Shown: positions 1-64,000 of the stretch, piece after piece
Layout: each line of letters opens with the position of its first letter
How positions within the stretch are numbered: the stretch's first letter is position 1
Assembly (NCBI RefSeq): GCF_001905465.1
Contig: NZ_LISX01000001.1
Coordinates: 1-64,000, forward strand
Direction of reading: 5' to 3'
DNA from: Kitasatospora sp. CB01950
GTDB lineage: Bacteria; Actinomycetota; Actinomycetes; Streptomycetales; Streptomycetaceae
DNA: 64,000 nucleotides
Program-made: the position numbers and the translations under genes
The notes under the pieces: model-generated
What the model was told of the DNA's origin: nothing
What the model saw: only the letters and a program-made list of their open reading frames with translations
Databases searched by the model: none

Positions 1-13
1 TACGAGACAGAGC

Positions 14-214
14 CTAGTTCTTGGCGGCCTTCTTGATCAGGATCACCACTGCGGCCGCGATGCCGACCAGCACCAGGACGTTGACCGCGAAGCCGATCGC
101 TCCCAGCACCGCGCCGACAATGGTCCAGAAGATCTTCCAGGCGATCACCAGCAGGACGATCGGGACGACGATGTTGCGCACCCACGAGGGCAGCGACTTC
201 CAGAACTCAGCCAT
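14..214 (-). CDS. DUF5326-type small membrane protein
   Basis: A 66-aa protein. After a short N-terminal stretch (MAEFWKSLPSWVRN) it is almost entirely hydrophobic, with two probable membrane helices (about residues 15-32 and 36-57), and ends in a basic tail (KKAAKN). The ATG at 214 begins the only stretch of this frame that looks like protein; the frame stays open upstream but reads as GC-rich noise across the TenA gene. Streptomyces genomes carry similar short proteins annotated DUF5326, with no known function. It is leftward and separated from tenA by about 175 bases in which no other gene is visible. Confidence 0.75.
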   Translation of the reverse strand: MAEFWKSLPSWVRNIVVPIVLLVIAWKIFWTIVGAVLGAIGFAVNVLVLVGIAAAVVILIKKAAKN

Positions 215-390
215 GTCCGTACCTTCTCCCCTCGGGCTCGGTGCCGGTGGTTCCGGCTGCGTTCCCGCTCCCTCGATCTCGACACTTCGATCGTAGGTCG
301 CCCGGACGGGTGAATCGAGGTTTCCCGGCCCGGAGAGAACCCGGAGATCCATCCCTGAGCCCCGGCCCGGGAGAACCCTCAGGGTCAAGG

Positions 391-1053
391 TCAGACCGGC
401 CAGGTCTCGCCCTGCCAGGCGGCGTCCCAGAACATCCACTCGTACCGCGAGGTGGTGGTGAAGTGCTCGATCACGCGCCGCCGTTCGCCCGCCGAGAGGT
501 CCTCGCCGATGCGGTCGGTGAGTTCCAGGACGCGGCGCACCACGGCCTGGAACTCCTCGCCGCCGTACGCGGCGATCCACTTGGCGTACAGCGGGTCGGG
601 GGAGGAGCGGCGCAGCAGTTCCTCGCCGACCCGGGCGTAGATCCAGTAGCAGGGCAGCACCGCGCCGAGCGCCTCCGCGAAGGAGCCGCCGTAGACGGTG
701 GCCAGCAGGTAGCTGGTGTAGGCGCGGGTGGTGGGGAGCACGGGTTCGGCGGCCGCGGCCGCGCCGTCCTCGCCGAAGGCGTGCAGGAAGTCGGCGTGCA
801 TCTCCTGTTCGGCGGCGATCGCGCCGACCGCGTCGTTGCAGAAGGCCAGCACCTCGTCCTCGCCGGGGGCCTTGGCGGCGCACACCGCGAGCGCCCGGGC
901 GTAGTCGCGCAGGTAGTGCGAGTCCTGGACGACGAAGTGGCGGAACGCGGTGCGCGGCAGGGTGCCGTCGGTCAGGCCGGCCAGGAACGGGTGGTCGAGG
1001 ATGCGGCCGTAGATCGGCTCGACGGCCGCCCACAGTTCGTCGGTGAGTGTCAC
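391..1053 (-). CDS. tenA: TenA family thiaminase II / aminopyrimidine aminohydrolase-like protein
   Basis: A 220-aa TenA/THI-4 family protein of the usual length. Known members hydrolyse thiamin or its breakdown product aminomethyl-HMP, mostly for thiamin salvage in the cytosol. The canonical active-site residues fall at the same numbers as in Bacillus TenA: Asp44 (VQDSHY), Tyr47, Tyr51, Cys135 (LPCYWIY) and Glu205 (RYEWMFW). This supports an active enzyme rather than a divergent relative. The start is GTG at 1053, preceded by a GAGGAG ribosome-binding site; the open frame further upstream overlaps the cupin gene and is a shadow. It follows the cupin gene by 44 bases, probably in one transcript. 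No thiamin biosynthesis gene is adjacent, so the pathway is inferred from the family. Confidence 0.9.
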   Translation of the reverse strand: MTLTDELWAAVEPIYGRILDHPFLAGLTDGTLPRTAFRHFVVQDSHYLRDYARALAVCAAKAPGEDEVLAFCNDAVGAIAAEQEMHADFLHAFGEDGAAAAAEPVLPTTRAYTSYLLATVYGGSFAEALGAVLPCYWIYARVGEELLRRSSPDPLYAKWIAAYGGEEFQAVVRRVLELTDRIGEDLSAGERRRVIEHFTTTSRYEWMFWDAAWQGETWPV

Positions 1054-1097
1054 TGGCTGCTCCTCGTTCGAATGCTCAAGTGCGGTGCGCGGCACGG

Positions 1098-1415
1098 TCA
1101 GTCCTCCGGCGGGGAGAACACCACCAGTACCCGCAGTTCCTCGGTGATGTGGTGGAAGCGGTGCTCCGTCCCGGCGGGGACGAACACCACGCTGCCGCGC
1201 GCGACGGTCGCGGTCTCCCGGCCGACGGTCAGCTCGGCCCGGCCGCTGACCACCAGGTAGATCTCGTCCTGGGCGTGCGGGGTCTGCGGGTCGGTGTCGC
1301 CGGGGGAGAGCGCGTACAGGCCGGCGGACATCGTCGGCTGCTTCAGGAAGCGCAGGTACGCGCCGTCGCCGGCGGCGCGTTCGGCGTCGAGTTCGTCCAG
1401 CCGGAACAGCTTCAT
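1098..1415 (-). CDS. Cupin domain protein
   Basis: A 105-aa single-domain cupin. Motif 1 is seen as TPHAQDEIYLVVSG and motif 2 as GSVVFVPAGTEHRFHHI, giving the His/Glu metal ligands of a beta-barrel cupin. The length suits a small metal-binding enzyme or binding protein, but no substrate can be assigned. The start is ATG at 1415, with GAGGAG about ten bases upstream. It sits directly upstream of tenA in the same orientation, so a shared transcript is likely. A link to cofactor salvage is inference from position only. Confidence 0.85.
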   Translation of the reverse strand: MKLFRLDELDAERAAGDGAYLRFLKQPTMSAGLYALSPGDTDPQTPHAQDEIYLVVSGRAELTVGRETATVARGSVVFVPAGTEHRFHHITEELRVLVVFSPPED

Positions 1416-1520
1416 CGGGGCACGGCTCCTCTCCCGGTCCGGGCCCATTCAACAACACTCCGCATCACGGTTGTTCGGGGGAGCTTCCGCACGACGCGCG
1501 GGCCTGCCACCATCCGCAGC

Positions 1521-1898
1521 ATGAAGAATTTCGTGATCAAAACGCTCATCAACGCGGTGGCGATCTGGATCGCCGCCTGGATCGTCAATGGGATCACGCT
1601 GGCGGGCGGCGACTGGCAGCACAAGACGGTCACCGTGCTCGCGGTGGCACTCGTCTTCGGTGTGGTGAACTTCTCCGTCAAGCCGCTGGTGAAGCTGTTC
1701 TCGCTGCCGCTGTTCATCCTCACGCTGGGCCTGGTCACCTTCGTGATCAACGCCCTGATGCTCTGGCTGACGTCCTGGGCGTCGGACCGGCTGAACCTGG
1801 ACTTCCACGTGGAGGGCTTCTGGGCGGCCCTGCTCGGCTCGCTGATCATCAGCCTGGTCTCCTGGGGCCTGCACCTGGCCTTCGGCGACGACGACTGA
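1521..1898 (+). CDS. Phage holin family (superfamily IV) membrane protein
   Basis: A 125-aa polytopic protein with about four hydrophobic segments (near residues 5-25, 38-52, 62-85 and 98-120) and an acidic tail (GDDD). This matches the PF04020-type mycobacterial holin superfamily, which is widespread in actinobacterial chromosomes and usually unconnected with prophage. A sequence like VNFSVKPLVKLFSLPL in the middle is typical. The ATG at 1521 has no strong Shine-Dalgarno. It is divergent from the cupin gene, and a strong hairpin lies between it and the convergent SsgA-like gene. The cellular role is unknown, and no lysin or phage gene is nearby. Confidence 0.85.
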   Translation: MKNFVIKTLINAVAIWIAAWIVNGITLAGGDWQHKTVTVLAVALVFGVVNFSVKPLVKLFSLPLFILTLGLVTFVINALMLWLTSWASDRLNLDFHVEGFWAALLGSLIISLVSWGLHLAFGDDD

Positions 1899-1919
1899 GG
1901 CCAGGTGCAGGCGGCGACC

Positions 1920-1963
1920 GACCGGCCGTCGGACAGCTCCCTGCGGCTGTCGGACGGCCGGTC
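1920..1963. terminator. Bidirectional hairpin between convergent genes
   Basis: An 18-base arm (1920-1937) pairs with 1946-1963 with a single mismatch and an 8-base loop. It lies between the convergent holin-family and SsgA-like genes, so it probably terminates both. No U-tract is visible, as is common in actinomycetes. Confidence 0.7.
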
Positions 1964-1983
1964 GCGCTACCGGCAGTGCGGTG

Positions 1984-2406
1984 TCAGCTCTCGCGACCGG
2001 TGGCGGACAGGATGCCGGCCAGCTCCTGGGCGAGGTCGCCGGCGGCGGTCTCCTGGCCCATCGGCACCACCAGGTCGGTACGGGCGAGGAAGGCGAGGAG
2101 TGGCGGGGCTGCGGCCCGCATCCGGGCGTCGCCGTCGGGGGAGCGCAGCACCAGGTCGACCTGGGAGAGGTCCTCGCCGACGGGGTGGATGTGCACGTCG
2201 CCCTCGCCGCTGGCCCGGCCGATCCCGTCGACCAGCAGTTCGCGCGCGAAGACCCAGGTGACCGGTTCGTCGCCGGGCAGATGGAACGTGAGCCGGACGG
2301 CGAACGGGTCGCCGCCGTCGTAGTCCAGGTCGACCGCGATTCGGAAGGAGAGCTCGCTCGACACCACGAGGTGCATCGCCATATGGGCTCGGACCGTGCT
2401 GTGCAT
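1984..2406 (-). CDS. SsgA/SsgB-like sporulation and cell division regulator
   Basis: A 140-aa SsgA-like protein, a family confined to sporulating actinomycetes that steers septum placement and peptidoglycan remodelling at sporulation. The family core is plain: VSSELSFRI, DPFAVRLTFHLPGDEPVTWV, FARELLVDGIGR, GDVHIHPV and LLAFLARTDLVVPMGQE. The N-terminus and HLPGD block resemble SsgA more than SsgB, but the genetic context is not the known ssgR-ssgA pair, so no symbol is given. The start is ATG at 2406. A perfect DnaA box lies 133 bases upstream. The gene is convergent with the holin-family gene. Confidence 0.88.
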   Translation of the reverse strand: MHSTVRAHMAMHLVVSSELSFRIAVDLDYDGGDPFAVRLTFHLPGDEPVTWVFARELLVDGIGRASGEGDVHIHPVGEDLSQVDLVLRSPDGDARMRAAAPPLLAFLARTDLVVPMGQETAAGDLAQELAGILSATGRES

Positions 2407-2721
2407 GCGCCAGTACCTCTCGTTCTGCCCGCCCGGCACGCCGAGGGTCGAGCGGTGGGGTCGGGCATCTATCGGATGGCTGTCGGTTCTTTGTCCCCGG
2501 ATTCCCTGTTCGACCTCATCGTCCTGGTTTGACGGCGATGTGGACAAGGTGTGCTTTTTCAAATGGTGAACGAACCGCCCCACCGGGGCGGCGCATGATG
2601 GTGACGAGGGGGGAGGTCGGCGGAACGGACTCCTCCGATCCGTTCCCGCGTGCGGGTTTCGTACCCACCGGCACGCGGGAGACTCTCCCGCACAACGCAC
2701 GCGCCACCGGAGGTGGGAGCC
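2407..2721. other. Gene-free divergent region (315 bp)
   Basis: This stretch separates the leftward SsgA-like gene from the rightward NUDIX gene. It is less GC-rich than its neighbours and holds a perfect DnaA box (2539-2547), a TTGACG hexamer at 2529-2534 and a T-run near 2554. It should contain both promoters, but no confident -35/-10 pair was found and no small gene is supported. Confidence 0.5.
2539..2547 (-). promoter_or_regulatory. Isolated perfect DnaA box
   Basis: TGTGGACAA, the reverse complement of the actinomycete consensus TTGTCCACA, lies in the promoter region of the SsgA-like gene. The match is exact. A single box could be chance, and function is inference. Confidence 0.4.
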
Positions 2722-3249
2722 ATGTCGGGCCCGGTCCGTCCTGTCGTCAAGCGCACCGCCCGCGCGATCCTGCTGGAGTTCGATCCGGCCGCCCCGCACG
2801 CCCCCGCCTCGCTGGTGCTGATCCGCCGGGTCCGCCCCGGCTCCCCGCACCCGTACTGGATCACCCCCGGCGGCGGCGTCGAGTCCTCCGACGCCAGCGT
2901 GATCGACGCCCTGCACCGCGAGGTGGACGAGGAACTCGGCGCGAAGATCACCGACGTGGTGCCCGCCTTCGTCGACACCGTCGCGCACTCCCACCACGAG
3001 GACGGGACGCCCGCCCACCCGCACGGCGTGAAGGTGCAGCACTTCTTCGTCTGCCGGCTCACCGACTTCGACCCGTCCCGCCGCCACGGCCCCGAGGTGG
3101 AGCAGCCGAACGGCGAGTACGCGATCGTCCGGGTGCCGTTCACCCGCGAGGGCGTGACCTCGGTCAACGTGGTCCCGCCCAGCCTCCGCGCCTACCTCGC
3201 CGCCAACATCGAAGGCATCCGGGCCCTGCTCGCCGAAGACCTGAGCTAG
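2722..3249 (+). CDS. NUDIX hydrolase
   Basis: A 175-aa NUDIX-fold protein, expected to hydrolyse a nucleoside diphosphate linked to another moiety. The Nudix box is recognisable, with GGGVESSD followed by LHREVDEELG. It is atypical in two ways: the first Glu of the box is Asp, and the loop before REV has one extra residue. The catalytic REVDEELG helix is intact, so activity is plausible but the substrate is unknown. The start is ATG at 2722, after a clear GGAGGTGGGAG site. The gene is convergent with the flavohaemoglobin-like gene, and their stop codons overlap over the four bases CTAG (3246-3249). Confidence 0.88.
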   Translation: MSGPVRPVVKRTARAILLEFDPAAPHAPASLVLIRRVRPGSPHPYWITPGGGVESSDASVIDALHREVDEELGAKITDVVPAFVDTVAHSHHEDGTPAHPHGVKVQHFFVCRLTDFDPSRRHGPEVEQPNGEYAIVRVPFTREGVTSVNVVPPSLRAYLAANIEGIRALLAEDLS

Positions 3250-4634
3250 TCCCCCGCCAGGTCGTGCCGGACGGCGTCGGCCGGCATCCCGCAGCGGCGC
3301 AGCGCGGCCGCTCCGGCGCGGACCATCGCCTCCGGGCCGCTCAGGTACGCCGCGTAGCCGTGCCACGGGGCGTACCGGGCGACCACGTCGGGGAGCTCGC
3401 CGGCCGGCGTCCCGTCCGCGCCGCCGCCCTCGGAGAGCACCGCCCGGACGGTCAACCAGGGGTGCCGGACGGCCAGTTCGCGCAGTTCGGGGAGCCGGTA
3501 CAGCCCGGCGGCCCGGCGCGCGCCGTAGAACACCTCGACCCGGCGGCCGCCCGGCCCGTGCGCGGCGACCTCCTCGACCAGGGCGGCGATCGGCCCGATG
3601 CCGGTGCCGCCGCCCAGGCAGAGCAGGTTCTCCCCCGAGCTGTGGTTCACCGTCATGCCGCCCTCCGCCGGGCCCAGCCGCAGCACGTCGCCCGGCCGCG
3701 CCCGGTGCACCAGGGCGTTGCTCACCCAGCCCGCCGGAACGGCCTTGACGTGCAGCGTCAGCAGCCCGTCCGCACGCGGCGCCGACCCGAACGAGTAGGG
3801 CCGCCAGACCCGCGGCCACCAGGGCGTCTCCACCGCCGCGTACTGCCCGGCCCGGTACGGGTACGCCTGGTCGGGGCGGAGCGTCAGCACCGCGACGTCG
3901 TCGGCGGCCTGCCGGTGCCCGACCACCTCGGCCTGCCACCACGCGGGGGTGGCCCGCGTCTCCTCCAGGCCCTCGACCAGCAGCCGCGACACCAGCGCCA
4001 GCAGCCGCCGCCAGGCCGCCTCGGCCCGTTCGTCCCAGGCGTCGCCGCCGTACCGGGCCAGCGCCTGCACCAGGCACTCCTCGGCCGAGGCGTAGTACCC
4101 GGGCAGCGCGCCGTAGGTGTGGTGGCGGCGGCCCAGCGGCACCAGGTGGGCGCGCAGCGCGGCCGGGTCGTCGCCGTGCCGGACGCACTCCTGCAGGGCC
4201 CGGAACAGCAGTTGGCGCTGCTCGTCCATGGCGGCCGGGAACACCGCCCGCAGCTCCGGGTGGCGCAGGAACATCAGCGCGTGGAACTGCGCCATCGTCC
4301 GGTCCGCGACCGGCTGCACGGCCGCCAGCACCGCCCGGATCGACGCCAGCTCCGCCGCGTCCGGCGGCTCCACGGGCGCGACCGGCCGCACCGCGCCGAC
4401 CGGCTGCACCGGGGCGGGCCCCGGGCCGGGCATTCCCCACGCCCGGGACCAACGGTCGCCCGGGCCGACCCAGTTGGGCGTCCGGGTCGGCCGGAACAGC
4501 GACTCGACCGCGGCGGGCGAGGGCGGCGCGGGGGCCGGCGGCGCGGGCACCGTCGGCGGCCGGGTGGGCTTCGCCGGGACGGCCGGCACGGGGGTGAGCG
4601 GCCTGGTGTCGAGTGCGAGCTGACGAGTAGCCAA
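3246..4634 (-). CDS. Flavohaemoglobin-like globin-reductase with Pro-rich N-terminus
   Basis: About 462 aa. A Pro/Ala-rich extension of roughly 90 residues precedes a globin domain and then an FAD/NAD(P)H ferredoxin-reductase module. Flavohaemoglobins typically oxidise nitric oxide to nitrate in the cytosol. The globin keeps the E7 Gln (DEQRQLL) and the proximal His (RRHHTYGALPGYY). The B10 position, Tyr in classical Hmp, reads His (AQFHALMF). The reductase shows RPYSFGSAP for FAD, GGGTGIGP for the nucleotide and a terminal SGPEAM. The start is uncertain: TTG at 4634 is chosen, while GTG at 4682 or TTG at 4733 are alternatives. The altered B10 residue makes NO dioxygenase activity less certain. 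Confidence 0.8.
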   Translation of the reverse strand: MATRQLALDTRPLTPVPAVPAKPTRPPTVPAPPAPAPPSPAAVESLFRPTRTPNWVGPGDRWSRAWGMPGPGPAPVQPVGAVRPVAPVEPPDAAELASIRAVLAAVQPVADRTMAQFHALMFLRHPELRAVFPAAMDEQRQLLFRALQECVRHGDDPAALRAHLVPLGRRHHTYGALPGYYASAEECLVQALARYGGDAWDERAEAAWRRLLALVSRLLVEGLEETRATPAWWQAEVVGHRQAADDVAVLTLRPDQAYPYRAGQYAAVETPWWPRVWRPYSFGSAPRADGLLTLHVKAVPAGWVSNALVHRARPGDVLRLGPAEGGMTVNHSSGENLLCLGGGTGIGPIAALVEEVAAHGPGGRRVEVFYGARRAAGLYRLPELRELAVRHPWLTVRAVLSEGGGADGTPAGELPDVVARYAPWHGYAAYLSGPEAMVRAGAAALRRCGMPADAVRHDLAGD

Positions 4635-4764
4635 GGGAATCGTTCTGCTTCCGGTCGACCGATCTGCTGACGCCGTCAGCACAGTGCCACCGGCCGCACA
4701 GCAGATCAGGCAATTCCGGCAAAATCCGGACAACCGGACCCTCGGACCGCTACCCTTCCCCGCC

Positions 4765-4797
4765 CGGGTGCGGCGCGCACCGGGCGCTCCGCACCCG
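4765..4797 (-). terminator. Probable terminator of the bkd operon
   Basis: Nine-base arms CGGGTGCGG (4765-4773) and CCGCACCCG (4789-4797) flank a GC-rich loop, just after the E2 stop codon on the leftward strand. No U-run is present. Confidence 0.5.
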
Positions 4798-4805
4798 AAC
4801 CGGGC

Positions 4806-6131
4806 TCACAGCCCCCGCAGCAGCATCCCCGGGCGCTCCACGCAGTCCGCGACGAACCGCAGGAACCCGCCCGCGGTGCCTCCGTCGCAGACCCGGTGGT
4901 CGAAGGTGAACGACAGCTGGGTGACCTGACGGACCGCCAACTGCCCTTCGTGCACCCACGGTTTCGGGGTGATCCGGCCCACCCCGAGCATCGCCGCCTC
5001 CGGGTGGTTGAGGATCGGCGTGGAGCCGTCCACCCCGAACACGCCGTAGTTGTTCAGCGTGAACGTCCCGCCGGTCAGCTCGGCCGGGCCCAGCGACCCG
5101 GCCCGGGCCGCCTCGGTCAGCCGGGCCAGCTCCACCGACAGCCGTTCGGTGCCCAGCAGTTGGGCGTCCCGCACCACCGGCACCAGCAGCCCGCGCTGCC
5201 CCTGCGCCGCGAAGCCCAGGTGGACGGCGCGGTGCCGGCGGACGGCGTCGCCCTCGACGCTGGAGTTGAGCTCGGGGAAGCGCTCCAGGCCGGCCAGGCA
5301 GATCCGCGCCAGCAGCGCCAGCACGCTCACCTTCGGGCCCGGCACCTGGTTCAACTGGGCGCGCAGTGCCATCAGTTCGGTCGCATCGGCGTCCACCCAG
5401 CAGGTTGCCGCCGGGATCTCCCGGTGGCTGCGGGTGAGCTTCTCCGCGACGGTGCGGCGCAGTCCGCGCAGCGGGACCAGCTCGTCGTCGGTTCCACGCG
5501 GAACCTCCGCCGCCCCGACCGCTGCCGGCTCGACCGCTGCCGGCTCGACGGCCCCTGCCCGTTCGATCGCCCGCTCGACGTCCCGCCGGGTGATCAGCCC
5601 CTCGGGACCGCTGCCGGCCACCCGCGCCAGGTCGAGCCCGTGCTCGCGGGCGATCCGGCGCACCAGCGGCGAGATCACCGCCAGCACCGCCGGGGCGGAC
5701 GACACCGCCGGGGCGGACGGCGCGGGCGGTGCCACCACGGGAGCGACCGGAAAGGCAGGCGCCGCGGCGCCGCCCGGCACGACCCGGCGGCGGCCGGCCC
5801 GGCGGGTCTCGGCCACGCCGTAGCCGACCAGCGGCCGTTCCACCTCGGGCTCGGGCGCGACGTCCTCGGACACCTGCCCGGGCGCGACGGCCACGGTGAC
5901 CAGCGGCGCGCCGACCGGCACCTCCTGCCCGACCTCGCCGAACCGCGCGGTGACCACGCCGCCGTACGGGCAGGGCACCTCGACCACCGCCTTGGCGGTC
6001 TCCACCTCCACCACCGGCTGGTCCACGGCGATCACCTCGCCGACCTCGACCATCCAGCGCACCACCTCGGCCCCGGTGAGTCCCTCACCGAGGTCGGGCA
6101 GCGTGAACTCGCGGACCACCGGCATCGCCAT
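4806..6131 (-). CDS. bkdC: Branched-chain 2-oxoacid dehydrogenase E2 (dihydrolipoamide acyltransferase)
   Basis: A 441-aa E2 core subunit that transfers acyl groups from the E1-bound intermediate to CoA. In order it has a lipoyl domain (about 5-80, lipoyl Lys47 in VETAKAVVEV), an Ala/Pro linker, a peripheral-subunit-binding domain (about 165-205, SPLVRRIAREHGLDL) and an acyltransferase domain ending in the catalytic DHRVCDGG motif (His412, Asp416). The E1beta stop and this ATG share a base (TGATG), implying translational coupling; a second ATG two codons later is possible. No E3 gene follows, so dihydrolipoamide dehydrogenase must come from elsewhere. The product supplies branched acyl-CoA primers for fatty acid synthesis. 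Confidence 0.92.
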   Translation of the reverse strand: MAMPVVREFTLPDLGEGLTGAEVVRWMVEVGEVIAVDQPVVEVETAKAVVEVPCPYGGVVTARFGEVGQEVPVGAPLVTVAVAPGQVSEDVAPEPEVERPLVGYGVAETRRAGRRRVVPGGAAAPAFPVAPVVAPPAPSAPAVSSAPAVLAVISPLVRRIAREHGLDLARVAGSGPEGLITRRDVERAIERAGAVEPAAVEPAAVGAAEVPRGTDDELVPLRGLRRTVAEKLTRSHREIPAATCWVDADATELMALRAQLNQVPGPKVSVLALLARICLAGLERFPELNSSVEGDAVRRHRAVHLGFAAQGQRGLLVPVVRDAQLLGTERLSVELARLTEAARAGSLGPAELTGGTFTLNNYGVFGVDGSTPILNHPEAAMLGVGRITPKPWVHEGQLAVRQVTQLSFTFDHRVCDGGTAGGFLRFVADCVERPGMLLRGL

Positions 6132-7138
6132 CACTCCTCCCACTGCAGCCGGGCGACCGCGTCCAGGATCCGGTCCACCCCGGGCAGGTGGTGGTGCTCC
6201 AGCATCGGCGGCGGGTACGGGATGTCGAACCCGGTGACCCGCAGCACCGGCGCGGCCAGGTGGTGGAAGCACTTCTCGGTCAGCCGGGCGGCGATCTCCG
6301 CGCCGGCCCCGCCGAAGCCGGTGGCCTCGTGCACGACCACGGCCCGGCCGAGCGAGCGCACCACCTCGCAGGCGGTGGCCTCGTCGAACGGCACCAGCGA
6401 GCGCAGGTCCAGTACGGCCAGGTCCCAGCCCTCGGCCTTCGCGGCCTCGGCGGCCTCCAGGCAGACCGGCAGCGACGGCCCGTAGCTGATCAGCACCGCG
6501 GAGGTCCCGGGCCGGCGCAGCACCGCCTTCCCGATCGGTTCGACGCCCGCCGCCGGGTCCCACTCGGACTTGCCCCAGTACAGGCGCTTGGGCTCCAGGA
6601 ACACCACCGGGTCGTCCGAGGCGATCGACTCCCGCAGCAGCCCGTACGCGTCGGCGACGGTGGCGGGGGTGACCACGTGCAGGCCGGGGGTGTGCGCGTA
6701 GTACGCCTCGGAGGCGTCGCTGTGGTGCTCGACGCCGCCGATGCCGCCGCCGTACGGGACGCGGACGGTGATCGGCAGCGGGAGCTTGCCGGCGGTGCGG
6801 TTGCGCATCTTGGCGACGTGCGAGAACAGCTGCTCCAGCGCCGGGTAGGCGAAGGCGTCGAACTGCATCTCGACGACGGGGCGCAGCCCGTACATGGCCA
6901 TGCCGACGGCGGTGCCGAGGATTCCGGCCTCGGCGAGCGGGGTGTCCAGGCAGCGGTCGGCGCCGAATTCGGCGGTCAGGCCGTCGGTGATCCGGAAGAC
7001 GCCGCCGAGGGCGCCGACGTCCTCGCCGAGCACGTGCACGGACGCGTCGGCGCGCATCGCGTCGCGCAGGGCGGTGTTCAGAGCCTGCGCCATGGTGCCG
7101 GTGCGCAGGCCGTGCTGTTCACGGGTGACGGTGGTCAT
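6131..7138 (-). CDS. bkdB: Branched-chain 2-oxoacid dehydrogenase E1 beta
   Basis: A 335-aa transketolase-like E1 beta subunit. It forms an alpha2beta2 heterotetramer with the upstream E1alpha for thiamin-diphosphate-dependent decarboxylation of branched 2-oxoacids derived from Val, Leu and Ile. Typical blocks are LGEDVGALGGVFRIT, DTPLAEAGILGTAVG, MQFDAFAYPALEQ and VRVPYGGGIGG. The ATG at 7138 overlaps the E1alpha stop as ATGA, and the stop overlaps the E2 start, so all three subunits are coupled. Confidence 0.93.
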   Translation of the reverse strand: MTTVTREQHGLRTGTMAQALNTALRDAMRADASVHVLGEDVGALGGVFRITDGLTAEFGADRCLDTPLAEAGILGTAVGMAMYGLRPVVEMQFDAFAYPALEQLFSHVAKMRNRTAGKLPLPITVRVPYGGGIGGVEHHSDASEAYYAHTPGLHVVTPATVADAYGLLRESIASDDPVVFLEPKRLYWGKSEWDPAAGVEPIGKAVLRRPGTSAVLISYGPSLPVCLEAAEAAKAEGWDLAVLDLRSLVPFDEATACEVVRSLGRAVVVHEATGFGGAGAEIAARLTEKCFHHLAAPVLRVTGFDIPYPPPMLEHHHLPGVDRILDAVARLQWEE

Positions 7139-8286
7139 CGAGTGTGCACCTCGGCCTCCGCGGCCAGCTCGGCGGCCAGCTGCGCGGCCTGTTCGCGCAG
7201 CTGCTGGGTGGGTTCGGCGTAGACGTGCGCGAACAGCGACATCGGGTCGAGGTCGGGGTCGGCGTGGAACTCGGCGCGCATCCGGGCGGCCAGTGCCTCC
7301 GCCTCCTCGGCGGCCTCGGCGACCAACTGGTCGTCCAGCAGGTCGCGTTCGCGCAGCGCGTCCGCCAGCAGCCGGATCGGGTCGTGGGCCTGCCAGGCGG
7401 CGACCTCGTCGGCCTGCCGGTAGCGGGTCGCGTCGTCGGCGTTGGTGTGCGCCTCGACGCGGTAGGTGAGCGCCTCGACCAGGGTGGGGCCGCCGCCGTT
7501 CCGGGCGCGTTCGACGGCCTCGGTGAGTACCTGGTGGACGGCCGCGGCGTCGTTGCCGTCGACCAGCCGGCCGGGCATGCCGTAGCCGACCGCCTTGTGA
7601 GCCAGGGTCGGCGCGGCGGACTGCCGGGTAAGCGGGACGGAGATCGCGTAGCCGTTGTTCTGCACCAGGAAGACCACGGGGGCGTGCAGCACGGCGGCGA
7701 AGTTCAGGCCTTCGTGGAAGTCGCCCTCGCTGGTGCCGCCGTCGCCGAGCAGGGCCAGCGCGACGGTGTCGTCCCCGGCCAGCCGGGCGGCGTGGGCGAG
7801 GCCGACGGCGTGCGGGACCTGGGTGGCCAGCGGGGTGCAGAGCGGGGCGGTGCGGGTGGCGCGCGGGTCGTAGCCGGTGTGGGCGTTGCCGCGCAGCAGG
7901 GTCAGCGCCTGCAGCGGGTCGACGCCGCGGGCGACCACGGCGAGGGTGTCGCGGTAGGAGGGGAACAGCCAGTCGTCCTCGCGCAGCGCCAGGGCGGCGG
8001 CTATCTGGCACGCCTCCTGGCCGGTGGACGCCGGATAGACGGCGAGCCGGCCCTGCTTGGTGAGGGTGGTGGCCTGCTGGTTGTAGCGGCGGCCGGCGAC
8101 CAGCCGGCGGTACAGCTCGCGCAGCAGGCCGGGGTCGGCCTTGTCCGCGGCGGGGGTCCCCAGGACACGCAGCGGTTCGGCGTCCGGCAGCAGCGGGGCG
8201 GGGTCGGTGCGGGGCGCGGTGGCGCCGGGCAGCCAGCCGGGCACCAGGTCGGGGTCGGCCTGGTCCCTGTGGTCCAGAACGGTCAT
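7135..8286 (-). CDS. bkdA: Branched-chain 2-oxoacid dehydrogenase E1 alpha
   Basis: A 383-aa E1 alpha subunit with the thiamin-diphosphate motif starting GDGGTSEGDFHEGLN and closing with NNGYAIS. YPASTGQEACQIAAALALR and the phosphorylation-loop-like RVEAHTNADDATRYR are also family features. The ATG at 8286 is chosen because GGAGGTG lies six bases before it; the GTG three codons upstream would overlap that site. It leads the bkdA-bkdB-bkdC operon and is divergent from an Lrp/AsnC regulator. The 14-bp inverted repeat at 8319-8332 lies 33 bases upstream and may be an operator. Confidence 0.93.
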   Translation of the reverse strand: MTVLDHRDQADPDLVPGWLPGATAPRTDPAPLLPDAEPLRVLGTPAADKADPGLLRELYRRLVAGRRYNQQATTLTKQGRLAVYPASTGQEACQIAAALALREDDWLFPSYRDTLAVVARGVDPLQALTLLRGNAHTGYDPRATRTAPLCTPLATQVPHAVGLAHAARLAGDDTVALALLGDGGTSEGDFHEGLNFAAVLHAPVVFLVQNNGYAISVPLTRQSAAPTLAHKAVGYGMPGRLVDGNDAAAVHQVLTEAVERARNGGGPTLVEALTYRVEAHTNADDATRYRQADEVAAWQAHDPIRLLADALRERDLLDDQLVAEAAEEAEALAARMRAEFHADPDLDPMSLFAHVYAEPTQQLREQAAQLAAELAAEAEVHTR

Positions 8287-8318
8287 GTGGGGCACCTCCG
8301 GGGTGGTGGGGGCTCCCT

Positions 8319-8332
8319 ACCGATTGTTCGGT
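8319..8332. promoter_or_regulatory. Candidate operator upstream of bkdA
   Basis: ACCGATTGTTCGGT has perfect 5-base arms (ACCGA/TCGGT) around a 4-base centre. It matches 13 of 14 positions of the element at 11486-11499 before paaN. On the leftward strand it lies between a TGAACA and a TAGGGA hexamer, a plausible weak promoter, which suggests a repressor site. The binding protein is unknown; the nearby TetR and Lrp proteins are candidates. Confidence 0.5.
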
Positions 8333-8433
8333 CGTCTGTTCATCTTGACCATATCCACGCCAAGACGGTGGACAGTCGGCCGAAAGGGCGGTCTGCTGGG
8401 GCCAGCACGTCCAATCGCGAGGGGTGGGGGGCC

Positions 8434-8901
8434 ATGTCGGCTGAACAGGTGTCCAGACTCGACCGTGTCGACCGGTCGATCCTGCGGCTGCTGCGGCAGG
8501 ACGGTCGCGCCTCGATCCGCTCGGTCGCCGAGCGGGTGCACGTGTCCCGGGCGAACGCCTACGCCCGGATCTCCAGGATGGTCGAGGACGGGGTGATTCG
8601 CGGCTTCACCGCCCGGATCGACCACGAGCGGGCCGGGCAGACCGCCTCCGCGTACGTGACGCTGCGGATCGTCCAGAACTCCTGGCGCACCGTGCGCGAG
8701 CAGCTGCTGCAGCTGCCCGGGGTCGCGCACATCGCGCTGGTCGGCGGCGACTACGACGTGCTGATGCTGGTGCACACCGCCGACAACCGGGAGCTGCGCG
8801 AGCTGGTGCTCGGCAGCATCCAGTCGATCCCGCAGGTGCTCGGCACCCGCACCATGCTGGTCTTCGAGGAGACCGACCACATCCCCTCGGACGCCCCCTG
8901 A
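8434..8901 (+). CDS. bkdR: Lrp/AsnC family transcriptional regulator (BkdR-like)
   Basis: A 155-aa Lrp/AsnC protein. An N-terminal winged helix (about 8-60, RSVAERVHVSRANAYARISR) is followed by a RAM/effector-binding domain (about 70-150) with VALVGGDYDVLMLVH-like strands. Members sense amino acids or 2-oxoacids. Its position, divergent from bkdABC, points to control of branched-chain amino acid catabolism, as for BkdR in other bacteria; this is inference from context. The ATG at 8434 follows a GAGGGGTGGGG purine tract. Confidence 0.85.
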   Translation: MSAEQVSRLDRVDRSILRLLRQDGRASIRSVAERVHVSRANAYARISRMVEDGVIRGFTARIDHERAGQTASAYVTLRIVQNSWRTVREQLLQLPGVAHIALVGGDYDVLMLVHTADNRELRELVLGSIQSIPQVLGTRTMLVFEETDHIPSDAP

Positions 8902-8992
8902 GCCCGGCCGACGGCGACCGGCTCGTCCCGGTGCGCAGCCCACGAGGTGAGCAGGTCGCGCAGCGCCCCGGGTTCCTCCGGATCGACTGCGC

Positions 8993-9577
8993 TCACCGGG
9001 CCCGCAGACCGCCGAAGGCCAGCCGGACCACGGCCTCGGGCAGGTCCTCCACGCCGCGCTGGCCGGGGCGGTACCACTCCACCACCGAGTTGATCATGCC
9101 GAACAGCAGCCGGGTCGCCAGCCGCGGTTCCACGTCCGCCCGCAACTCGCCCGCGTCGACGGCCTGTTGGACCAGTTCGGCGACCCGGTGGTCGAAGTCG
9201 CGGCGCCGCTCCAGCGCCCACTGCTCGGTCACGGTGTTCCCGCGGACCCTCAGCAGCAGTGTCACGTACGGCAGTTCGGCCAACAGCACCTCGGCGGTCC
9301 GCCGCACCACGTGCTCCAGCCGGTCCACCGGCCGGCCCCGGACGGCCGCCGGCTCCTCCAGGATCGCGAACAGCGCGTCCAGCGCCCGTCCGACCGCCAG
9401 CCGCAGCAGCTCCTCCTTGCCGCGCACGTGGTGGTAGATCGAGGACTTGGAGATCCCCGCGGCCCGGGACAGGTCCTCCATCGAGGTGCCGTCGTAACCG
9501 CGCTCGTTGAAGACCCGCACCGTGACGGCGAGCAGCGACTCGACCGTGTAGGAGGCGCGCGTGAGGTTTTCGGCCAT
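8993..9577 (-). CDS. TetR/AcrR family transcriptional regulator
   Basis: A 194-aa TetR-type repressor. The N-terminal helix-turn-helix (about 10-55) reads TSMEDLSRAAGISKSSIYHH, a typical recognition helix, and a TetR_C-like ligand-binding domain follows. ATG at 9577. In actinomycetes this type of regulator often sits near acyl-CoA or phenylacetate genes, and here paaN lies about 2 kb away. A TetR-style palindrome occurs before paaN and a related one before bkdA, making those genes candidate targets. No such palindrome was found at its own promoter, so autoregulation is not supported. Confidence 0.88.
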   Translation of the reverse strand: MAENLTRASYTVESLLAVTVRVFNERGYDGTSMEDLSRAAGISKSSIYHHVRGKEELLRLAVGRALDALFAILEEPAAVRGRPVDRLEHVVRRTAEVLLAELPYVTLLLRVRGNTVTEQWALERRRDFDHRVAELVQQAVDAGELRADVEPRLATRLLFGMINSVVEWYRPGQRGVEDLPEAVVRLAFGGLRAR

Positions 9578-9958
9578 GGCAACGAGTATCGCCCCGTCCG
9601 CTCCGCCCCGTCAGCCGGGGTACGGTTCCCGGCCCGCCGTCGAAACGCCCGGCCCGGGAGTTCCGGCCGCCCGAAATCGGCGCAAAAATCAGGAATAGCG
9701 AGTCACGTCCGGCCGCATTTGCCAATACGTGCCGGGTTCCGCCCGGGAATTCCCCGCATTGCTCCGGCAGTACCGCCGACCGGCCCGATCGCCGCTGGTA
9801 CGGCCGCTACCAGGAGTGGTTCCACCGGTGGCCCGGGCGGCGCCGCGCGGAGGCCGACCCACCCGCCCCGCAAGGCCTTTGGCCAGCCCTGACGCAGCCT
9901 TACACTGTCCGCACCGCCGCCCCCGGCGGCCCGAAATGGCACAGGATGGAGGCGGCCC
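9578..9958. other. Gene-free region (381 bp) with a promoter
   Basis: No coding frame is convincing here. The left part carries A/T-containing patches (for example near 9680-9730) that are unusual for this genome. The right part holds the promoter-like pair at 9879-9906 for the downstream membrane protein. The tetR promoter should lie near 9580-9650, but no clear hexamers were seen. Confidence 0.5.
9879..9906 (+). promoter_or_regulatory. Candidate promoter of the mannosyltransferase-like gene
   Basis: TTGGCC (9879-9884), a 16-base spacer and TACACT (9901-9906) give a reasonable vegetative promoter about 50 bases before the GTG start at 9959. Confidence 0.45.
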
Positions 9959-11311
9959 GTGGGTGTCGTCCGGCAAGGGATGGCGGGTCGTCCACCGACC
10001 TCCGCCGAGAGCGCGACCGAGAGCGCGACCACCACCGAGGCCGACCTCCCGGTCGAGGCGGACGAACCGGCGGAGGAACCGGCGGAGGAACCGGCGGAGG
10101 AAACCGCCGACGACCGCGAGCCCGGCTCCGCGACGGCTTCCGGATTCCGCGCCGCCGCGCACCGTTTCGGCCCCGCGCTCGCCCTGTACGGCGCGGTGAA
10201 ACTCGCCGGATTCGCCGCTTTCATGTGGCTGCTGGAAACCAGCGGCCACTACCGGACCACCGACCCGCGTTTCGGCGGCGGCGTCCACCCCTGGGATGTG
10301 CTCGGCACCTGGGACGGCCTCTGGTACGAGAAGGTCGCGCAGCTCGGCTACGACCCGCAGCTCATTCCGGAGCAGGGTTTCTTCACCATCAAGCAGAATT
10401 CCGCCGCGTTCTTCCCGATGTATCCGGGGCTGATCCGCCTGGTGACGAACACCGGCCTCGGCCTGTACGGCGCGGGCATGCTGGTGTCGATCGTCGCCTC
10501 GTTCGTCGCCGCGGCCGGCATCTTCGCCGTGGTGTCCCGGCTGTACGGCCACCGGGCGGGCGTGATCGCGGCCGGCCTGTGGGCGGCGTTCCCGGGCTCC
10601 GGCGTGGAGTGGGCGGTCTACTCGGAGTCGGTGTTCGTCGCGCTGGCCGCCTGGGCCTGCTTCTTCGTCATCGACCGCAACTGGCTGAGCGCCGCCGTGG
10701 TGGCCTTCATGGCCGGCCTGGCCCGGCCGAGTTCGGTGCCGCTGATCGCCGGCGTGGCGCTGGCCGCCGCCGTCGCCCTGTGGAAACGCCGCGACGGAGT
10801 GGTCGGACCGCTCACCGCGATCGTGCTGCCCCCGATCGGCTGCCTGGGCTACCTGGCCTGGGTCGGCTACCGGATGGGGCACCTGGACGGCTACATCACC
10901 CTGCAGCGCGGCGGCTGGCTGCACTTCTTCGACTGGGGCCGCTACACCCTGCGGGCGGCCACCAACGTACTGCGCGGCGAGACCAACTACCTGTTCGCGT
11001 ACCCGACCGAGGACCTGATCGCGGTCGTGGTGCTGTTCTCCCTGCCGATCCTGCTGGTGTCCCTGATGTCCAAGCGCCCACCGCTGGTGCTCGCCGTCTA
11101 CACCCTGGGCACGCTGGTGATGGTGCTCGGCAGCCAGCAGATGTTCGGCACGCTGTCCCGCTTCGTCCTCCCGATCTTCCCGCTGCTGATCCCCCTCGCG
11201 GTCGCCCTCGCCCGCGTCCGCCTCCGCAACCTCGCCACCGTCCTCGGCGTCGCCGCCCTCTCCTCCGGCTGGTACGCGGGCTACGTCATCTTCCAGCTCG
11301 GCATCCCGTAA
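9959..11311 (+). CDS. Mannosyltransferase family (PIG-V-like) polytopic membrane protein
   Basis: A 450-aa protein with a hydrophilic N-terminal tail of about 65 residues containing a Pro/Glu tandem repeat (EEPAEEPAEEPAEE), then about nine to ten membrane helices. LGTWDGLWYEKVAQLGY and AFFPMYPGLIR match the acidic loop and FFP-type motif of GT-C glycosyltransferases of the PIG-V mannosyltransferase group, which use lipid-linked sugars at the membrane. The donor and acceptor cannot be read from the sequence. GTG at 9959 is fixed by GGAGG six bases upstream. The tail repeat is built of an imperfect 12-base unit and may vary in copy number. Confidence 0.82.
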   Translation: MGVVRQGMAGRPPTSAESATESATTTEADLPVEADEPAEEPAEEPAEETADDREPGSATASGFRAAAHRFGPALALYGAVKLAGFAAFMWLLETSGHYRTTDPRFGGGVHPWDVLGTWDGLWYEKVAQLGYDPQLIPEQGFFTIKQNSAAFFPMYPGLIRLVTNTGLGLYGAGMLVSIVASFVAAAGIFAVVSRLYGHRAGVIAAGLWAAFPGSGVEWAVYSESVFVALAAWACFFVIDRNWLSAAVVAFMAGLARPSSVPLIAGVALAAAVALWKRRDGVVGPLTAIVLPPIGCLGYLAWVGYRMGHLDGYITLQRGGWLHFFDWGRYTLRAATNVLRGETNYLFAYPTEDLIAVVVLFSLPILLVSLMSKRPPLVLAVYTLGTLVMVLGSQQMFGTLSRFVLPIFPLLIPLAVALARVRLRNLATVLGVAALSSGWYAGYVIFQLGIP

Positions 11312-11481
11312 ACCGCCGAACCGCCGCTCGCGCCCGGCCGGTTCGGCGTGAGCGGCACCGCCGGAAATCCGTCGAACAGGCAGGCGCAGCCCACCGGGAT
11401 CGCCGACCGCCCGCACCCCGAGCGGCGCCCGCACAGAAGTCTCCGCAACCGACGAGGACCGGGGGTTTGAAGAACCCTTGC

Positions 11482-11499
11482 ACCGACCGATCGTTCGGT
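11482..11499. promoter_or_regulatory. Candidate TetR-type operator upstream of paaN
   Basis: ACCGACCGATCGTTCGGT is palindromic at 16 of 18 positions. Its right part (11486-11499) is a 14-bp element with ACCGA/TCGGT arms that recurs before bkdA. It sits between TTGCAC (11479-11484) and TACCCT (11500-11505), where a repressor would block RNA polymerase, 43 bases before the paaN ATG. Confidence 0.55.
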
Positions 11500-11542
11500 T
11501 ACCCTGAGCTGTGTCCCGCCCCGCCCCCGTGAGGAGCGCACC

Positions 11543-13234
11543 ATGGCCGCCGCGACCCCCCAGCCGGTCGACGAACTGATCGCCCGCCACCAGGACACCC
11601 TCGACCACGCCGTCGCCGCGGCCGGGTCACGCGACTACTGGTCGCCGTACCCGGAGTTCCCCAAGGCGTACGGCGAGAGCGCCGCCGCCGACGGCAAGGC
11701 CGCCTTCGACGCCCTGCTGGGCCGCGAGTTCGAGCTGCCCGGCCACCCCGACGGCGGCGAGCCGGTGACCGGCGAGGCCTCCCCGTACGGCATCGAGCTG
11801 GGCATCGGCTACCCGCACGCCGAGCCGGACGCGCTGCTGGCCGCGCTGGAGGCCGCCCGCCCCGCGTGGGCGAAGGCCGGCCCGGCCGCCCGCGCCGCGG
11901 TCTGTCTGGAGATCCTGGCCCGGATCAACGCCCGCTCGCACGAGTTCGCGCAGGCCGTGATGCACACCACCGGCCAGGCCTACGGCATGGCCTTCCAGGC
12001 CGGCGGCCCGCACGCCCAGGACCGCGGCGTCGAGGCGGTGGCGTACGCGTACGCCGAGCAGACCCGGCTGCCGCGCTCCGCGCAGTGGACCAAGCCGCAG
12101 GGCAAGCGCGACCCGCTGGTGATGACCAAGGAGTTCACCGCCGTCCCGCGCGGCACCGCGCTGCTGATCGGCTGCAACACCTTCCCGACCTGGAACGGCT
12201 ACCCGGGCCTGTTCGCCTCGCTGGCCACCGGCAACGGCGTGCTGGTCAAGCCGCACCCGCGGGCCGTGCTGCCGCTGGCGCTGACCGTGCGGATCGCCCG
12301 CGAGGTGCTCGCCGAGGCCGGCTTCGACCCGAACCTGGTCTGCCTGGCCGCCGAGCGCGAGGGCTCCGCGATCGCCCAGGTGCTGGCGGTGCGCCCCGAG
12401 GTGAAGCTGATCGACTACACCGGCTCCACCGGCTTCGGCGACTGGCTGGAGGACAACGCCCGCCAGGCGCAGGTGTACACCGAGAAGGCCGGCGTGAACA
12501 CCGTCGTGGTCGACTCCACCGACGACTACCGCGGCATGCTGAACAACCTGGCGTTCTCGCTCAGCCTGTACAGCGGCCAGATGTGCACCACCCCGCAGAA
12601 CCTGCTGATCCCGCGCACCGGCATCCGCACCGAGGACGGCGAGCGCTCCTACGAGCAGGTGGTGACCGACCTCGCCGCCGCCGTCGACGGCCTGCTCGGC
12701 GACGACGCCCGCGCCGCGACCATCCTCGGCGCCGTGGTCAACCCCGGCGTGCTGCAGCGCAGCGCCGCCGCGGCCGGCGGCGAGCTCGGCGAACTCGCCC
12801 TCGCCCCGCGGGTGGTGGCCTCGCCGGAGTTCCCCGGCGCGACCATCCGCACGCCCGCCCTGGTGAAGGCCGACGCGGGCAAGCCGGACGACCTCGCGCG
12901 CTTCCTCACCGAGTGCTTCGGCCCGATCGCCTTCGCGGTCGCCGTCGAGTCCACCGCCGCCGCCGTCGAGCTGCTGCACCGCACCACGGTCGAGCACGGC
13001 GCGATGACGGCCGGCGCGTACACCACCGACCCCGAGGTCGAGACCGCGCTGATCGACGCCTGCCTGGACGCCGGCGTCTCGCTGTCGCTCAACCTCACCG
13101 GCGGCGTGTACGTCAACCAGACCGCGGCCTTCTCCGACCTGCACGGCACCGGCGCCAACCCGGCCGCCAACTCGGCCTACTGCGACGCCGCGTTCGTCGC
13201 CAACCGGTTCCGCACCGTCGAGATCCGCAAGTAG
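11543..13234 (+). CDS. paaN: Phenylacetic acid degradation aldehyde dehydrogenase PaaN
   Basis: A 563-aa aldehyde dehydrogenase superfamily protein of the PaaN group, expected to oxidise an aldehyde intermediate of aromatic or acyl-CoA degradation with NAD(P). The catalytic Cys is Cys348 in SGQMCTTPQN, the cofactor region includes FTAVPRGTALLIGCNTFPTW, and DYTGSTGFGDWLE supplies the glycine motif. There is no C-terminal hot-dog hydratase domain, unlike PaaZ. ATG at 11543 follows GAGGAG. No other paa gene is present in the window, so the gene may serve a different aldehyde. It is probably under the palindrome at 11482-11499. Confidence 0.88.
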   Translation: MAAATPQPVDELIARHQDTLDHAVAAAGSRDYWSPYPEFPKAYGESAAADGKAAFDALLGREFELPGHPDGGEPVTGEASPYGIELGIGYPHAEPDALLAALEAARPAWAKAGPAARAAVCLEILARINARSHEFAQAVMHTTGQAYGMAFQAGGPHAQDRGVEAVAYAYAEQTRLPRSAQWTKPQGKRDPLVMTKEFTAVPRGTALLIGCNTFPTWNGYPGLFASLATGNGVLVKPHPRAVLPLALTVRIAREVLAEAGFDPNLVCLAAEREGSAIAQVLAVRPEVKLIDYTGSTGFGDWLEDNARQAQVYTEKAGVNTVVVDSTDDYRGMLNNLAFSLSLYSGQMCTTPQNLLIPRTGIRTEDGERSYEQVVTDLAAAVDGLLGDDARAATILGAVVNPGVLQRSAAAAGGELGELALAPRVVASPEFPGATIRTPALVKADAGKPDDLARFLTECFGPIAFAVAVESTAAAVELLHRTTVEHGAMTAGAYTTDPEVETALIDACLDAGVSLSLNLTGGVYVNQTAAFSDLHGTGANPAANSAYCDAAFVANRFRTVEIRK

Positions 13235-13261
13235 TCGGGGTCCGCAGACAGCGGACGCGCA

Positions 13262-13295
13262 CCGCGGGCCCGGACGAATCCGTCCGGGCCCGCGG
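13262..13295. terminator. Terminator between convergent paaN and glycosyltransferase genes
   Basis: Fifteen-base perfect arms (13262-13276 and 13281-13295) with a 4-base loop AATC, between two convergent stop codons. Confidence 0.8.
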
Positions 13296-13328
13296 CGTTC
13301 CCTGCCCCAGGGGGAGTTCGGCAGGGAG

Positions 13329-14573
13329 TCAACAGGGCCGCCCGCGGCGCGGGTTGAACACCCACGCCCGCAGCAGCACGAACCGCACCACGGTGGCCGC
13401 CGCGTTGGCCGCCACCAGCACGCCCAGCTCCAGCCCGCGCCCGGCCCGCGGCGAGGCCGCGTGCAGCGCCGCCACCGCCCCGCTGGTCAGCGCCAGGCCC
13501 ACCAGGAACGCGATCCCGCCCTCCAGTTGGTGCTTGAGGGCGTCCCGACGGCCCGTCACGCCGAAGGTGAAGCGCCGGTTCGCCGCGGTGTTGAACACGG
13601 CGGTGACGCCCAGCGCCAGCGCGTTGGCGAGGAGCGCCGGCAGCGGCCGCCGCAGCACCAGGAACAGCAGCAGGTAGGCCAGCGTGCAGAGCACCCCGAT
13701 CACGGCGAAGCTGACGGACTGCCAGCCCAATCCCGGCGGCACCTGGGCCTGTCGCACCCGGGCCGGCAGGTCGACGGCGCCCCGGCCGGCCAGGGTGTGC
13801 CGGGCCACCCGCAGCATGCCCTTCAGGTCGTCCAGCGCGGTGCGGACGATGTCCACCCGGCTGTCCGGGTCGTCCACCCAGTCCACCGGCACCTCGTGGA
13901 TCCGCAGCCCGGACGCCTCGGCGAGCAGCAGCAGTTCGGTGTCGAAGAACCAGGCGTTGTCCTCGACCCGTTCCAGCAGCCGCTTCACCACCTCGGTGCG
14001 CCCGGCCTTGAACCCGCACTGCGCGTCGGAGAACTTCGCGGCCATGGTGGCCCGCAGCAGGAAGTTGTAGGTCCGCGAGATGAACTCCCGCTTCGGGCCC
14101 CGCACCACCGCCGAACCCCGGTGCAGCCGGCTGCCGATGGCCAGGTCGCTGTGCCCGGACAGCAGCGGCGCGACCAGCGGCAGGAACGCGTCCAGCCCGG
14201 TGGACAGGTCGACGTCCATGTAGGCCACCACGTCCGCCTCGCTCTGCCCCCACACCTGCCGCAGCGCCCGGCCGCGCCCCTTCAGGTCCAGGTGCACCGC
14301 CCGGACCTGCGGGAACCGCTCGGCGAGCGCCGTGGCGACCTCCCAGGTGCCGTCCACCGAGGCGTTGTCGGCCACCGTGATCAGCCAGTCGTACGGGAAG
14401 GTCTCCGCCAGGTACGCCTGCAGCCGCTCGACGCAACGCTCCAACGAGTGCTGCTCGTTGTACACCGGCACCACGATCTCCACGAGCCGGGTTCTGACCG
14501 CGGCCACGGCCGCGGACCGGCCGTCGACCGCCGGAACGGAGCGGAGCGGGTGACGCATCGCTGGCTGAGTCAT
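13329..14573 (-). CDS. Bifunctional GT2 glycosyltransferase / GtrA family protein
   Basis: About 414 aa. The N-terminal GT2 domain (about 30-240) has VVPVYNEQHSLERCV and the DVDLSTGLDAFLP DxD-type motif of dolichyl/polyprenyl-phosphate sugar synthases. The C-terminal GtrA domain (about 275-410) has four membrane helices and NTAANRRFTFGV. Such fusions make a lipid-linked sugar and probably help move it across the membrane, so the nearby mannosyltransferase-like protein is a plausible user. No start has a good ribosome-binding site: ATG at 14573 is chosen, with GTG at 14588 and ATG at 14558 as alternatives. Confidence 0.87.
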   Translation of the reverse strand: MTQPAMRHPLRSVPAVDGRSAAVAAVRTRLVEIVVPVYNEQHSLERCVERLQAYLAETFPYDWLITVADNASVDGTWEVATALAERFPQVRAVHLDLKGRGRALRQVWGQSEADVVAYMDVDLSTGLDAFLPLVAPLLSGHSDLAIGSRLHRGSAVVRGPKREFISRTYNFLLRATMAAKFSDAQCGFKAGRTEVVKRLLERVEDNAWFFDTELLLLAEASGLRIHEVPVDWVDDPDSRVDIVRTALDDLKGMLRVARHTLAGRGAVDLPARVRQAQVPPGLGWQSVSFAVIGVLCTLAYLLLFLVLRRPLPALLANALALGVTAVFNTAANRRFTFGVTGRRDALKHQLEGGIAFLVGLALTSGAVAALHAASPRAGRGLELGVLVAANAAATVVRFVLLRAWVFNPRRGRPC

Positions 14574-14702
14574 GGGAAGGAGGTTCACAGCCCCGAATGG
14601 GGCCGCGATGATGGCAGTCTGAAAGCGCTCTGAGAACCCGAAAGCCGTGGGACTCCGGTCCGTTGACCACCGGCCGACGGGGGATGACGACGGGAGAGAC
14701 GG

Positions 14703-16178
14703 ATGTCCGAGACGGAGTTCACCGCAGACGTGGTGGTGGTCGGGGCCGGCCCGACCGGCCTGCTGCTGGCCGGCGATCTGGCGGCGGCCGGACTACGGGT
14801 GACCGTGGTCGACAAGCGTGCCGAGGAGTCCAACCTGACCAGGGCGTTCGCGGTGCACGCCCGCACGCTGGAACAGCTCGACGCCCGCGGCGTGGCCGAC
14901 GAGCTGATCGCCACCGGCCTGACCATGCCGTCCCTGCAGGCCTTCGGCCGGCTCCGGGCGGACTTCTCCGCGCTGCCCACCCGGTTCCCGTTCGTGCTGG
15001 TCACCCCGCAGTCCCACACCGAACGGGTGCTGCGCGACCGGGCCGTCAAGGCGGGCGCCGAGCTGCGCCGCGGCTCCGAACTGTCCGGCCTGCGGCAGGA
15101 CGCGGAGGGCGTCACGCTGACCGTCCGCACCGCCGACGGCGAGCAGCGGCTGCGTTCGCGCTACGCGGTCGGCGCCGACGGCGTGCACTCCGCGGTGCGC
15201 GACCTGCTGGGCATCCCGTTCCCCGGCGAGTCGGTGGTCCGCTCGGTGATGCTGGCCGACGTCCGGCTGGAGCACCAGCCGGAGGAGCCGCTGACGGCCG
15301 GCGCGACCGAGCGCGGCTTCGTCTTCCTCGCCTCCTACGGCGACGGCTGGCACCGGGCGATCGGCTGGGACCGCGACCACCAGGTGGCCGACTCCGAGCC
15401 GGTGGTGCTCGCCGAACTCGCCGACCTGATGCGCGAGGTGACGGGCCGCGACCTGGGCCTCGCCGAGGCCCGCTGGACGTCCCGTTTCCACAGCGACGAA
15501 CGGCAGGCCCCGAGCTACCGCTCCGGCCGGGTGTTCCTGGCCGGCGACGCCGCGCACTGCCACTCCCCGGCCGGCGGCCAGGGCATGAACACCGGCCTGC
15601 AGGACGCCGCCAACCTGAGCTGGAAGCTGGTCGCCGCCGTCCGCGGCTGGGCCCCCGACGCGCTGCTGGACACCTACCAGACCGAGCGCCACCCGGTCGG
15701 CCGGACGGTGCTGCGCAGCTCCGGCGCCCTGGTGCGGCTCGCCCTCGGCCGGAACGCCACCACCCGGGTGCTGCGCACCGCGATCGGCGCCGTCGCCGAA
15801 CACCTCGGCCCGCTGGCCGAGTTGGGCGCCAAGCAGATCTCCGGCATCGGCTACGCCTACCCCGCCGAGAAGGGCGCCCACCCGCTGGCCGGCCGCCGCG
15901 TCCCGGACCTGCGACTGGCCGTGGACGCGCCCGGCGGCCCGTCCCGGCTGTACGAGGCGCTGCGCGCCGGGAAGGCCGTGCTGATCAGCAACGACGAGCT
16001 GTCGGTGGCGGACTCCTGGGCGGAGCGGGTGGTCACCGCCGCCCCGGCCGACCCGCACGGCAAGCTGCGCGACACCGTGCTGCTGGTCCGCCCGGACGGC
16101 TACGCGGCGTGGGCCTGCGTCGACCCGACCCGGGGTGAGCTGCGGGCCGCGCTCAGCCAGTGGCTCGGCCGCCCCTGA
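14703..16178 (+). CDS. FAD-dependent aromatic monooxygenase
   Basis: A 491-aa group A flavoprotein hydroxylase of the PHBH/RdmE type. It shows the Rossmann GAGPTG (about 14-19), the middle DG motif in GADGVHSAVRDLLG, and the second FAD motif with GDAAHCHSPAGGQGMNTG (about 281-298). A thioredoxin-like C-terminal tail of about 100 residues is typical of aromatic polyketide and rifamycin hydroxylases. No biosynthetic cluster surrounds it, so the substrate is unknown; xenobiotic or antibiotic inactivation is possible. ATG at 14703 with GGGAGAG upstream. Confidence 0.88.
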   Translation: MSETEFTADVVVVGAGPTGLLLAGDLAAAGLRVTVVDKRAEESNLTRAFAVHARTLEQLDARGVADELIATGLTMPSLQAFGRLRADFSALPTRFPFVLVTPQSHTERVLRDRAVKAGAELRRGSELSGLRQDAEGVTLTVRTADGEQRLRSRYAVGADGVHSAVRDLLGIPFPGESVVRSVMLADVRLEHQPEEPLTAGATERGFVFLASYGDGWHRAIGWDRDHQVADSEPVVLAELADLMREVTGRDLGLAEARWTSRFHSDERQAPSYRSGRVFLAGDAAHCHSPAGGQGMNTGLQDAANLSWKLVAAVRGWAPDALLDTYQTERHPVGRTVLRSSGALVRLALGRNATTRVLRTAIGAVAEHLGPLAELGAKQISGIGYAYPAEKGAHPLAGRRVPDLRLAVDAPGGPSRLYEALRAGKAVLISNDELSVADSWAERVVTAAPADPHGKLRDTVLLVRPDGYAAWACVDPTRGELRAALSQWLGRP

Positions 16179-16360
16179 TCCTTATTCACTGAATTGATCT
16201 GTGGACATTCTGTTCATTCACCGAAGCCGTGCAGCGCTCCACAGTTGACTGTTCTTTAGTAAGCAATTGCCCAGGCATGGGCCAATTCCTGAAGGTTCTC
16301 TGAAAGATTCTGGCGAGCGTTTTCGAAAACCGGAACGCCCCCAGACTTCCGGAGGACCCC

Positions 16361-18529
16361 GTGCGACCCCGCTCGCTCGCCCTTGCCGCAGCCCTGGCTG
16401 TCCTGCCCCTGACCGCCGTCTCGCTCGGCGTCGGCACCGCCCAGGCGGCGCCGACGCCGAACGCCGGCTCCCGGGTGGCGCTCCCGCAGACCGTCACCCC
16501 GGCGGTGGCGCGCTCCCACAAGCAGGGAGACGTCCCGGCCGACCGGAAGATATCCGTGGCCGTCAGCCTGAAACTGCGCAACACCGCCGAGTTGGACCGA
16601 TTCCTCGCGGCGGTCGGCACGCCCGGCACCCCGGAGTTCGGGCACTATCTGACGCCGGAGCAGTTCAACGAGCGTTTCGGCCCGACCCAGGCCGACGTCG
16701 ACCAGGTCCGCGCGTTCCTCGCCGCCCAGGGCCTGAAGGTCGACTCGGTCAGCGCCAACCGCCAGGTGGTGAACGCCAGCGGCTCGGCCTCGAAGGTCGC
16801 CGCCGCGTTCGGCACCCACGAGTCGACCTACAGCGACCCGCAGCAGGGCAACCGGACCTTCTTCGCCAACGACGCCGCCGCCACGCTGCCGGCCTCGCTG
16901 GCCGGGGTGGTCGAGGGCGTCAGCGGCCTCAACGACCACACCGTGCGCACCACCCGGATCGCCAAGCCCGACGCGGCCACCCCGCACGCCACCCCGAGCG
17001 GCTTCGGCCCGGCCGGCTACGACGGCGCCTACCGCCTCGACCAGCTGGGCGCGGACGGCACCGGCAGCACCGTGGCGCTCTGGGAGTTCGACGGCTACAA
17101 GTCCTCCAACCTGACCACCTACGACAGCCAGTTCGGCCTGTCCGGCCCGGCGGTCAGCACCGTCTCGGTGGACGGTGCCAGCTACGACTCGAAGCCCGGC
17201 GACGGCCAGGGCGAGGTCGAGCTGGACTCGGAGATCGTCCGCGGCGTCGCCCCCAAGGCCACCCAGCTGGTCTACGAGGCCCCCAACAGCGACCAGGGCG
17301 AGATCGACATGGCCGCCAAGATCGTCTCGGACAACCGGGTCCAGGTCATCTCCATATCCTGGGGCTCCTGCGAGCCCGACACCACCGCCTCCTCGATGAC
17401 GGCGGTGAACAACTCCTTCAAGCAGGCCGCCGCCCAGGGCATCTCGATCTTCTCGGCGTCCGGCGACGACGGCTCCCGGGACTGCACCCGCTCCACCTCG
17501 GGCTCCTCCGTGAAGGCCGTGGACTTTCCCGCCTCCAGCCCGTACAACACCGGCGTCGGCGGCACCAACCTGAAGGTCTCCGGTACCGCCTACAGCTCGG
17601 AGAGCGCCTGGAGCACCGCCGGCGGCGGCGTCTCCACCCAGTTCGCCAAGCCGACCTGGCAGACCGGCACCAACGTCACCGGCACCATGCGCACCGTGCC
17701 CGACATCGCGTCCAACGCCGACCCGAACAGCGGCTTCGCGATCTACACCCAGGGCACCAGCAGCGCCGGCTGGCAGGTCTACGGCGGCACCTCCGCGGCC
17801 GCCCCGCTGTGGTCCGGCTTCGCCGCGCTGTACAACCAGAAGGCCAAGGCCGCGTCCAAGCCCAACCTGGGCGAGGTCAACCCGAAGCTGTACACCGTCG
17901 CCAACAGCAGCTCGTACGGCACCGCGCTGCACGACGTGACCAGCGGCTCGAACCAGGACTTCGCCGCGAAGACCGGCTACGACCAGGTCACCGGCTGGGG
18001 CACCCCGATCGCCGACGGCCTCGCCAACGCCCTGCTCGGCACCGGCGGCACCACCCCGCCGCCCACCGGCGGCTGCACCGCCGCCCAGCTGCTCGGCAAC
18101 CCCGGCTTCGAGACCGGCACCGCCGCCCCGTGGACCACCAGCACCGGCGTGGTCGACAACTCCGCCTCCGAGGCCGCCCACAGCGGCTCCTGGAAGGCCT
18201 GGATGGACGGCTACGGCTCCGCCCACACCGACTCCGTCTCCCAGTCGGTGGCGATCCCGGCCGGCTGCAAGGCGACGCTGTCCTTCTGGCTGCACGTCGA
18301 CACCGCCGAGACCAGCACCACCACGGCGTACGACAAGCTCACCGTGTCGGTCAACGGCACCTCGGTGGCCACGTACTCCAACCTCGACAAGAACACCGGC
18401 TACACGCAGAAGAGCATCGACCTGTCCGCCTACGCCGGACAGACCGTCACCGTGAAGTTCAACGGTGTCGAGGACGCCTCGCTGCAGACCAGCTTCGTCA
18501 TCGACGACACCGCGCTGAACGTCTCCTGA
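16361..18529 (+). CDS. Secreted S53 (sedolisin/kumamolisin) pro-protease with C-terminal beta domain
   Basis: A 722-aa exported serine-carboxyl protease active at acid pH in known members. A signal peptide (about 1-30, ending GTAQAA) is followed by a Pro-kumamolisin activation domain (about 50-195) and the catalytic domain (about 215-570). The triad is visible as Glu285/Asp289 (GEVELD) and Ser478 (GGTSAAAP), with Asp369 (SASGDDG) for the oxyanion hole and DQVTGWGTP at the calcium site. After a Thr/Pro linker, residues about 575-722 form a jelly-roll or P-domain-like module beginning GNPGFETG, probably binding substrate or wall. GTG at 16361 follows GGAGGACCCC. Confidence 0.93.
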
Positions 18530-18544
18530 CCCGCGTTCAACGCG

Positions 18545-18580
18545 GGTGCCGGGAGGGTCTCCACGGGCCCTCCCGGCACC
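18545..18580 (+). terminator. Terminator of the S53 protease gene
   Basis: Thirteen-base perfect arms (18545-18557 and 18568-18580) and a 10-base loop, 16 bases after the stop codon. Confidence 0.75.
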
Positions 18581-18767
18581 TGTGTGTCAGGAGTGTTTCC
18601 AGTGCGATCCGTCTGCGAAATACTTGTCGTGACCACTGTCATATGTCCTGATTGATGACGTAGCCTCTCAACCCTGCATAGGGTTCCCCCACACTCGGCG
18701 GCGCACCTCCGACGCACCGCGGAGCCGGGGCGAACCCACCGAACCCGCCGGGTGGGGAAGGTGTCGC

Positions 18768-19946
18768 ATGGGCTCACAGCAACCACAGCACGCCGGCCGG
18801 CTCCGCCTGGTCGGCCAGCGCGAACACGGCGGTGACCGGCCACCGGCCGGACCGGCCGCGCCGGCCGGCCCGCAGGCAGCCGTCCGCAACTCCGCCGCAC
18901 CCGTATCCGCTCCCGCGGCACAGGCCGCCGTCACCGCACAGGCCGCCGTCGCCGCGACGGCCACCGCCGCCGTCGTTCCCGTCGTTCCCGCCATTCCTGT
19001 CGCGCCTGCCATTCCCGCCGTTCCCATCGCGCCCGCAGCACCCGCTTCCCCGCAGGGAGGCTTCGCCGAGGTCCTCAACGCCGCGATCGAGCACAGCGGG
19101 CTCAGCCTCGACCGGATCCGCGCCGCGCTCGCCAAACAGGGCGTCAGAGTCAGTGTCACCACGCTCAGTTACTGGCGTCGCGGCCGCAGCCAGCCCGAAC
19201 GGGCCACCTCGCTGCGCGCCGTCCACCTGCTCGAAGAACTCCTCGGCCTGCGCCACGCCGCCCTCACCGCGCTGCTCGGCCCGCCCCGCCCGCGCGGCCG
19301 CTGGGTCACCCAGGGCCCGGCCCCCGACGGCCTGCGGGTCGAGCAGGTCTGGCCCGGCCAGACCGAACTCGGCGAGGTGTTCGCCGAACTCGACGCCCCG
19401 CCGGCCGGCCAGCTGGAGCGGCAGTCCATCCACGACGCCTACTACGTCGACGCCTCCCGCCGCGGCCACCTGCTGCGGATGCGCCAGGTGGTCCGCGCCA
19501 CCGTGGACGGCGTCACCCGGCACGTCGTGGTCCACAAGTCCGACGAGGGCACCGACACCTGCCCCGAGATCACCAACGTCCGGCACGCCCGCCTCGGCCG
19601 GGTCCGCCGCCGCCCGGAGAGCGGGCTGTTGGTCGCCGAACTCCTCCTCGACCGGCCGCTCGCCCTCGGCGACTCCACCGTCCTCGAGTACGAGGTGCAG
19701 ATCCCCGACGCCGGCCCGACCGCCGACTACGGCCGGTTCTTCGCCGCCCCCGTGCGGGAATACGTCCTGCAGGTCCACTTCGACCCCGCCGCCGTCCCCG
19801 TCCAGTGCGAGCGCTTCGACCGCACCCCGGGCACCGAGACCGACCGCCACCGCGAGCCCCTCTGGATCGGCGCCTCCGCCAGCGCCCACGTCCTCACCGC
19901 CGACCAGCAACCCGGCCAGGTGGGCATCCGCTGGCAGTGGGAATAA
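18768..19946 (+). CDS. Helix-turn-helix protein with Ala/Pro/Val linker
   Basis: A 392-aa protein of unknown function. Residues 1-95 are disordered and strongly repetitive in Ala, Pro, Val and Ile (for example VPAIPVAPAIPAVPIAPAAP). A Cro/CI-like HTH follows (about 98-160) with LSLDRIRAALAKQG and TLSYWRRGRSQPER, then a C-terminal region of about 220 residues rich in beta strands (HDAYYVDASRRGHLLRMR). Streptomyces carry such proteins as XRE-like regulators. Whether the C-terminal part senses a ligand is unknown. ATG at 18768 with GGGGAAGGTG upstream. Confidence 0.75.
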   Translation: MGSQQPQHAGRLRLVGQREHGGDRPPAGPAAPAGPQAAVRNSAAPVSAPAAQAAVTAQAAVAATATAAVVPVVPAIPVAPAIPAVPIAPAAPASPQGGFAEVLNAAIEHSGLSLDRIRAALAKQGVRVSVTTLSYWRRGRSQPERATSLRAVHLLEELLGLRHAALTALLGPPRPRGRWVTQGPAPDGLRVEQVWPGQTELGEVFAELDAPPAGQLERQSIHDAYYVDASRRGHLLRMRQVVRATVDGVTRHVVVHKSDEGTDTCPEITNVRHARLGRVRRRPESGLLVAELLLDRPLALGDSTVLEYEVQIPDAGPTADYGRFFAAPVREYVLQVHFDPAAVPVQCERFDRTPGTETDRHREPLWIGASASAHVLTADQQPGQVGIRWQWE

Positions 19947-20135
19947 CCACCGGCCCGGATCCTTCGCCTGACCGACCGTCAGTCCCACCGCCTTACCGCT
20001 CCCCCGGCCCGACGCCACGCCGCACGGTCTCCCCGCCGTTCACCCGTTCTGCCCAGTCCGACCGCCCATCAGGTGGTCCGCGCTGCTGCCTCCGTGAAAT
20101 GTGAGACCCACTCACCGAGGAAAGGCAGGTCCCCT

Positions 20136-21413
20136 GTGCTGATGGAGTTCAGCGATGTCGAACCGGACGAGTCCTGTGCCTGCGGCGGCTGCACCGCCCG
20201 CCGCCGGGCCAGGCACCTCGCCGTCCGGTCGGGCCGAGGCGTCTCGGTGCAGGCCCGCGGCGCGCGGCGGGCGGCGGTGCTGCTGGCCGCCGTCGGCAGC
20301 GTGTTCGGCGGCGGGGCGGTGGCGTCGATAGCCGCGGCCGCGCCGCGCACCGACAGCCCGCAGACCGCCACCACGCCGCAGGGCGGGGTCGCGGGCCTGT
20401 TCGGCGCACCGCCGACGGCCCGCCGGTCACTGGCCCTGCCCGCCACCACCCGGACGGACATCATGCGGCGGGCGCAGTCCTGGGTGGACCAGAAGGTGCC
20501 GTACAGCATGTCGCAGTACTGGTCGGACGGTTACCGGCAGGACTGCTCCGGCTTCGTGTCGATGGCCTGGGGCCTGGGCAGCAGTCAGACCACCTGGACG
20601 CTGCCGGACTTCGCCGACCGGATCTCGAAGGACGACCTGCAGCCCGGCGACGTACTGATCTACAACAACGCCGACGACCCGCAGGGCGGCTCCCACGCGG
20701 TGCTGTTCGGCGGCTGGGCGGACGGCGCGCACACCAAGTACACGGCCCTGGAGCAGACCCGCCCGGGCACCACCGAACGCAGCACCCCGTACGCCTACTG
20801 GCACAACTCCAGCGGCTACCAGCCGTACCGCTACAAGGGGTTGACCCGGCCGTCACCGGCCCCGGACGGCTCGGACGCGTTCCCGGGGGCGGACACGTTC
20901 GGGCCCGGCAAGGTCAACGACTACGTGACGCGGCTGGGGAAGCTGCTGGTGGAGCGCGGCGGCGGCCGGTTCTACCGGGAGGGGCCCAGCCCGGACTGGG
21001 GCGAGGCCGACCGGAAGGCCACCGAGGCGTTCCAGCTGGCCCAGGGCTGGCGCGGCGCGGAGGCCGACGGCTACCCGGGCAAGGACACCTGGGACTTCCT
21101 GGTCCACCACAAGGGCAAGGACATCCCGCCCGCCACCGGCGCCCCGGCGCCGCCCCCGCCCACCACCCAGGCCCTGCCGCCGTTCCCGGGCGCGGACAAG
21201 TTCGGGCCGGGCAAGGTCAACGACTACGTCACCCAGCTCGGCCGGCAGCTGGTGAAGAAGGGCTTCGGCGGCTACTACCGCGAGGGCCCGAGCCCGGACT
21301 GGGGCGAGGCCGACCGGAAGGCCACCGAGGCCTTCCAACGCGCCCAGGGCTGGACCGGCGCGGAGGCCGACGGCTACCCGGGCCCGCACACCTGGAAGCT
21401 GCTGTTCTCCTGA
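20136..21413 (+). CDS. Secreted NlpC/P60-like protein with two peptidoglycan-binding repeats
   Basis: A 425-aa protein. A Cys-rich leader (CACGGCTARRR) precedes a hydrophobic segment (about 46-70) that may be a long signal peptide or anchor. An NlpC/P60-like domain (about 105-230) has the nucleophile in YRQDCSGF (about Cys137) and a downstream His in GGSHAVLFGGW, suggesting cell-wall amidase or endopeptidase activity. Two near-identical repeats (249-323 and 350-425), each with FGPGKVNDYVT and WGEADRKATEAFQ, are of the wall-binding type common in Streptomyces. GTG at 20136 is preferred for its purine-rich leader; ATG at 20142 is possible. Confidence 0.85.
   Translation: MLMEFSDVEPDESCACGGCTARRRARHLAVRSGRGVSVQARGARRAAVLLAAVGSVFGGGAVASIAAAAPRTDSPQTATTPQGGVAGLFGAPPTARRSLALPATTRTDIMRRAQSWVDQKVPYSMSQYWSDGYRQDCSGFVSMAWGLGSSQTTWTLPDFADRISKDDLQPGDVLIYNNADDPQGGSHAVLFGGWADGAHTKYTALEQTRPGTTERSTPYAYWHNSSGYQPYRYKGLTRPSPAPDGSDAFPGADTFGPGKVNDYVTRLGKLLVERGGGRFYREGPSPDWGEADRKATEAFQLAQGWRGAEADGYPGKDTWDFLVHHKGKDIPPATGAPAPPPPTTQALPPFPGADKFGPGKVNDYVTQLGRQLVKKGFGGYYREGPSPDWGEADRKATEAFQRAQGWTGAEADGYPGPHTWKLLFS
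20880..21410 (+). repeat. In-gene duplication of a wall-binding module, 303-bp period
   Basis: Copies at 20880-21104 and 21183-21410 encode homologous 75-76 aa modules. A block encoding GPSPDWGEADRKATEAFQ is almost unchanged at the nucleotide level, suggesting recent duplication or gene conversion. Confidence 0.85.
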
Positions 21414-21441
21414 CGCACGACGACCGGCGACCGGCGACTGC

Positions 21442-22122
21442 TCAGCCCTGCGGGAGCGCGCCGACGGCGGCGTGCTCCCGCACCCACGCGTGCATGGCGA
21501 TCGCCGCGGCCGCCCCGGCGTTGATCGAGCGGGTGGAGCCGAACTGGGCGATCGAGCAGACCGCCGTCGAGTGCGCCCACGCCTCGTCGGTCAGCCCCGG
21601 GCCTTCCTGACCGAACAGCAGCACGCAGCGCTCGGGCAGCGGGTAGGTCTCCAGCGGCACCGCGCCGGGCAGGTTGTCGATGCCGATGATCGGCAGTCCC
21701 CGTTCGGCGGCGTACGCGGCCAGCGAGGCCACCGAGTCGTGGTGGCGCACGTGCTGGTAGCGGTCGGTCACCATGGCCCCGCGCCGGTTCCAGCGGCGCC
21801 GCCCGACGATGTGCACCTCCCCGGCGAGGAAGGCGTTGGCGGTGCGCACCACGGAGCCGATGTTGAAGTCGTGCTGCCAGTTCTCCACGGCGACGTGGAA
21901 GCCGTGCCGCCGGGTGTCGAGGTCGGCGACGATCGCCTCGTGCCGCCAGTACCGGTACTGGTCGGTGACGTTGCGGCGGTCGCCGGCGGCGAGCAGCTCG
22001 GGGTCGAGCCGGGGGTCGTCGGGCCACGGCTCGGGGTGCGGGCCGACGCCGATCTCGCGGTCGTCGGCGAGGTGTCCGTCGTCGTACTGCTCGCCCTGCT
22101 GGGGCACCGAGGTGTCGCTCAC
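21442..22122 (-). CDS. TrmH/SpoU family RNA 2'-O-methyltransferase
   Basis: A 226-aa SPOUT methyltransferase. The signature motifs are NFNIGSVVRTANAF-like (here DFNIGSVVRTANAF), LLFGQEGPGLTDEAW and SIAQFGSTRSINAGAAAAI, which build the knotted SAM site and carry the catalytic Arg/Asn. It should methylate a ribose in tRNA or rRNA; the target nucleotide is not readable. GTG at 22122 overlaps the FUSC stop as GTGA, so translation is coupled although no Shine-Dalgarno is present. It is the last gene of a leftward operon. Confidence 0.9.
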   Translation of the reverse strand: MSDTSVPQQGEQYDDGHLADDREIGVGPHPEPWPDDPRLDPELLAAGDRRNVTDQYRYWRHEAIVADLDTRRHGFHVAVENWQHDFNIGSVVRTANAFLAGEVHIVGRRRWNRRGAMVTDRYQHVRHHDSVASLAAYAAERGLPIIGIDNLPGAVPLETYPLPERCVLLFGQEGPGLTDEAWAHSTAVCSIAQFGSTRSINAGAAAAIAMHAWVREHAAVGALPQG

Positions 22123-24254
22123 GCAGTCGAGGGTACGGGCTCCTCCCGGGCCGGCTGCGGGCGCGTCCGGACGGCCTTCTCCAGCTCGGTGAGCGCCTGC
22201 ATGACGAGTCGGGCCCCGGCCCGGGTGACGTCGATGCCCTCGTCGCGGGGGAGCGAGGCCAGCAGGTAGTCCCAGCTGCGGTGGGCCTCGCGCAGTTGGG
22301 AGAAGTCGACGTTCTGGCCGAGCAGGATCGCGGCGGCGGCGATCGCGGTGGCGTCCCGCAGCTCCTCGCCGAACGCGCCGGCGCCGGGCAGCGGCGGGGC
22401 GTCCTCGGCGGGCAGGTGGGCCTCCAGCAGGACGGTGGAGCGGTCCAGCATGCCGACCGCGGAACGGGCCCGGTCGAACTGCTTGCGGCTGAGTTCCGGC
22501 GTCCTCGCGAAGTGGTGCACGGGTTCCAGCTCGGCCCGGTCCAGCGCGGCCAGCATCTCGGCGCGGGTCTCCCGAACGTCCAGCAGCGCGGCCCGCACGT
22601 CGCCCTCGGCATGCCCGCCGGCCGGCTCGCCGTACGCGGTGAACACGGCGGCCGCGTACCGCCCGGCGGCGGCCAGCCACTCGGCGAGCCGCTCCGGCAG
22701 CCGGGCGGTCTGCCAGGTCGGGAACAGCGCGTACGCGCCGAGCGCGACCGCGCCGCCGAGCAGCGTCATCGCGACCCGGTCGAAGGCCAGCTGCACGGGC
22801 TCGCCGGGCTGCAGGCCGAGCAGGAACACCACGTAGGAGGAGATCGCGGCCGTCAGCAGCGCGTACCCGGTGCTCAGCATCATGTAGGACATGCCCATCG
22901 AGAACACGGCGAGCGAGGCCAGCACCCAGTCGTTGGGCTGGAACACCTGCACGATCGCGGTGGACACCAGCACGCCGGCGACGGTGCCGGCGATCCGGGC
23001 GACGCCGCGGCTGAAGGTCTGCGCGAAGTCGGGGCGCATCACCATGGCGGAGGCCATCGGCGCCCAGTAGCCGTGCTCGATGCCCAGCAGCCGGGCCGCC
23101 AGGTAGGCGGAGGTGACCACGGCGGACATCCGCATCGCGTGGTGGAAGATCGCCGAGTGCTGGTGCAGCTGCCGGCCGACGGTGGCCAGCGCGGCGGGCG
23201 CGACCTTGACCAGCGGGGGGCGGCGCAGTCCGGTGTCGGCGCGGGCCGGGAGGGCGGTCCGGTCCTGCCGGTCGAGCCGGTCGGCAGCCCGGCCGAGCAG
23301 CCCGGACAGCCGGCGCGCGGAGCGGCGGGCGCCGCCGCGCAGCAGGTCCTCGCCGGTGCCGGGGCGGGCCAGCGCCAGGCCGGGGGTGTCCTTGGGCAGG
23401 CGCACCGCCTCGCCGGTGCGGATCGCCCGGGCCAGCGCGTCCAGCACCTCGGCGGCGGCGGCCAGCACCTCGCGGGCCCGGTCGCGCTCGGGCCCCTCCT
23501 CGGCGGCGCCGACCCGCGGGTCGGCGAGCGCGGCCAGCGCGGGCCGGATCCGTTCCGCGACGGTGCGCAGGCCGCGCAGCTCGGGCGGGCGGCGGCGGGC
23601 CTGCCGGGCGGTCAGCCGGGCGGCCTGCCGGGCGACGATGAACGGCTCCGGGTCGACGTGCGCCACCGGGTCGTGCCGCAGGCTGCGGGCGTAGTCGCCG
23701 AGCCCCGCGTAGGTGTCGGCGAGGGCGTCGCGCTGCGCCCGCCAGCTGTCGATCGGCCACACGGTGACCACCAGCGCCTGCACGCCGCCGCCGATCGAGC
23801 AGAGCAGGGCGTGGCCGAGTGCGGCGGACACCGACACCGGCAGCTGCACCACCACCAGCATCACGGACAGCGTGTTGGCGGAGACCACCCCGGCGGTCGG
23901 GCTGATCGCCCAGGCCAGACCGGCGCCGAACGCCCACAGCGCGAGCAGCACCGGAAAGGCCCCGGGAATCCCGACGGCCAGGTAGCCGAGGAAGGTCGAC
24001 ACGCCCAGCCCGGCGCCCGCCACCAGGGCCAGCGAGGCACGCGGCCGGAACGAGCGCTGGAAGGTCGCGACCCCGGCGATGAACGCGCCCATCGCGGCGG
24101 ACGCGGCGTGCGCGGGCCCGTAGATCGCCATCGTCGGGAAGATCACCAGCGCGGCGGCGACCGCGGCGCGCAGCGACCGGCGCGGGTTGGTGAGCGAGAA
24201 GTCCACGGTCAGCCCGGCCTTCGCGGTCTCGCGCAGGGCCGTGAACCAGGACAT
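22119..24254 (-). CDS. FUSC family membrane protein (aromatic acid exporter-like)
   Basis: A 711-aa protein with two hydrophobic blocks, each of about five to six helices (about 25-160 and 375-525). They are separated by a long hydrophilic segment and followed by a soluble tail, the architecture of the FUSC/YccS/AaeB group. The second block contains YWAPMASAMVMRPDFAQTFS and RGVARIAGTVAGVL, the hallmark of these proteins. Efflux of aromatic acids is a family expectation, not shown. ATG at 24254 lies nine bases after the HTTM stop. Confidence 0.88.
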   Translation of the reverse strand: MSWFTALRETAKAGLTVDFSLTNPRRSLRAAVAAALVIFPTMAIYGPAHAASAAMGAFIAGVATFQRSFRPRASLALVAGAGLGVSTFLGYLAVGIPGAFPVLLALWAFGAGLAWAISPTAGVVSANTLSVMLVVVQLPVSVSAALGHALLCSIGGGVQALVVTVWPIDSWRAQRDALADTYAGLGDYARSLRHDPVAHVDPEPFIVARQAARLTARQARRRPPELRGLRTVAERIRPALAALADPRVGAAEEGPERDRAREVLAAAAEVLDALARAIRTGEAVRLPKDTPGLALARPGTGEDLLRGGARRSARRLSGLLGRAADRLDRQDRTALPARADTGLRRPPLVKVAPAALATVGRQLHQHSAIFHHAMRMSAVVTSAYLAARLLGIEHGYWAPMASAMVMRPDFAQTFSRGVARIAGTVAGVLVSTAIVQVFQPNDWVLASLAVFSMGMSYMMLSTGYALLTAAISSYVVFLLGLQPGEPVQLAFDRVAMTLLGGAVALGAYALFPTWQTARLPERLAEWLAAAGRYAAAVFTAYGEPAGGHAEGDVRAALLDVRETRAEMLAALDRAELEPVHHFARTPELSRKQFDRARSAVGMLDRSTVLLEAHLPAEDAPPLPGAGAFGEELRDATAIAAAAILLGQNVDFSQLREAHRSWDYLLASLPRDEGIDVTRAGARLVMQALTELEKAVRTRPQPAREEPVPSTA

Positions 24255-24263
24255 AACGGGAGC

Positions 24264-25220
24264 TTAGCGACTTTTCCGCCGCCGGCCCGTCAGCGCGCGC
24301 TCCACCGCCACCAGCGCCCCGGTGGGCCAGAACACCGCGTCCGCGGAGAGCATCGCCATCGAGAAGAACGGCAGCCCGAGCACCACCGCGATCGCCAGGT
24401 GCTCGGCCCCCATCAGCACCAGCAGCACGTTCTTCAGCCGCCTGCTCGCCAGTGCGAACGGGAAGCCCACCTGCGCGAGCACCGTCCCGTAGCTGAGCAG
24501 GAAGGTCACCAGCAGGCTGCCGCCGAGCAGCGCCGACAGGCCCGGCCAGGGCGTGAACGAGGCCAGGTGCAGCGGGTAGTGGACGGCGGTGCCGTCCTGC
24601 CAGCGGGCGCCCTGCACCTTGTACCAACCGGCCGTGGCGTACACCAGCACCACCTGCACGGCGATCACCAGCATCGCGCAGTTGTGCAGCATCGCCGCCA
24701 GCGCGTCGGCCAGCGCCCGCGGCTCGCTCCAGGCGTCCGGGTCGGGGGCGGGTCGGCGGGCGCGGCGGCGGGCGTCCAGCGACCAGACGGCGCCGCAGCG
24801 GGTGAACACCAGGTAGATCGCCAGCAGGTGGACCAGGTTGTCGCCGCCGTCGCCGACCAGCACGTTGCGGTTCTGTAGGGACAGCACGGTCAGCGCGAAG
24901 ACGACGGCGCTCGCCCGGGTGCGCCAGCCGAGCGCGAGGGCCGCGGCCGAGACCAGCGCCAGCAGGTACACCGCCTCGAACCACCCGCGTCCGTCACTCC
25001 ACGACAGCGCGGTGAAGGCGTGGGTCTCGGCGAGCAGCCGGTCGTTCAGCTCCGCCGACCAGGGCGAGCGGTCCCCGTACAGCAGTCGGCGGTTCGGCCA
25101 CTCGCGCAGCAGGTAGGCGCCCCAGGTGCCGGCCACCCCGATCCGCACCGCCGCCGCCTGGTGCGGGGCGAGGGTGGTCAGCAGCCGCGGCAGGGCGGCC
25201 CGGAGCGCCTCGAACCTCAC
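24264..25220 (-). CDS. HTTM domain membrane protein (SdpB / vitamin K carboxylase-like)
   Basis: A 318-aa polytopic HTTM protein. Typical blocks are EWPNRRLLYGDRSPWS near the start, LQNRNVLVGDGGDNLVHLLA and CGAVWSLD in the middle, and about six helices overall. HTTM is the membrane part of vitamin K-dependent gamma-carboxylase and of Bacillus SdpB, which with SdpA matures the SDP toxin peptide. The gene directly follows the DUF5819 gene, with GTGA stop/start overlap. This pairing suggests a two-component membrane peptide- or lipid-modifying unit; the substrate is unknown. Confidence 0.85.
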   Translation of the reverse strand: MRFEALRAALPRLLTTLAPHQAAAVRIGVAGTWGAYLLREWPNRRLLYGDRSPWSAELNDRLLAETHAFTALSWSDGRGWFEAVYLLALVSAAALALGWRTRASAVVFALTVLSLQNRNVLVGDGGDNLVHLLAIYLVFTRCGAVWSLDARRRARRPAPDPDAWSEPRALADALAAMLHNCAMLVIAVQVVLVYATAGWYKVQGARWQDGTAVHYPLHLASFTPWPGLSALLGGSLLVTFLLSYGTVLAQVGFPFALASRRLKNVLLVLMGAEHLAIAVVLGLPFFSMAMLSADAVFWPTGALVAVERALTGRRRKSR

Positions 25221-25852
25221 GACAGGCCCCGCCGGTCCTCGTCCTGCACCGGCCACCAGGGCAGCTCCCGGGCGTGCGGGGAGGTGTCGACCTGCTCGTC
25301 GCTCCAGGCGGGCGGGGCGACGGCCCGGGTGTCGGCCCGCAGCTGCACCTGGAGCACCCGCTCCCCGCCGAAGCCGATCCGCTGCAGGGCGATCCGTTTC
25401 AGGTACTCCTCGGCAAGTCGGCCGCGCGAGCCGCCGGCGGACGGGCCGTCCCCGTCGGGGTGGGTGGTGGCGTAGAAGTCCCAGGCGCGGCGCAGCAGGT
25501 TCTGGTCGAGGTGGCTGGGCGCCGGGTCGTGCCGGATCGCGGCGAGGTCGCCGGCGGTCAGCGAGCGCCAGTCGCGGGTGGTGATCCGGCCGTCGTCGGC
25601 GATGGTCTGCACCCGGGCGAACACCGTGACCTCACGCTGCAGCGGGTCCGGTGCGAAGAGCTGCCAGTTCTGCTCGAACTCCGGGTACACCACGGCGTTC
25701 AGCTCGACGCGGTACTCGCGGGACAGCGCGTTCTCCGGCGCCACGTGCAGGAACAGCGCGGCGAGGAACGCCAGGGTGCCGGCCCCCAGCCCCGCCCCGG
25801 CGAACGTCAGCACCGCCCGGGCGGGCTTCGACCAGACGCGCACGGCGGCCAT
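25217..25852 (-). CDS. DUF5819 (SdpA-like) single-pass membrane protein
   Basis: A 211-aa protein. It has one N-terminal membrane helix (about 12-40), then an extracytoplasmic domain containing NAVVYPEFEQNWQLFAPDP, the family hallmark, similar in character to the WxFF-P segment of SdpA. It is translationally coupled to the HTTM gene downstream. In Bacillus, SdpA and SdpB act together on SdpC; here no SdpC-like peptide gene is seen. Function is therefore unassigned. ATG at 25852, with only a weak GGCAGG upstream. Confidence 0.8.
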   Translation of the reverse strand: MAAVRVWSKPARAVLTFAGAGLGAGTLAFLAALFLHVAPENALSREYRVELNAVVYPEFEQNWQLFAPDPLQREVTVFARVQTIADDGRITTRDWRSLTAGDLAAIRHDPAPSHLDQNLLRRAWDFYATTHPDGDGPSAGGSRGRLAEEYLKRIALQRIGFGGERVLQVQLRADTRAVAPPAWSDEQVDTSPHARELPWWPVQDEDRRGLS

Positions 25853-25899
25853 CCTGCCGCACCGCGCACCCGTTCGAACAGGGGCGGGAGGGGCCGCTG

Positions 25900-27018
25900 T
25901 TACAGGACGAAGGCGTCTTGGCCGCCGCTGCCCACCATCGGGCGGCCGGCGGCCTCCCAGGCGTACATGCCGCCGTCCACGTTCACCGCGTCCCGGCCGT
26001 TCCCGACCAGGTACTGCACGACCTGCGCGGAGCGGCCGCCGACCCGGCACAGCACGTACAGCCGGGCGTCGGGCAGCTCGTCGAGGCGGGCCACCACCTG
26101 GCCGATCGGGATGTGCAGCGCACCGTCCACGTGGCCGGCGTCCCACTCGTCCTGCTCGCGGACGTCGAGCAGGGCGGCGTCGGCGGGCACCGAGGCGGCG
26201 TCGGTGGTGGGCAGCTGAGCGAACATCGGGGCGGTCTCCTGGGGTCGGGGCGAATCGTTCGGGCCATTGTCCGGCAGCAGCGCGGCCAGCCGGGACTGCC
26301 GGTCGGACGCGGTGGCCAGCAGCTGCTCGGCGAGGTCCTCCAGCAGGCGTTCCGGCTCGTCCGGGCGGAGCAGCAGCAGCTCGCCCATCGGGGTGCGCTC
26401 CAGCCGGACCTGCTCGGTGGCGAGCGCGGTGATCCGGCCGCTCAGCCACTCCAGGCGCTGGCGCAGCCAGGCCAGCCGGTCGGGGGAGTCGACGGCGGGC
26501 GCGGACTCCGGGTCGGTGGACCACTCCTCGGCGAGCCGTTCCAGCCCTTCGGTGTCGGCCAGCGCGTACGCCTCGTTGACCCGGGCGATGAACGCGGAGC
26601 GGCGCTGCTGCTCGGCCGGGTCGGTGGACAGGTCGGGGTGGGCGCGGCGGGCCAGTTCGCGGTAGACCCGCTGGGCGTCCCTGTCGGGCCGCACCCGGCG
26701 GGCCTCCGGCTCGCCCTCGCGCGGGCCGCGCTGCTCGGCGGGCTCGACCCGCTCCCGGGCCTCGGCCGCCCGCCGCAGGTCCTCGGGGTCGCCGCTGAGC
26801 GCCGCCACCGCCTCGGCGATCAGCGCGTCCAGCTCGTCCAGTTCGGCGTACAGCGGGCCGAGCAGCTGGTGGTGGGCGAGCGCGAAGTTGTCGATCTCCA
26901 CCCGCAGGGTGGCCACGTCCACGTCCAGGGTCAGCCAGGCCAGCTCGGCCGCCGCGACCCGCTCCTCCAGCTCCTGCCGCTCCGGATCCGCCCACACCTC
27001 GACGCTCGGTACGCTCAC
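25900..27018 (-). CDS. J-domain-like protein fused in frame to a rhodanese domain
   Basis: One open frame of 372 aa with two modules. The N-terminal part (about 1-260) is rich in coiled-coil-like helices and contains a J-domain-like core, YRELARRAHPDLS, with the HPD triad. The C-terminal part (about 265-372) is a single rhodanese domain with LLDVREQDEWDAGHVDGALH and active-site loop LCRVGGRSAQV, which may carry sulfur from thiosulfate. No stop separates them in any frame. An internal ATG at 26226 has a good AGGAG site, so a separate 108-aa rhodanese could also be made. The start GTG at 27018 is moderately supported. Confidence 0.75.
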   Translation of the reverse strand: MSVPSVEVWADPERQELEERVAAAELAWLTLDVDVATLRVEIDNFALAHHQLLGPLYAELDELDALIAEAVAALSGDPEDLRRAAEARERVEPAEQRGPREGEPEARRVRPDRDAQRVYRELARRAHPDLSTDPAEQQRRSAFIARVNEAYALADTEGLERLAEEWSTDPESAPAVDSPDRLAWLRQRLEWLSGRITALATEQVRLERTPMGELLLLRPDEPERLLEDLAEQLLATASDRQSRLAALLPDNGPNDSPRPQETAPMFAQLPTTDAASVPADAALLDVREQDEWDAGHVDGALHIPIGQVVARLDELPDARLYVLCRVGGRSAQVVQYLVGNGRDAVNVDGGMYAWEAAGRPMVGSGGQDAFVL

Positions 27019-27231
27019 CCGGGCAACCCTACCGGGGCCGCCGCGCCGCCCGACCGGGTGATGACGGAGCACACCGGGGGCGCGCCGTCAACGACACGCA
27101 ACTGATACGGACGAATCTGCCCGATTAACTACCTCCCATTGGCATCTCCGTGCTTCATTGGAGGACGCACGCAAGGACGCGCGCACCGGCCAGGAGGAGC
27201 AGCAAGAACTCAAAGGGGCAGACCGATATCC

Positions 27232-29925
27232 ATGGTGGACCAGCCCATTTCCGCACCCGACCGGGCGGACCTGCCGGGCGGCCTCCCCGCCGGGGTGGTG
27301 GCGCTGCTGCGGGTGGCCGCCGTGCTGGTCGATCCGGACGGCCGGATCGCGGTGTGGAACCGCACCGCGGAGGAACTCTTCGGCCATCGCGCGGCCGTCG
27401 CCGTCGGCCGCACCGCGCACGGTCTGCTGCCCGCCCTCTGCCCCCGCCACGACTCGGACGCCCCCGCGCACCGCTGCGACGCCTTCGACACCCTCGACGA
27501 CCTCACCGCCGACGGCCCGTGGGCCGGCGGGATGACGGTGCACGACCGCGAGGAACGGCCGCGCGACATCCTCTGGTGGGCCTACCCGCTGGCCGAACCG
27601 GCCGGCCGCGCACTGCTGGTGCTGGCCGCCGACGCCGGCCCGCTGCGCGCCGCCGGCCCCCGGATCGCCCTCGGCGAGCGTCTCGTCCCGTACACCGCCG
27701 CGCCCGCCGCGGTCCGCCCGCAGCAGGTCGCGGCCGCCCTCGCGCCGCCCGTCGGGCAGGCCCCCGAGGCGCTGGCCGCGCTGCTGCCGCCGGGCTCCGC
27801 GGAGCTCCGCGCCCGCCTGCTGGCCGCCCTGTCCGCGGCCGGCCCGCCGGCCCTGCGGGTGGACGGCGCGACGCTGCTCGCGGTCGCCCCGTACCAGTCC
27901 TCGCCGGGCGGGCCGTCCGGCACCGCGCGGGTCGCCGCCGGCATCGGCCGCCGCTACCCGACACCGCAGCAGCGGGCCGCCCAGCAGCGCGAGCGCACCG
28001 TCCGGCGCCCCGCGGAGCCGCAGCGCGGCACGGGTGCCCGCGCCCCGCTCGGGGTACGGATACAGGCTGCCGGGTCCGCGGAGAACGCGCGGGTGCCCGG
28101 CAGCACCGTGCCCAGCCCACGCGAAGCCGCCGCCCACGGCCCGACCCCGGGAGGCCCCGCCATCGACCCCGCCGCCGCCCCACCCGAACCGGCCACCGCC
28201 CCGGCCGCCGTGCCCGGCCCCGCCAGGGCCGCCCGCGCCGGCGTCGAGGTGGTCCGCGGCCTGCCCGACGACGGCGACCTCGCGCTGCTGGCCTCGGTCG
28301 GCAGCCAGGTCGGCACCACCCTCGACCTGGACACCACCGCCCGCGAGCTGTGCGCGGTGCTGGTCCCCCGGGTCGCCGACTTCGCCTGCGTGGACGTCCT
28401 CGACGGGCTGCTCTCGGACGGCGAACTCCCCGCCGACCCGCCCGACGACCGCACCGTGCTGCGCCGCGTCGCCCGCACCTTCAACGCCGGCTCGCCGCGC
28501 TGGAACCACGTCCTGGACGAGGGCTCGCTGCTCACCATGCCGCGCGCCACCCCGCCCGGGCTGGCCCTGCAGGAGAACCAGCCGGTGCTGGTGCCGCTGA
28601 TCTCCGCGGACGTCGCGGTCGACTACGCGGCCTCGCTGGGCGGCCCCGAACTGGAGCCGACCGTGGTCGGCCGCTCGATGCTGGTGCTGCCGCTGTCCGC
28701 CCGCGGCGCGGTGCTCGGCATCCTCAAGCTGCTGCGGCTGTCCGACCGGGCGCCGTTCACCCGCGCCGACGCCGACACCCTCAAGGAGATCGCCGCCCGC
28801 GCCGCCCTGTCGCTGGACAACGCCCGGCTGCACCGCGCCGAGTCCAAGGTCGCCACCACCCTGCAGCGCTCGATGATCCCCACCCGCCCGCCGAAGATCC
28901 CCGGCGTGCAGATCGCCCACCGCTACATGCCGGGCGACCGCAAGGCCGAGGTCGGCGGCGACTGGTTCGACGCCATCCAGCTGCCCGGCAGCCGGGTCGC
29001 CCTGGTGGTCGGCGACGTGATGGGCCACGGCCTGCACTCGGCCGCCGCGATGGGCCGCTTCCGCACCGCCATGCAGACCCTCGCCGCCCTCGACCTGCCA
29101 CCCGGCCAGCTGCTGCGCCACCTCGACAACCTGGCCCTGAAGATCGGCGACGACCACCTGGCGACCTGCCTGTACGCCGTCTACGACCCGATCAACCGCA
29201 CCTGCGAACTCGCCTCGGCCGGCCACGTCCCGCCTGTCCTGGTCCACCCCGACGGGCGCGGCGAACTGCTCGACCTGCCCTCGGGCGCGCCGATCGGCGT
29301 CGGCGGGGTGCCGTTCGTCGCCACCCGGATCGACGTCTCGGACGGCTCGATGCTGGTGCTGTGCACCGACGGCCTGGTCGAGGTCCGCGGCGGCGACATA
29401 GGAGAAGGTCTGGCCGCGCTGTGCGGCAACCTGATCGACCCCAAGCAGACCCCCGACGAGGCCTGCGACACCGTGCTGAACACCCTGCACTCGGACGACC
29501 GGCAGGACGACATCGCGCTGCTGGTGGCCCGCTTCGACGGCGTCCCGCCGACCGAGGTCGCCACCTGGCAGCTGGGCGTCACCGAGGCCGAGGTCGGCCG
29601 GGCCCGCCGCCTGGTGCGCGACCAGCTCGCCGCCTGGCAGCTGACGGCCATCGGCGAGACGGTCGAGCTGCTGGTGTCCGAACTGGTCACCAACGCCGTC
29701 CGGGTGGCCCGCTCCGAGGTGCAGCTGCAGCTGATCCGGGTCGACAAGCTGCTGGTAGAGGTCAGCGACGACAACCACAACCTGCCGTCGCTGGAGCCCG
29801 CCGACTCGCTGTCCGAGCACGGCCGCGGCCTGAACCTGGTCAGCAAGCTGGCCGAGAAGTGGGGCACCTCCCGCAAGGCGGTCGGCAAGGTCGTCTACTT
29901 CGAGATGCCGCTGCCCCGCGGCTGA
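27232..29925 (+). CDS. Multidomain PP2C (SpoIIE-type) phosphatase with PAS, GAF and ATPase domains
   Basis: An 897-aa signalling protein. A PAS sensor (about 15-130) is followed by a long Pro/Ala-rich linker, a GAF domain (about 350-540), a SpoIIE-type PP2C phosphatase domain (about 550-760, AEVGGDWFDAI and VGDVMGHGLHSAAAM) and a C-terminal HATPase_c anti-sigma-kinase-like domain (about 775-895, ELVTNAVRVA and EHGRGLNLV). Kinase-like and phosphatase domains acting on anti-anti-sigma factors in one chain are common in Streptomyces. No partner STAS gene is adjacent. ATG at 27232 has only a distant AAAGGGG. It is divergent from the J/rhodanese gene. Confidence 0.9.
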   Translation: MVDQPISAPDRADLPGGLPAGVVALLRVAAVLVDPDGRIAVWNRTAEELFGHRAAVAVGRTAHGLLPALCPRHDSDAPAHRCDAFDTLDDLTADGPWAGGMTVHDREERPRDILWWAYPLAEPAGRALLVLAADAGPLRAAGPRIALGERLVPYTAAPAAVRPQQVAAALAPPVGQAPEALAALLPPGSAELRARLLAALSAAGPPALRVDGATLLAVAPYQSSPGGPSGTARVAAGIGRRYPTPQQRAAQQRERTVRRPAEPQRGTGARAPLGVRIQAAGSAENARVPGSTVPSPREAAAHGPTPGGPAIDPAAAPPEPATAPAAVPGPARAARAGVEVVRGLPDDGDLALLASVGSQVGTTLDLDTTARELCAVLVPRVADFACVDVLDGLLSDGELPADPPDDRTVLRRVARTFNAGSPRWNHVLDEGSLLTMPRATPPGLALQENQPVLVPLISADVAVDYAASLGGPELEPTVVGRSMLVLPLSARGAVLGILKLLRLSDRAPFTRADADTLKEIAARAALSLDNARLHRAESKVATTLQRSMIPTRPPKIPGVQIAHRYMPGDRKAEVGGDWFDAIQLPGSRVALVVGDVMGHGLHSAAAMGRFRTAMQTLAALDLPPGQLLRHLDNLALKIGDDHLATCLYAVYDPINRTCELASAGHVPPVLVHPDGRGELLDLPSGAPIGVGGVPFVATRIDVSDGSMLVLCTDGLVEVRGGDIGEGLAALCGNLIDPKQTPDEACDTVLNTLHSDDRQDDIALLVARFDGVPPTEVATWQLGVTEAEVGRARRLVRDQLAAWQLTAIGETVELLVSELVTNAVRVARSEVQLQLIRVDKLLVEVSDDNHNLPSLEPADSLSEHGRGLNLVSKLAEKWGTSRKAVGKVVYFEMPLPRG

Positions 29926-29938
29926 GCACCCGTCGGGG

Positions 29939-30703
29939 TCAGGGCGTGACGGCCCTGGCCCCGCCCTGCGCCACCGAGGCGGCCGCGCCGACCCCGGACA
30001 GCACCCGCGGCCAGTAGTCGCCGAACACCTCGACCCAGACCGAGATCAGCACCGCCGTGCTGATCGCCACCAGGTGCTCCAGACCCGCCAGGTTCGGCAG
30101 CAGCGCCGCCTCCACCACCATCGCCAGCACCACGGCGCCGCCCGTCCACCAGGCCCGGCAGCGGAACGCCACCACCACGGCCAGCGCCACCACCGCCGCC
30201 GACGGCCCGGTGTCGCGCACGTGCGCCACCCAGCGCGGGAACCCCAGCAGGTGGTGCGGGCCGAGCGCCACCGCGACCCGGGCGAACAGCGTCCCCGCCA
30301 GGGTGCAGACGTACGCGACCACCAGGGTCAGCCGCCGCCCCAGCACGATCTCCGCCACCCCGAACACCAGGAACACCTGCGCCAGCGCCCCCCACACCGG
30401 CAGGTCCAGGGCCGGCACGTACAGCGACAGCGGCGTACGCAGCAGCGACACGTCCAGCGGCAGCGCCGCCTTCACCACCCCGATGTCCGCGACGAACCGG
30501 GCCCCGCCCGGCAGGTGCTGGACGATCGAGAACAGCAGCACCAGCGCGGTCGCCGCGGTCGCCAGCGGCACCGCCGCGAATTTCCGCCGCAGCACCCGTT
30601 CCTTCACGGCGCCGAACAGCGCCCCCCACTCGGCGACCGCGGCCCGGCGGAATACCGCCCCCGGCCCCGATCGCACGCCCCCCGCGTGGGTGTTCTGCTT
30701 CAC
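29939..30703 (-). CDS. Rhomboid-like polytopic membrane protein
   Basis: A 254-aa protein with about six membrane helices (from residue 40 onward) and a short basic N-terminus. It resembles Streptomyces proteins annotated rhomboid-like, but the GxSG serine motif and the distal catalytic His of active rhomboids are not visible, so it is probably not a protease. GTG at 30703 is chosen because GGGAGA lies eight bases upstream; a longer start at 30787 lacks a site. It is convergent with the phosphatase gene and lies downstream of the DUF2156 gene. Confidence 0.72.
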   Translation of the reverse strand: MKQNTHAGGVRSGPGAVFRRAAVAEWGALFGAVKERVLRRKFAAVPLATAATALVLLFSIVQHLPGGARFVADIGVVKAALPLDVSLLRTPLSLYVPALDLPVWGALAQVFLVFGVAEIVLGRRLTLVVAYVCTLAGTLFARVAVALGPHHLLGFPRWVAHVRDTGPSAAVVALAVVVAFRCRAWWTGGAVVLAMVVEAALLPNLAGLEHLVAISTAVLISVWVEVFGDYWPRVLSGVGAAASVAQGGARAVTP

Positions 30704-30920
30704 GTCCCGATTCTCCCGTTTCCGACGTACGGCTTTTCCCGACGTCCGTCCTGTTTCGCGCCTCGTTCCACGCCTCTTCTTCGACACTACGCAGCGGACG
30801 TATCAAGGGCATCAGCTTCGAAGCCCGATCACGTCCTACCGGAGTCTGATCTCCCGGCCCGCTCCGCCCCCCGGCGGAGGGACCACCGTCCCGGACCCGT
30901 CGGGCCGGGAAGCCCGTGGC

Positions 30921-32711
30921 TCAGCCCTTGCGGGCGTGGCGTCGCCGGAACAGCGCCGGCATGGTCGGCACCGTGATGAAACCCTCCGCGCGGGCGGAGG
31001 CGATACCGATCCGCGGAATCTCGCTGCTCTTCTGGAAGAGCAGATACCGCGGCTCCCAGATCGGCCGGTATTTCGCGTTCGCCCGGTACAGCGACTCGAT
31101 CTGCCACCAGCGGGAGAAGAATCCCAGCACCGCCCGCCACAGCCGCAGCACCGGTCCGGCGCCCAGCTTGGAGCCGCGCTCGAAAACCGACCGGAACATC
31201 GCGAAGTTCAGCGAGACCCGTTCCAGTTCGACCTCCTTCGCGCGCTGCAGGAGTTCGATGACCATGAACTCCATCAGGCCGTTCTCGCTGTCCCGGTCGC
31301 GCCGCATCAGGTCCAGCGACAGGCCGTGCACGCCCCACGGGACGAAGCTCAGCAGCGCCCGCAGCTCGCCGTCCCCGTCGAAGCACTCCAGCATCACGCA
31401 GCGTCCGTCGCACGCGTCGCCGAGCCGGCCGAGCGCCATCGAGAAGCCGCGCTCGGTCGCGCCGTCGCGCCAGTGGTCGGCCTTGGCGACCAGTTCGGCC
31501 ATCTCCGTCTCCGGGATGTCCTCGTGGCGACGGATCCGCACCGTGTACCCGGCCCGCTTGACCCGGTTGTAGGCCTGCCGGACCACCCGCATCGCGCGGC
31601 CGTCCAGCGAGAACTCGTCCAGCTCGACGATCGCCTCGTCGCCCAGCTCCAGCGCGTCCAGGCCGTGCCGGGCGTAGATCACCCCGGCCTCCTCGGAGGC
31701 GCCCATCACGGCCGGCACCCAGGCGTGCTCGCGGGCCTCCGCCAGCCAGGCGTCGATCGCGCCCGGCCAGGCCTCCGGGTCGCCGATCGGGTCGCCGGAC
31801 GCCAGCGTGACGCCGCCGACCACCCGGTAGGCGATCGCCGCCTTCCCGCTCGGCGAGAAGACCACGGCCTTGTCCCGACGCAGCGCGAAGTAGCCCAGCG
31901 AGTCCCGCTCGCCCTGCTTCTCCAGCAGCTCGCGCAGCTTCTGCTCGTCCTCGTCGGTCTGCAGCTCCTCGCCGCGCGGCGAGCGGAACGTCACGTACAC
32001 CACGCCCAGGAACAGCAGCGCGCCCATCACGTTGATCGCCGCGTTCACCCAGGTCGGCACGGAGACCACGTCGATCACCTTCGCCGACGGCGTCACGGTG
32101 ATCATCCGGTGCACGGAGTAGCTGAACCGGGTGCCGAAGCCCGCCCCGCTGATGTGGTTGGTCAGCTGCACCAGCACCGAGCCGATCAGGCCGCCGAGCA
32201 GCACGCCGCCGACGCCCGCCGCGACCGCGGTCTTCGGGTTGGAGCGGTCGCCCTTGGAGGTGAACTCCCGGCGCGAGACCAGCAGCGCCACCAGGAACAG
32301 ACCGGTCAGCACCACCGAGAACCAGTTCAGGGGGTGCGAGGTGAAGTGCTCCCCCCAGACCATCAGCGCCAGGAAGGTGGCGAAGGTCAGCCCCGCCGCG
32401 ACGGTGTTGAAGATCCACGCCGCCCGCTTGCGGCGCCGCATCGCCACCGCCAGGAACAGCGACAGCGCGACCGCGGTCAGCCCGGCGGTGACCAGGTAGG
32501 GGGTGAAGAACTCCCCCTCGTTGTGACGCTGCACCTGGTTCCGGAACGGCACCGACAGCACCGCCACCAGGTTGAGCAGCGCGACCAGTCGCAGGTACCA
32601 GACCGTCGACCCGGCGGCCCGGCGCCGCCAGCGCTCCAGCGGACCGGGGCCTTCGCCCCGGGTGGGGGACACGGCCGAGGCAGCCGTCTTCACTGTGGAC
32701 ACAGCAACCAT
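30921..32711 (-). CDS. DUF2156 phosphatidylglycerol lysyltransferase-type membrane protein
   Basis: About 596 aa. The first 240 residues carry about six membrane helices. The cytosolic C-terminal half is a GNAT-like DUF2156 domain with DSLGYFALRRDKAVVFS, SGDPIGDPEAWPGAI and GLMEFMVIELLQ. The arrangement is that of MprF/LysX-type aminoacyl-phosphatidylglycerol synthases, which transfer Lys or Ala from tRNA to lipid and lower membrane charge. No lysyl-tRNA synthetase domain is fused. Start choices are ATG at 32711, 32738 or 32774, none with a clear ribosome-binding site. Confidence 0.85.
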   Translation of the reverse strand: MVAVSTVKTAASAVSPTRGEGPGPLERWRRRAAGSTVWYLRLVALLNLVAVLSVPFRNQVQRHNEGEFFTPYLVTAGLTAVALSLFLAVAMRRRKRAAWIFNTVAAGLTFATFLALMVWGEHFTSHPLNWFSVVLTGLFLVALLVSRREFTSKGDRSNPKTAVAAGVGGVLLGGLIGSVLVQLTNHISGAGFGTRFSYSVHRMITVTPSAKVIDVVSVPTWVNAAINVMGALLFLGVVYVTFRSPRGEELQTDEDEQKLRELLEKQGERDSLGYFALRRDKAVVFSPSGKAAIAYRVVGGVTLASGDPIGDPEAWPGAIDAWLAEAREHAWVPAVMGASEEAGVIYARHGLDALELGDEAIVELDEFSLDGRAMRVVRQAYNRVKRAGYTVRIRRHEDIPETEMAELVAKADHWRDGATERGFSMALGRLGDACDGRCVMLECFDGDGELRALLSFVPWGVHGLSLDLMRRDRDSENGLMEFMVIELLQRAKEVELERVSLNFAMFRSVFERGSKLGAGPVLRLWRAVLGFFSRWWQIESLYRANAKYRPIWEPRYLLFQKSSEIPRIGIASARAEGFITVPTMPALFRRRHARKG

Positions 32712-32822
32712 TCCAGACGATCGAAACTCGGGGCGCATCCGCGCGCAGTCTGCGCACTCGGCCCCGATTTCCATGGTTGCCCAGCGGAGATGAGAATTGC
32801 GTGAATCCGGTAGCGGATTCCC

Positions 32823-32864
32823 ACCCCCGCCGATCGGCGGGGGTCCCGGGCCGTTCCCGGGACC
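32823..32864. promoter_or_regulatory. Two adjoining palindromes in the leader of the two-component operon
   Basis: A perfect 22-bp palindrome (32823-32844, ACCCCCGCCGA and its complement) directly abuts a second hairpin with GGTCCCGGG arms (32842-32850 and 32856-32864). They lie 28-69 bases before the response-regulator ATG. They could be an operator, an attenuator or overlapping mRNA hairpins. Confidence 0.45.
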
Positions 32865-32891
32865 GAACCGAAACCCCCACGAGGGAGAGAC

Positions 32892-33560
32892 ATGCCGCCG
32901 ACCCGGGTCCTGATCGTGGACGACGAGGTGCTGGTCCGCTCCGGGCTCGGCCTCATCGTCGGCTCCGCACCCGACCTGGAGGTCGTCGGCGGCTGCTCCG
33001 GCGGCCAGGCCGAACAGCAGACCCTGGCGCTCTCCCCGGAGGTGGTGCTGCTCGACGTCCGGATGCCCGACCTGGACGGCATCAGCGTGCTGCGCCGGCT
33101 GCGCGCACTGCCCGACCCGCCGGTCGTCGCGATGCTCACCACCTTCGACACCGAGGAGTACATCGGCACCGCGCTGCGCGCCGGGGCCGCCGGCTTCCTG
33201 CTCAAGGACACCGCGCCCGAACAGCTGGTGCACGCCGTCCGGGTGCTCGCGTCCGGCGGCAGCGTGCTCTCCCCGACCGTCGCCCGCACCGTGATCACCG
33301 GCTACGTCGACGGCGGCGGCCCCGACCTCACCGCCACCGCCCTCACCCACCGGCTCACCGGCCGCGAACTCGACGTACTGGCGCTGCTCGGCGAGGGCCT
33401 CTCCAACGCCGAGATAGCCGACCGCCTGTTCCTCGGCACCGGCACCGTCAAGGACCACATCAGCGCCATCCTGGCCAAGCTCGGCGCCGCCAACCGGGTC
33501 CAGGCCGCCGTCGTCGCGCACCGCGCCGGCCTGGTCCGCGAACGCCGGGACGGGGAGTGA
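32892..33560 (+). CDS. NarL/LuxR-type response regulator
   Basis: A 222-aa response regulator. The receiver domain (about 4-120) has the acidic pair in IVDDEVLVRSG, the phospho-acceptor Asp in VVLLDVRMPDLDG, the switch Thr in AMLTTFD and Lys in FLLKDTAP. The C-terminal LuxR HTH (about 150-212) reads LTGRELDVLALLGEGLSNAE. It should activate or repress transcription when phosphorylated by the kinase whose start overlaps its stop (GTGA). ATG at 32892 with GAGGGAGAG upstream. Confidence 0.93.
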   Translation: MPPTRVLIVDDEVLVRSGLGLIVGSAPDLEVVGGCSGGQAEQQTLALSPEVVLLDVRMPDLDGISVLRRLRALPDPPVVAMLTTFDTEEYIGTALRAGAAGFLLKDTAPEQLVHAVRVLASGGSVLSPTVARTVITGYVDGGGPDLTATALTHRLTGRELDVLALLGEGLSNAEIADRLFLGTGTVKDHISAILAKLGAANRVQAAVVAHRAGLVRERRDGE

Positions 33561-34708
33561 CCGACGCCACCGCCGAGGTCGGGGCCGCCGCCGTCCCGCG
33601 ACGCCGGGCCTGGCTGCGCTCCCCCCGCACCACCCTGCTGGTCCCGGTCGCGGCCGCCGCGGTCGACTCCGCCCTGGTCGCCAAGGGCTCCGAGCCCTGG
33701 CAGATCGCCCTGTCCGCGCTGTCCGTCGTCGCCCTGCTCGCCCGCCGCCGCTACCCGCTGACGGTCGCCCTGCTCGCGCTGCCCGGCGCGTTCTTCAACG
33801 AGATCTGGCTGGCCCCGCTCACCGCCGTGTACGCGGTCTCCGCCGCCTACCCGAAGCCCCGGATCCCGGTCGCCTGCGCGGTCTCCTTCGCCCTGGTCGA
33901 GTTCTTCCACTGGCCTTTCGCCCCGGACCTGTTCGCACTCAGCCGGGACAACGCGCTGTACGCCATCCAGTGCGTGATGCTCGGCGCCGGACCGGCCGCG
34001 CTCGGCATGCTCACCCGCACCCGCCGCGAACTCGGCGAACGCGTCACCGAACTCACCCAGGGCCGCCGGCGCGAGAGCCGGCTGATCGCCGAACGGGTGC
34101 TGACCGCCGAACGCGCCCGGCTGGCCCGCGAGATGCACGACGTGGTCTCCCACCAGGTCAGCCTGATCTCCATCCAGGCCGGGGCGATCCAGGTCGCCAG
34201 CACCGACCCGGCCGCCCGGGACGGCGCCCGCACCATCCGCGAACTCTCCGTCCGCACCCTGGACGAACTCCGCCAGATGGTCGGCGTGCTGCGCGCCGAC
34301 GGCGCCCGCAGCGGCACCCCGCTCACCCCGCAGCCCACCCTCGCCGACCTGCCCCGGCTGATCGGCGGCAGCGGCCTGCCCGTCGCCCACCGGCTCGACC
34401 CCGGCCGCCGCGACTGGCCCGAGGCCGTCGAACGGGCCGCGTACCGGACCGTCCAGGAGGGCCTCACCAACATCAGCAAGCACGCCCCCGGCGCCCAGGT
34501 CACCGTCCGGGTCGCCGCCCGCGGCGAGAAGCTCCACATCGAGGTCCGCAACGGCCCGCCGACCGGCCCCGCCCCCGCCGCCCCGCTGCCCGGCGGCGGA
34601 CACGGCCTGGTCGGCCTGCGCGAGCGCGCCGCCCTGCTCGGCGGCACCTTCACCGCCGGCCCCACCCCCGACGGCGGCTTCGCCCTGCACGCCGTGCTGC
34701 CCGCCTGA
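33557..34708 (+). CDS. NarL-family sensor histidine kinase
   Basis: A 383-aa kinase of the HisKA_3 class. Four to five membrane helices (about 25-155) are followed by the dimerisation/phospho-acceptor helix REMHDVVSHQVSLISIQAGA with the His, then a C-terminal HATPase_c domain with TVQEGLTNISKHAPGA and GGGHGLVGLRERAALLGG. No periplasmic sensor domain is evident, so the signal may be in the membrane. It is translationally coupled to the response regulator. Confidence 0.92.
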   Translation: MTDATAEVGAAAVPRRRAWLRSPRTTLLVPVAAAAVDSALVAKGSEPWQIALSALSVVALLARRRYPLTVALLALPGAFFNEIWLAPLTAVYAVSAAYPKPRIPVACAVSFALVEFFHWPFAPDLFALSRDNALYAIQCVMLGAGPAALGMLTRTRRELGERVTELTQGRRRESRLIAERVLTAERARLAREMHDVVSHQVSLISIQAGAIQVASTDPAARDGARTIRELSVRTLDELRQMVGVLRADGARSGTPLTPQPTLADLPRLIGGSGLPVAHRLDPGRRDWPEAVERAAYRTVQEGLTNISKHAPGAQVTVRVAARGEKLHIEVRNGPPTGPAPAAPLPGGGHGLVGLRERAALLGGTFTAGPTPDGGFALHAVLPA

Positions 34709-34770
34709 GCCCGCGCTGCCTGCCTGAGCCCGCGCCGACGACGCGGCAGGGCGGCATTTCCGGGAACAAC

Positions 34771-34804
34771 AAAAAAGCCCCGCAGATCCTGAGATCTGCG
34801 GGGC
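34771..34804 (-). terminator. Rho-independent terminator of tRNA-Leu
   Basis: Perfect 12-base arms (34777-34788 and 34793-34804) and a CTGA loop, followed on the leftward strand by six U residues (34771-34776). It lies just after the tRNA 3' end and could also stop the rightward kinase transcript. Confidence 0.9.
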
Positions 34805-34811
34805 TTCGCTG

Positions 34812-34895
34812 TGCGCGAGGGGGGAGTTGAACCCCCACGCCCTTTCGGGCACTGGAACCTGAATCCAGCGCGTCTGCCTATTCCGCCACCCGCGC
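34812..34895 (-). tRNA. tRNA-Leu (CAG)
   Basis: An 84-base class II tRNA. The acceptor stem GCGCGGG pairs with CTCGCGC, the anticodon loop TTCAGGT carries CAG, the variable arm is long (TGCCCGAAAGGGCG), and the T-arm is GGGGGTTCAACTCCCCC. The 3' CCA is not encoded. It reads the CUG codon. Confidence 0.95.
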
Positions 34896-35246
34896 ATGGG
34901 TGTTGTCTTCGGGAGCTTGTCGCTCTTTCGACTCTTCGAGAAGCTTAGCGCATCTCTCCGGGTCTTCCGTTCGGCTCCCTTGCGGGTGCCCCTTCCGACA
35001 TGGAAAACATTAGCACGCCCCGAGCCCCACCTGCGAATCCATTCCGCCGGGCCCCCTGCACGCCTCCCACCGGGCCGCAACCGGGGGCCGGGCCGAACGG
35101 GTGAGCGGACCGCCCAGTGGGTACCCTCCGGGCGCGACCTGGCCGGGGAACCGTACGGAAGGGCCGGGCGTGGATACGATCAGTACGGAAGTACCGCTTT
35201 CCAGCCGAGAAGCCGGCCCGACCGACGCCCTGAAAGGGGGTGCACC
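34896..35246. other. Gene-free region (351 bp) before fhaA
   Basis: It must hold the tRNA-Leu promoter and the fhaA promoter. A TACGAT hexamer (35175-35180) lies between two direct repeats of GTACGGAAG (35153-35161 and 35183-35191, 30-base period). No -35 partner is convincing, and no small gene is supported. Confidence 0.45.
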
Positions 35247-36113
35247 GTGGGAGTCCTGAAGAAGTTCGAGCAGCGACTCGAAGGTCTCGTGAACGGCACC
35301 TTCGCCAAGGTGTTCAAGTCCGAGGTCCAACCGGTGGAGATCGCCGGCGCCCTGCAGCGCGAGTGCGACAACAACGCCAGCATCTGGAACCGGGACCGCA
35401 CGGTCGTCCCGAACGACTTCATCGTCGAACTCAGCCCGCACGACCACGAGCGCCTCAGCCCCTACGCCGGGCAGCTCGGCAACGAGCTCGCCGGCATGGT
35501 CCGCGAGTACGCCGAGGCGCAGCGCTACACCTTCATGGGCCCGCTGCAGGTCGCCCTGGAGAAGGCCGACGACCTGGACACCGGCCTGTACCGGGTGCGC
35601 AGCCGCACGCTGACGTCCGAGGAGCCGCAGCAGCCGCCCGCGCCGCCCGCCGCCGCGCCCGGCTACGGCCGCCCGCCGACGCCGCCGGCCCCGGGCGCGC
35701 CCTGGCAGCAGGGCGGCGGCGCCCCGTACGGCGCTCCGCCGCCGCCCTCCGCCCCGCCCGCGATGCCGCCCGCCCCGCCGGCCCCCGGCAACAACGTCCG
35801 GCCGTTCCCCGGCGCGGGCCACGGCGGCGCCGGCACCCGGCGCTGGATCGAGGTGAACGGCGCCCGCCACCAGATCAGCCAGAACGCGGTCGTGCTGGGC
35901 CGCTCCACCGAGGCCGACATCCGGATCGACGACCCCGGGGTGTCCCGCAAGCACGCGGAGATCCGCCCCGGTACGCCCGCGATGGTCATGGACCTCGGCT
36001 CCACCAACGGCATCGTGGTGGACGGGCAGCACACCCAGCGCGCTACGCTCCGCGACGGCTCCCGGATCGTCCTGGGGTCGACCACCATCGTCTACCGACA
36101 GGTCGAAGGGTAG
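35247..36113 (+). CDS. fhaA: FhaA-type DUF3662/FHA domain protein
   Basis: A 288-aa cytosolic adaptor. The N-terminal DUF3662 domain (about 1-125, LEGLVNGTFAKVFKSEVQPV) is followed by a Pro/Gly-rich linker (about 128-205) and a C-terminal FHA domain (about 210-285) with VLGRSTEADIRI, VSRKHAEI and DLGSTNGIVVDG, whose Arg, Ser and Asn bind phosphothreonine. In mycobacteria FhaA binds the phosphorylated pseudokinase MviN and tunes peptidoglycan synthesis. GTG at 35247 is preceded by AAAGGGGGTG. It is the first gene of the fhaA-fhaB-pstP-rodA-pbpA-pknB run. Confidence 0.92.
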   Translation: MGVLKKFEQRLEGLVNGTFAKVFKSEVQPVEIAGALQRECDNNASIWNRDRTVVPNDFIVELSPHDHERLSPYAGQLGNELAGMVREYAEAQRYTFMGPLQVALEKADDLDTGLYRVRSRTLTSEEPQQPPAPPAAAPGYGRPPTPPAPGAPWQQGGGAPYGAPPPPSAPPAMPPAPPAPGNNVRPFPGAGHGGAGTRRWIEVNGARHQISQNAVVLGRSTEADIRIDDPGVSRKHAEIRPGTPAMVMDLGSTNGIVVDGQHTQRATLRDGSRIVLGSTTIVYRQVEG

Positions 36114-36125
36114 AAGCGGGCCGGT

Positions 36126-36650
36126 ATGTCTGATCTGACCCTCACGGTCATGCGGCTGGGCTTCCTCGCCGTGCTGTGGCTGTTCGTCATCGTCGCGGTG
36201 CAGGTGATCCGCAGCGACCTGTTCACCACCAAGAGCGCCGCCCCGCGCTCCGGGCACCGGGCCGCGCCCACCGCCCCCACCGCGGCCGGCGCGGGCCGCC
36301 CGCCGCAGGGGCAGCCCGGCGGCGCCCAGCAGCAGCAGGCCCGGCAGCGCCGCGGCCAGCCCACCCACCTGGTGGTGACCCAGGGGTCGCTGGCGGGCAC
36401 CACGGTCGCACTGCACGGCCAGACCGTGACGCTGGGCCGGGCACACGACTCCACGATCGTCCTGGACGACGACTACGCGTCCTCCCGTCACGCCAGGATC
36501 TACCCGGATCAGGCTGGGCAGTGGACCGTGGAGGATCTAGGCTCCACCAACGGCACCTATCTGGACCGACAGCGGCTGACCACGCCGACGCCGCTCCAGA
36601 TCGGGGTGCCGATCCGAATCGGCAGGACCGTCATCGAACTGCGGAAGTAG
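36126..36650 (+). CDS. fhaB: FhaB-type membrane-anchored FHA protein
   Basis: A 174-aa protein with one N-terminal membrane helix (about 9-30), a Gln/Pro-rich linker and a C-terminal FHA domain (about 80-172) showing VTLGRAHDSTIVLDDDYASS, SRHARIY and DLGSTNGTYLDR. It follows fhaA by 12 bases. In related genera FhaB (FipA) is phosphorylated by PknA/PknB and links the kinases to FtsZ and the division apparatus. Confidence 0.92.
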   Translation: MSDLTLTVMRLGFLAVLWLFVIVAVQVIRSDLFTTKSAAPRSGHRAAPTAPTAAGAGRPPQGQPGGAQQQQARQRRGQPTHLVVTQGSLAGTTVALHGQTVTLGRAHDSTIVLDDDYASSRHARIYPDQAGQWTVEDLGSTNGTYLDRQRLTTPTPLQIGVPIRIGRTVIELRK

Positions 36651-36695
36651 TCAGCGCATGAGGACCAGCTCCACCCGAAGGAGGGCCCGGACAGC

Positions 36696-38216
36696 ATGAG
36701 TCTCGTGCTGCGCTTCGCCGCCGGCTCGCACAAGGGCCTGATCCGCGAGGGGAACGAGGACTCCGGCTACGCCGGACCCCGGCTGCTCGCGGTGGCCGAC
36801 GGCATGGGCGGGGCGGCGGCCGGTGAGGTCGCCTCCTCCGAGGTGCTGGGGTCGATCGTCCGCCTCGACGAGGAACAACCCGGCGCCGACCTGCTGTCCC
36901 TGCTGGGCGAGGCGGTGCAGACGGCCAACGACCGGCTGCGCCAGATGGTCGACCAGGACCCGCAGCTCGAAGGCATGGGCTGCACCCTCACCGCGCTGCT
37001 GTGGGACGGCCACCGGATGGGCCAGGTGCACATCGGCGACTCCCGCGCCTACCTGCTGCGGGACGGCCGGCTCGACCAGATCACCCAGGACCACACCTGG
37101 GTGCAGCGGCTGGTCGACGAGGGCCGGATCACCGCCGAGGAGGCCGAGACCCACCCGCAGCGCTCGCTGCTGATGCGCGCCCTGGACGGCCGCGGCCAGG
37201 TCGAGCCCGACCTGTCGATCCGCGAGGTCCGGGCCGGCGACCGCTACCTGATCTGCTCCGACGGCCTGTCCGGCCCGGTCAGCCACCAGACCCTGGAGGA
37301 GACGCTCGGCAGCTACTACGCGCCGCAGCAGACCGTCCAGGAGCTGATCCAGCTGGCGCTGCGCGGCGGCGGCCCGGACAACATCACCTGCATCGTCGCG
37401 GACGTGATCGACGTCGGCGCCACGGACACCCTCAGCGGCCAGGTCAAGCAGGCCCCCGAGGTGGTCGGCGCGGTCGCCGACACCCAGGCGAACCCGATGC
37501 ACGACCCGCACCTGCTGGACACGCCCGCCGGTCGCGCGGCCGGCCTCGGCCGCGCCCCGCAGGCCCCGCAGGGCGCCTTCGGGCCCGCCGAGGGCTACCA
37601 GGGCGGCTACGACCAGCCCGGTGGCTACGGCGGCCCGGCCGGCGACTTCGGCCCCGCCGAGGGCTACCAGGACGGCTTCGACCAGTCGGGCGGCTACGGC
37701 GACCCGGCGGGCTTCCCGCCCGGCGACGGCGCCGAGTACGGCGACCCCGACCCCTACGAGGGCGAGGCCCCGCCGAGTCGGCGCAAGAAGAAGAGCGGCC
37801 TGAAGTTCACCCTGATCGGGGTGCTGGTGCTCGCGCTGCTCGGCGGCGGCGGTTTCTTCGCCTGGCAGTGGAACCAGAACCAGTACTACGTCGGCACCGA
37901 CAACGGCCACCTCGCCGTGTTCCGCGGCACCGACCAGAACCTGGCCGGACTGAAGCTCAGCTCGGTCTACCAGCAGTTCACCGACGTGGAGCTGAAGTAC
38001 CTGCCCGCGTTCCAGCGCGACCAGGTCGCCAAGAACATCCAGGCGAGCAGCCTGGACGACGCCCGGAAGCAGGTCGAGACGCTGCGCGCGCAGGCCGACG
38101 TCTGCAAGAAGGTCGCCGAGTCCAAGGCCGCCCCGGCCACCGGGGACGCCACGCCGTCCGCCCCGCCGTTGACCGAGCAGGAACAGCAACTCGCCGTTTC
38201 CTGCTCCGGGCAGTAG
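36696..38216 (+). CDS. pstP: PP2C Ser/Thr protein phosphatase PstP
   Basis: A 506-aa membrane phosphatase that reverses PknB-type phosphorylation. The cytosolic PP2C domain (about 1-240) has the metal-binding motifs EGNEDSGY, VADGMGGAAAG, HIGDSRAYLL, SDGLSGPV and GGGPDNITCIV. A low-complexity Gly/Tyr linker (for example GYQGGYDQPGGYGG) leads to a membrane helix at about 369-388 and an extracellular tail of about 115 residues. ATG at 36696 has AAGGAGGG upstream. Confidence 0.94.
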   Translation: MSLVLRFAAGSHKGLIREGNEDSGYAGPRLLAVADGMGGAAAGEVASSEVLGSIVRLDEEQPGADLLSLLGEAVQTANDRLRQMVDQDPQLEGMGCTLTALLWDGHRMGQVHIGDSRAYLLRDGRLDQITQDHTWVQRLVDEGRITAEEAETHPQRSLLMRALDGRGQVEPDLSIREVRAGDRYLICSDGLSGPVSHQTLEETLGSYYAPQQTVQELIQLALRGGGPDNITCIVADVIDVGATDTLSGQVKQAPEVVGAVADTQANPMHDPHLLDTPAGRAAGLGRAPQAPQGAFGPAEGYQGGYDQPGGYGGPAGDFGPAEGYQDGFDQSGGYGDPAGFPPGDGAEYGDPDPYEGEAPPSRRKKKSGLKFTLIGVLVLALLGGGGFFAWQWNQNQYYVGTDNGHLAVFRGTDQNLAGLKLSSVYQQFTDVELKYLPAFQRDQVAKNIQASSLDDARKQVETLRAQADVCKKVAESKAAPATGDATPSAPPLTEQEQQLAVSCSGQ

Positions 38217-38245
38217 CCGCGGGCGATCCCGGGGGTTTTCCAGGC

Positions 38246-39733
38246 ATGAGCACATTCGACGTGAGCAGCGGCCGCACGCCCACCACCGGGCGGCGCCGCG
38301 CCGTCGGCCGGTCCTCGGCGGGCGACGCCCCGAACCGGCGCAACACCGAACTCCTGATGCTGGGCTTCGCGCTGGTGATCCCGATGCTGGCGTACGCCAA
38401 CGTCGGCCTGGCGATGGACGGCAGCCTGCCCGCCGGCATGCTGAAGGTCGGGCTGGGCATGAGCGCGCTGGCGGTGGGCGCGCACCTGGCGGTACGGCGG
38501 TTCGCGCCGTACGCGGACCCGCTGCTGCTGCCGCTGGCGACGCTGCTGAACGGGCTCGGCCTGGTGATGATCTGGCGGCTCGACAAGGCCGGCAAGCTGC
38601 TGATCAAGAACTTCGCGGCGGCGCCCAACCAGCTGATGTGGTCCGGGCTCGGCGTGGCGATGTTCATCGGCGTGGTGATCCTGCTGAAGGACCACCGCAT
38701 CCTGCAGCGCTACACCTACATCTCGATGGTGGTGGCACTGGTGCTGCTGGCCGCGCCGGCCTTCTTCCCGTCCCGGGCCGAGGACTTCGGCGCGAAGATC
38801 TGGATCCGCTTCGGCTCGTTCTCGATCCAGCCCGGCGAGTTCGCCAAGATCATCCTGACGGTGTTCTTCGCCGGCTTCCTGATGGTCAAGAAGGACGCCC
38901 TGGCCCTGGCCAGCCGCAAGTTCATGGGCCTGTACCTGCCGCGCGGGCGCGACCTCGGCCCGATCGTGGTGGTCTGGCTGCTGTCGATCCTGATCCTGGT
39001 GTTCGAGACCGACCTGGGCAGCTCCTTCCTGTTCTTCGGCCTGTTCGTGGTGATGCTGTACGTCGCCACCGAGCGGACCAGCTGGATCGTCTTCGGTCTG
39101 ACCATGTCGCTCGGCGGCGCGGCCGTGGTGGCCTCCGCCGAACCGCACGTGAAGACCCGTATCAACGCCTGGCTCGACCCGATGGCGGCGTTCGGGCCGA
39201 AGCCGCCCTCGCAGTCCTCGGAGCAGATCGGGCAGACCCTGATGTCGCTCGGCTCGGGCGGCACCGTCGGGACCGGGCTGGGGCAGGGCCGCAGCTGGCT
39301 GATCCAGTTCGCGGCGAAGAGCGACTTCATCCTCGGCTCGTTCGGCGAGGAGCTGGGCCTGACCGGCCTGATGGCGCTGTTCATGATCTACGGCCTGGTG
39401 GTGCAGCGCGGCCTGCGCACCGCACTGGCGGCCCGCGACCCGTTCGGCAAGCTGCTGGCGGTCGGCCTGAGCTCGGCGTTCGCGCTGCAGGTGTTCGTGG
39501 TCGCGGGCGGCGTCACCGGCCTGATCCCGCTGACCGGTATGACCATGCCGTTCCTCGCCCAGGGCGGATCCTCCCTGGTGGCGAACTGGGCCCTGATCGC
39601 CATCCTGATGAAGATCAGCGACACCGCCCGTCGGCCGGCCGTCGAACCGGCCGCCATCCCGGAACCGGCCGGGCCGGAACGGCTCGGGGCCGGCCCGGGC
39701 GCGCCGGACGAGAGCAGGGGAGCGACCTCGTGA
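38246..39733 (+). CDS. rodA: RodA/FtsW-type SEDS peptidoglycan polymerase
   Basis: A 495-aa SEDS protein with about ten membrane helices, expected to polymerise lipid II into glycan strands together with the adjacent class B penicillin-binding protein. Family motifs are WIRFGSFSIQPGEFAKI, FETDLGSSFLFFGLF and IPLTGMTMPFLAQGGSS. Its position beside pbpA and the kinase matches mycobacterial rodA, although Streptomyces has several SEDS paralogues. The stop overlaps the pbpA GTG as GTGA. Confidence 0.92.
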   Translation: MSTFDVSSGRTPTTGRRRAVGRSSAGDAPNRRNTELLMLGFALVIPMLAYANVGLAMDGSLPAGMLKVGLGMSALAVGAHLAVRRFAPYADPLLLPLATLLNGLGLVMIWRLDKAGKLLIKNFAAAPNQLMWSGLGVAMFIGVVILLKDHRILQRYTYISMVVALVLLAAPAFFPSRAEDFGAKIWIRFGSFSIQPGEFAKIILTVFFAGFLMVKKDALALASRKFMGLYLPRGRDLGPIVVVWLLSILILVFETDLGSSFLFFGLFVVMLYVATERTSWIVFGLTMSLGGAAVVASAEPHVKTRINAWLDPMAAFGPKPPSQSSEQIGQTLMSLGSGGTVGTGLGQGRSWLIQFAAKSDFILGSFGEELGLTGLMALFMIYGLVVQRGLRTALAARDPFGKLLAVGLSSAFALQVFVVAGGVTGLIPLTGMTMPFLAQGGSSLVANWALIAILMKISDTARRPAVEPAAIPEPAGPERLGAGPGAPDESRGATS

Positions 39734-41184
39734 ACAAGCCGATCCGCCGGGTGTCGATCTTCTGCCTGGTCCTGATCCTGGCCCTGATGCTCCGGGTGAA
39801 CTGGGTGCAGGGCGTTCAGGCGTCGACGTGGGCCAACAACCCGCACAACGACCGCACCAAGTACGACAAGTACGCCTACCCGCGCGGCAACATCATCGTC
39901 GGCGGCCAGGCCGTCACCAAGTCCGACTTCGTCAACGGGCTGCGCTACAAGTACAAGCGCTCCTGGGTGGACGGGCCGATGTACGCGCCGGTCACCGGCT
40001 ACTCCTCGCAGACGTACGACGCCAGCCAGCTGGAGAAGCTGGAGGACGGCATCCTCTCCGGCACCGACTCGCGGCTGTTCTTCCGCAACACCCTGGACAT
40101 GCTGACCGGCAAGCCCAAGCAGGGCGGCGACGTGGTCACCACCATCGACCCCAAGGTGCAGAAGGCCGGCTTCGAGGGGCTCGGCAACAAGAAGGGCGCC
40201 GCGGTCGCCATCGACCCGAAGACCGGGGCGATCCTCGGGCTGGTCTCCACCCCGTCCTACGACCCGGGCACCTTCGCGGGCGGCACCAAGGACGACGAGA
40301 AGGCCTGGACGGCACTCGACAGCGACCCGAACAAGCCGATGCTGAACCGGGCGCTGCGCGAGACCTACCCGCCCGGCTCGACCTTCAAGCTGGTCACCGC
40401 GGCGACCGCGTTCGAGACCGGCAAGTACCAGAGCCCGTCGGACGTCACCGACACCCCGGACCAGTACATCCTGCCCGGCACCAGCACCCCGCTGATCAAC
40501 GCCAGCCCCACCGAGGACTGCGGGAACGCCACCGTGCAACACGCGATGGACCTGTCCTGCAACACGGTGTTCGGCAAGATGGGCGCCGAGCTGGGCGGCG
40601 ACAAGCTGCGGGCGCAGGCCGAGAAGTTCGGCTTCAACAAGGAAGTGACCATCCCGATCCGGGCCGACGCCAGCCACTTCCCGTCCGGCTCCAAGCCCGA
40701 CGGCACCGCGATGGACGCGATCGGCCAGCACGACACCCGGGCCACCCCGCTGCAGATGGCCATGGTGGCCGCCGCGATCGCCAACAACGGCTCGCTGATG
40801 GAGCCCTACCTGGTCGCCCAGGAGGGCTCGGCCGGGAACGTGATCTCCACCCACACCGAGCACCAGCTGTCGCAGGCGGTCTCGCCGGCCACCGCGCAGA
40901 AGCTCCAGCAGCTGATGGAGTCGGTGGTGCAGCACGGCACCGGCACGAACGCGAAGATCCCGGGCGTGACGGTCGGCGGCAAGACCGGCACCGCCCAGCA
41001 CGGCCAGGACAACTCGGGTCTGCCGTTCGCCTGGTTCGTCTCCTACGCCAAGGGCCAGGACGGCAAGCAGGTCGCCGTCGCGGTGGTGGTCGAGGACGGC
41101 TCCAGCGAGGCGCAGCAGATCTCCGGCGGCTCGCTGGCCGCGCCGATCGCCAAGGCGATGATGCAGGCGGCGCTCGGGAAGTAG
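39730..41184 (+). CDS. pbpA: Class B penicillin-binding protein PbpA
   Basis: A 484-aa transpeptidase that cross-links peptidoglycan. An N-terminal membrane anchor (about 7-25) and a pedestal domain are followed by the penicillin-binding domain with active-site SxxK Ser217-Lys220 (PPGSTFKLV), SCN at 276-278 and KTG at 418-420 (GGKTGTAQ). Translationally coupled to rodA by GTGA, consistent with a working SEDS-PBP pair. Confidence 0.94.
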   Translation: MNKPIRRVSIFCLVLILALMLRVNWVQGVQASTWANNPHNDRTKYDKYAYPRGNIIVGGQAVTKSDFVNGLRYKYKRSWVDGPMYAPVTGYSSQTYDASQLEKLEDGILSGTDSRLFFRNTLDMLTGKPKQGGDVVTTIDPKVQKAGFEGLGNKKGAAVAIDPKTGAILGLVSTPSYDPGTFAGGTKDDEKAWTALDSDPNKPMLNRALRETYPPGSTFKLVTAATAFETGKYQSPSDVTDTPDQYILPGTSTPLINASPTEDCGNATVQHAMDLSCNTVFGKMGAELGGDKLRAQAEKFGFNKEVTIPIRADASHFPSGSKPDGTAMDAIGQHDTRATPLQMAMVAAAIANNGSLMEPYLVAQEGSAGNVISTHTEHQLSQAVSPATAQKLQQLMESVVQHGTGTNAKIPGVTVGGKTGTAQHGQDNSGLPFAWFVSYAKGQDGKQVAVAVVVEDGSSEAQQISGGSLAAPIAKAMMQAALGK

Positions 41185-41202
41185 GTCGGTCGTATCCGTC
41201 AC

Positions 41203-41237
41203 ATTCCGGCCATCGATCCTCGATCGGTGGCCGGAAT
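41203..41237 (+). terminator. Terminator after pbpA
   Basis: Perfect outer arms ATTCCGGCCA (41203-41212) and TGGCCGGAAT (41228-41237) enclose a second short stem CGATC/GATCG. It sits 18 bases after the pbpA stop, so pknB may have its own promoter in the remaining 240 bases. Confidence 0.75.
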
Positions 41238-41477
41238 TGTCACAATGGGACGGTCCTGGTCGATACCGGTCTGGTCTCAGCTGGCTGCCTGCACGAGGGC
41301 GGTGAGGTTCGCCCGGTAGCGTATTCGCCAGCAGCGGGTGTACCCGCAGCCGGCCCGCGGCCACCCCGTGGGCTCGCCGACACCGTGAAACCACCGCGGC
41401 GGCGGCCGCGTCAAGACAGAGCGTGCGGGGACACTACGTCATATCCTCACCGGCCGGTGGGGGAGAGGGTCGGAGAT

Positions 41478-43511
41478 ATGGAAGAGCCTCGTCGTCTAGG
41501 CGGCAGGTACGAGCTCGGCGGCGTTCTCGGACGCGGTGGCATGGCCGAGGTGTACCTCGCCCACGACACCCGGCTCGGCCGCCAGGTCGCAGTGAAGACC
41601 CTCCGCACCGACATGGCCCGCGACCCCTCGTTCCAGGCCCGCTTCCGCCGTGAGGCGCAGTCCGCGGCCTCCCTCAACCACCCCGCCATCGTTGCCGTCT
41701 ACGACACCGGCGAGGACTACATCGACGGGATCTCCATCCCGTACATCGTGATGGAGTACGTCGAGGGCTCCACCCTGCGCGAGCTGCTGCACACCGGGCG
41801 GCGACTGCTGCCCGAGCGCGCGCTGGAGATGACCATCGGCATCCTGCAGGCGCTCGAGTACTCGCACCGCGCCGGCATCGTGCACCGCGACATCAAGCCC
41901 GCCAACGTCATGCTGACCCGGCAGGGCAACGTCAAGGTGATGGACTTCGGCATCGCCCGTGCGATGGGCGACGCCGGCATGACGATGACGCAGACCTCCG
42001 CGGTCATCGGCACCGCCCAGTACCTCTCCCCCGAGCAGGCCAAGGGCGAGACCGTCGACGCCCGCTCCGACCTGTACTCCACCGGCTGCCTGCTGTACGA
42101 ACTGCTCACGGTGCGTCCCCCGTTCGTGGGCGACTCCCCCGTCGCGGTGGCCTACCAGCACGTCCGCGAGGAGCCCTCGCCGCCGTCCGTGTACGACCCC
42201 GAGGTACGCCCGGAGATCGACGCGATCGTGCTGAAGGCGCTCGCCAAGGAGCGCGACTACCGCTACCAGTCCGCCGACGAGATGCGCGACGACATCGAGC
42301 GCTTCCTTGACGGCCTCCCGGTCGCCGCCGCCCAGCAGGCCGCCTACGGGGCCGGCCCGGGCGGTTACGGCTACGACCAGGGCGCGCAGTACGACCCGTA
42401 CGGCCAGACCAACATGCTGCCCCAGCAGGGCGGCCCCACCACCATGCTGCCGCCGGTCGGCCACCAGCAGCCCGCCCCCTACGGCGGCTACCAGGACGAC
42501 GGCTACGGCAACGGTGGCGGCGGCTACGACGACAACGGCTACGAGGGCCGGGCCGGCCGCCGGCGCGAGGAGCAGCCGAAGAAGAACAACACCTCCTGGA
42601 TCGTGCTCGCCGTCGCGGCGGTGCTGGTCCTGGTCGGCGCGTTCTTCGTGGTGCAGGCGATGGTGAAGACCGGCTCCACCGCCAAGACCACCGTCCCGAA
42701 CCTGATCGGCAAGACGCTCTCCGACGCGGAGGCCGCGGCCAAGTCGCAGAACGCCTCGCTCACCGTGGTCGCGGGCGACCCGATCGCCTGCCCCGACACC
42801 AAGATCCAGAAGGACCAGGTCTGCACCCAGGAGCAGGCCGCGGGCGCCGAGATCGCCACCACCGGCAAGATCACCGTGCACCTGTCCTCCGGCCCGGCCC
42901 AGATCGACGTCCCCGACGTCACCGGCCAGACCAAGGACGCCGCCACCGCGACCCTGACCGGCAAGGGCTTCCAGGTCACCGTCAACTACAGCAACGACGA
43001 CAAGGTCGAGCCGGACAAGGTCATCTCGCAGTCGGTGAACGGCAAGGCCGCGGCCAACGCCAGCATCACCCTGGTGGTCTCCTCCGGCCAGCAGAAGGTC
43101 ACCGTGCCGAACCTGGTCGGGCAGTCCCAGGACAACGCCTCCCAGACGCTTTCCGACCTCGGCCTGCAGGTGGCCGTGGTCACCAAGACCGTCAGCGCCA
43201 CCGACCAGGCCAAGGTCGGCCAGGTCATCGCCCAGGACAAGACCGGCCCGGTCGCGAAGAACACCAAGGTCACCCTCACGATCGGCAAGCTGGCCGACAA
43301 GTTGACGGTGCCGCCGCTGCAGAACCTCAAGCTGTCCGACGCGATCAAGGCGCTGACCGCGAACGGGATCACGAAGTACCAGCTGATCGGCCCCCAGGAC
43401 CCGCAGGCGATCGTCTACCTCTTCACCCCGAGCGCCGGGACGCAGATCACCGCGGACGACACCGTGGTGCTGACGCTCAGGCCCGCGGACAAGACGCCGG
43501 GCACGCCCTGA
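41478..43511 (+). CDS. pknB: PknB-type Ser/Thr protein kinase with four PASTA domains
   Basis: A 677-aa transmembrane kinase. The Hanks-type kinase domain (about 12-275) has a Gly loop LGRGGMAEVYLA, Lys40 (VAVKTL), catalytic Asp138 (HRDIKPAN), DFG and an activation loop with MTMTQTSAVIGT. A Gly/Tyr/Gln-rich juxtamembrane linker precedes a membrane helix at about 375-396. Four extracellular PASTA repeats (about 405-675) sense muropeptides or lipid II in homologues; the first has a Cys pair (IACPDTK, QVCTQ) that may form a disulfide. It closes the growth-regulation cluster. Confidence 0.95.
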   Translation: MEEPRRLGGRYELGGVLGRGGMAEVYLAHDTRLGRQVAVKTLRTDMARDPSFQARFRREAQSAASLNHPAIVAVYDTGEDYIDGISIPYIVMEYVEGSTLRELLHTGRRLLPERALEMTIGILQALEYSHRAGIVHRDIKPANVMLTRQGNVKVMDFGIARAMGDAGMTMTQTSAVIGTAQYLSPEQAKGETVDARSDLYSTGCLLYELLTVRPPFVGDSPVAVAYQHVREEPSPPSVYDPEVRPEIDAIVLKALAKERDYRYQSADEMRDDIERFLDGLPVAAAQQAAYGAGPGGYGYDQGAQYDPYGQTNMLPQQGGPTTMLPPVGHQQPAPYGGYQDDGYGNGGGGYDDNGYEGRAGRRREEQPKKNNTSWIVLAVAAVLVLVGAFFVVQAMVKTGSTAKTTVPNLIGKTLSDAEAAAKSQNASLTVVAGDPIACPDTKIQKDQVCTQEQAAGAEIATTGKITVHLSSGPAQIDVPDVTGQTKDAATATLTGKGFQVTVNYSNDDKVEPDKVISQSVNGKAAANASITLVVSSGQQKVTVPNLVGQSQDNASQTLSDLGLQVAVVTKTVSATDQAKVGQVIAQDKTGPVAKNTKVTLTIGKLADKLTVPPLQNLKLSDAIKALTANGITKYQLIGPQDPQAIVYLFTPSAGTQITADDTVVLTLRPADKTPGTP

Positions 43512-43530
43512 CCGGCACCGCACTGTGAGA

Positions 43531-43562
43531 GGGGCCGCACCGTCCGACGACGGTGCGGCCCC
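43531..43562. terminator. Bidirectional terminator between pknB and sortase genes
   Basis: Perfect 14-base arms (43531-43544 and 43549-43562) with a CGAC loop, between convergent genes. The rightward side continues TTCTCGTT. Confidence 0.88.
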
Positions 43563-43579
43563 TTCTCGTTGACCGGGCG

Positions 43580-44305
43580 TCAGCGGATCTCGGGCGGCGG
43601 GGTGCGGTGGGTGTCCATCGCGTCGATGCGGACGAGCTGCGCCCACACGGCCATCCGGTAGCGGGAGGTGTACACGGGCGTGCAGCTGGTCAGCGTCAGG
43701 TACTTGCCCGGGCCGGTGAACGGCGAGCCCTCGGGGACGGGCGCGACCACGCCCACGTTGTACTTGGAGGTCTGCTGCAGCGTCCCCGCGACCCGGTACA
43801 CGTACCAGGCGTCCCGGGTCTCCACCACCACCGTGTCACCCTCGCCGAGCCGGTCCAGGTCGTGGAACTTCGCGCCGTGCCCGTCCCGGTGCGCCGCCAG
43901 CGCGAAGTTGCCCTCGGCGTCCCAGGGCATCGCCGAGCGGTACGGCTCCTCGTAGACCCCGGCCACGCCCTCGTTGAGCACCTCCGTGCTGGTGCCCATC
44001 CGGATCAGTATGGTCTGGTCGCTCTTCTCGAACGCCGGGACGTGCAGGAAGCCCACGCCGTCCCCCGCCTCGTACTCCGGGGCGGGGGCCTGGTCGCCGG
44101 GCGCGGCCGCCGGGGCGCTCCAGGTCTGCCGCAGCCGGTCGCCCTGCCGGCCCGCGGCCGCCTCGGCGACGACGTCCGTCCACCAGAGCGAGTACCCGAC
44201 GAACAGGGCCAGCACCAGGCCGAGGGTGATCAGCAGCTCCCCCATCAGGCCCAGGGCCGTAGCCACCCGTCCGCGTCCTCGCCCGCCCCGAATGGCTTTG
44301 CCCAT
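43580..44305 (-). CDS. srtE: Class E sortase (first of two)
   Basis: A 241-aa membrane-anchored transpeptidase with an N-terminal helix (about 15-42) and a sortase barrel. Catalytic residues are His in FALAAHRDGHG, Cys in YLTLTSCTP and a following Arg in TSRYRMAVW. Class E sortases in high-GC Gram-positives attach proteins bearing LAXTG-type signals, such as chaplins, to the wall. ATG at 44305. It lies 18 bases after the second sortase. Confidence 0.9.
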   Translation of the reverse strand: MGKAIRGGRGRGRVATALGLMGELLITLGLVLALFVGYSLWWTDVVAEAAAGRQGDRLRQTWSAPAAAPGDQAPAPEYEAGDGVGFLHVPAFEKSDQTILIRMGTSTEVLNEGVAGVYEEPYRSAMPWDAEGNFALAAHRDGHGAKFHDLDRLGEGDTVVVETRDAWYVYRVAGTLQQTSKYNVGVVAPVPEGSPFTGPGKYLTLTSCTPVYTSRYRMAVWAQLVRIDAMDTHRTPPPEIR

Positions 44306-44323
44306 GGTGCCGTGCCTCGCTGC

Positions 44324-45271
44324 TCAGTGTTGCCCGGTCAGCGCCTCCGGCTGCCCCTGGCTCCTCGGCCGTTCGTCGACCATCTTGCCAAACACGATCA
44401 GCCTTCCCCGGGCACTGAACTCCGGCGTGCATGTCGTCATGGTCAGATAGCGGCCCGGCGCGGTGAACGGCGAGCCCTTGGGCACCGGTTGAATCACCGA
44501 CACATTGCTCGGCGGGGTCTCCGGGATGCCGCCCGCCACCTCGTACGTGTAGTAGGCGGTCGCGGTCTCCACCACGATCTTGTCCCCCGGGACGAGCTTG
44601 CCGATCTCCCGGAACGGCTGGCCGTGCGTGGTGCGGTGCGCGGCGACCGAGAAGTTGCCGGCCTGGTCGGAGGGCATCGCGGTGCCGGTGTAGTGGCCGA
44701 CCAGCCCCTTGTCGAGCACCTGCTGCTTGTTGGTGCCCTCCGCGATCGGGTAGGTCAGGTCCAGCTTCGGGATGTGGATGATCGCGAAGCCCTTGCCGGG
44801 CTCGAACGTGGTCGGCGGCGCGGGCGTGGTCCCGTCGGTCGACGGTGCGGCGGGCTGCGCCCACTGCTGTTCCAGCTTCTTGCCGGCGGCGTTGGCGGCG
44901 TTGTCGGCCACCACGTTGGTCCACCACAGCTGGTAGGAGACGAACAGCAGCATCACCACGCCGAGGGAGATGAACAGCTCCCCCATCACGCGGGCCAGCA
45001 CCACCCGCTTGCGCTCCTTGGGCCGCGGCGGACGCGCCCCCTGGGCCCGCCCGGACGCCCGCCGTCGGCCGGTGCCCGCCCGCAGGCCCACCGGCCCCTG
45101 GGCGCGCCGCCGTCCGGCACCGTCGTCCGGCCCGGGTATCGCGGCCCGGTCCGGCTCGGTGGGCGGCAGCCGCAGCTGCAGGGTCTGTTCCGGGGCCGGC
45201 TCGTAGACGCTCCAGCCGTCCGGCTCGCCCATCTCCTCGGGGACGCCCCGCTCCGGGCGCACGGCGGTCAT
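44324..45271 (-). CDS. srtE: Class E sortase (second of two)
   Basis: A 315-aa sortase with a long cytosolic N-terminus (about 1-88, Arg/Pro/Gly-rich) before the membrane helix (about 92-117). The barrel has SVAAHRTTHGQPF with the catalytic His, YLTMTTCTPEFS with the Cys and SARGRLIVFG with the Arg. The tail differs from its neighbour, so the two may divide substrates. It starts four bases after the trpG stop, with GGAG in the trpG end, implying cotranscription. Confidence 0.9.
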   Translation of the reverse strand: MTAVRPERGVPEEMGEPDGWSVYEPAPEQTLQLRLPPTEPDRAAIPGPDDGAGRRRAQGPVGLRAGTGRRRASGRAQGARPPRPKERKRVVLARVMGELFISLGVVMLLFVSYQLWWTNVVADNAANAAGKKLEQQWAQPAAPSTDGTTPAPPTTFEPGKGFAIIHIPKLDLTYPIAEGTNKQQVLDKGLVGHYTGTAMPSDQAGNFSVAAHRTTHGQPFREIGKLVPGDKIVVETATAYYTYEVAGGIPETPPSNVSVIQPVPKGSPFTAPGRYLTMTTCTPEFSARGRLIVFGKMVDERPRSQGQPEALTGQH

Positions 45272-45275
45272 CCGG

Positions 45276-45938
45276 TCAGCTCCGGCCGATCACCGGGGCG
45301 AGGCCGGCCGAGCGGCCGACCGCCTCCGGGAACCCGCACTCGGCCAGCCAGTTGGCGAGCATCCGGTGCCCGCCCTCGGTGAGCACCGACTCCGGGTGGA
45401 ACTGGACGCCCTCGACCAGCAGTTCACGGTGCCGCAGGCCCATGATCACGCCGCTGTCGGTGCGCGAGGTGACCACCAGCTCGGCGGGCACCGTGTCGGG
45501 CTCGACGGCCAGCGAGTGGTAGCGGGTCGCGGTCAGCGGCGAGGGCAGGCCCTCGAACACCCCGCCGTCCTCGTGCACCACCGAGGAGGTCTTGCCGTGC
45601 AGCAGCTCGGGGGCCCGGCCGACGACCGCGCCGTACGCCACCGCGATCGACTGCAGCCCCAGGCACACCCCGAACAGCGGCAGCCCGATCCGCGCGCAGT
45701 GGTGCACCATCTCCACGCACACGCCCGCCTCCTCCGGCGTCCCGGGCCCGGGGGACAGCAGCACGCCGTCGTAGCCCTCCGCGCCCTCCCTGGGCCGGGC
45801 GTGAGCCACCGTCAGCCGGTCGTTGCGGACCACCTCGCAGACCGCGCCCAGCTGGTACAGGTACTGGACGAGGTTGAAGACGAAGCTGTCGTAGTTGTCG
45901 ACCACGAGGATCCGGGGCGGGTGGCCGGCGGAGGTCAT
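45276..45938 (-). CDS. trpG: Anthranilate/aminodeoxychorismate synthase glutamine amidotransferase
   Basis: A 220-aa class I glutamine amidotransferase that gives ammonia to a chorismate-using partner for tryptophan or folate synthesis. The start ILVVDNYDSFVFNLVQYL, the nucleophile loop PLFGVCLGLQSIA and GVQFHPESVLTEGG are characteristic. It is not next to trpE or pabB, so trpG and pabA roles cannot be separated. ATG at 45938 has AGGAG six bases upstream. It leads the two sortase genes. Confidence 0.93.
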   Translation of the reverse strand: MTSAGHPPRILVVDNYDSFVFNLVQYLYQLGAVCEVVRNDRLTVAHARPREGAEGYDGVLLSPGPGTPEEAGVCVEMVHHCARIGLPLFGVCLGLQSIAVAYGAVVGRAPELLHGKTSSVVHEDGGVFEGLPSPLTATRYHSLAVEPDTVPAELVVTSRTDSGVIMGLRHRELLVEGVQFHPESVLTEGGHRMLANWLAECGFPEAVGRSAGLAPVIGRS

Positions 45939-45991
45939 CGCTAACTCCTGGGGTGTGCGTGCGTCGAAGGGCGGGCGGAACCGGAGCCGGT

Positions 45992-46162
45992 TCAGCCGCC
46001 GCCGCCCTGGTCCACCGTCACGTTCCCGAAGGGGAGCAGCGGCTCGGCCCACGGGAACACGAACTGGAACAGGACGTAGACCACTCCGAGGACGAGCGCC
46101 AGCGCGATCAGCGCACGAACCGGCGAAGGGCCCGGAAGATGCCGCCAGATCCAGCCGTACAT
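45992..46162 (-). CDS. Small single-helix membrane protein
   Basis: A 56-aa protein with one membrane helix (about 17-38, ALIALALVLGVVYVLFQFVF) and an outer tail ending GNVTVDQGGGG. Function unknown. ATG at 46162 is well supported by GAGGAG. Such a gene is conserved between the DUF881 and trpG genes in Streptomyces, which suggests an envelope role. Confidence 0.75.
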   Translation of the reverse strand: MYGWIWRHLPGPSPVRALIALALVLGVVYVLFQFVFPWAEPLLPFGNVTVDQGGGG

Positions 46163-46252
46163 GGTGCTCCTCGTCACTCGGGTCGCCCCAAGCGTAGACG
46201 CCCACCCGCCCGCCCCAGGCGGGTATCCGCGCAACGGACCCTGCGCGGCGGC

Positions 46253-47023
46253 CTACTGGGCGGAGGCGGCCCGCAGGTCGATCGATCCGGCGTACCCTGG
46301 CAGGCTCAGCTCGTTGCCCTCCTGGACCTTCCAGCCCAGTCCGTAGGCGGCCACGTAGCCCAGGTAGTTGCGGATCGTCGGGTCGGCGTCCACCGCGGCG
46401 CGCAGCGCGTCGCTCCGGCCGACCGCGCGGATCACGTACGGCGGGGAGTAGACCCGGCCCTGCAGCAGCAGGGTGTTGCCGACGCAGCGGACGGCGCTGG
46501 TGGAGATCAGCCGCTGGTCCATCACCTGGATGCCCTCGGCGCCGCCCCGCCAGAGCGCGTTCACCACGGCCTGGATGTCCTGCTGGTGGATCACCAGGTC
46601 GTTCACCCCGGGTTCGGGGACGCCGGGGATCCGGGCGGTGGCGTTCGGCGGGGCGTCGTCCAGCGTGACGGTCAGCCCGGGCCCGTGCAGCGGGTCCAGC
46701 CCGGCGGCCTGCTGCAGCGCGGCCAGCCGGGCGGCGTCGTCCGGGCTCTGCCCCTGCTCGCGGGCCAGGCCGTCGGCCCGGTCCTGGTCGGCGGCGACCT
46801 GCTCCTGGAGCTGCTGGTTCTGGGTGGACCGCTGCTGTATGACATCGCTGAGCTTGAGCAGCGAGTTGTCGGTGCGCAGGTCGGTGCCGTGGGCGGTCCG
46901 ACCGCTCACGTAGAACAGCAGACCGGCGAGTGCAAAGACGGTGCAGGTCAGGGCACGTCCGACAATTCGACCCCGGCGCGGGCGCGCAGCCGGGATCGGC
47001 GAAGAAATCGTGGAATCAGGCAC
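46253..47023 (-). CDS. DUF881 family membrane protein
   Basis: A 256-aa DUF881 protein: an N-terminal membrane helix (about 22-42), a coiled-coil-like segment (about 60-105) and the DUF881 domain with GLTVTLDDAPP, DIQAVVNALWRGGAEGI and SPPYVIRAVG. Members sit beside crgA in actinomycetes and are implicated in division or wall growth, but the mechanism is not known. GTG at 47023. It is divergent from crgA. Confidence 0.88.
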   Translation of the reverse strand: MPDSTISSPIPAARPRRGRIVGRALTCTVFALAGLLFYVSGRTAHGTDLRTDNSLLKLSDVIQQRSTQNQQLQEQVAADQDRADGLAREQGQSPDDAARLAALQQAAGLDPLHGPGLTVTLDDAPPNATARIPGVPEPGVNDLVIHQQDIQAVVNALWRGGAEGIQVMDQRLISTSAVRCVGNTLLLQGRVYSPPYVIRAVGRSDALRAAVDADPTIRNYLGYVAAYGLGWKVQEGNELSLPGYAGSIDLRAASAQ

Positions 47024-47176
47024 CGTACCCTTATCTCCCTCAGACCCGGCGAGCCACTACGCTAACGGACGCCGGTGGCATGTGCGGAGCTCCGACCGTA
47101 CGGATCCGGTCCCGTGTGCCACCTCGCCCCCACTGACCACCTGCGCGGTCACAGCGCATCGACAGGAGAGCCCCTC

Positions 47177-47434
47177 GTGCCGAAGTCTCGACTCCGCAAG
47201 AAGGCCGACTACACGCCGCCGCCGACCGCCGCGACCCCCGTGAAGATCGGCTCCGGCAACCGGAGCTGGGTGGCACCGCTGATGCTGGTGCTGTTCCTGA
47301 TCGGCCTGGCCTGGATCGTCAGCTACTACGTGACCAGCGGCACCTGGCCGGTCCGCAGCTGGGGCAACTGGAACATCCTGGCCGGCTTCGGTTTCATCGC
47401 GGCGGGATTCGGCGTCTCCACACAGTGGAAGTGA
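47177..47434 (+). CDS. crgA: Cell division protein CrgA
   Basis: An 85-aa protein with two membrane helices (about 32-52 and 68-82). [15 protein letters not shown] and [11 protein letters not shown] are typical of CrgA. In Streptomyces, CrgA coordinates aerial growth with FtsZ ring formation; in mycobacteria it is a divisome scaffold. GTG at 47177 follows ACAGGAGAG. Confidence 0.95.
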
Positions 47435-47553
47435 GGCCGCTGCCGCCCGCCGGGCGGCTGTCGGCCTGATCCGCCTCCGCACCGCCTCGACCTCCGGGCC
47501 GGGGCGGTGTTCGGCGCGCCCGGGCGTCGGTCGGTCACAGAGCGTCCGAACGT

Positions 47554-47678
47554 TTATCCACAGGGTTGTCCACACTGGGGAAAACTTCCGCCAGTCCTGT
47601 GGATAACTCGCAACGAAGCAGGATAACGCGCGTAGACCAGGGAAATCCAATCGCCCGCCGCGCACCTCTTGTGGACAG
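47554..47678. promoter_or_regulatory. Cluster of four DnaA-box-like sites
   Basis: In the 260-bp crgA/rhomboid intergenic region are TTATCCACA (47554-47562), TTGTCCACA (47566-47574), TGTGGATAA (47598-47606) and TGTGGACAG (47670-47678). The two middle sequences flank an A-containing patch. The density is far above chance at this GC content, and it is about 16 kb from oriC. It may titrate DnaA or regulate the flanking genes; this is inference. Confidence 0.7.
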
Positions 47679-47694
47679 CGCGGGATGACGCCGG

Positions 47695-48597
47695 TCAGCC
47701 CGGCAGACGGGCCATCCCCAGCAGCACCAGCGCCAGGCCGACGGCCAGCACCGCGACCGTCGTCAACCCCTGCACCAGGTTCCGGTGCGCCCGTGGGGCG
47801 TACATCATGCCCGCGGCGATGACGGCGCCCGCCACCAGGCCGCCGATGTGCGCCCGCCAGTCGATCATGCTCTTCAGCGAGAACGTGATCACCAGGTTCA
47901 CCACCAGCAGCGCGATCACCGGCTGCATCGGCACCCGGCGCACCCGGAACAGCACCGCGGTGGCGCCCAGCAGACCGAAGATCGCCCCGGACGCGCCGAC
48001 CGTGAACAGCTGGTTGGGCCCCGCCGTCAGCATGAACGACAGCGCGTTGCCCACGATGCCCGACACCAGGTACAGCACGACGAACCGCACCCGGCCCAGC
48101 ACCCGTTCCAGCTGGGGCCCGAGCACCCAGAGCGAGAACATGTTGGTCGCGATGTGCAGCAGGCCGCCGTGCACGAACATCGCGGTGACCAGCCGGTACC
48201 ACTCCTGCGGGCCTTCGGCCATGCCGTACCGCAGGCCCGGCAGCGGCGCCCAGCTGACCAGGCCGAGCTTGACCTGCCAGTCCCTGGACACGTACTCGGT
48301 CAGCAGGAACACCAGCAGGTTCAGGCCGATCAGCACCTTGGTGACCAGCGCCCCGTCGCCGAGCGCCAGCACCCCGCCGAACGAGGTCCGCTGCCGGGGC
48401 GCCTGTTCGGCCGCGCCGCGCACGCAGTCCGGGCACTGGAAGCCCACCGAGGCGGACACCATGCACTCCGGGCAGACCGGCCGCCCGCACCGGGCACAGG
48501 ACACGCCCGTCTCCCGCTCCGGGTGCCGGTGGCACCGGGGCAGCCCGGATCCCTGGCCGTCCACGGGCATCGGCCGCACGGGTTCCTCCGGAAGCAT
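47695..48597 (-). CDS. Rhomboid family intramembrane serine protease
   Basis: A 300-aa rhomboid with an N-terminal zinc-ribbon or B-box-like Cys/His segment (CARCGRPVCPECM, CPDC) and about six to seven membrane helices. The catalytic Ser is in GASGAIFGLLGA and the His in WRAHIGGLVAG; HGGLLHIATNMFSLW is the conserved His/Asn helix. It should cut membrane proteins within the bilayer. Substrates are unknown. ATG at 48597 with GAGGAGGG upstream. Confidence 0.92.
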   Translation of the reverse strand: MLPEEPVRPMPVDGQGSGLPRCHRHPERETGVSCARCGRPVCPECMVSASVGFQCPDCVRGAAEQAPRQRTSFGGVLALGDGALVTKVLIGLNLLVFLLTEYVSRDWQVKLGLVSWAPLPGLRYGMAEGPQEWYRLVTAMFVHGGLLHIATNMFSLWVLGPQLERVLGRVRFVVLYLVSGIVGNALSFMLTAGPNQLFTVGASGAIFGLLGATAVLFRVRRVPMQPVIALLVVNLVITFSLKSMIDWRAHIGGLVAGAVIAAGMMYAPRAHRNLVQGLTTVAVLAVGLALVLLGMARLPG

Positions 48598-48620
48598 CGG
48601 CGCAGTCCCTCCTCGACGAA

Positions 48621-48668
48621 ACGGTCCCGGCGCCGCCGCCGCGCGAAACGGGGCACCGCCGGGACCGT
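48621..48668 (-). terminator. Terminator after the cyclophilin gene
   Basis: Twelve-base perfect arms (48621-48632 and 48657-48668) with a 24-base loop. A smaller CCGCCC/GGGCGG hairpin with a CGAA loop (48699-48714) precedes it on the leftward strand, right after the stop codon. Confidence 0.6.
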
Positions 48669-48726
48669 CCAGGCTACTGCGCGCCGGGGCGCGCGGGACC
48701 GCCCCGAAGGGCGGCAGGGTCGCGAA

Positions 48727-49254
48727 TCAGCCGCGCGAAACGACGACCGACTCGATCACCACGTCCTGGACCGGGCGGTCGTAGGGCTTGGTGGTGGCGG
48801 TGGTGCCGATCGCGTCCACGACCTTCTGGCTGGCCGCGTCCACGACCTCGCCGAAGATGCTGTGCTTGCGGTTCAGCCAGGTGGTCGGGGCCACCGTGAT
48901 GAAGAACTGCGAGCCGTTGGTGCCCGGGCCGGCGTTGGCCATGGCCAGCAGGTACGGGCGGTCGAACGACAGGTCCGGGTGGAACTCGTCGGCGAACTTG
49001 TAGCCCGGGCCGCCGGTGCCGTTGCCCAGCGGGTCGCCGCCCTGGATCATGAAGCCGTCGATCACACGGTGGAACACGGTGCCGTCGTACAGCGGCTTGG
49101 CGGCCACCTCGCCGGTCTCCGGGTTCTTCCACTCGCGAGTGCCCTCGGCCAGCTCGACGAAGTTCGCCACGGTCTTCGGGGCGTGGTTCGGGAAGAGCTT
49201 CACCACGATGTCGCCGCGGTTCGTCTTCAGGGTGGCGGTGAGTTCCTCGGCCAC
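48727..49254 (-). CDS. ppiA: Cyclophilin-type peptidyl-prolyl isomerase
   Basis: A 175-aa cytosolic cyclophilin catalysing proline cis-trans isomerisation. The active-site motifs YDGTVFHRVIDGFMIQGGDP, ANAGPGTNGSQFFIT and WLNRKHSIFGEV are complete, including the Arg and Phe that contact proline. No signal peptide. GTG at 49254 follows AGGAAGG. This locus is conserved near gyrA in actinomycetes, and the symbol follows that usage. Confidence 0.94.
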   Translation of the reverse strand: MAEELTATLKTNRGDIVVKLFPNHAPKTVANFVELAEGTREWKNPETGEVAAKPLYDGTVFHRVIDGFMIQGGDPLGNGTGGPGYKFADEFHPDLSFDRPYLLAMANAGPGTNGSQFFITVAPTTWLNRKHSIFGEVVDAASQKVVDAIGTTATTKPYDRPVQDVVIESVVVSRG

Positions 49255-49420
49255 GGGAGTACCTTCCTGTCTTTTAGCTGACTATCCGGGGAATCATCCC
49301 ATGATCGCCGCAGACGGCTCAGTCGAAGGTGCTCGGCAGATAAGCAGGATGCATGATCTCCTATCAGGTGGAAAGGTGCATACCGGACAACGCCGGACAC
49401 CCGCCGAGAAGGAGAAGCCC

Positions 49421-50314
49421 GTGAGCCGTACGGACACTGCGCGCGAGACCGCCGCACGGGCGAAGGACGCCGTCGCGCCCTACGCCGCCTCCGCGAAGGA
49501 GACCGCCCTGCACTACGCCGAGGAGGCCAAGCAGGTGCTCGGCCCCAAGCTGGAGGCGCTCGGCCCGAAGGCCGCGGCCGCCGGCGCCCAGGCCCGCAGC
49601 GGAGCCGGCCAGGCCGCGCAGGCCGCCCGGGTGCAGTACGTCAAGCACCTCGCCCCGCACCTGGAGCAGGCCTTCTTCAGCCTCCCCCCGGACACCCAGA
49701 AGGCCGCCCTGAAGGCCGTCCACCGGGCCCAGGAAGCCGCGCTCGCCGCCAAGCTGTCGGCCGGTCAGGCCGCCTGCCAGGCCCGGACGAACGTCGCCCC
49801 CAAGGTCGTCGAGACCTTCCAGGCCGCCAAGGACAGCGTCGTCCCGCTCGCCCAGGAGGCCCAGTCCCGCGGCGCCGCCGCGATCACCGCGCTGCAGGGC
49901 AACGTCAGCGCCGCCGAGATCGGCGAACTGGCCGCCAAGAACGCCAAGAAGAAGCGGTGCAACGGCTGGGCGACCGGCCTCGCGGTGGCCGGCGCCGTCG
50001 CCATCGGCACCGGCGTGGTCGCCTGGCAGTGGCTCCGCAGGCAGAACAACCCCGAGTGGCTGGTCGAGCCCCCGGAGCCCGCCACCGCCCCGTCCGCCAC
50101 CACCGCCGCCCGGCCCGGCACCGCCACCGGCGCGCCGGTCGGCGGGGCCACCCTGAACGGCTCCGTCCCGAACGACGATCCGGAGGCCGCGGGCGCCGCC
50201 GAGGCCTCGGAGTCGGCCGGCGCCTCGCCCGCGCCGAAGTCGGGCCCGTCGGTCGGCCATCCCGCCGAGGAGGACGACCGTCCGAAGCCGCACGACCCGC
50301 GCAAGCCGCACTGA
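49421..50314 (+). CDS. DUF5324 family protein
   Basis: A 297-aa protein. Residues about 1-175 are Ala-rich, heptad-like helices without Trp (TARETAARAKDAVAPYAAS), reminiscent of apolipoprotein or LEA-type amphipathic repeats. A single membrane helix follows (about 182-204), then an acidic, disordered Pro/Ala/Glu tail. Known only from actinomycetes, role unknown; a surface- or membrane-associated structural function is guessed from composition. GTG at 49421 after GAGAAGGAGAAG. Confidence 0.85.
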   Translation: MSRTDTARETAARAKDAVAPYAASAKETALHYAEEAKQVLGPKLEALGPKAAAAGAQARSGAGQAAQAARVQYVKHLAPHLEQAFFSLPPDTQKAALKAVHRAQEAALAAKLSAGQAACQARTNVAPKVVETFQAAKDSVVPLAQEAQSRGAAAITALQGNVSAAEIGELAAKNAKKKRCNGWATGLAVAGAVAIGTGVVAWQWLRRQNNPEWLVEPPEPATAPSATTAARPGTATGAPVGGATLNGSVPNDDPEAAGAAEASESAGASPAPKSGPSVGHPAEEDDRPKPHDPRKPH

Positions 50315-50340
50315 GACGGCGCAGGCCCGGAGAGCAGAAA

Positions 50341-50383
50341 ACGACTCCGCCCGACCGCAGCTGGTGCGGTCGGGCGGAGTCGT
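50341..50383. terminator. Very stable bidirectional terminator
   Basis: Perfect 19-base arms (50341-50359 and 50365-50383) around a GCTGG loop, between the convergent DUF5324 and tRNA-Ala genes. On the leftward side it is followed by a short U-tract. Confidence 0.92.
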
Positions 50384-50389
50384 ATCGAG

Positions 50390-50462
50390 TGGAGCCTAGG
50401 GGAGTCGAACCCCTGACATCTGCCATGCAAAGACAGCGCTCTACCAACTGAGCTAAGGCCCC
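50390..50462 (-). tRNA. tRNA-Ala (TGC)
   Basis: 73 bases. Acceptor GGGGCCT pairs with AGGCTCC including a G-U pair, the D-arm is typical, anticodon TGC lies in the loop TTTGCAT, and the T-arm is AGGGGTTCGACTCCCCT. CCA is not encoded. With tRNA-Ile it forms the tRNA pair conserved beside gyrA. Confidence 0.96.
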
Positions 50463-50570
50463 GAGCAACGGGCACTAGCCTACCCGCTCCTGGGCAACGC
50501 CCCACGCGGGTTTCGGACCGGCCCCGGCAGGTGCTCCGCGGGCCGGTCCGAGGAAGACTCGTGCGTCAGC

Positions 50571-50699
50571 TCAGCGGCCGGCCGGGACCGGGTCGGTCGC
50601 CTCGGTCCACAGGTCCTGCTCGGCGCGGTCCGCCTGGACCTGACGGTAGACAAAGAAGCCGCCGAGGGCGACCAGGGCGACCAGGAGAAGCTTCTTCAC
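50571..50699 (-). CDS. DLW-39 family small membrane protein
   Basis: A 42-aa protein with one membrane helix (about 3-18) and the DLW motif (AEQDLWTEATDPVP) that names the family of about 39-residue actinomycete proteins. GTG at 50699 is supported by GAGGT six bases upstream. Function unknown; the gene is regularly found near gyrA and DUF3566. Confidence 0.85.
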   Translation of the reverse strand: MKKLLLVALVALGGFFVYRQVQADRAEQDLWTEATDPVPAGR

Positions 50700-50964
50700 C
50701 GCGGGACCTCGTCCTTCTTGCTTGCTTGGATGTAAGGGTACGAACCAGCGGTCAGGCTGAAGACCGCCCTGGGGCCGATGATACACACCGGTAACCGGTT
50801 CAGAAGCGGCCCCGCCACCGTCAACCGGCCGATCTGCAAGCGCCTTTGACGCTTCCGAACCAGTACGGTCATCGGACTGCGAGCCCACTCCCTCCCTCGA
50901 GTACCGACGAGTCGGGCCCGCCGTCGGTTCCGCACCGGCGACGGGCCTTTCGAACACCCGCCAA

Positions 50965-51882
50965 CTATCCGCGACGACGCCTGCGCAGAAGGGCGACATC
51001 CCGCCGGATCGCCCGGACGTCCTCGCTCAGCGCGTCCAGCCGGCCGCCGTGGGCGTCCAGCCGCGACTCCTGCCGGGCGACCCGCGCACTGATCGCGGAG
51101 ATCACCACGCCCTGCGCCTCCAACCGCCGGTCGACCGACCCGAGCGCGTCGACCAGCTCGGCGACATCCACCCACTCCTCCCCCACCGGCGGCGCGGCCG
51201 GCAGGCACTCCTCGAGCGGCTCCAGCCCGTCGATCCGCCGCCGCCACGCCGCCACGGCCGGATCCCGCCGCACCGCTTCCTCCTCGTCCCACCGCAACTC
51301 GCTCCACCGCTTCCACGGCCGCGCCCGGAACGGCCGTACCCCCGGCGGCTCCGCGGCCCGCTCGACCAGATCGAGCAGCCGGCTGCGGACCGCACGGGCG
51401 ACCTCGCTGTCCCGCAGCAGCATCGCGACGTTCAGCACGGCCCGCGGCGAGTACAGCGCGACACCGTTCCCGCCGCCCTGGGGACGACGCCCGGCGGGGC
51501 CTTCCGGGTCGCTGACCTGCCAGACCTTCATCTTGAAGGTCTGGTCGGCCGAGTTATCCACAGGGCTCACGGACGGATCGCCCGCTTCCGCCTGCGGCAG
51601 GCCACCGACCTGCCAGAGTGACACCTTGTCACTCTGGTGGCCGGGGTTGTCCACAGGCTTGAGGACGGTGTACCCGTTGCTCTCCAACTCCTGGCGGTGG
51701 CGCCGGACCATTTGCCGCAGGACGTTCTCACCGACCCCGAAGTAGTCGGCGACCATCCGCGTGGTGACGTGCAGCCCGTCGGGCAGCAGGACGAGGGCCT
51801 TGACCTCGTCAAGGACTTCGGTGCGCTCGCACAGGCCGCTTCGGAGTGTCCTGGATTCGAGCAGGGCGGCTTCCATGGACAT
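50965..51882 (-). CDS. Phage antirepressor-like protein with internal palindromic repeats
   Basis: A 305-aa protein of unknown function. The N-terminal part (about 25-75) resembles a winged or antirepressor-type DNA-binding region (VTTRMVADYFGVGENVLRQM). Residues about 118-170 contain LYSPRAVLNVAMLLRDSEVA, a block shared with Rha/KilA-type regulators of Streptomyces. Between them lie two copies of a PVDN...WQV segment (about 76-125) encoded by palindromic DNA. The C-terminus (about 245-305) is a predicted coiled coil ending in poly-Arg. ATG at 51882 has GTGAGG upstream. No phage genes adjoin it, so this is probably a domesticated or chromosomal regulator. Confidence 0.7.
   Translation of the reverse strand: MSMEAALLESRTLRSGLCERTEVLDEVKALVLLPDGLHVTTRMVADYFGVGENVLRQMVRRHRQELESNGYTVLKPVDNPGHQSDKVSLWQVGGLPQAEAGDPSVSPVDNSADQTFKMKVWQVSDPEGPAGRRPQGGGNGVALYSPRAVLNVAMLLRDSEVARAVRSRLLDLVERAAEPPGVRPFRARPWKRWSELRWDEEEAVRRDPAVAAWRRRIDGLEPLEECLPAAPPVGEEWVDVAELVDALGSVDRRLEAQGVVISAISARVARQESRLDAHGGRLDALSEDVRAIRRDVALLRRRRRG
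51514..51657. repeat. Two in-frame 51-bp units, each a perfect palindrome plus a DnaA-box-like motif
   Basis: Units at 51514-51564 and 51607-51657 (93-base period) match at 37 of 51 positions. Each has a 25-base palindrome with perfect 11-base arms and a 3-base centre (51520-51544 and 51613-51637), a 9-base spacer, then TT(A/G)TCCACAGG. Four arm positions differ between copies and all four are compensated, so the pairing is kept while the sequence changes. Confidence 0.9.
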
Positions 51883-52124
51883 GGGAATGCCTCACAGGGT
51901 GAAAGAAGACGTGACGGGGGAACCGCCCGGGTGCCCGGGGCGGGCGGGGCCGGTCATCCGCCGGCCGGAGCAGAGGTCGCGCTGTGTCCCACGTCACCCA
52001 ATGACCGGGTCTGTCGCCCGGCTATCCCCGACTTCACATCAGTTTCGAGTCAACTCACCCTGTGTTTCGCCTCTGCGCACCAGACTCAACGAGCCGTCGC
52101 GGCCGGAGGTTACGGGGAAAATGT

Positions 52125-52159
52125 CGAAGGCCCCGATCACCAGGTGATCGGGGCCTTCG
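52125..52159 (-). terminator. Terminator after tRNA-Ile
   Basis: Fifteen-base perfect arms (52125-52139 and 52145-52159) with a CCAGG loop, seven bases beyond the tRNA 3' end. A TTTTCCCC tract follows on the leftward strand. Confidence 0.88.
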
Positions 52160-52165
52160 CGCCGG

Positions 52166-52239
52166 TGGGCCTAACAGGACTTGAACCTGTGGCCTCTTCC
52201 TTATCAGGGAAGCGCTCTAACCGTCTGAGCTATAGGCCC
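52166..52239 (-). tRNA. tRNA-Ile (GAT)
   Basis: 74 bases. Acceptor GGGCCTA pairs with TAGGCCC, the anticodon loop CTGATAA carries GAT, and the T-arm is ACAGGTTCAAGTCCTGT. The gene is leftward like tRNA-Ala, about 1.7 kb away. Confidence 0.96.
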
Positions 52240-52255
52240 TTGCCGCACTGAAAGA

Positions 52256-53629
52256 TTAGCGGACCGATGGCCGATCTCCCAAATCCGTATCCGCGGTGTC
52301 CGTCGGACGGTGCTGCTCAGGGGGTTCGGCGAGCCACTGGGCGCGGGTTGCGGGGAGCCGGGAGGCGCCCGCGGGGGTGGGGCGGACGGCGAGGACCTGG
52401 TTGATGCCGATGCGGTTCTGCTCGAAGGCGAGGGCGCAGGCGGCCATGTAGAGCCGCCAGACCCGGGCCCGGCCGCGGCCGGCCAGCGAGACGGCGTCGG
52501 GCCAGTGGGCCTCCAGGTTGGCGACCCACTCGCGGAGAGTGAGGCCGTAGTGCTCGCGGAGGGCCTCGACGTCGCGCACCTCGAAGCCGGCCTCCTCCAG
52601 TCGGGTGACGGTGGTGCCGACGGGGGAGAGCTCGCCGTCGGGGAAGACGTAGCGGTCGATGAAGGGGGAGAGCCGGTACTTCTCGCCGGGCTCCAGCGGG
52701 CGGCGGGCGATCTGGTGGTTGAGCAGGCGGCCGCCGGGGGCGAGCAGGTCGTACAGGTGGCGGGCGTAGACCAGGTACTGGGCCGAGCCGACGTGCTCGG
52801 CCATGCCGACGCTGGAGACGGCGTCGAAGGGGCCGTCGGGGATCTCCCGGTAGTCCTGCAGCCGGATCTCGATCCGGTCGGTCAGACCGGCCTCGGCGAC
52901 CCGCTCGCGGGCCAGCGCGACCTGCTCGGTGGAGATGGAGACGCCGACCGCCCGGACGCCGTAGTGGCGGGCCGCGTGCAGGACCAGGGAGCCCCAGCCG
53001 CAGCCGACGTCCAGCAGCCTCATGCCGGGGCGCAGGCCGAGCTTGCGGCAGATCAGGTCGAGCTTGGCCTCCTGGGCGTCCTCCAGGCTCTTCGCGGCGG
53101 GCGTCCAGTAGGCGCACGAGTAGACCATGGTGGGGCCGAGGACGAGGCCGTAGAAGTCGTTGCCGACGTCGTAGTGGTGGCTGATCGCGGCGCGGTCGCG
53201 GCGGCGGCTGTGCGCGCTGCCGCGGCGGTCCCGGACCTCCTCGGGCGGGGGCGTGGGCGCGGGGCCGAGGGCGCCCAGGCGCAGGGCGGTGCCGAGCAGC
53301 CGGCGGCCGTGGGCCCCGAGGAGTCGGCGCGGGCCGAGCTGGAGGCCGCGGACGTCCGGGTCCTCGGCGAAGGCGGCGACGGCGTCCAGCACCTCGTAGA
53401 GGTCGGTGCCGGGGTCGAGTTCGAGGTCGCCGGAGACGTAGGCGCGGGCCAGGCCGAGTTCGCCGGGGGACCAGACCAGTCGGCGCAGGGCCCGCCGGTT
53501 GCGCAGGACGACGGTGGGCGCGCCGGGCGGGCCGGCCTGGGAGCCGTCCCAGGTGCGGACCCGCAGGGGGAGCCGACGGCCGATCAGGCCTTCGAGCGCT
53601 CGGACCAGTTGCTGTGCGTTCTCCGCCAT
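52256..53629 (-). CDS. Cyclopropane-fatty-acyl-phospholipid synthase family methyltransferase
   Basis: A 457-aa SAM-dependent methyltransferase of the CFA synthase family, acting on double bonds of membrane lipid acyl chains. It has an N-terminal lipid-binding segment (about 1-125), AISHHYDVGNDFYGLVLGP, the SAM motif LLDVGCGWGSLVLHAA and GMAEHVGSAQY with the bicarbonate-site Glu. ATG at 53629 follows GGGAGG. It lies between DUF3566 and tRNA-Ile and is probably a separate transcript, since a terminator stands after DUF3566. Confidence 0.92.
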   Translation of the reverse strand: MAENAQQLVRALEGLIGRRLPLRVRTWDGSQAGPPGAPTVVLRNRRALRRLVWSPGELGLARAYVSGDLELDPGTDLYEVLDAVAAFAEDPDVRGLQLGPRRLLGAHGRRLLGTALRLGALGPAPTPPPEEVRDRRGSAHSRRRDRAAISHHYDVGNDFYGLVLGPTMVYSCAYWTPAAKSLEDAQEAKLDLICRKLGLRPGMRLLDVGCGWGSLVLHAARHYGVRAVGVSISTEQVALARERVAEAGLTDRIEIRLQDYREIPDGPFDAVSSVGMAEHVGSAQYLVYARHLYDLLAPGGRLLNHQIARRPLEPGEKYRLSPFIDRYVFPDGELSPVGTTVTRLEEAGFEVRDVEALREHYGLTLREWVANLEAHWPDAVSLAGRGRARVWRLYMAACALAFEQNRIGINQVLAVRPTPAGASRLPATRAQWLAEPPEQHRPTDTADTDLGDRPSVR

Positions 53630-53792
53630 CACGGACCTCCCGACCGGCCGTACCCGTCCGGGCCGCCCGGTGTCCGCTGTCGCGGCCGGCCGGCCCCGTG
53701 CTCGTTCGCGTATTCCATTTGTCCATGCGGGAGCGGTGCCGCGGATCCCGGCGCGCCGCCCGGTCACCCGATTGCCGCCGGAGACGACGAAC

Positions 53793-53825
53793 GGGCCCCG
53801 AAGGCTTCAACAGCCTTCGGGGCCC
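53793..53825. terminator. Terminator after DUF3566 (gyrA region)
   Basis: Perfect 14-base arms (53793-53806 and 53812-53825) with a TCAAC loop, 27 bases beyond the DUF3566 stop. Confidence 0.85.
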
Positions 53826-53852
53826 GGGGAATTCCGCCGAACTGACGCGGGA

Positions 53853-54596
53853 TCAGTCCTCTTCGGCCAGCGTGAGTTCGATGCCGCCGGTGAAGCCGGC
53901 CGCGGTGTTGTAGATGAACGCGGCGAGGGTGGAGAGCGCCGTCATCAGGACCACGTCGACCACCGCGATCAGGGTGGTGAACATCATGACCTTGCCGAAC
54001 CCGATGTAGTCCATCAGGTTGAACGCGCCGGAGCTGTCGGTGCCGGTGACGTCCTTGAGGGTGCTGGTCAGCGAGTCGAAGACGCCGAGGCCGTCCAGGG
54101 TCATCCAGAGCACCGCGGAGGCCACGATGACGATCACGCCGACGGCCAGCGAGAGCAGGAAGCTGACCTTCATGACCGACCAGGGGTCGGCCTTGATGAT
54201 CCGCAGCCGGGCCCGGCGGACCCGGCCGGTGCCGCCGCCGGCGGCGTTCTGCGCGGGGCTGCCGGGGCGACGGGCCTGGCCGCCGCCCTGACCGCCGGGG
54301 GCACCGGGAGCGCCGCCCTGGGGCCCCGGGCCGCCGGTGAGGGTGCCGCGGGCCGGGGTGGGCTGGCCCTTGGCGTACGTGGTGGGCTGGGAGAAGCCGC
54401 CGGCGGGCGCGTTGCCGGGGGCGGGCGGGGTCTGGCCGCCGTAGCCCGGCTGGGCGGCGGCGCCCTGGCCGGCCTGGGGCATCACCGAGGTGGACGTGGC
54501 AGGGTTCTCGGGGCGCTGCGGCGCACCGTACGGTGTCCCGCCCGGTCCGCCCGACAGCCCGCCCGTGGCACCTCCAGCACCCGTGGCTCCGCTCAC
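53853..54596 (-). CDS. DUF3566 domain membrane protein
   Basis: A 247-aa protein. A Gly/Pro/Ala-rich, probably disordered N-terminus (about 1-125) precedes the DUF3566 domain (about 128-247) with two membrane helices and RLRIIKADPWSVMKVSFLLS. It follows gyrA in actinomycetes almost universally; in mycobacteria the equivalent Rv0007-type protein is linked to wall growth. GTG at 54596 after GGGAGG. Confidence 0.9.
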   Translation of the reverse strand: MSGATGAGGATGGLSGGPGGTPYGAPQRPENPATSTSVMPQAGQGAAAQPGYGGQTPPAPGNAPAGGFSQPTTYAKGQPTPARGTLTGGPGPQGGAPGAPGGQGGGQARRPGSPAQNAAGGGTGRVRRARLRIIKADPWSVMKVSFLLSLAVGVIVIVASAVLWMTLDGLGVFDSLTSTLKDVTGTDSSGAFNLMDYIGFGKVMMFTTLIAVVDVVLMTALSTLAAFIYNTAAGFTGGIELTLAEED

Positions 54597-54739
54597 CGTG
54601 GTCCTCCCGAACCGTCCGCCAGGCCGATCGAACCGCCTGGTCCGTGTTGTGCTCGCTCCGCCTGCCCGGTTGGCCTGCGGTCAACCCGCGGTGCCCGCCC
54701 CGCCGGAAGCGGAACGGGCACCACGGTCGCGGTCGTGCG

Positions 54740-57340
<2,601 letters not shown>

Positions 57341-57377
57341 TGGTGGTCAGTTTCCTTTCAACGATCCTGGGCGGACG

Positions 57378-59640
<2,263 letters not shown>

Positions 59641-60153
59641 TCAGCCCCAGGTGTCCCCGGGTCCCTTGCTGCCGGGCGCCCGCAACCGCCCGTAACCGCG
59701 CACCGGGGCGTCCGGGCCCAGCACCTTGATCACGCGGACCGTGCCGTGCCCCAGCTCGTGGTTCAGCCGGGCCACCAACTGGCGTGCCAGCAGCCGGAGT
59801 TGAGTGGCCCACGCGGTGGAGTCGCACTGCACGGTGAGCACCGCCTCGGCTTCCGCGTACGACTTGGGTTCACAGTGCGCAGCGATGTCCGGCCCGACGA
59901 TCTGCGACCAGCGGCCCATCACACCGCCCACCGCGGCCGGGGCCTCCCAGCCGCGTTCGGTGATCAGCCGGTTCAGTGCGGCGCCCAGCGGCACCGGGTC
60001 GCGGCCGTCCGCGCGGGCGCCGCTGCGCAGGCCGGTGCGCTTGGCCTCCCGGCGCTCGCGCACCTGCTCCCCGCGCTGGCGGGCCTGCTCCTTGGCGGCG
60101 CGCAGCGCCACCCGGGCCAGGTCCACACCCGAAAGCTCCGAGCCCTCCGACAT
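59641..60153 (-). CDS. dciA: DciA (DUF721) replicative helicase loader-type protein
   Basis: A 170-aa DUF721 protein. The domain (about 60-155) contains GGVMGRWSQIVGPDIAAHCEP and TVQCDSTAWATQLRLLARQL. DciA is the ancestral partner that loads DnaB in bacteria without DnaC, and the gene is fixed between recF and gyrB in actinomycetes. A basic N-terminal helix (KEQARQRGEQVRERREAKR) is typical. ATG at 60153; GTG one codon earlier is possible. Confidence 0.92.
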   Translation of the reverse strand: MSEGSELSGVDLARVALRAAKEQARQRGEQVRERREAKRTGLRSGARADGRDPVPLGAALNRLITERGWEAPAAVGGVMGRWSQIVGPDIAAHCEPKSYAEAEAVLTVQCDSTAWATQLRLLARQLVARLNHELGHGTVRVIKVLGPDAPVRGYGRLRAPGSKGPGDTWG

Positions 60154-60171
60154 CACGCTCCATCCCCAGGC

Positions 60172-60180
60172 TGTGGACAA
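60172..60180 (-). promoter_or_regulatory. Perfect DnaA box between recF and dciA
   Basis: TGTGGACAA, the complement of TTGTCCACA, in a 67-base intergenic gap about 20 bases upstream of the dciA start. Confidence 0.5.
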
Positions 60181-60220
60181 CCGACTCGACGAGCGGTCCA
60201 GGGTACGGGCTCGGCGGGGT

Positions 60221-61357
60221 TCACGGCGTGAGCCGGGTCACGGCGCCGTCGGAGACCGCGTAGCGCGCGCCGGTGAGGGCCTTCGGGACGTCCTCGGCGA
60301 CCGCGGCGGTGACCAGGACCTGTTCGCCGCCGGCCACCAGCTCGGCCAGCCGGTCGCGGCGGCGGGCGTCCAGTTCGGCGAAGACGTCGTCCAGGATCAG
60401 CACCGGTTCGCCGCCCTCGGAGCGCAGCAGTTCGTAGGAGGCGAGGCGCAGGGCCAGCGCGTACGACCAGGACTCGCCGTGGCTGGCGTAGCCCTTGGCG
60501 GGCAGCGGGCCGAGTCGCAGCAGCAGTTCGTCGCGGTGCGGGCCGACCAGGGTCAGGCCGCGCGCGACCTCCTGCGGCCGGGCCGCCTGCAGGGCGTCCA
60601 GCAGCTGCTGCTCGGCCTGTTCGCGGCTGCTCGGCAGCTCGCCCTCGAAGGAGTGGCGGTACTCCAGCACGGTCTCCCCGGCATCGGGGGCGAGCTGGCG
60701 GTAGGCCTCGGCGACCAGCGGCTGGAGGGCGGCCACCAGCTGGATCCGGAAGGCGGTCAGTTCGGCGCCGGTGCGGGCCAGGTGGCCGTCCCAGACCTCC
60801 AGGGTGGCCAGGTCGGCGGCCTTGCCGCCGCCGTGCCGCCGGGCCGTCGCGGCGGTCTTCAGCAGGGCGTTGCGCTGCTTCAGCACCCGCTCGTAGTCGG
60901 AGCGGACCCCGGCCAGCCGGGGCGCGCGGGCGGTCAGCAGCTCGTCCAGGAAGCGTCGGCGCTCGCCCGGGTCGCCCTTGACGAGCGTGAGGTCCTCGGG
61001 GGCGAACAGCACGGTGCGCAGCACGCCCAGCACGTCGCGCGGGCGGACGTTGTCGGAGCGGTTCAGCCGGGCCCGGTTGGCCTTGCCGGGGGTGATCTCC
61101 AGCTCCACCAGGGTGGTCCGGCCGCCCTGGCCGACCACACTGGCCCGGACCACCGCGCGTTCCGCGCCCAGGCGCACCAGCGGGGCGTCGGAGGCGACCC
61201 GGTGGCTGCCCAGCGTGGCGAGGTAGCCGATCGCCTCGACCAGGTTGGTCTTGCCCTGCCCGTTGGGCCCCACGAACGCGGTGACGCCCGGGTCGAGCGG
61301 AACCTCGACTCGGGCGTAGGAACGGAAGTCGGCGAGCGACAGGTGCGCGACGTGCAT
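60221..61357 (-). CDS. recF: DNA replication and repair protein RecF
   Basis: A 378-aa SMC-like ATPase that helps load RecA at gaps. Walker A is GPNGQGKT (30-37), the signature region is near [14 protein letters not shown], and Walker B is [27 protein letters not shown] is the usual start. ATG at 61357 has a weak ribosome-binding site and lies 36 bases after gnd. Confidence 0.97.
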
Positions 61358-61393
61358 GACGGTGGACTGCGCTCGCCTTCTGGCCGTGGGTAC

Positions 61394-62269
61394 TTACTTG
61401 GACTCGACCGCGTGGCCGCCGAACTGGTTGCGCAGCGCGGCGATCATCTTCATCTGCGGCGAGTCCTCCTGGCGGGAGGCGAAGCGGGCGAACAGCGAGG
61501 CGGTGATGGCGGGCAGCGGCACCGCGTGGTCGATCGCGGCCTCGACCGTCCAGCGGCCCTCGCCGGAGTCGGCGGCCCAGCCCTTGAGCTTGGCCAGGTG
61601 CTCGTCGTCGTCCAGTGCCCGGACCGCCAGGTCGAGCAGCCAGGAACGGATGACGGTGCCCTCCTGCCAGCTGCGGAAGACCTCGCGCACGTCGGTGACC
61701 TCGGGGGCCGCCTCCAGCAGCTCCCAGCCCTCGGCGAAGGCCTGCATCATCGCGTACTCGATGCCGTTGTGGACCATCTTCGCGAAGTGGCCGGCGCCGA
61801 CCTTGCCGGCGTGCACCGAGCCGAACTCGCCCTCGGGCTTGAGCGCGTCGAAGATCGGCTGGACCTTCGCGACGTGCGCGGCGTCGCCGCCGTACATCAG
61901 CGCGTAGCCGTTCTCCAGGCCCCAGACGCCGCCGGAGACGCCGCAGTCGACGAAGCCGATGCCCTTGGCGGCCAGCAGCTCGGCGTGCTGGATGTCGTCG
62001 GTCCAGCGCGAGTTGCCGCCGTCCACCACCACGTCGCCGGGGGAGAGCAGCTCGGCCAGGTGCTCGACGGTCTCCTGGGTGGGGCCGCCGGCCGGGACCA
62101 TCACCCACACCACGCGGGGGCCCTCGAGCTTGGCGATCAGCTGCTCCACGCTGTCGACGTCGGCGAGGTCGGGGTTGCGGTCGTAGCCGATGACGGTGTG
62201 GCCGGCGCGGCGGATGCGCTCGCGCATGTTGCCGCCCATCTTGCCGAGACCGATGAGGCCGAGCTGCAT
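61394..62269 (-). CDS. gnd: 6-phosphogluconate dehydrogenase (decarboxylating), short form
   Basis: A 291-aa short-form (YqeC/GndA-like) enzyme making ribulose-5-phosphate, CO2 and reduced cofactor. The dinucleotide motif GLIGLGKMGGNM, DGGNSRWTDD, GVSGGVWGLENGYALM and KMVHNGIEYAMMQ are present; the Lys and Asn are catalytic. The short length is typical for actinomycetes with this gene between dnaN and recF. ATG at 62269 follows AAGGA. Confidence 0.95.
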   Translation of the reverse strand: MQLGLIGLGKMGGNMRERIRRAGHTVIGYDRNPDLADVDSVEQLIAKLEGPRVVWVMVPAGGPTQETVEHLAELLSPGDVVVDGGNSRWTDDIQHAELLAAKGIGFVDCGVSGGVWGLENGYALMYGGDAAHVAKVQPIFDALKPEGEFGSVHAGKVGAGHFAKMVHNGIEYAMMQAFAEGWELLEAAPEVTDVREVFRSWQEGTVIRSWLLDLAVRALDDDEHLAKLKGWAADSGEGRWTVEAAIDHAVPLPAITASLFARFASRQEDSPQMKMIAALRNQFGGHAVESK

Positions 62270-62359
62270 GACAAGTCCTTCACTGTGGTGTCGTGCCTGA
62301 CGGCGGCGCCGTTGCCGCGCTCCCCGAGCCTACGCCGACGATCAGGCCGCTCCGGGCAG

Positions 62360-62400
62360 CCACAGGGGCGCGGAGGCCGGTGCCTCTCGCGCCCCTGTGG
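62360..62400 (-). terminator. Terminator after dnaN
   Basis: Thirteen-base perfect arms (62360-62372 and 62388-62400) with an inner GAGGC/GCCTC stem, directly beyond the dnaN stop on the leftward strand. This suggests that gnd and recF can be transcribed separately. Confidence 0.8.
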
Positions 62401-62413
62401 ACGTGACTTCGGG

Positions 62414-63544
62414 TCAGCCGGACAGCCGAACCGGCATGATCAGGTACTGGTAGGCCTCGTCCGGCTCCGCGTCGACCGCGGCCTTGCCGGTGAGCAGGGC
62501 CGGCTTGGTCGGGGTGGTGAAGCTCAGCTGCGCGTACGCGGCGTCGATCGCCTTGAGCCCCTCCTCCAGGTAGCCGGGGTTGAACGCGATCGAGATGTCG
62601 TCGCCCTCGAGGTCCGCCTCGACCCGCTCGGAGGCCTGGGCGTCGTCGCCCGAGCCGGCCTCCAGGGTGAGCACGCCCTGCTCGAAGTTCAGCCGGACCG
62701 GGGTGTTGCGCTCGGCCACCAGCGAGACGCGCTTGAGCGCCTCCAGGAACGGCTGGGTCTGCACCGCGGCGACCGCCGAGAACTCGGTCGGGAAGATCGA
62801 CCGGAACTTCGGGAACTCGCCCTCCAGCAGGCGGGTGGTGGTCCGCCGGCCGGCGCCCTCGAAGCCGATCAGGCCCTCGCCGGCACCGCCGGTGGACAGC
62901 GCGATCGACACGTGGTCGCCGCTGCCCAGGGACTTGGCGATGTCCTGCAGGGTCTTGGCCGGGACGAGCGCGACGGCGTTGATGTCGTCCTGCTCGGGCT
63001 TCCACAGCAGCTCGCGGACGGCGAACCGGTACCGGTCGGTGGCGGCCAGGGTGATCCCGCTGCCGTTGATCTCGACCCGGACGCCGGTCAGCACCGGCAG
63101 GGTGTCGTCGCGGCCGGCGGCGACCGCGGCCTGGCTGACCGCCGAGGCGAACACGTCGCCCGGGACGGTGCCGGTGGCGGTCGGCATCTGCGGCAGCGAC
63201 GGGTACTCGTCGACCGGCAGGGTCGGCAGGGTGAACCGCGAGCTGCCGCAGACCACGCTGACCCGCATGCCGTCGGTGGAGATCTCCACCGGGCGGTTCG
63301 GCAGGTTGCGCGAGATGTCGTTGAGCAGGCGGCCGGAGACCAGGACGGTGCCGGCCTCCTCGACGTCCGCCTCCAGCTCGACCCGGGCCGACACCTCGTA
63401 GTCGAACCCGGAGAGCGCCAGCGTGCCTTCCTGTGCCGTCAGCAGCAGGCCGGCCAGCACCGGCACCGGCGGCCGCGCGGGGAGGCTGCGGGCGGCCCAG
63501 GCCACCGCCTCCGCGAGGACATCACGCTCCACCCGGAACTTCAC
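62414..63544 (-). CDS. dnaN: DNA polymerase III beta subunit (sliding clamp)
   Basis: A 376-aa sliding clamp with three similar domains of about 120 residues each. KFRVERDVLAEAVAWAARSL starts the first, TDRYRFAVRELLW closes the second, and QYLIMPVRL is the C-terminal peptide that lines the protein-binding cleft. GTG at 63544 has AGGAGG nine bases upstream. The frame upstream runs into the origin region and is not coding. Confidence 0.97.
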   Translation of the reverse strand: MKFRVERDVLAEAVAWAARSLPARPPVPVLAGLLLTAQEGTLALSGFDYEVSARVELEADVEEAGTVLVSGRLLNDISRNLPNRPVEISTDGMRVSVVCGSSRFTLPTLPVDEYPSLPQMPTATGTVPGDVFASAVSQAAVAAGRDDTLPVLTGVRVEINGSGITLAATDRYRFAVRELLWKPEQDDINAVALVPAKTLQDIAKSLGSGDHVSIALSTGGAGEGLIGFEGAGRRTTTRLLEGEFPKFRSIFPTEFSAVAAVQTQPFLEALKRVSLVAERNTPVRLNFEQGVLTLEAGSGDDAQASERVEADLEGDDISIAFNPGYLEEGLKAIDAAYAQLSFTTPTKPALLTGKAAVDAEPDEAYQYLIMPVRLSG

Positions 63545-63737
63545 CGGTAACCGCCTCCTGGCTGCTGTCGCCGCGCCGTCGACTCGTACGTCCGACCGGC
63601 GCTGTTGATCGTCTTCCGGCTCCCCGCCGACCGGATTCGCTCCGCTCGGCTTCCAGGTGCCGAAGGACAGTCTGACGTACTCGGCCGACAGTCGGGGCAG
63701 ATGGGCGGAAGCAGGCCGAACAGATGTCGGGGCCCGG

Positions 63738-63996
63738 TTGTCCACAGATTCGGGCCACCCCCACTGTTGATCAAGTCACCTGGTCTCTATGTGTAGCAGT
63801 AGTAGTAGGGCCTGTGGATACCGTGGATAACCCTGTTTCCGCAGGTCAGAGCAGGTTTTTTGTCCACAGTGACTGTGGACGGCCGCTGTGGACAAGCAGG
63901 GCCTGCTGTGGACAGCGGAGCGTAATCCACAGGGCACCCTCGGTATCCACAGGTTGTCCCCAGGTTCATCCACAGAAATCGTCCGGGTTATCCACG
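63738..63996. other. oriC: Origin of replication (oriC), partial: DnaA-box array
   Basis: About twelve DnaA-box-like nonamers lie within 260 bases. Perfect TTGTCCACA boxes are at 63738, 63860 and, inverted, 63887. One-mismatch forms include 63813, 63822, 63874, 63907, 63923, 63943, 63954, 63966 and 63988. Boxes near 63813-63915 are mostly inverted and those from 63923 onward mostly direct. The gene-free stretch from 63545 to the window end (456 bases) is the dnaN side of the dnaA-dnaN intergenic origin; dnaA lies beyond the edge. Confidence 0.93.
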
Positions 63997-64000
63997 GGCG

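Follow-up and report, generated by a model that had tools for sequence, protein, structure and literature searches.

Palindromes inside a KilA-N-like gene family near the Streptomycetaceae origin covary with the predicted recognition helix of the encoded protein

Why should the gene of a DNA-binding protein contain perfect palindromes within its coding sequence? The question is raised by a gene in the window, by which we mean the whole stretch of 64,000 nucleotides that was analysed (Kitasatospora sp. CB01950, assembly GCF_001905465.1, contig NZ_LISX01000001.1, positions 1 to 64,000). A preliminary description of this DNA had noticed two palindromic units in the gene and had offered three explanations for them: a mobile palindromic element, an mRNA structure, or a binding site that pairs the dyad with DnaA. 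The gene is flanked by genes for tRNA-Ala (50389-50462) and tRNA-Ile (52164-52239) and lies 13 kb from the DnaA domain (contig positions 65103-65588). The gene and the relevant parts of its protein are as follows:

50965 to 51882, minus strand: gene of 305 amino acids for a KilA-N/antirepressor-like DNA-binding protein with a long C-terminal helix (phrog_2286, E 1.7e-8)
51739 to 51762, minus strand: predicted first helix of the HTH, residues 41-48 (AlphaFold model)
51700 to 51729, minus strand: predicted recognition helix, residues 52-61, ENVLRQMVRR (AlphaFold model and covariation)
51472 to 51648, minus strand: linker predicted to be disordered, residues 79-137, pLDDT below 50, containing both dyads (AlphaFold)
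51352 to 51462, minus strand: conserved block VALYSPRAVLNVAMLLRDSEVA.., residues 141-177, after the linker (relatives and model)

The recognition helix, residues 52-61, is confidently modelled by AlphaFold (mean pLDDT of blocks 92-95). In window numbering its residues include N53, R56, Q57, R60 and R61; some comparisons start two residues later, and there the same residues are 51, 54, 55, 58 and 59. The window protein gave no Pfam match over the cut-off, an ANT/KilAC C-terminal domain was not found in it, NCBIfam yielded no matches for four proteins, and Foldseek against the PDB gave nothing at E <= 0.001. In a viral library, Foldseek matched the predicted fold to KilA-N proteins at E values of 4.4e-5 and 4.8e-4, and the solved relatives found by sequence were coiled-coil-type matches to the C-terminal part of the protein.

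Both palindromic units have the same layout when read on the plus strand, namely a dyad, a 9-base spacer, and then TT(A/G)TCCACAGG:

51613 to 51637, no strand: unit A palindrome CCAGAGTGACA-CCT-TGTCACTCTGG, 11+3+11, predicted cognate operator (code score +2.92 when trained without the clade)
51638 to 51646, no strand: 9-base spacer of unit A
51647 to 51657, plus strand: DnaA-box-like TTGTCCACAGG of unit A, which encodes PVDN on the minus strand
51520 to 51544, no strand: unit B palindrome CCAGACCTTCA-TCT-TGAAGGTCTGG, 11+3+11, predicted to be non-cognate for the window helix (code score -9.31)
51545 to 51553, no strand: 9-base spacer of unit B
51554 to 51564, plus strand: DnaA-box-like TTATCCACAGG of unit B

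The printed sequence confirms what had been described first, that the two 11+3+11 dyads are perfect and lie in frame 93 bases apart, and that their arms differ at four positions with the partner base changed each time. The units had also been given as 51 bp long; the repeat itself stands, and the length does not, since dyad, spacer and box together make 45 bp and the aligned direct repeat in the gene is 58 nt, with its copies 93 apart. In the minus-strand gene, the dyads encode QSDKVSLW and QTFKMKVW. When synonymous codons were redrawn 200,000 times, unit A was fully paired in 1,678 redraws and unit B in 36,878 (18%). Taken alone, the palindromy of the window gene is suggestive, and it is the comparison with the family that makes it conclusive.

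A protein search returned 430 relatives at E <= 0.001 among 7,993 scored candidates, and the best 120 of the 430 were listed. Using a simple pattern, one to three PV(D/E)N...WQ units were detected in 32 of the 120 listed relatives, 28 of which are named Kitasatospora, and the number of units, which the preliminary description had proposed to compare, indeed varies among these listed relatives from none to three. In most of the other listed relatives the linker is shorter and contains a single segment, for instance ESDNMSLS or SFNMKLTQV. A relative was present in 38 of 70 Kitasatospora genomes and in 64 of 150 Streptomycetaceae genomes, and a survey of the phylum found one in 3 of 149 genomes, all three in Streptomycetaceae.

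From the fetched loci, 146 distinct genes were collected, of which 144 could be anchored on the conserved VAxYF and 2 were lost for lack of this anchor. Palindromy is kept at the DNA level in these homologues: a dyad with a loop of 3 and at least 7 of 9 inner pairs was found at one of two fixed offsets just after the HTH in 126 of the 144 Streptomycetaceae genes, at offset 127 in 101 genes (class A) and at offset 115 in 25 genes (class B). The other 18 have no good dyad at either offset, and L177-L179 and L181, for example, look dyad-free there. At offset 127, the 144 genes have on average 7.97 of 11 pairs, compared to 5.43 after synonymous recoding, and all 11 pairs are formed in 39 of them, compared to 0.5% after recoding, while at offsets 112, 118, 121, 124, 130 and 139 none of the 144 genes reached 9 pairs. 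In 116 of 144 cases no other loop-3 dyad of the gene surpasses the one at the fixed site, and in 101 none equals it. Arms of at least 13 perfect pairs occur in 14 of the 126 genes, and in 95 of the 126 every pair of the inner hexamer is formed, with 26 different hexamers such as GTGACA, GGTCCA, CCTCCT and TGGTCA. Third codon positions inside the dyad are poorer in G+C (0.669 versus 0.873). A repeat conserved at the level of the protein was considered and rejected, on account of the variable encoded residues, the G+C-poor third positions, and shifts of frame in phages, where some contigs have their best dyad in another reading frame (offsets 125, 129 and 131).

Of note, at locus L029 (G002:C1 ~3961127-3961641) the dyad is the exact centre of a near-perfect inverted repeat (arms of 1,153 bases or more, with 15 mismatches), which yields two head-on truncated genes. 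Either the assembly is wrong here or the palindrome was the site of an inverted duplication.

The proposal of an mRNA structure can be judged from the mismatches in the dyads. Stems of at least 11 pairs with a 3-nt loop would fold strongly, and compensatory changes are abundant, both as expected for an mRNA hairpin that controls translation or transcription of the gene. However, selection for a hairpin on the sense strand would spare G.U mismatches, and the 77 mismatches in 1,134 cells of the chromosomal dyads include 23 G.U and 22 A.C, with 23 G.U versus 31 A.C in 495 cells of the phage dyads. Since the mismatches have no G.U preference, neither chromosomes nor phages give a sense-strand wobble signal, and by this measure the element is a DNA dyad and not an mRNA hairpin. 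RNA pairing also does not predict the covariation with the recognition helix described below, and we consider a hairpin very improbable.

To what extent the dyad is related to the protein was determined from the covariation between well-filled protein columns and nine half-site positions in the 126 genes with a dyad (the other 18 of the 144 are outside this comparison), after masking the codons of the dyad. The four strongest corrected pairs were residue 57 with position 3, residue 56 with position 6, residue 61 with position 1, and residue 53 with position 5, followed in fifth place by residue 140 with position 8, which is off the helix. In the structural model, a single face of the predicted recognition helix holds residues 53, 56, 57 and 61, and its C-terminal residue matches the innermost base. 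Counting resolved cells, R61 goes with A1 in 83 of 84 and D61 with T1 in 24 of 25. For residue 57 the combinations are Q57 with A3 (32/32), K57 with A3 (20/21) and N57 with T3 (7/7); for residue 56 they are R56 with G6 (50/52), K56 with G6 (26/26), Y56 with C6 (12/12) and E56 with C6 (10/10), and K53 goes with C5 in 22 of 22. GTGAC is found in every one of the 32 genes with R56-Q57. Some residues occur with more than one base (S57: C or T; N56: G, A or T; E53: G or T), so that residue and base do not correspond one to one.

To control for shared descent, 63 disjoint pairs of closest genes were compared, and in 28 of them the half-site is not the same at positions 3-6. Of 161 columns, those of residues 53, 56 and 57 showed, in this order, the strongest co-change with the half-site (p values of 9e-9, 3e-7 and 3e-6, respectively), and the half-site had changed in 27 of the 36 pairs in which any of these three residues had changed, compared to 1 of the 27 pairs in which none had. 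Paralogues within one genome have different inner half-sites in 14 of 14 pairs; these come from 19 genomes grouped by hand and exclude the L029 copies and any pair not wholly within the 126. Outside these 14 pairs, the truncated inverted L029 copies in G002 have the same TAGTGGTCA half-site as the intact gene L135. The preliminary description had concluded that pairing has been selected rather than sequence. This is right in that the sequence varies between genes, and wrong in that the sequence tracks the recognition helix of the gene's own protein.

Among 50,697 phage records, 60 also have a relative; Gordonia (33) and Mycobacterium (14) account for most of these, and most of the relatives are annotated as antirepressor. 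A scan of viral contigs added 80 loci. Of 14 annotated phage regions that were fetched, 8 have the gene between an HTH/cro-like gene and an excisionase gene. The best dyad in the linker was used for the phage genes, and 24 phage ORFs, the ends or anchor of which were not matched by the pattern, were dropped. At least 8 of 10 dyad pairs were found in 50 of 63 phage genes, and the test set comprised 45 distinct helix/site combinations, with the 13 genes below 8 of 10 pairs unscored. The code trained on chromosomal genes scored +151 on these 45 combinations, compared to a mean of -346 for shuffled ones and -194 for the best of 1,000 shuffles; when shuffling was restricted to the same residue 61, the best score was -50. 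Examples are Gordonia phage Yeezy, with an IRQ helix and AGTGACA, and D61 with T1 in L243 and L278. Because the covariation of helix and half-site holds in phylogenetic contrasts and the code predicts phage half-sites out of sample, we predict for each protein of the family that its binding site is the palindrome in its own gene.

Six phage or plasmid relatives were compared with Pfam; ANT was over the cut-off in three (best E 1.8e-21), and ORF6N matched three, in each case below the cut-off. The chromosomal members that we have seen carry a long C-terminal helix or a nuclease domain in place of ANT. Several Streptomyces members, among them P0093, P0102 and P0114, are fused to a restriction-endonuclease-type domain (PF04471, in some PF13156), which is presumably of the Mrr type. 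A plasmid member, L191 on Alicyclobacillus plasmid pDSM3922.1, lies between a CHC2 zinc-finger gene and dnaN, and has, at the class B offset, a dyad with 11-bp arms separated by five bases.

For the window gene itself, the code was learned without the 12 genes of the Kitasatospora clade, and the window helix then scored +2.92 for unit A and -9.31 for unit B. Unit B fits the Y56/S57-type helices of sister genes. P0001, which is 93% identical and has the same two encoded segments, has the helix EKAVYSLVGRH where the window protein has ENVLRQMVRRH, and this is the helix type that the code pairs with unit B. We predict that the unit A dyad (51613-51637) is the operator of the protein encoded by the same gene, and the unit B dyad (51520-51544) would most likely be an operator left over from a change of specificity, either as a spare or as a fossil. 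Judging from the protein sequences, the specificity appears to have changed between the window gene and P0001, with both operators kept. In the clade as a whole, 8 of the 12 genes have a unit that scores above 0 for their own helix, and the four without such a unit (L007, L008, L011 and L012) count against the autorepression discussed below.

When genomes were searched for the dyad that matches the helix, it was found once and inside its own gene in 16 of 16 chromosomes (two specificities, exact matches) and in 9 of 9 phage records (at most one mismatch); the exact matches, or for phages the best ones, were assigned to the intragenic site by coordinates. The AGTGACA-type dyad has one exact or 1-mismatch copy in each of the nine phage records, three of which have 3-mismatch sites. 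The GAGTGACA-type dyad has one exact copy in all 10 Streptomyces genomes with that helix, with one further 2-mismatch site in 4 of the 10, and has no exact copy in 4 other genomes, one of which has a 1-mismatch and one a 2-mismatch site. Likewise, the AAGGTCCA-type dyad has one exact copy in 6 of 6 genomes and none in 2 others, with a 2-mismatch site in 2 of the 6. A reversed control pattern gave 0 to 3 matches per genome, and the weaker extra sites are near that level. In the genome of the window, no second copy of unit A was found within three mismatches, and a search of 124 kb for unit B without the box gave unit B itself and one site with three mismatches. A third match of the box-plus-CCAG pattern, in a stretch that is partly N, had no dyad arm longer than 6 within 80 nt.

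Four of the 126 genes have additional copies that share the inner six bases and lie within 1.5 kb: L016 (two, directly after its stop), L033, L097, and L098 (one on either side). Loop-3 dyads in the flanks of L016, L033, L097, L098, L094, L052, L083 and L137 carry the gene's own half-site or another one.

The extra dyads in some flanks and the varying number of units in the listed relatives would suit a mobile or self-copying element that is tolerated in coding DNA. However, unit A is single in its genome within three mismatches, the position of the dyad is fixed in the homologues, and its sequence tracks the helix, so that the suggestion of a mobile palindromic element is not supported, and we would give it hardly any weight. 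Dispersed copies in unrelated loci, which an RPE/REP-like element should have, were likewise not found (for unit B without the box, within the 124 kb).

The third early suggestion, a binding site that pairs the dyad with DnaA, is borne out as far as sequence can tell. Of the 101 class A chromosomal genes, 78 have an outward-reading TTNTCCACA, which we take to be the DnaA-box consensus, that starts 21-33 nt from the centre of the dyad, compared to 0.5% after synonymous recoding, and with weighting for similarity the count is 47.1 of 63.1. Boxes on the right side are found at 21 nt (46 genes), 24 nt (3), 30 nt (6) and 33 nt (11), and are nearly always encoded as SYPQ or GYPQ, while those on the left are found at 22 nt (12 genes) and are mostly encoded as PVDN, which is also the case in the window. 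About one helical turn separates the two groups of box distances. A box accompanies 17 of the 19 units in the Kitasatospora clade, and the PVxx codon sets read CCTGTGGA[TCA]AAC in 22 of 24. The idea that such boxes are confined to Kitasatospora was dropped, as a recount found them in most class A genes. No box was found within 45 nt in any of the 25 class B genes, nor a near DnaA box at any of 50 phage dyads. Since class A has boxes, whereas class B (within 45 nt) and phage dyads do not, it is most likely the chromosomal lineages that have gained the box, on one or the other side of the dyad and in two reading frames.

Some other box-like sequences were observed. In 40 of the 126 family genes, a second DnaA-box-like sequence faces the dyad 160-187 nt after its centre, encoded as PVDN or PVEN after the LLDxxE block; class A contributes 21 of its 101 genes to this count and class B 19 of its 25. 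Apart from the cluster taken as oriC, DnaA-box-like sequences are clustered at 47554-47606 in the window (three) and at ~18955-19045 in L292 (four; contig 102955-103045). L030, L031, L093, L149 and L166 have, no more than ~60 bases after the stop, terminator-like palindromes that consist of two facing DnaA-box-like sequences.

The window also reaches into what is taken as the origin:

63738 to 64000, no strand: left part of a DnaA-box cluster taken as oriC; the boxes go on to ~64310, beyond the window

In 26 of 27 genomes, picked for having few contigs, family genes lie ~13-98 kb from dnaA, and in 9 of them on both sides; the exception is G156, at ~2.7 Mb.

What, then, could the palindrome do? 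The reading that we favour, as somewhat better than even, is intragenic autorepression through the gene's own operator, likely beside DnaA and near oriC. Binding, dimerisation, the roadblock and any role of DnaA are steps that we infer. Such a gene would be self-addressed, in that the HTH and, ~20 codons downstream in the linker predicted to be disordered, the DNA that it is to read would be encoded together. A dimer bound to the dyad, near nucleotide 258 of the gene, would obstruct the elongating RNA polymerase and lower its own expression, whatever the promoter, and DnaA bound beside the dimer would make the block DnaA-dependent. The disordered linker may be the place that is able to house an arbitrary DNA site, and with helix and operator within ~120 bases, recombination could move both together. 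The extra copies of the same half-site near 4 of the 126 genes count against a pure intragenic roadblock, which needs none, and autorepression alone leaves the origin-proximal position unexplained.

Alternatively, the dyad and DnaA box could form a cis-acting site for replication control, titration or partition within the gene of its binding protein. The protein and DnaA would then act jointly on the firing or tethering of the origin, comparable to the lambda origin in gene O, and expression control would be secondary. The boxes found in most class A genes have raised this alternative and lowered autorepression. However, most genes contain one dyad instead of iterons, and there is no AT-rich neighbour, as the AT fraction is 0.30-0.36 in 20-nt bins within 80 nt and reaches 0.45-0.51 only on the dyad. 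A lambda-type origin is less likely because of the missing iterons and AT-rich flank. Moreover, all 50 phage dyads lack a near DnaA box, and the HTH/cro-like and excisionase neighbours in 8 of 14 annotated phage regions also speak against a replication site. We judge this alternative unlikely overall, and still a serious rival.

The chromosomal copies could also be domesticated phage regulators, the dyads of which act in trans as decoys or blocks on phages of the same specificity, with spare units stored as alternatives. The same code in phage antirepressors, the different inner half-sites in all 14 paralogue pairs, and P0001 with its other helix next to the same two encoded segments are in line with this. 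However, it leaves the DnaA boxes and the origin-proximal position unexplained, and in G002 the L029 copies share TAGTGGTCA with L135. We therefore consider it improbable.

Returning to autorepression, a broader view, which we put forward tentatively and with slightly less than even confidence, is that these genes form a self-addressed class: a KilA-N-type protein whose only strong target in the genome would be the palindrome in its own frame, with a readable helix-to-base code, fast-diversifying specificities and tandem spare operators stored in the disordered linker. With spare tandem operators, exchange of the 10-residue helix could switch specificity while self-control is retained. In phages the gene would be an immunity switch, self-limiting and located in the immunity region, and the Streptomycetaceae would have moved it to oriC and coupled it, at set helical distances, to a DnaA box, to be read jointly by DnaA and the gene's own product.

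Because each gene would carry both the reading helix and the DNA that is read, every sequenced member is in effect a ready-made protein-DNA pair, and such pairs provide a specificity code from sequence alone for a common and uncharacterised class of phage antirepressors. The family may also serve as a natural record of how a regulator changes its specificity while controlling itself, and the combination of dyad and DnaA box near the Streptomycetaceae origin makes a link between the protein and replication control directly testable.

Regarding known systems, one model (m8e7bc2f591da) structurally resembles the N-terminal domain of DdrC from Deinococcus radiodurans, the gene of which presumably adjoins dnaA in that organism. 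The identity to DdrC is 17%, and a second model did not have DdrC among the best 50 matches listed. In an excerpt of the literature ddrC is given as dr0003 (PMC5436757). The KilA-N/ORF6N/BRO phage antirepressors with a KilAC/ANT C-terminus are candidate kin of the family, to judge from ANT in three of the six relatives, the viral KilA-N fold match and the order of HTH/cro-like gene, family gene and excisionase, whereas the chromosomal members here have a long C-terminal helix or a nuclease domain. Antirepressor activity is assigned to the phage relatives by annotation. In the literature searched, with subscription papers and preprints outside the search, we could not recognise an antirepressor gene with an internal operator that matches its helix.

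The specificity of lambda O differs between lambdoid types. As described in an excerpt on this protein, its DNA-binding domain comes first and its own target, four 19-bp iterons and an AT-rich segment, lies inside gene O (PMC4488673). To judge from that excerpt, lambda O, as a DNA-binding protein with a target in its own gene, is the nearest precedent (PMC4488673). Unlike lambda O, the family described here mostly has one palindrome with a 3-base centre and no AT-rich neighbour. Intragenic operators of repressors, such as lac O2 and gal OI, also lie inside a coding sequence. They resemble the dyads in this location and in likely acting by roadblock or looping, but they belong to target genes of one regulator, whereas the site here lies in the regulator's own gene, throughout a family and with many specificities.
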